NCBI GenBank assembly: GCA_029555925.1
Contig: JAKPQU010000133.1
Coordinates: 1 to 8,117 of the forward strand
Reading direction: 5' to 3'
DNA length: 8,117 bases
Origin: Bacillota bacterium
GTDB taxonomy: Bacteria > Eremiobacterota > SpSt-956 > JAKJGF01
Shown here: piece by piece, positions 1 to 8,117 of the stretch
How the letters are laid out: each line of letters starts with the position of its first letter
How positions within the stretch are numbered: position 1 is the stretch's first letter
Program-made: the position numbers and the translations under genes
The notes under the pieces: model-generated
Told to the model about the DNA's origin: nothing
Databases searched by the model: none
Seen by the model: only the letters and a program-made list of their open reading frames with translations

Positions 1-28
1 GTCACGCGTCACGCGTTACGTGTCACGA
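1..28 (+). repeat. 28-bp heptamer array, RTYACGC family, copy 1
   Basis: Four exact 7-bp units, three matching GTYACGC or GTTACGT and the last GTCACGA. The same 28-bp design recurs at 2529-2556, 3752-3779, 8014-8041 (reverse) and 8059-8086. The array begins at the window edge, so its left flank is unseen. It lies upstream of the histidine kinase gene and outside any coding region visible here. Confidence 0.85.
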
Positions 29-72
29 GAGCATATATGGGTTATTTATGCTCACTTCAGTAAAATAGGACA

Positions 73-104
73 TTACTCACTGTTCATTGCTCACTATTCA
101 CTCC
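73..104 (+). repeat. Degenerate heptamer array, TCACTG family, copy 1
   Basis: A partial unit is followed by units of the form TCACTGT, TCATTGC, TCACTAT and TCACTCC with a clear 7-bp period. It is the same family as 3801-3842 and, in reverse, 3655-3689. Its right end abuts the inverted repeat at 103-140. It is more degenerate than the RTYACGC arrays, so it may be older. Confidence 0.65.
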
Positions 105-140
105 TTCTTAATTATGGATTTTTAAAAAAAATTAAGAAGG
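103..140. repeat. 11-bp perfect inverted repeat (operator or terminator candidate)
   Basis: CCTTCTTAATT at 103-113 is exactly complementary to AATTAAGAAGG at 130-140, across a 16-nt A/T-rich spacer. It sits immediately upstream of the -35 box of the promoter at 144-172. On the + strand it is followed by GTTTTG, a short T-run, so it could terminate a gene entering from the left. Its position would equally suit an operator. The sequence does not decide between these. Confidence 0.5.
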
Positions 141-143
141 GTT

Positions 144-172
144 TTGACTTTATGTGTGTAATATTATAGAAT
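144..172 (+). promoter_or_regulatory. Sigma70-type promoter for the histidine kinase-prs unit
   Basis: TTGACT (144-149) matches the -35 consensus at five of six positions. TAGAAT (167-172) matches the -10 consensus at five of six, with the ideal 17-bp spacer. Transcription would start near 179, giving a short leader with GGGAG (182-186) as ribosome-binding site eight bases before the ATG at 195. An alternative -10, TATTAT, overlaps at 162-167. Confidence 0.65.
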
Positions 173-194
173 ATAACGTGCGGGAGTTAGCTTT

Positions 195-1328
195 ATGACT
201 TTTTCTTATTCTATAGAAAATATAGTAAAAGAGTCAAAAAAGGATTTTCTTAAGAAAATCGTGGAAGAATTTGAATCTTCTCTTTATCCTGATCTTGTTG
301 AGATTTATTCTCCTCTGCCGTTTTTTATAAATGAATTAATTGAAGGATTAACTCACCACGGTACCGATAATATTCCCCGTTTATATTATTTCATCCAGAC
401 AAAAAAGGTTCATAAAGATGCCATTCCTTTCAAAAAAGCTCTCAAAGGTTTAAAAATAATCAGAAATGTATTCCTGGATATCTGCCTGAAGAATGTTCCG
501 GAACAGGATATGAATAAAGTCTATACAGACATGGTATCTTATTTCGATGAAATAGAAGAAAGATTTATGTTTGATATGGAAGATTATTTTAAATATGCAA
601 ATAATGATACACTCAGAGATAGAATTATAAAAGCTCATAAAATGGCAATTATAGGCAAACTTACCAGTTATGTGGCACATGAATTCAATAATATTCTTAC
701 TGTAACAAAAAACTGGGCTCAGCTTGGTCTGCTGGAAAAGGATGAAATAATAAGAAACAAAGCGTTCAATGGCATAGTGAGCAGCAGTGAGAGAGGCAGC
801 AGACTTACTAAAAGCATTTTGAACTTCAGCAGAAGAGCAGAAATGGAACCATGTAAGATAAATATAAATGATTTTATAGATGAAATACTTGTAATTGTTG
901 AAAAAAAATTAATCAAAGATGGTATAGATCTTAAAAAAGCTTATGGAACTGTGCCGGAAATCACAGTGGATAAGTTTAAATTGAGGGAAGCTCTTTTTAA
1001 TATACTGGTTAATGCCTGTGCATCTCTCACGGGTTCTGTGAAAAAAATTATTGTGGCTACAAGTTTAAAAGAAGATAAAGTAGAAATAACTTTTTCAGAT
1101 ACCGGGGAAGGTATTGGATTTGAATATCAGGATAAAATATACGAGCCGTTTTTTACCACAAAACTTTTGAATAAAGATGAAATTGGCTGGTCTACAGGTA
1201 TAGGTATGGGTATCACAATAGCCTATGATATAATCAAGGGTCATGGTGGTGAAATAAATATACAGAGTGAACAGGGAAAGGGAACGGATTTTACTATTTA
1301 TCTGCCTGTCAATAAAGAGGGTTCATAA
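195..1328 (+). CDS. Soluble orphan sensor histidine kinase
   Basis: A 377-residue cytoplasmic kinase expected to autophosphorylate on histidine and pass the phosphate to a response regulator not present next to it. Residues 1-145 are helical, without membrane segments, and I do not recognise the domain; it loosely recalls RsbRD-type N-terminal sensor regions. The HisKA segment has the phospho-acceptor His162 in VAHEFNN. The ATPase domain shows the N-box around Asn273 (FNILVNA), the G1 box DTGEGIG (302-308), the F-box EPFFTTK (317-323) and the G2 box GIGMG (335-339), so all catalytic boxes are intact. The start is supported by GGGAG at 182-186 and a promoter at 144-172. The pyrophosphokinase gene begins 16 bp downstream, indicating cotranscription. 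There is no PAS, HAMP or receiver domain. The input signal is unknown. Confidence 0.9.
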   Translation: MTFSYSIENIVKESKKDFLKKIVEEFESSLYPDLVEIYSPLPFFINELIEGLTHHGTDNIPRLYYFIQTKKVHKDAIPFKKALKGLKIIRNVFLDICLKNVPEQDMNKVYTDMVSYFDEIEERFMFDMEDYFKYANNDTLRDRIIKAHKMAIIGKLTSYVAHEFNNILTVTKNWAQLGLLEKDEIIRNKAFNGIVSSSERGSRLTKSILNFSRRAEMEPCKININDFIDEILVIVEKKLIKDGIDLKKAYGTVPEITVDKFKLREALFNILVNACASLTGSVKKIIVATSLKEDKVEITFSDTGEGIGFEYQDKIYEPFFTTKLLNKDEIGWSTGIGMGITIAYDIIKGHGGEINIQSEQGKGTDFTIYLPVNKEGS

Positions 1329-1344
1329 TATCTAAGGAGGTTCT

Positions 1345-2477
1345 ATGACAAATCACAATGATTTAGTTGTAATTGCAGGAAGAGCGGGTAAGCAATTTGC
1401 TCAAAAAGTAATAAGAGAATTTTCAAAGTTAAAAGATTGTCCTGTTCCGGATTTGACCCTGGGAGAAGTGGATATAATTGATTTCCCGAATGGCGAATTG
1501 AGTGCAAGGTTGAATGTGAATTTAAGAAAAAAGGCAGTTCATGTTTTTCAATCAATAATTCTTGGAAAAAATAGAAATATATTCAAAGATTTTTTGAAGT
1601 ATTTGTAATAAATGATGCCCTTAAAAGAGCAGGTGCTCAGAGTATTATAAATTACTGGAGTTTTTTGCCTTTTCAGAGGCAGGATAAAAAAACAAGAGGA
1701 AGAGAGCCGATTTCTGCAAAACTTATATTTGATCTTCTGGCTACTTCGGGAGGTAAGTATTTTAACCGTATAGTTACCGCCGAAATGCATACAGATGCAG
1801 CACAGGGATTTGCCGATGTTCCTGTTGATAATGTAAGAGCATTACCTCTGTTTTTACTTTATTATAAAAATCATGCCATATTAAAAAATGTAGATATAAA
1901 TGAACTGGTCGTAGTATCTCCTGACACGGGAGGAGCTGCGAGAGCCCGTTTCTTTGCTGAAAGACTCGGTACAAACTGTGCTATTATAGAAAAAAGAAGA
2001 TTTTATGATGAGACAGGTAAAACAGAATCTTTGCAGCTTATAGGAAATGTAAGAGATAAATATGCTATAATGATAGATGATATAATAGATACAGGCAGTT
2101 CTGTCCTGAACGGTGCAAATCTTCTCTGGGAAGAAGGGGCCAAAAAAGTTTTTGCATGCTGTACTCACGGATTGTTCAGCGCAGATAAGAAAGGTATACC
2201 GGCTGAAAAGAAATTTTATGATGCAAATATTGAAGTTCTTACGACAGATACTATTCCCAGGGGACAGAGTTATCATGATACATCTTATAAATGGCTCAGG
2301 ACTGTCTCTTTAGCCAGATATTTTGCAGATGCCCTTTACTCGAATCATACAGGGCAATCGTTCAGCGAATGTCTGCAAAATCATTTAAATGAAGCTATGG
2401 CCAATCAGGTGAACATAGAAGATTATCTCATACCGATAAAGCCTAAAGAATTATGGGAAATTGACGATGATAAATAG
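1345..2477 (+). CDS. prs: Ribose-phosphate pyrophosphokinase, frame broken by a -1 shift
   Basis: PRPP synthase, making phosphoribosyl pyrophosphate from ribose 5-phosphate and ATP for nucleotide, His and Trp synthesis. The first frame (1345-1608) gives the N-terminal half, with FPNGELSARLNVNLR and a VFQS segment, and stops at TAA TAA. The rest continues in the -1 frame to 2477, with INDALKRAGAQS, RQDKKTRGREPISAKL, MHTDAAQGF (catalytic-type His), VDNVRALP, SPDTGGAARAR, the KRR of the flexible loop and the PRPP loop DDIIDTGSS. Joining at 1590-1596 gives 377 residues and aligns FLEVFVINDALKRA with the family's LMELLLMIDALKRA. That is about 60 residues longer than usual bacterial Prs, partly from a C-terminal tail. 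Start: AAGGAGG at 1334-1340 before ATG 1345. The second frame has no ribosome-binding site and only a late TTG at 1665, so it is not an independent gene. The break could be a real mutation, a one-T sequence error or programmed frameshifting; the rest of the gene shows no decay. Confidence 0.85.
1590..1596 (+). other. T TTT TTG heptamer at the prs frame break
   Basis: In the upstream frame the codons read TTT TTG after a T, which has the form X XXY YYZ of -1 slippery sites. Slippage here would lead into GAA GTA TTT GTA and restore the prs reading frame. It is also a run of six T, where a single-T deletion or sequencing error is easy. No strong stem follows at the usual 5-9 nt; the nearest is a 4-bp stem GAGC/GCTC at about 1627-1638. 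Confidence 0.5.
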
Positions 2478-2528
2478 CGGGGCATTTAATTTTATGAATA
2501 GAAATTTATTAATAGTCTCTTTCCTCGC

Positions 2529-2556
2529 GTCACGCGTTACGCGTTACGCGTCACGA
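2529..2556 (+). repeat. 28-bp heptamer array, RTYACGC family, copy 2
   Basis: Four 7-bp units (GTCACGC, GTTACGC twice, GTCACGA). It lies in the 117-bp gap between prs and the zinc-ribbon gene. Its flanks resemble those of copy 3: TTTCCTC on the left and ATTCTCATATAAA on the right, so the duplicated segment is about 50 bp. I see no convincing terminator or promoter elsewhere in this gap. Confidence 0.9.
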
Positions 2557-2594
2557 TTCTCATATAAATCGGAATACTATAAAGAGGTAATAAA

Positions 2595-2879
2595 ATGAGT
2601 TTTTTCAGAAAGAAATTTTATAAAAAATCAAATAATATCTGTCCGAGATGTGAGTGGCCACTGGAAAATATGATGTCAAAGTATGTAAGCAGGGAAGGAG
2701 ATTTTACTTTTTTTCACTGTTTTAACTGTGGCCAGGATTTTTACAAAGCCCCTGCAATACTTATTAAAACAGATAAAGGACCTGTTGAGCAGATGATTCT
2801 GAAAAAAGTTGAAGTAGAAATTGAATATATGATAAATCCTAAAAAAAGTTATCTGAAGAAATTAAATAAATGGAATTAA
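2595..2879 (+). CDS. Small zinc-ribbon protein of unknown function
   Basis: A 94-residue basic protein with two CxxC knuckles, Cys16/Cys19 (CPRC) and Cys42/Cys45 (CFNC), separated by 22 residues. This is the standard spacing of a zinc ribbon. The N-terminus is very basic (KKFYKKS). The C-terminal half is rich in Lys and Glu, includes KKVEVEIEYM and ends in a Lys-rich tail. I cannot assign a function; zinc-mediated nucleic-acid or protein binding is only an inference. The start is supported by an AAAGAGGT site seven bases before ATG 2595. Its TAA (2877-2879) overlaps the stop of the convergent response regulator, with no terminator between them. A heptamer array lies just upstream. Confidence 0.8.
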   Translation: MSFFRKKFYKKSNNICPRCEWPLENMMSKYVSREGDFTFFHCFNCGQDFYKAPAILIKTDKGPVEQMILKKVEVEIEYMINPKKSYLKKLNKWN

Positions 2880-3646
2880 GTCCATCCGACAGAATCTTTA
2901 AATTCTTTTGCATATTTTCTGCTTACAGGAACTTCGCTTTTTTTGCTGTCATTCATTTTTAACATATAGGAACCGCTGAACCATGGAATAATCTCTTCTA
3001 TATGGTTGATATTCACAAGAAAGCTTTTATGACATCGTAGAAAAATTTTATCAAGTCTTTCTTCCAGTTCTTTCAGGTTATATTTTACGTCAAATTCTTC
3101 CTCTTTTGTTACTAAAAAGCAGTCTCTTCCGCTGGCATAAAAATAGAGTATATCCTGAATATCAACGAGAATACGATTTTCTTTACCTTTTCTCCGGGCT
3201 ATGACTCTGGTCAGTTTTGGCGGGCCGGAAACTTCAAAGATTTTCTCTGTTGCTCTACCGCCGGATTTTTCTTCCATTATAGAAACAACTCTTTCCAGTG
3301 TCTTTTTTAATCTTTTAGGATGGGCAGGTTTCAGTATATAATCAACAGCAGCGAGTTCAAAAGCTTTTATGGCATATTCATCATAGGCGGTAACAAAAAC
3401 TATGACAGGTTTCTCTTCCATAAAGGTAATTTCTCTTGCCAGTTCAAGTCCGTCAATGCCTGGCATTTGAATATCAAGAAACACTATGTCAGGTTTTTTT
3501 TCTGCTATAATTCTGAGGGCACTCAGGCCCGATGATGCCTCTCCGATAACGTCTATGTCGTCACTTCCTTCGTTTATGAGTGCAATAAGCTCTTCTCTTG
3601 CAGGATCTTCATCGTCTACTACTATGGCTGTGTAAATAATTATCAC
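2876..3646 (-). CDS. LytTR-family response regulator (LytR/AlgR type)
   Basis: A DNA-binding response regulator of up to 256 residues, the likely partner of the sensor kinase at 3823-5049. The receiver domain (about 6-122) has the acidic pair Asp11-Asp12, phospho-acceptor Asp58 in FLDIQMPG, Thr86 in VTAYDE and Lys106 in LKPAHP. After a linker, the LytTR DNA-binding domain (about 145-253) shows ILYFYASGRDCFLVT, FLRCHKSFLVNINHI and VPVSRKYAKEF, all typical of the family. LytS and LytR genes usually abut, but here 176 bp of repeats intervene. The longest frame starts at GTG 3646, yet the only ribosome-binding site, AAGGAAG (3646-3652), overlaps that GTG. Initiation is therefore more likely a few codons in, at ATT 3640 or 3637, which also matches the usual LytR N-terminus. 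Its stop overlaps the convergent zinc-ribbon gene. Confidence 0.92.
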   Translation of the reverse strand: MIIIYTAIVVDDEDPAREELIALINEGSDDIDVIGEASSGLSALRIIAEKKPDIVFLDIQMPGIDGLELAREITFMEEKPVIVFVTAYDEYAIKAFELAAVDYILKPAHPKRLKKTLERVVSIMEEKSGGRATEKIFEVSGPPKLTRVIARRKGKENRILVDIQDILYFYASGRDCFLVTKEEEFDVKYNLKELEERLDKIFLRCHKSFLVNINHIEEIIPWFSGSYMLKMNDSKKSEVPVSRKYAKEFKDSVGWT

Positions 3647-3652
3647 TTCCTT
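3635..3652 (-). promoter_or_regulatory. Ribosome-binding site pointing to a non-AUG start
   Basis: On the minus strand AAGGAAGTGAT matches the anti-SD complement AAGGAGGTGAT at ten of eleven bases. It runs through the GTG of the longest frame, leaving zero spacing. In-frame codons at usable distance are ATT (3640-3638, spacing 5) and ATT (3637-3635, spacing 8); no ATG or TTG is available. AUU initiation is known for E. coli infC, so it is plausible but unproven here. Confidence 0.45.
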
Positions 3653-3654
3653 TT

Positions 3655-3689
3655 ACAGTGAGCAGTGAGCAGTAATCAGTGATCAGTGT
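3655..3689 (-). repeat. Heptamer array, TCACTG family, copy 2 (reverse)
   Basis: Five units of NCAGTGA form on the + strand (ACAGTGA, GCAGTGA, GCAGTAA, TCAGTGA, TCAGTGT), i.e. TCACTG units on the minus strand. The array is just upstream of the response regulator's ribosome-binding site. Bases 3655-3668 are a perfect 14-bp inverted match to 3823-3836 of the facing array. Confidence 0.85.
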
Positions 3690-3695
3690 TCGCTC

Positions 3696-3726
3696 AATAT
3701 AACAACCATGACCTGTTCGGTCACAA
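3696..3726 (-). promoter_or_regulatory. Weak candidate promoter with dyad for the response regulator
   Basis: On the minus strand TTGTGA (3726-3721) and TATATT (3701-3696) are separated by 19 bp. A dyad TGACC-5 nt-GGTCA (3709-3723) overlaps the -35 and part of the spacer. A long spacer holding a dyad is the layout of MerR-type promoters, but no MerR-like gene is present and the match is weak. Confidence 0.25.
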
Positions 3727-3751
3727 CGAAGTATGAGAATTTTTTCCTCCC

Positions 3752-3779
3752 GTCACGCGTTACGCGTTACTCGTTACGA
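3752..3779 (+). repeat. 28-bp heptamer array, RTYACGC family, copy 3
   Basis: Four units (GTCACGC, GTTACGC, GTTACTC, GTTACGA). Left flank TTTCCTCC and right flank ATTCTCGTATAAA repeat those of copy 2. The array is also framed by a 9-bp near-inverted repeat, TATGAGAAT (3732-3740) and ATTCTCGTA (3779-3787), with one mismatch that would be G-U in RNA. It lies between the sensor kinase and regulator genes. Confidence 0.9.
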
Positions 3780-3800
3780 TTCTCGTATAAACCGTTAACG

Positions 3801-3842
3801 CTGACTGGTAACTGGTCACTGGTCACTGCTCACTGTTTACTG
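3801..3842 (+). repeat. Heptamer array, TCACTG family, copy 3, overlapping a gene end
   Basis: Six units (CTGACTG, GTAACTG, GTCACTG twice, CTCACTG, TTTACTG). Positions 3823-3842 lie inside the sensor kinase gene: read on the minus strand they form its last codons (V-N-S-E-Q) and the TGA stop. The array faces the one at 3655-3689 in inverted orientation. Confidence 0.9.
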
Positions 3843-5049
3843 CTATTTCCACCTTTGTTCCTTTATCAGGTTCGCTCATTATTTCTACAGTTGCTTTTTC
3901 TTTGAACATGGCTTTTATTCTTTTTATAACATTTTGAAGTCCTATAGATTCAGATTCTTTATCAAAATCTAAAATTTCTTTTAATCTTTCCGCCTCTATG
4001 CCTTTGCCATTATCTTCTATTTCTATAGATAGGCCTTTCTCTTTCGAGGTAATCCTTAATTTTATAACAAGTTTCCTTCCATCTTCATGAAAACCATGTT
4101 TGATAGAATTTTCAATAAAGGGCTGAATGGCCATGAAAGGTATTTTAAATGTTAAAGAATTTTTATCAATGTTCTGAATAAATTCAAGTTTATCTCCGAA
4201 ACGGGCTTTTTCTATTTCCAGATAAAATTCAAGATTTTCCAGTTCTTCTTCGATAGAAATAATGTTCTGTGTTGTTTTAAGTGTGACCCTCAGAAACTCC
4301 GAAAGGTTCTGTATGAGTTCCCTTGTTTTTTCCGGGTCTTTTCTGCTGAAAGATGCTATCGTATTGAGGGCATTGAATAAAAAATGCGGTTTAATCTGGG
4401 ATTGAAGGAATTTCAACTGGGCTTTCGCATTCAGTTCTTCTATTTTTTGTTTTTCTTTTTTATCCTGAAGGGTTTTCATGATAAACAGATACATACATAC
4501 GGCAGCACCGTTAACTAAAAGAAAAGGCAATGTAATTAAAAATATAAATCTTTTCCTCACGAATATTTCAGGATTTGCCCATGGAAGAATAAATGTCTGC
4601 ATAACCCCTATAAAAGCTCCTACGAGAAAACCCTGTACCATAGATATTTCCCGCCTGTCTTTTTTGCCGGAGAACAGGCCCGTTATTCCTCCTGTCAGAC
4701 CTGCTATGACTGTTACAATAATAAATTTCGCCGATGGCGGAAAGGTTATAAGCCTGAACATTGCTCCTATCAAACCTGAGCCAATCCCTACAATGACTCC
4801 GCCTTTAAGACCTGCTACTATCACTACAAGAACAGATGTGTCAAGATAAATTTGCTTTTCATAGATGGCAAAAAAAGACCCCACGCTGGATATCAGGCCG
4901 AAGACAAGAATGAGATGAATTTTATCTTTCCAGTCAGTCCTGCGGGTAAATATATCTCCTTCAAACATGAGATGACTCATGATGAAGGCTATCATAATGG
5001 CAGGAGAAACACCTCTGAGTAAAAACTGGGTGAATTCTATCAGTTTCAT
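3823..5049 (-). CDS. LytS-like membrane sensor histidine kinase (5TM-LYT)
   Basis: A 408-residue integral membrane kinase, expected to phosphorylate the LytTR regulator downstream. Residues 1-192 hold about six hydrophobic segments (near 9-29, 43-62, 73-98, 107-127, 137-155, 167-192) with GIGSGLIGAMFRL, as in 5TM-5TMR_LYT sensor modules. A short coiled linker (193-212) leads to the His_kinase domain, with phospho-acceptor His222 in IKPHFLFNALN. The ATPase domain has the N-box PFIENSIKHGF (Asn314), the G1 box EDNGKGI (345-351) and the G2 box SIGLQNV. All catalytic parts are present. The start ATG lies 4 nt after the TPR gene's stop and lacks a strong ribosome-binding site, so translational coupling is likely. 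The extreme C-terminus is encoded by a heptamer repeat. The ligand is unknown; LytS relatives respond to cell-envelope state or small metabolites. Confidence 0.93.
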   Translation of the reverse strand: MKLIEFTQFLLRGVSPAIMIAFIMSHLMFEGDIFTRRTDWKDKIHLILVFGLISSVGSFFAIYEKQIYLDTSVLVVIVAGLKGGVIVGIGSGLIGAMFRLITFPPSAKFIIVTVIAGLTGGITGLFSGKKDRREISMVQGFLVGAFIGVMQTFILPWANPEIFVRKRFIFLITLPFLLVNGAAVCMYLFIMKTLQDKKEKQKIEELNAKAQLKFLQSQIKPHFLFNALNTIASFSRKDPEKTRELIQNLSEFLRVTLKTTQNIISIEEELENLEFYLEIEKARFGDKLEFIQNIDKNSLTFKIPFMAIQPFIENSIKHGFHEDGRKLVIKLRITSKEKGLSIEIEDNGKGIEAERLKEILDFDKESESIGLQNVIKRIKAMFKEKATVEIMSEPDKGTKVEIAVNSEQ

Positions 5050-5053
5050 ACCA

Positions 5054-6532
5054 TTATCTGCTGCTGCATGCTTTTTTTAATTCTTTTGCATATTCATAGC
5101 CAGGATCCAGGTCAAGTGCCTTCTTTGCACATTTGCCTGCTTCCCCGTACTGCTTTATGGCATATAAAGACATACCTTTATAATACCATACATATGCAGA
5201 CTGTGAATCTATTTTTATGGCTTTATCGAAACATTTAATAGCTTCTTTATAATTTTTCAGCCTGTATAAAGATGCTCCTTTTTCTGCCCATGCGTCGAAA
5301 TAATCAGGTGAAAGTTTTATTGCCTTATTGTAACATTTCACAGATTCCGTATATCTTTGCAGGTCATAGAGAACATATCCTTTGCTATACCAGGCAAAGT
5401 CATTATTCTGGTCTATCGAAAGAGATTTGCTGAAACATTTCAGGGCATCATCATATTGTTTCAGACGATATAATGCCCATCCTTTATCGTAGAATGCTTC
5501 GCTGTATTCAGAATTAATAGCGATGGCTTTATTGTAGGATTTGATAGCCTCTTTGTACTTTTTTTGAGCGCTGAGACAGAGCCCCCTGTTATCCCATACT
5601 ACATATAAATTATCGTTGATTTCCAGGGCTTTATCATAACATTCCAGGGCTTCATCATATTTTTTCAGGGCATAAAAACATAATCCTTTACTGTTCCAGG
5701 CATTTTCATCTTTACTGTCCAGTTTTAATGTTATATCGTATGCTTCAATGGCATCATTATATTTTTTCAGAGCATGTAAAGCATAGCCTTTATTATACCA
5801 GGCACTGGAGTATTTCGGATTAATATCTGTTGCTTTCTCGCATGCTTTAATAGATTCTTCATATTTCTCCATGTCATACAATGTATAGGCCCTGTTATTC
5901 CAGGCAATATAATGGTCAGGCTTCAGTTCCACTGCCTTATCATAGCATTCGATAGCCTCTTTGTATTTTTTCTGACTGTTCAGGATAAGGCCTTTATTGT
6001 TCCATGTATCGGCATAGTTCGGATCAATATCCAGAACCTGTTCGTAACATTTGAGAGCTTCCGTATATTTTTTCTGATAATATAAAGCAAGTCCTTTCCT
6101 GTTCAATGCCTCTTTATAAGACGGGTTACTCTTCAGGGCTTTATCATAGCATTTAACAGCATCATTATATTTTTCTTTATCGTTCAGGAGGAGGCCTTTC
6201 CCATACCAGCTATTTGAATTTTCAGGATTGATTTCAAGAGCTCTGTCATAACATTTAACAGCATCATCATCTTTTCCCAGATAATATAAAGACAATCCCT
6301 TTTTGCCCAGCGCTTTATCGGATTTGCTTTGAATATTCAGAACCTTATCATAATAGGTGATTGCTTCATCGTACTTACCCTGCTCATATAATTTGTCTCC
6401 GCTGGCGAGCCATTGTTCCGGCATATAATAATAATATGCCGCTCCTCCGCCAATCAATGCAATGCCGGCACATCCCACTGTGATTACAACGACTATAACT
6501 ACTACAAGTATGATTTTTGTGGTATTTGACAT
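5054..6532 (-). CDS. Membrane-anchored protein of 13 tandem TPRs
   Basis: A 492-residue protein with a hydrophobic N-terminal segment (about 7-30), followed directly by 13 uninterrupted 34-residue tetratricopeptide repeats (39-480) and a 12-residue tail. Each repeat has the TPR pattern W-x-x-K/R-G-x-x-L-Y near its start, K-Y-x-E/D-A in the middle and a D/N-P-like turn at its end. The signal segment has a single Lys and no clear cleavage site, so it is best read as an N-in anchor placing the superhelix outside the cytoplasm. Cys21 (ITVGC) is only a poor lipobox. TPRs bind proteins or peptides; the partner is not visible, but the 4-nt gap to the sensor kinase suggests it works with that kinase. 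The start is supported by GGGAGGA at 6539-6545. Nine repeats carry Cys at the same position. Confidence 0.92.
   Translation of the reverse strand: MSNTTKIILVVVIVVVITVGCAGIALIGGGAAYYYYMPEQWLASGDKLYEQGKYDEAITYYDKVLNIQSKSDKALGKKGLSLYYLGKDDDAVKCYDRALEINPENSNSWYGKGLLLNDKEKYNDAVKCYDKALKSNPSYKEALNRKGLALYYQKKYTEALKCYEQVLDIDPNYADTWNNKGLILNSQKKYKEAIECYDKAVELKPDHYIAWNNRAYTLYDMEKYEESIKACEKATDINPKYSSAWYNKGYALHALKKYNDAIEAYDITLKLDSKDENAWNSKGLCFYALKKYDEALECYDKALEINDNLYVVWDNRGLCLSAQKKYKEAIKSYNKAIAINSEYSEAFYDKGWALYRLKQYDDALKCFSKSLSIDQNNDFAWYSKGYVLYDLQRYTESVKCYNKAIKLSPDYFDAWAEKGASLYRLKNYKEAIKCFDKAIKIDSQSAYVWYYKGMSLYAIKQYGEAGKCAKKALDLDPGYEYAKELKKACSSR
5093..6418 (-). repeat. Thirteen 102-bp coding repeats (TPR units)
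   Basis: The TPR region is an exact multiple of 102 bp (13 x 34 codons) with no insertion between units. DNA copies are diverged but keep recurring words, for example forms of tttatcataacatt on the + strand at the KCYDKA position. This points to expansion by unit duplication followed by divergence. Confidence 0.85.
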
Positions 6533-6556
6533 ATTTATTCCTCCCTGCAGGCTCTT

Positions 6557-6588
6557 TATTCCCCCTGCCCGAAGAGGGAGGGGGAATA
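6557..6588. repeat. GC-rich hairpin between flavoprotein and TPR genes
   Basis: TATTCCCCCT-G-CCC (6557-6570) pairs with GGGAGGGGGAATA (6576-6588): 13 bp with one bulged G and a 5-nt loop. It lies in the 62-bp gap of the minus-strand operon. No T-run follows on either strand, so it is not a standard terminator. It may stabilise or process the mRNA between the two genes, or be a copy of a dispersed palindromic repeat. Confidence 0.65.
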
Positions 6589-6594
6589 TGGTGG

Positions 6595-7992
6595 TTATTC
6601 AAAAAAATTTTTAACTTCTTCAAATGAACTGCCAGTACTTATGGCTCTGGCAACCTGTTTTTCCCCGTCAATATTACCGAGCATGATACAACCTGTAAGT
6701 TTACCGTCAGAAATTACTGCTTTTTTATAGACAAAGGTTTTTTCATCTTTATGAACTTCAGATTGAAGTTTGCCATCTGTATCTATATCTCCCATGGAAA
6801 CCAGATCTATTCCAACTACTTTTAATTTATGAGAGAATAAAGTACCTTTATATTCTTTGCTGCCAGGCTTTACCATGTTTTCTCCTGCAATTTCTCCCTG
6901 TTCTTTTGCCGGCGGCCATATACCGTAAAGTCTTCCGTCATGCTCTATGGCATCTCCTGCACCATAGATATTTTCCACACTGGTTTTCATATAATTATCT
7001 ACAACGATACCTTTATTCACTTTAATACCTGCAGCAAGTTTCAGATCCGGTCTTACTCCTGCGGATATAATGATAAAATCTCCTTCCAGAACTTCCCCTG
7101 ATTTCAGAGTAAGCTTCATCATGTCGCCGGAAGGTTCGATCTTTTCCGAAGTTTTGCCGAGATAAAATTCAAATCCCATAGAAACAAGCTGTTTTTCCAG
7201 TATGGCTGCCCCTTCTATATCCAGCTGTCTCGGAAGGAGTCTCGGGAAAAATTCAACTACCTTTACCTTAAGTCCGAGTTTCCTCAAGCTGTTACCTGTT
7301 TCAAGTCCCAGCAGTCCTCCTCCTATGAGTATGGCTGATTTTGCCGATTCAGCCAGTTCCATTATCCTGTCCGTATCATGTTTGTCTTTTACGGTAAAAA
7401 CCTTCTTTGAATCTGCTCCCGGTATGGGAGGCACAAAACAGTTTGCTCCCACTGCAAGAAGCAGTCTGTCATAGACAAAAACTTTCCCGTCTTTTGTAAT
7501 AACTTCATTTTTTTCAGAGTTTATCGAAACTATTTCCGTATTCATATGAAGATTTACCCTGTTATCGGCGAACCATTTTTCCCCTGAAAGAATACATTTC
7601 TCAAAAGGTACTTCTTTTGCAAGATATTCTATTAATTTCGGCCGGTAGTAATAGGGAACATTTTCTTTTGTAAAGACATCGACAGTTCCTTCTTTATCGA
7701 GTTTTCTTATTTTTGCCGCAGCAGAAGCTCCTGCCGCTCCGTTTCCTATGATTACATATTTTGTCATTATCCGTTCCTCCTTTTCAAGTTCTGCAATATG
7801 AAATGTATGGATATCTTTCTTATAATCTATCCCCGGTTCCTTCATGAGAGATAAAAAATCTTCATTACAGATTTTCGACGTGGCAGCAAGATAATTTTTA
7901 CAATAGATACAGGAACAGGATTCTCCGTCCGAACTGATGTTCTTTAAAATCTCTGCTGTTTTATCAGGATTTATTAATATAGTGTATTTCAT
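6595..7992 (-). CDS. FAD/NAD(P)H-dependent oxidoreductase with Cys-rich N-terminal extension
   Basis: A 465-residue protein. Residues 76-465 are a pyridine nucleotide-disulphide-type flavoprotein: FAD site GNGAAG (83-88), YYYRPKLIEYLA as in NADH:rubredoxin reductases and the NirB N-terminus, ATG-like AVGA (180-183), NAD site GGGLLG (224-229) and the second FAD motif GAGDA (344-348). It lacks the redox-active Cys pair of disulphide reductases, so it probably passes NAD(P)H electrons to a carrier such as rubredoxin or ferredoxin; the partner is not in the window. Residues 1-75 are a separate small domain with Cys26, Cys28, Cys31 and Cys42 (CSCIYCKNY) and a GIDYKKD motif, resembling small stand-alone CxYCxNF proteins. 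The ATG at 7992 has a poor ribosome-binding site, whereas Met76 (ATG 7765-7767) has a near-ideal one, so two products or a 390-residue form starting at 7767 are possible. It is first gene of the minus-strand unit. Confidence 0.9.
   Translation of the reverse strand: MKYTILINPDKTAEILKNISSDGESCSCIYCKNYLAATSKICNEDFLSLMKEPGIDYKKDIHTFHIAELEKEERIMTKYVIIGNGAAGASAAAKIRKLDKEGTVDVFTKENVPYYYRPKLIEYLAKEVPFEKCILSGEKWFADNRVNLHMNTEIVSINSEKNEVITKDGKVFVYDRLLLAVGANCFVPPIPGADSKKVFTVKDKHDTDRIMELAESAKSAILIGGGLLGLETGNSLRKLGLKVKVVEFFPRLLPRQLDIEGAAILEKQLVSMGFEFYLGKTSEKIEPSGDMMKLTLKSGEVLEGDFIIISAGVRPDLKLAAGIKVNKGIVVDNYMKTSVENIYGAGDAIEHDGRLYGIWPPAKEQGEIAGENMVKPGSKEYKGTLFSHKLKVVGIDLVSMGDIDTDGKLQSEVHKDEKTFVYKKAVISDGKLTGCIMLGNIDGEKQVARAISTGSSFEEVKNFFE
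7776..7784 (-). promoter_or_regulatory. Strong internal ribosome-binding site (start at 7767)
   Basis: AAAAGGAGG on the minus strand lies eight bases before ATG 7767-7765 and inside the open frame that begins at 7992. It could start a flavoprotein without the Cys-rich domain. It encodes Glu-Lys-Glu-Glu in the long form, so the resemblance is partly codon-driven, but spacing and match are near ideal. Confidence 0.65.
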
Positions 7993-8013
7993 AACTTATT
8001 AGAATTTAAGTCG

Positions 8014-8041
8014 TCGTGACGCGTAACGCGTGACGCGTGAC
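8014..8041 (-). repeat. 28-bp heptamer array, RTYACGC family, copy 4 (reverse)
   Basis: On the minus strand the units are GTCACGC twice, GTTACGC and GTCACGA. It differs from copy 1 at one base only. It sits 22 bp upstream of the flavoprotein start, in the gap between divergent genes, facing copy 5. Confidence 0.9.
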
Positions 8042-8058
8042 GGGTTTAATCCCTGCGC

Positions 8059-8086
8059 ATCACGCATTACGCTTTACGCATTACGA
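8059..8086 (+). repeat. 28-bp heptamer array, RTYACGC family, copy 5 (variant)
   Basis: Units ATCACGC, ATTACGC, TTTACGC and ATTACGA. It keeps the four-unit length and the terminal ACGA but changes the first base of each unit. It is inverted relative to copy 4 across a 17-bp spacer containing GGG-6 nt-CCC. Confidence 0.85.
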
Positions 8087-8097
8087 GGTCATTATTT

Positions 8098-8117
8098 ATG
8101 GATAGTTATGAAACTAA
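8098..8117 (+). CDS. Possible 5' end of a + strand gene, cut by the window
   Basis: ATG GAT AGT TAT GAA ACT stays open to the window edge (M-D-S-Y-E-T). GAGG at 8085-8088 is nine bases upstream and would serve as ribosome-binding site; its first two bases are the end of the heptamer array. Only six codons are visible, so this is a guess and no product can be named. Confidence 0.35.

Follow-up and report, generated by a model that had tools for sequence, protein, structure and literature searches.

Heptamer arrays as probable arms of larger palindromic intergenic repeats in a Bacillota bacterium

The window, the whole 8,117-nt stretch of DNA from an uncultured Bacillota bacterium analyzed here, carries a 28-bp heptamer element in five places, which raises the question of what the repeated entity is. 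A first-pass annotation read the five copies as a defined element of constant length, with exactly four RTYACGC units and a marked ACGA end, that spreads or is maintained as a whole, or else as a protein-binding site. The analysis indicates that the 28-base element is mostly an arm of larger palindromic intergenic repeats.

Arrays in the window

The five 28-bp arrays are present in the window letters, and all five end in ACGA. A search for three RTYACGC units followed by RTYACG, allowing at most 3 mismatches, gives 6 matches in the window, one of which is a register shift of copy 2; the same search gives 0 matches in 200 dinucleotide shuffles of the window. The arrays and the segments that contain them are as follows.

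1–28, forward strand: copy 1, GC-type array with ACGA end, its inner side cut off by the window start
77–101, forward strand: weak TG-type array, cores at 77, 84 (TCAT), 91 and 98, read from the letters (TRF row 71–100)
2520–2571, no strand assigned: 52-nt segment with copy 2, 90% identical to 3743–3794 (family D5)
2529–2556, forward strand: copy 2, GC-type array with ACGA end
3657–3683, reverse strand: TG-type array, 10 nt upstream of the LytR start (3646)
3743–3794, no strand assigned: 52-nt segment with copy 3, common to 2520–2571
3752–3779, forward strand: copy 3, GC-type array with ACGA end
3815–3841, forward strand: TG-type array at the 3' end of the LytS-type kinase gene, which it overlaps
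7978–8117, no strand assigned: MITE-like palindromic element (family I1), its right end cut off by the window end
8014–8041, reverse strand: copy 4, GC-type array with ACGA end, left arm of the MITE-like element
8059–8086, forward strand: copy 5, GC-type array with ACGA end, right arm of the MITE-like element

Four exact TYAC cores are found in each of the seven strong arrays. The full RTYACGC letters are looser, specifically at unit 3: copy 1 has GTTACGT there, copy 3 GTTACTC and copy 5 TTTACGC. When units with three of the four core bases are counted, the seven arrays have 4, 5, 5, 7, 4, 4 and 5 units. The palindrome ACGCGT, described at the unit junctions of most copies, is absent from copy 5. 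Since one repeated 52-nt segment holds copies 2 and 3 and one palindrome has copies 4 and 5 as its arms, the five ends are not independent, and the arrays do not represent a 28-bp unit copied five separate times.

The sister arrays with TG for GC (3657–3683, 3815–3841) and the degenerate array near 77–101 were missed at first pass. The array at 77–101 sits upstream of a histidine kinase ORF. The array at 3657–3683 forms the arm opposite to the arrays at 3752 and 3815. The array at 3815–3841 encodes the kinase tail VNSEQ; read on the coding strand, the third GTRA unit serves as the kinase stop codon (3823–3825). At the related locus L001, the counterpart of the 117-bp gap at 2478–2594 is 22 bp long and has no array. 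A search of the window against Rfam gave 0 matches at gathering level, and no plasmids near-identical to window 1345–2500 were found.

Inverted pairs and the MITE-like subfamily

Genome-wide counts rest on one genome, the closest relative (G001; LytS orthologue 70% identical), sampled as 120 regions covering 1.45 Mb out of about 5 Mb. Many of its contigs were picked for prior array matches, so array densities are inflated; counts of orientation, pairing and ends should be less affected by contig choice. An array was taken as a chain of at least three exact cores, which hides shorter arrays. Gene calls are crude, following a longest-ORF rule with ORFs of at least 80 codons, and 20 of the 211 arrays lie outside the intergenic regions used for classing gene position.

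Neighboring arrays in this sample and the window are arranged '-+' in 50 cases, '++' in 6, '--' in 6 and '+-' in 1, the window's own pairs being counted here and in the fold totals; 12 of the 50 '-+' pairs belong to the MITE. Among 115 unpaired arrays, an inward two-unit opposite arm lies within 100 nt in 60 and a same-orientation arm in 13, while by this two-unit, 100-nt test a second arm is absent in 55. Folding in silico covered 49 of the 50 pairs, those whose gap is shorter than 100 nt. The median z is −4.1 for 37 non-MITE pairs and −6.25 for 12 MITE pairs, compared with −0.78 for 40 array-free controls, and z falls below −2 in 30 of 37 non-MITE pairs versus 7 of 40 controls. Agreement of NNN letters between the arms of 38 non-MITE pairs is 1.39 of 3, versus 1.08 after shuffling (p 0.018), an excess over chance so small that it speaks against strong selection for pairing.

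The element at 7978–8117 is a non-autonomous MITE-like subfamily that spreads as a whole. The G001 sample contains 20 complete copies, with 106–159 bp between matched ends, and an alignment of these with the window's copy shows that the flanks of the G001 copies are unlike each other. The inverted ends are TATAGTNNNTTTCATAAC and GTTATGAAANNNACTATA, the right one being incomplete in the window, and the terminal repeat has 102 matches in G001 with at most one mismatch, versus 4 for a reversed control. The element has no coding capacity; frames read outward from its ends mostly close within tens of codons. In the window, the left terminal repeat overlaps the upstream start codon (7992) of a FAD oxidoreductase ORF. 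The early proposal of an element that spreads as a whole thus holds for copies 4 and 5, with the element being a longer palindrome rather than 28 bp.

Direct repeats outside TATAGT...ACTATA do not exceed expectation (k=2: 6 versus 7.9 expected; 19 of 20 copies), and a TA target duplication would stay hidden in the palindromic TA tips. Among the matches listed for the fragmented G001, there is no longer copy or outward end pair spaced like a full transposon. Y1 was the transposase family searched in G001. Arrays occur at 0 of 5 intact Y1 loci, where few are expected since the loci span only 2.3–3.4 kb; a sixth, broken Y1 locus bears a two-unit chain. No phage records resembling window 7960–8117 were found, and an exact search of viral contigs with the G001 right-end sequence gave 0 matches.

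We judge it slightly more likely than not that these arrays are the heptamer arms of intercistronic palindromes of a REP/BIME-like kind, one subfamily of which is a MITE. A typical element, located between genes, would consist of (NNNGTRA)n, a spacer or hairpin, and (TYACNNN)n, and one of its arms would often adjoin a stop codon. The MITE subfamily disperses as a whole element, and unit number would shift later by gain or loss of 7-bp units. Once transcribed, an arm pair is predicted to fold into a strong hairpin, which may act at transcript ends in a REP/BIME-like way, by protecting the 3' end, by attenuation or by insulating the next gene. The GTRA units would also place TGA/TAA stop codons downstream of the gene in each of the three frames.

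Unit number, stop codons and the TYAC core

In G001, unit number ranges broadly from 3 to 15, the outcome that the first-pass annotation had itself set against constant length. GC-type arrays outside the MITE have 3 units in 11 cases, 4 in 9, 5 in 6, 6 in 2, and 7, 8 and 10 in one each; MITE arms have 3 in 8, 4 in 12, 5 in 4 and 6 in 1. Four is the commonest number only if degenerate units are counted (65 of 211 arrays). There may still be a preference for four units, seen in this mode and in the exact cores of the window arrays, within a broad spread. The ACGA end is found in 23 of 25 MITE arms and is weaker in the other GC-type arrays ending in YACG (13 of 22, a count that omits nine arrays not ending in YACG), with a background of 77 of 233. 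This difference suggests that the ACGA end mostly reflects shared descent and is kept mainly via the MITE.

The broad unit numbers, the homogeneity of arrays internally together with their differences from one another, and the array flavor of the LytS/LytR gap, which is not the same in the window and L001, are consistent with neutral slippage, in which ordinary 7-bp simple repeats grow and shrink in unconstrained 3' flanks. Yet there is a large excess at period 7 alone, with 144 arrays (128 of them intergenic) versus 3, 5, 1, 15, 7, 7 and 20 for periods 5, 6 and 8–12, and slippage is also opposed by the spared core, the pairing bias and the orientation bias. We regard it as quite improbable. 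The pairing and core biases weigh against it as a full explanation, though unit number may still be its effect.

Arrays abutting stop codons in G001 read GTRA on the coding strand in 82 cases and TYAC in 1. In 50 of the 82, the stop codon is itself an array unit: unit 1 in 24, unit 2 in 17 and unit 3 in 9. Wholly intergenic arrays behind an intact stop lie within 6 nt of it in 23 of 52 cases (3.5 expected), and those of opposite orientation in 1 of 61 (4.9 expected). The other genomes sampled hold too few arrays to judge this rule (5 in G213, 10 in G236, 7 in G272, 1 in G214). In G236 there are 2 '-+' pairs, and the third unit is the stop codon in two arrays; in G213, 3 of 5 arrays lie inside a gene, with up to 23 units.

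Such an orientation bias, and the use of units 1 to 3 as the stop, would be expected if three GTRA units giving TGA/TAA in three frames were kept as fail-safe stops behind genes. Core changes in G001 point the same way, with 30 at the fourth base (stop kept), 6 at the third, 7 at the second and 13 at the first (10 at the first base in the reversed control). In seven other genomes together, however, the fourth base has 1 change, the third 7, the first 9 and the second 18, the last mostly to TAAC, by which the stop is lost. No stop is called for in arms beside gene starts or in arrays that separate divergent genes. Fail-safe stops are a very improbable account of the arrays, and stop-codon selection was rejected as the keeper of the TYAC core, being supported in G001 with the order reversed in the seven genomes.

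Units consist of a TYAC core and drifting NNN letters. Changes by position (n=45) number 0 at T, 14 at Y, 0 at A, 3 at C, and 17, 4 and 7 at NNN; core T and A are spared. In several genomes, such as G255, G165, G189, G009, G210, G202 and G238, a reversed-pattern control outnumbers the real pattern, indicating that other heptamer types exist and that the TYAC core is not universal.

Because the core is spared, a putative protein-binding site is conceivable. Specifically, a putative protein, perhaps of the ribbon-helix-helix type, would read TYAC every 7 bp and bind contiguous units cooperatively, making arrays roadblocks or boundaries that face transcription entering the intergenic region. Unrelated genomes mix NNN within arrays yet hold the 7-bp core register. 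Omega/ParB of plasmid pSM19035 binds unspaced 7-bp WATCACW heptads, direct or inverted, which share the TCAC core with our arrays, and full ParA activation needs at least four contiguous parS repeats (PMC9499535). Unlike these few plasmid sites (six parS; PMC9499535) with fixed flanking W, the arrays number in the hundreds in the G001 chromosome, and the first and last W are not conserved, the flanking letters varying by flavor. The one omega match in G001 scores 26 bits, below the 33.3-bit cut-off, in a neighborhood that resembles a toxin-antitoxin pair. We consider such an operator unlikely. Less likely still is a wider version, in which a widespread putative DNA-binding protein recognizes the TYAC core at 7-bp intervals and covers arrays, about four units long, that mark gene edges against incoming transcription. 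If true, this would make the heptamer repeats known from several phyla operators of a single type of boundary system, carried by MITE-like palindromes.

Relation to known repeats

To our knowledge, the heptamer repeats of cyanobacteria, Xanthomonas and Beggiatoaceae have been described without an agreed origin or role. The arrays described here show a fixed architecture, with a TYAC core, inverted pairs, a one-orientation arm at stop codons and a MITE-carried subfamily; with it, ideas on their origin (transposition or slippage) and their role (RNA hairpin, stop array or protein site) can be put to the test. The STRR of cyanobacteria (Mazel et al. 1990) are reportedly tandem heptanucleotides dispersed in the genome, a likeness to the present arrays in general description.

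The closest known repeats are the heptamers of Xanthomonas, Nostoc and Beggiatoaceae. The G-rich units of Xanthomonas and Nostoc, GGGAATC and GGGGA(C/T)T, are likewise dispersed, mostly intergenic and tandem, with four units preferred in a range of 2–26; close behind stops they also take a single orientation, and arrays occur singly or, in Xanthomonas, as inverted pairs too (Rehm et al. 2015, PMC4692102). They differ in being G-tracts proposed as quadruplexes, without a TYAC core, and no general association with mobile elements was found for them (PMC4692102). The main TYACNNN flavors contain no G-tract of three. TAACTGA direct repeats of marine Beggiatoaceae, some Cyanobacteria and Bacteroidetes are also intergenic heptamers of patchy distribution and fixed gene-relative orientation, in sets of two to six units in the main genome studied; unlike our arrays, they have one fixed unit, lie mostly just upstream of start codons, and are reported to include a single inverted set (MacGregor 2015, PMC4679880).

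Like REP/BIME, the arrays form inverted dimers behind genes; REP/BIME dimers have 20–100 bp spacers, lie between co-directional or convergent genes behind coding regions, and are in some cases embedded in longer palindromes whose ends are TATA (Di Nocera et al. 2013, PMC3733652). REP units, in contrast, are short hairpins tagged GTAG or CGTC, the former linked to RAYT transposases (PMC3733652); the arms here are TYACNNN arrays whose flanks, as read, bear neither tag. BrickBuilt, a MITE of Porphyromonas gingivalis, is likewise non-autonomous and intergenic and has a tandem array flanked by short inverted ends (Klein et al. 2015, PMC4596501); its 23-bp unit runs in one direction, whereas in the element described here 7-bp units make up two arms of opposite orientation.

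Heptamer arrays in the window and in a close relative

The window contains the five 28-bp arrays at the positions reported in the first-pass annotation, with six pattern matches vs 0 in 200 shuffles. Each copy has four exact cores; the units are not all perfect RTYACGC, the third deviating in three copies. The general form of the unit is TYACNNN. Three arrays with TG after the core are additional to that annotation.

Heptamer arrays in the window
1-28, copy 1
near 77-101, weak TG array, newly found
2529-2556, copy 2
3657-3683, reverse strand, sister array with TG replacing GC after the core, newly found
3752-3779, copy 3
3815-3841, sister array with TG replacing GC after the core, newly found
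8014-8041, reverse strand, copy 4
8059-8086, copy 5

All seven strong arrays have four exact cores, and 4-7 units if a single core mismatch is tolerated.

Relatives of the LytS-type kinase (3823-5049) exist, and one close locus is present in the genome collection, L001 (JAKJGF010000064.1, Bacillota bacterium isolate UR.bin48; its genome is hereinafter designated G001). Because a protein identical to the L001 PRPP synthetase is labeled Candidatus Eremiobacteraeota in another source while L001 is labeled Bacillota, the assignment to a phylum is uncertain. The window and L001 have the order kinase, PRPP synthetase, small ORF, LytR, LytS in common, and the small ORF between PRPP synthetase and LytR has 94 and 98 codons, respectively. 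The gap with copy 2 measures 117 bp in the window and, in L001, 22 bp with no array. Between LytS and LytR, the distances are 176 and 73 bp, respectively, and here L001 also carries an array, of flavors TCACTTT and TCACCTC, unlike the window. These gaps indicate that one array has no counterpart and that one site kept its array with changed letters. Upstream of the kinase, heptamers are present in both, weak and different. The window LytS gene ends within an array, whose units form its terminal residues VNSEQ and stop codon, while L001 LytS ends in GER, within an array of different flavor. A frame break near 1600 divides the window PRPP synthetase gene (1345-2477) into two ORFs and may be a sequencing error or mark a pseudogene; orthologues at L001 12680-13810 and in P0122 are intact.

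In G001, two RTYACGC units followed by RTYACG match 51 times vs 3 for the reversed control. A sample of G001 (120 regions, 1.45 Mb, with many contigs picked for having hits) contains 144 period-7 arrays (128 intergenic), vs 3, 5, 1, 15, 7, 7, and 20 arrays of periods 5, 6, 8, 9, 10, 11, and 12. Step-7 chains of exact TYAC cores number 112 with three cores, 61 with four, 20 with five, and 8 with six, and 10 chains are longer, up to 15 cores. TYAC chains of three at steps 5, 6, 8, and 9 number 1, 3, 1, and 4. The cores CAYT and TYAG form 48 and 65 step-7 chains of at least three, partly through overlap with the TYAC arrays. With degenerate units counted, arrays of 3, 4, 5, 6, and 7 units number 45, 65, 49, 26, and 12, with 14 longer. 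Therefore, the supposed constant of exactly four units is no rule in G001, although four is the mode. A second heptamer family in the sample, TCAGCNN, is separate from TYAC and forms 14 step-7 arrays of at least three (e.g., L084 9897, L122 14377, and L106 8422).

A MITE-like element and the ACGA end

When GC-type arrays (GC after the core) are sorted by flank, the same flanks recur. Twenty complete copies align with window 7978-8117 as a single element that spans 106-159 bp from one matched end to the other, with TATAGTNNNTTTCATAAC on one side, GTTATGAAACTAACTATA on the other, and two central heptamer arms; the sequences outside the copies are unlike each other. The 106-bp copy is nearly without arms. 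In the window, copies 4 and 5 form the arms of this MITE-like element.

Arrays of MITE arms have the ACGA end in 23 of 25 cases. Among other GC-type arrays, 22 of 31 end in YACG, followed by A in 13, and in other flavors A follows in 21 of 49; in array-free intergenic DNA, A follows TYACG in 77 of 233. Copies 2 and 3 have a 52-nt segment in common. Because of the MITE arms and this shared segment, the ACGA end is mainly due to common descent, and the preference is weaker elsewhere. One subfamily disperses as a whole, and the proposed 28-bp unit breaks up into the arms of larger elements.

The FAD oxidoreductase ORF (6595-7992) has its upstream start (7992) within the MITE-like terminal repeat, so the element encodes its first residues, MKYTI; another start, at 7767, agrees with that of the family. 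The inverted-pair spacers of L126, L133, L161, and L180 have in common an inner sequence, ATTACATTATCGT, that precedes the right arm, suggesting a further dispersed element that carries heptamer arms. At L182, a Y1 transposase ORF adjoins a long opposite-strand ORF resembling TnpB; named by eye, it looks like an IS605-like element.

Inverted pairs and gene ends

Neighboring arrays less than 200 bp apart, with the window counted in, are arranged as '-+' (inverted) pairs in 50 cases, 12 of them in the MITE, and as '++', '--', and '+-' in 6, 6, and 1. Among 115 unpaired G001 arrays, a two-unit opposite arm lies within 100 nt on the inner side of 60 and a same-orientation arm of 13; on the outer side, the numbers are 4 and 9. 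Two hairpins, GGGGCGAAC...GTTCGCCCC and GGGGCAGAAC...GTTCTGCCCC, recur immediately on the inner side of G001 heptamer arrays (L163, L168, L172, L174, L119, L136, and others).

Arrays occupy 26 of 101 convergent, 84 of 449 co-directional, and 26 of 149 divergent intergenic regions. The proposed polarity holds, most clearly as an orientation toward stop codons: in the interval between 25 nt upstream and 12 nt downstream of the stop, GTRA is on the coding strand in 82 arrays and TYAC in 1. An array unit serves as the stop codon of the gene in 50 of these 82 cases (unit 1, 2, or 3 in 24, 17, and 9). Because GTRA arrays stop any entering frame, the count was restricted to arrays located entirely between genes, downstream of an intact stop: 23 of these 52 are no more than 6 nt away vs 3.5 expected from uniform placement, and in the opposite orientation 1 of 61 vs 4.9. 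Seven arrays are located deeper than 25 nt within genes, and each has TYAC on the coding strand and is about 60 nt or less from the annotated start. The counts and alignments show a palindromic layout, a placement at the ends of genes, and one subfamily that disperses whole.

Core, folding, and related repeats

Single changes between two identical flanking units (n = 45) fall 0, 14, 0, and 3 times at T, Y, A, and C, and 17, 4, and 7 times at the N positions; T and A are therefore spared. Core variants with one changed base number 13, 7, 6, and 30 for the first to fourth base in G001 (control for the first, 10) and 9, 18, 7, and 1 in seven other genomes together. These counts favor stop codons in G001 and speak against them in the seven others. 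Four-unit arrays occur, very unevenly, in 42 of the 292 genomes classed as G001 relatives, with 317 vs 10 for the reversed control in G213, 99 vs 15 in G236, and 35 vs 2 in G272; in several genomes, the control exceeds the real pattern. Arrays of G236 and G272 combine different NNN letters and keep the core register. L188 of G213 (56-3750) has very long TYAC arrays of up to 23 units that all run one way; three of the five lie within a gene. The heptamer is put to a different use there.

Earlier papers describe heptamer repeats of Xanthomonas and Nostoc with four units preferred, inverted pairs, and sense-strand closeness to stop codons (PMC4692102), repeats of TAACTGA close to start codons (PMC4679880), a MITE whose core is a tandem repeat (PMC4596501), dimers of REP units downstream of coding regions (PMC3733652), and many MITEs plus TAACTGA in a Thiomargarita genome (PMC4853749). 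Among the literature matches listed, which leave subscription papers mostly uncovered, none is a MITE with inverted heptamer arms or the present TYAC family. The arrays are real and partly explained, and belong with known intergenic heptamer and palindromic repeats, in a new form.

The arm pairs are predicted to fold as RNA, with -38.8 kcal/mol for window 8011-8090 and a median z of -4.1 for 37 non-MITE pairs vs -0.78 in 40 array-free controls, and would act as REP/BIME-like 3'-end elements. NNN letters of paired arms match only slightly above chance, which counts against strong selection for pairing and leaves room for a core-reading protein. The omega protein of pSM19035 is described as binding WATCACW heptads, with at least four contiguous repeats for full ParA activation (PMC9499535), a striking parallel to the four-unit preference of TYAC arrays. 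No omega protein scored above cut-off in G001. The one weak match, to Omega_Repress and below cut-off, is a ribbon-helix-helix-like ORF that adjoins a ParE-like ORF; with ORFs named by eye, the two (L207 1346-1904) look like a small toxin-antitoxin pair.
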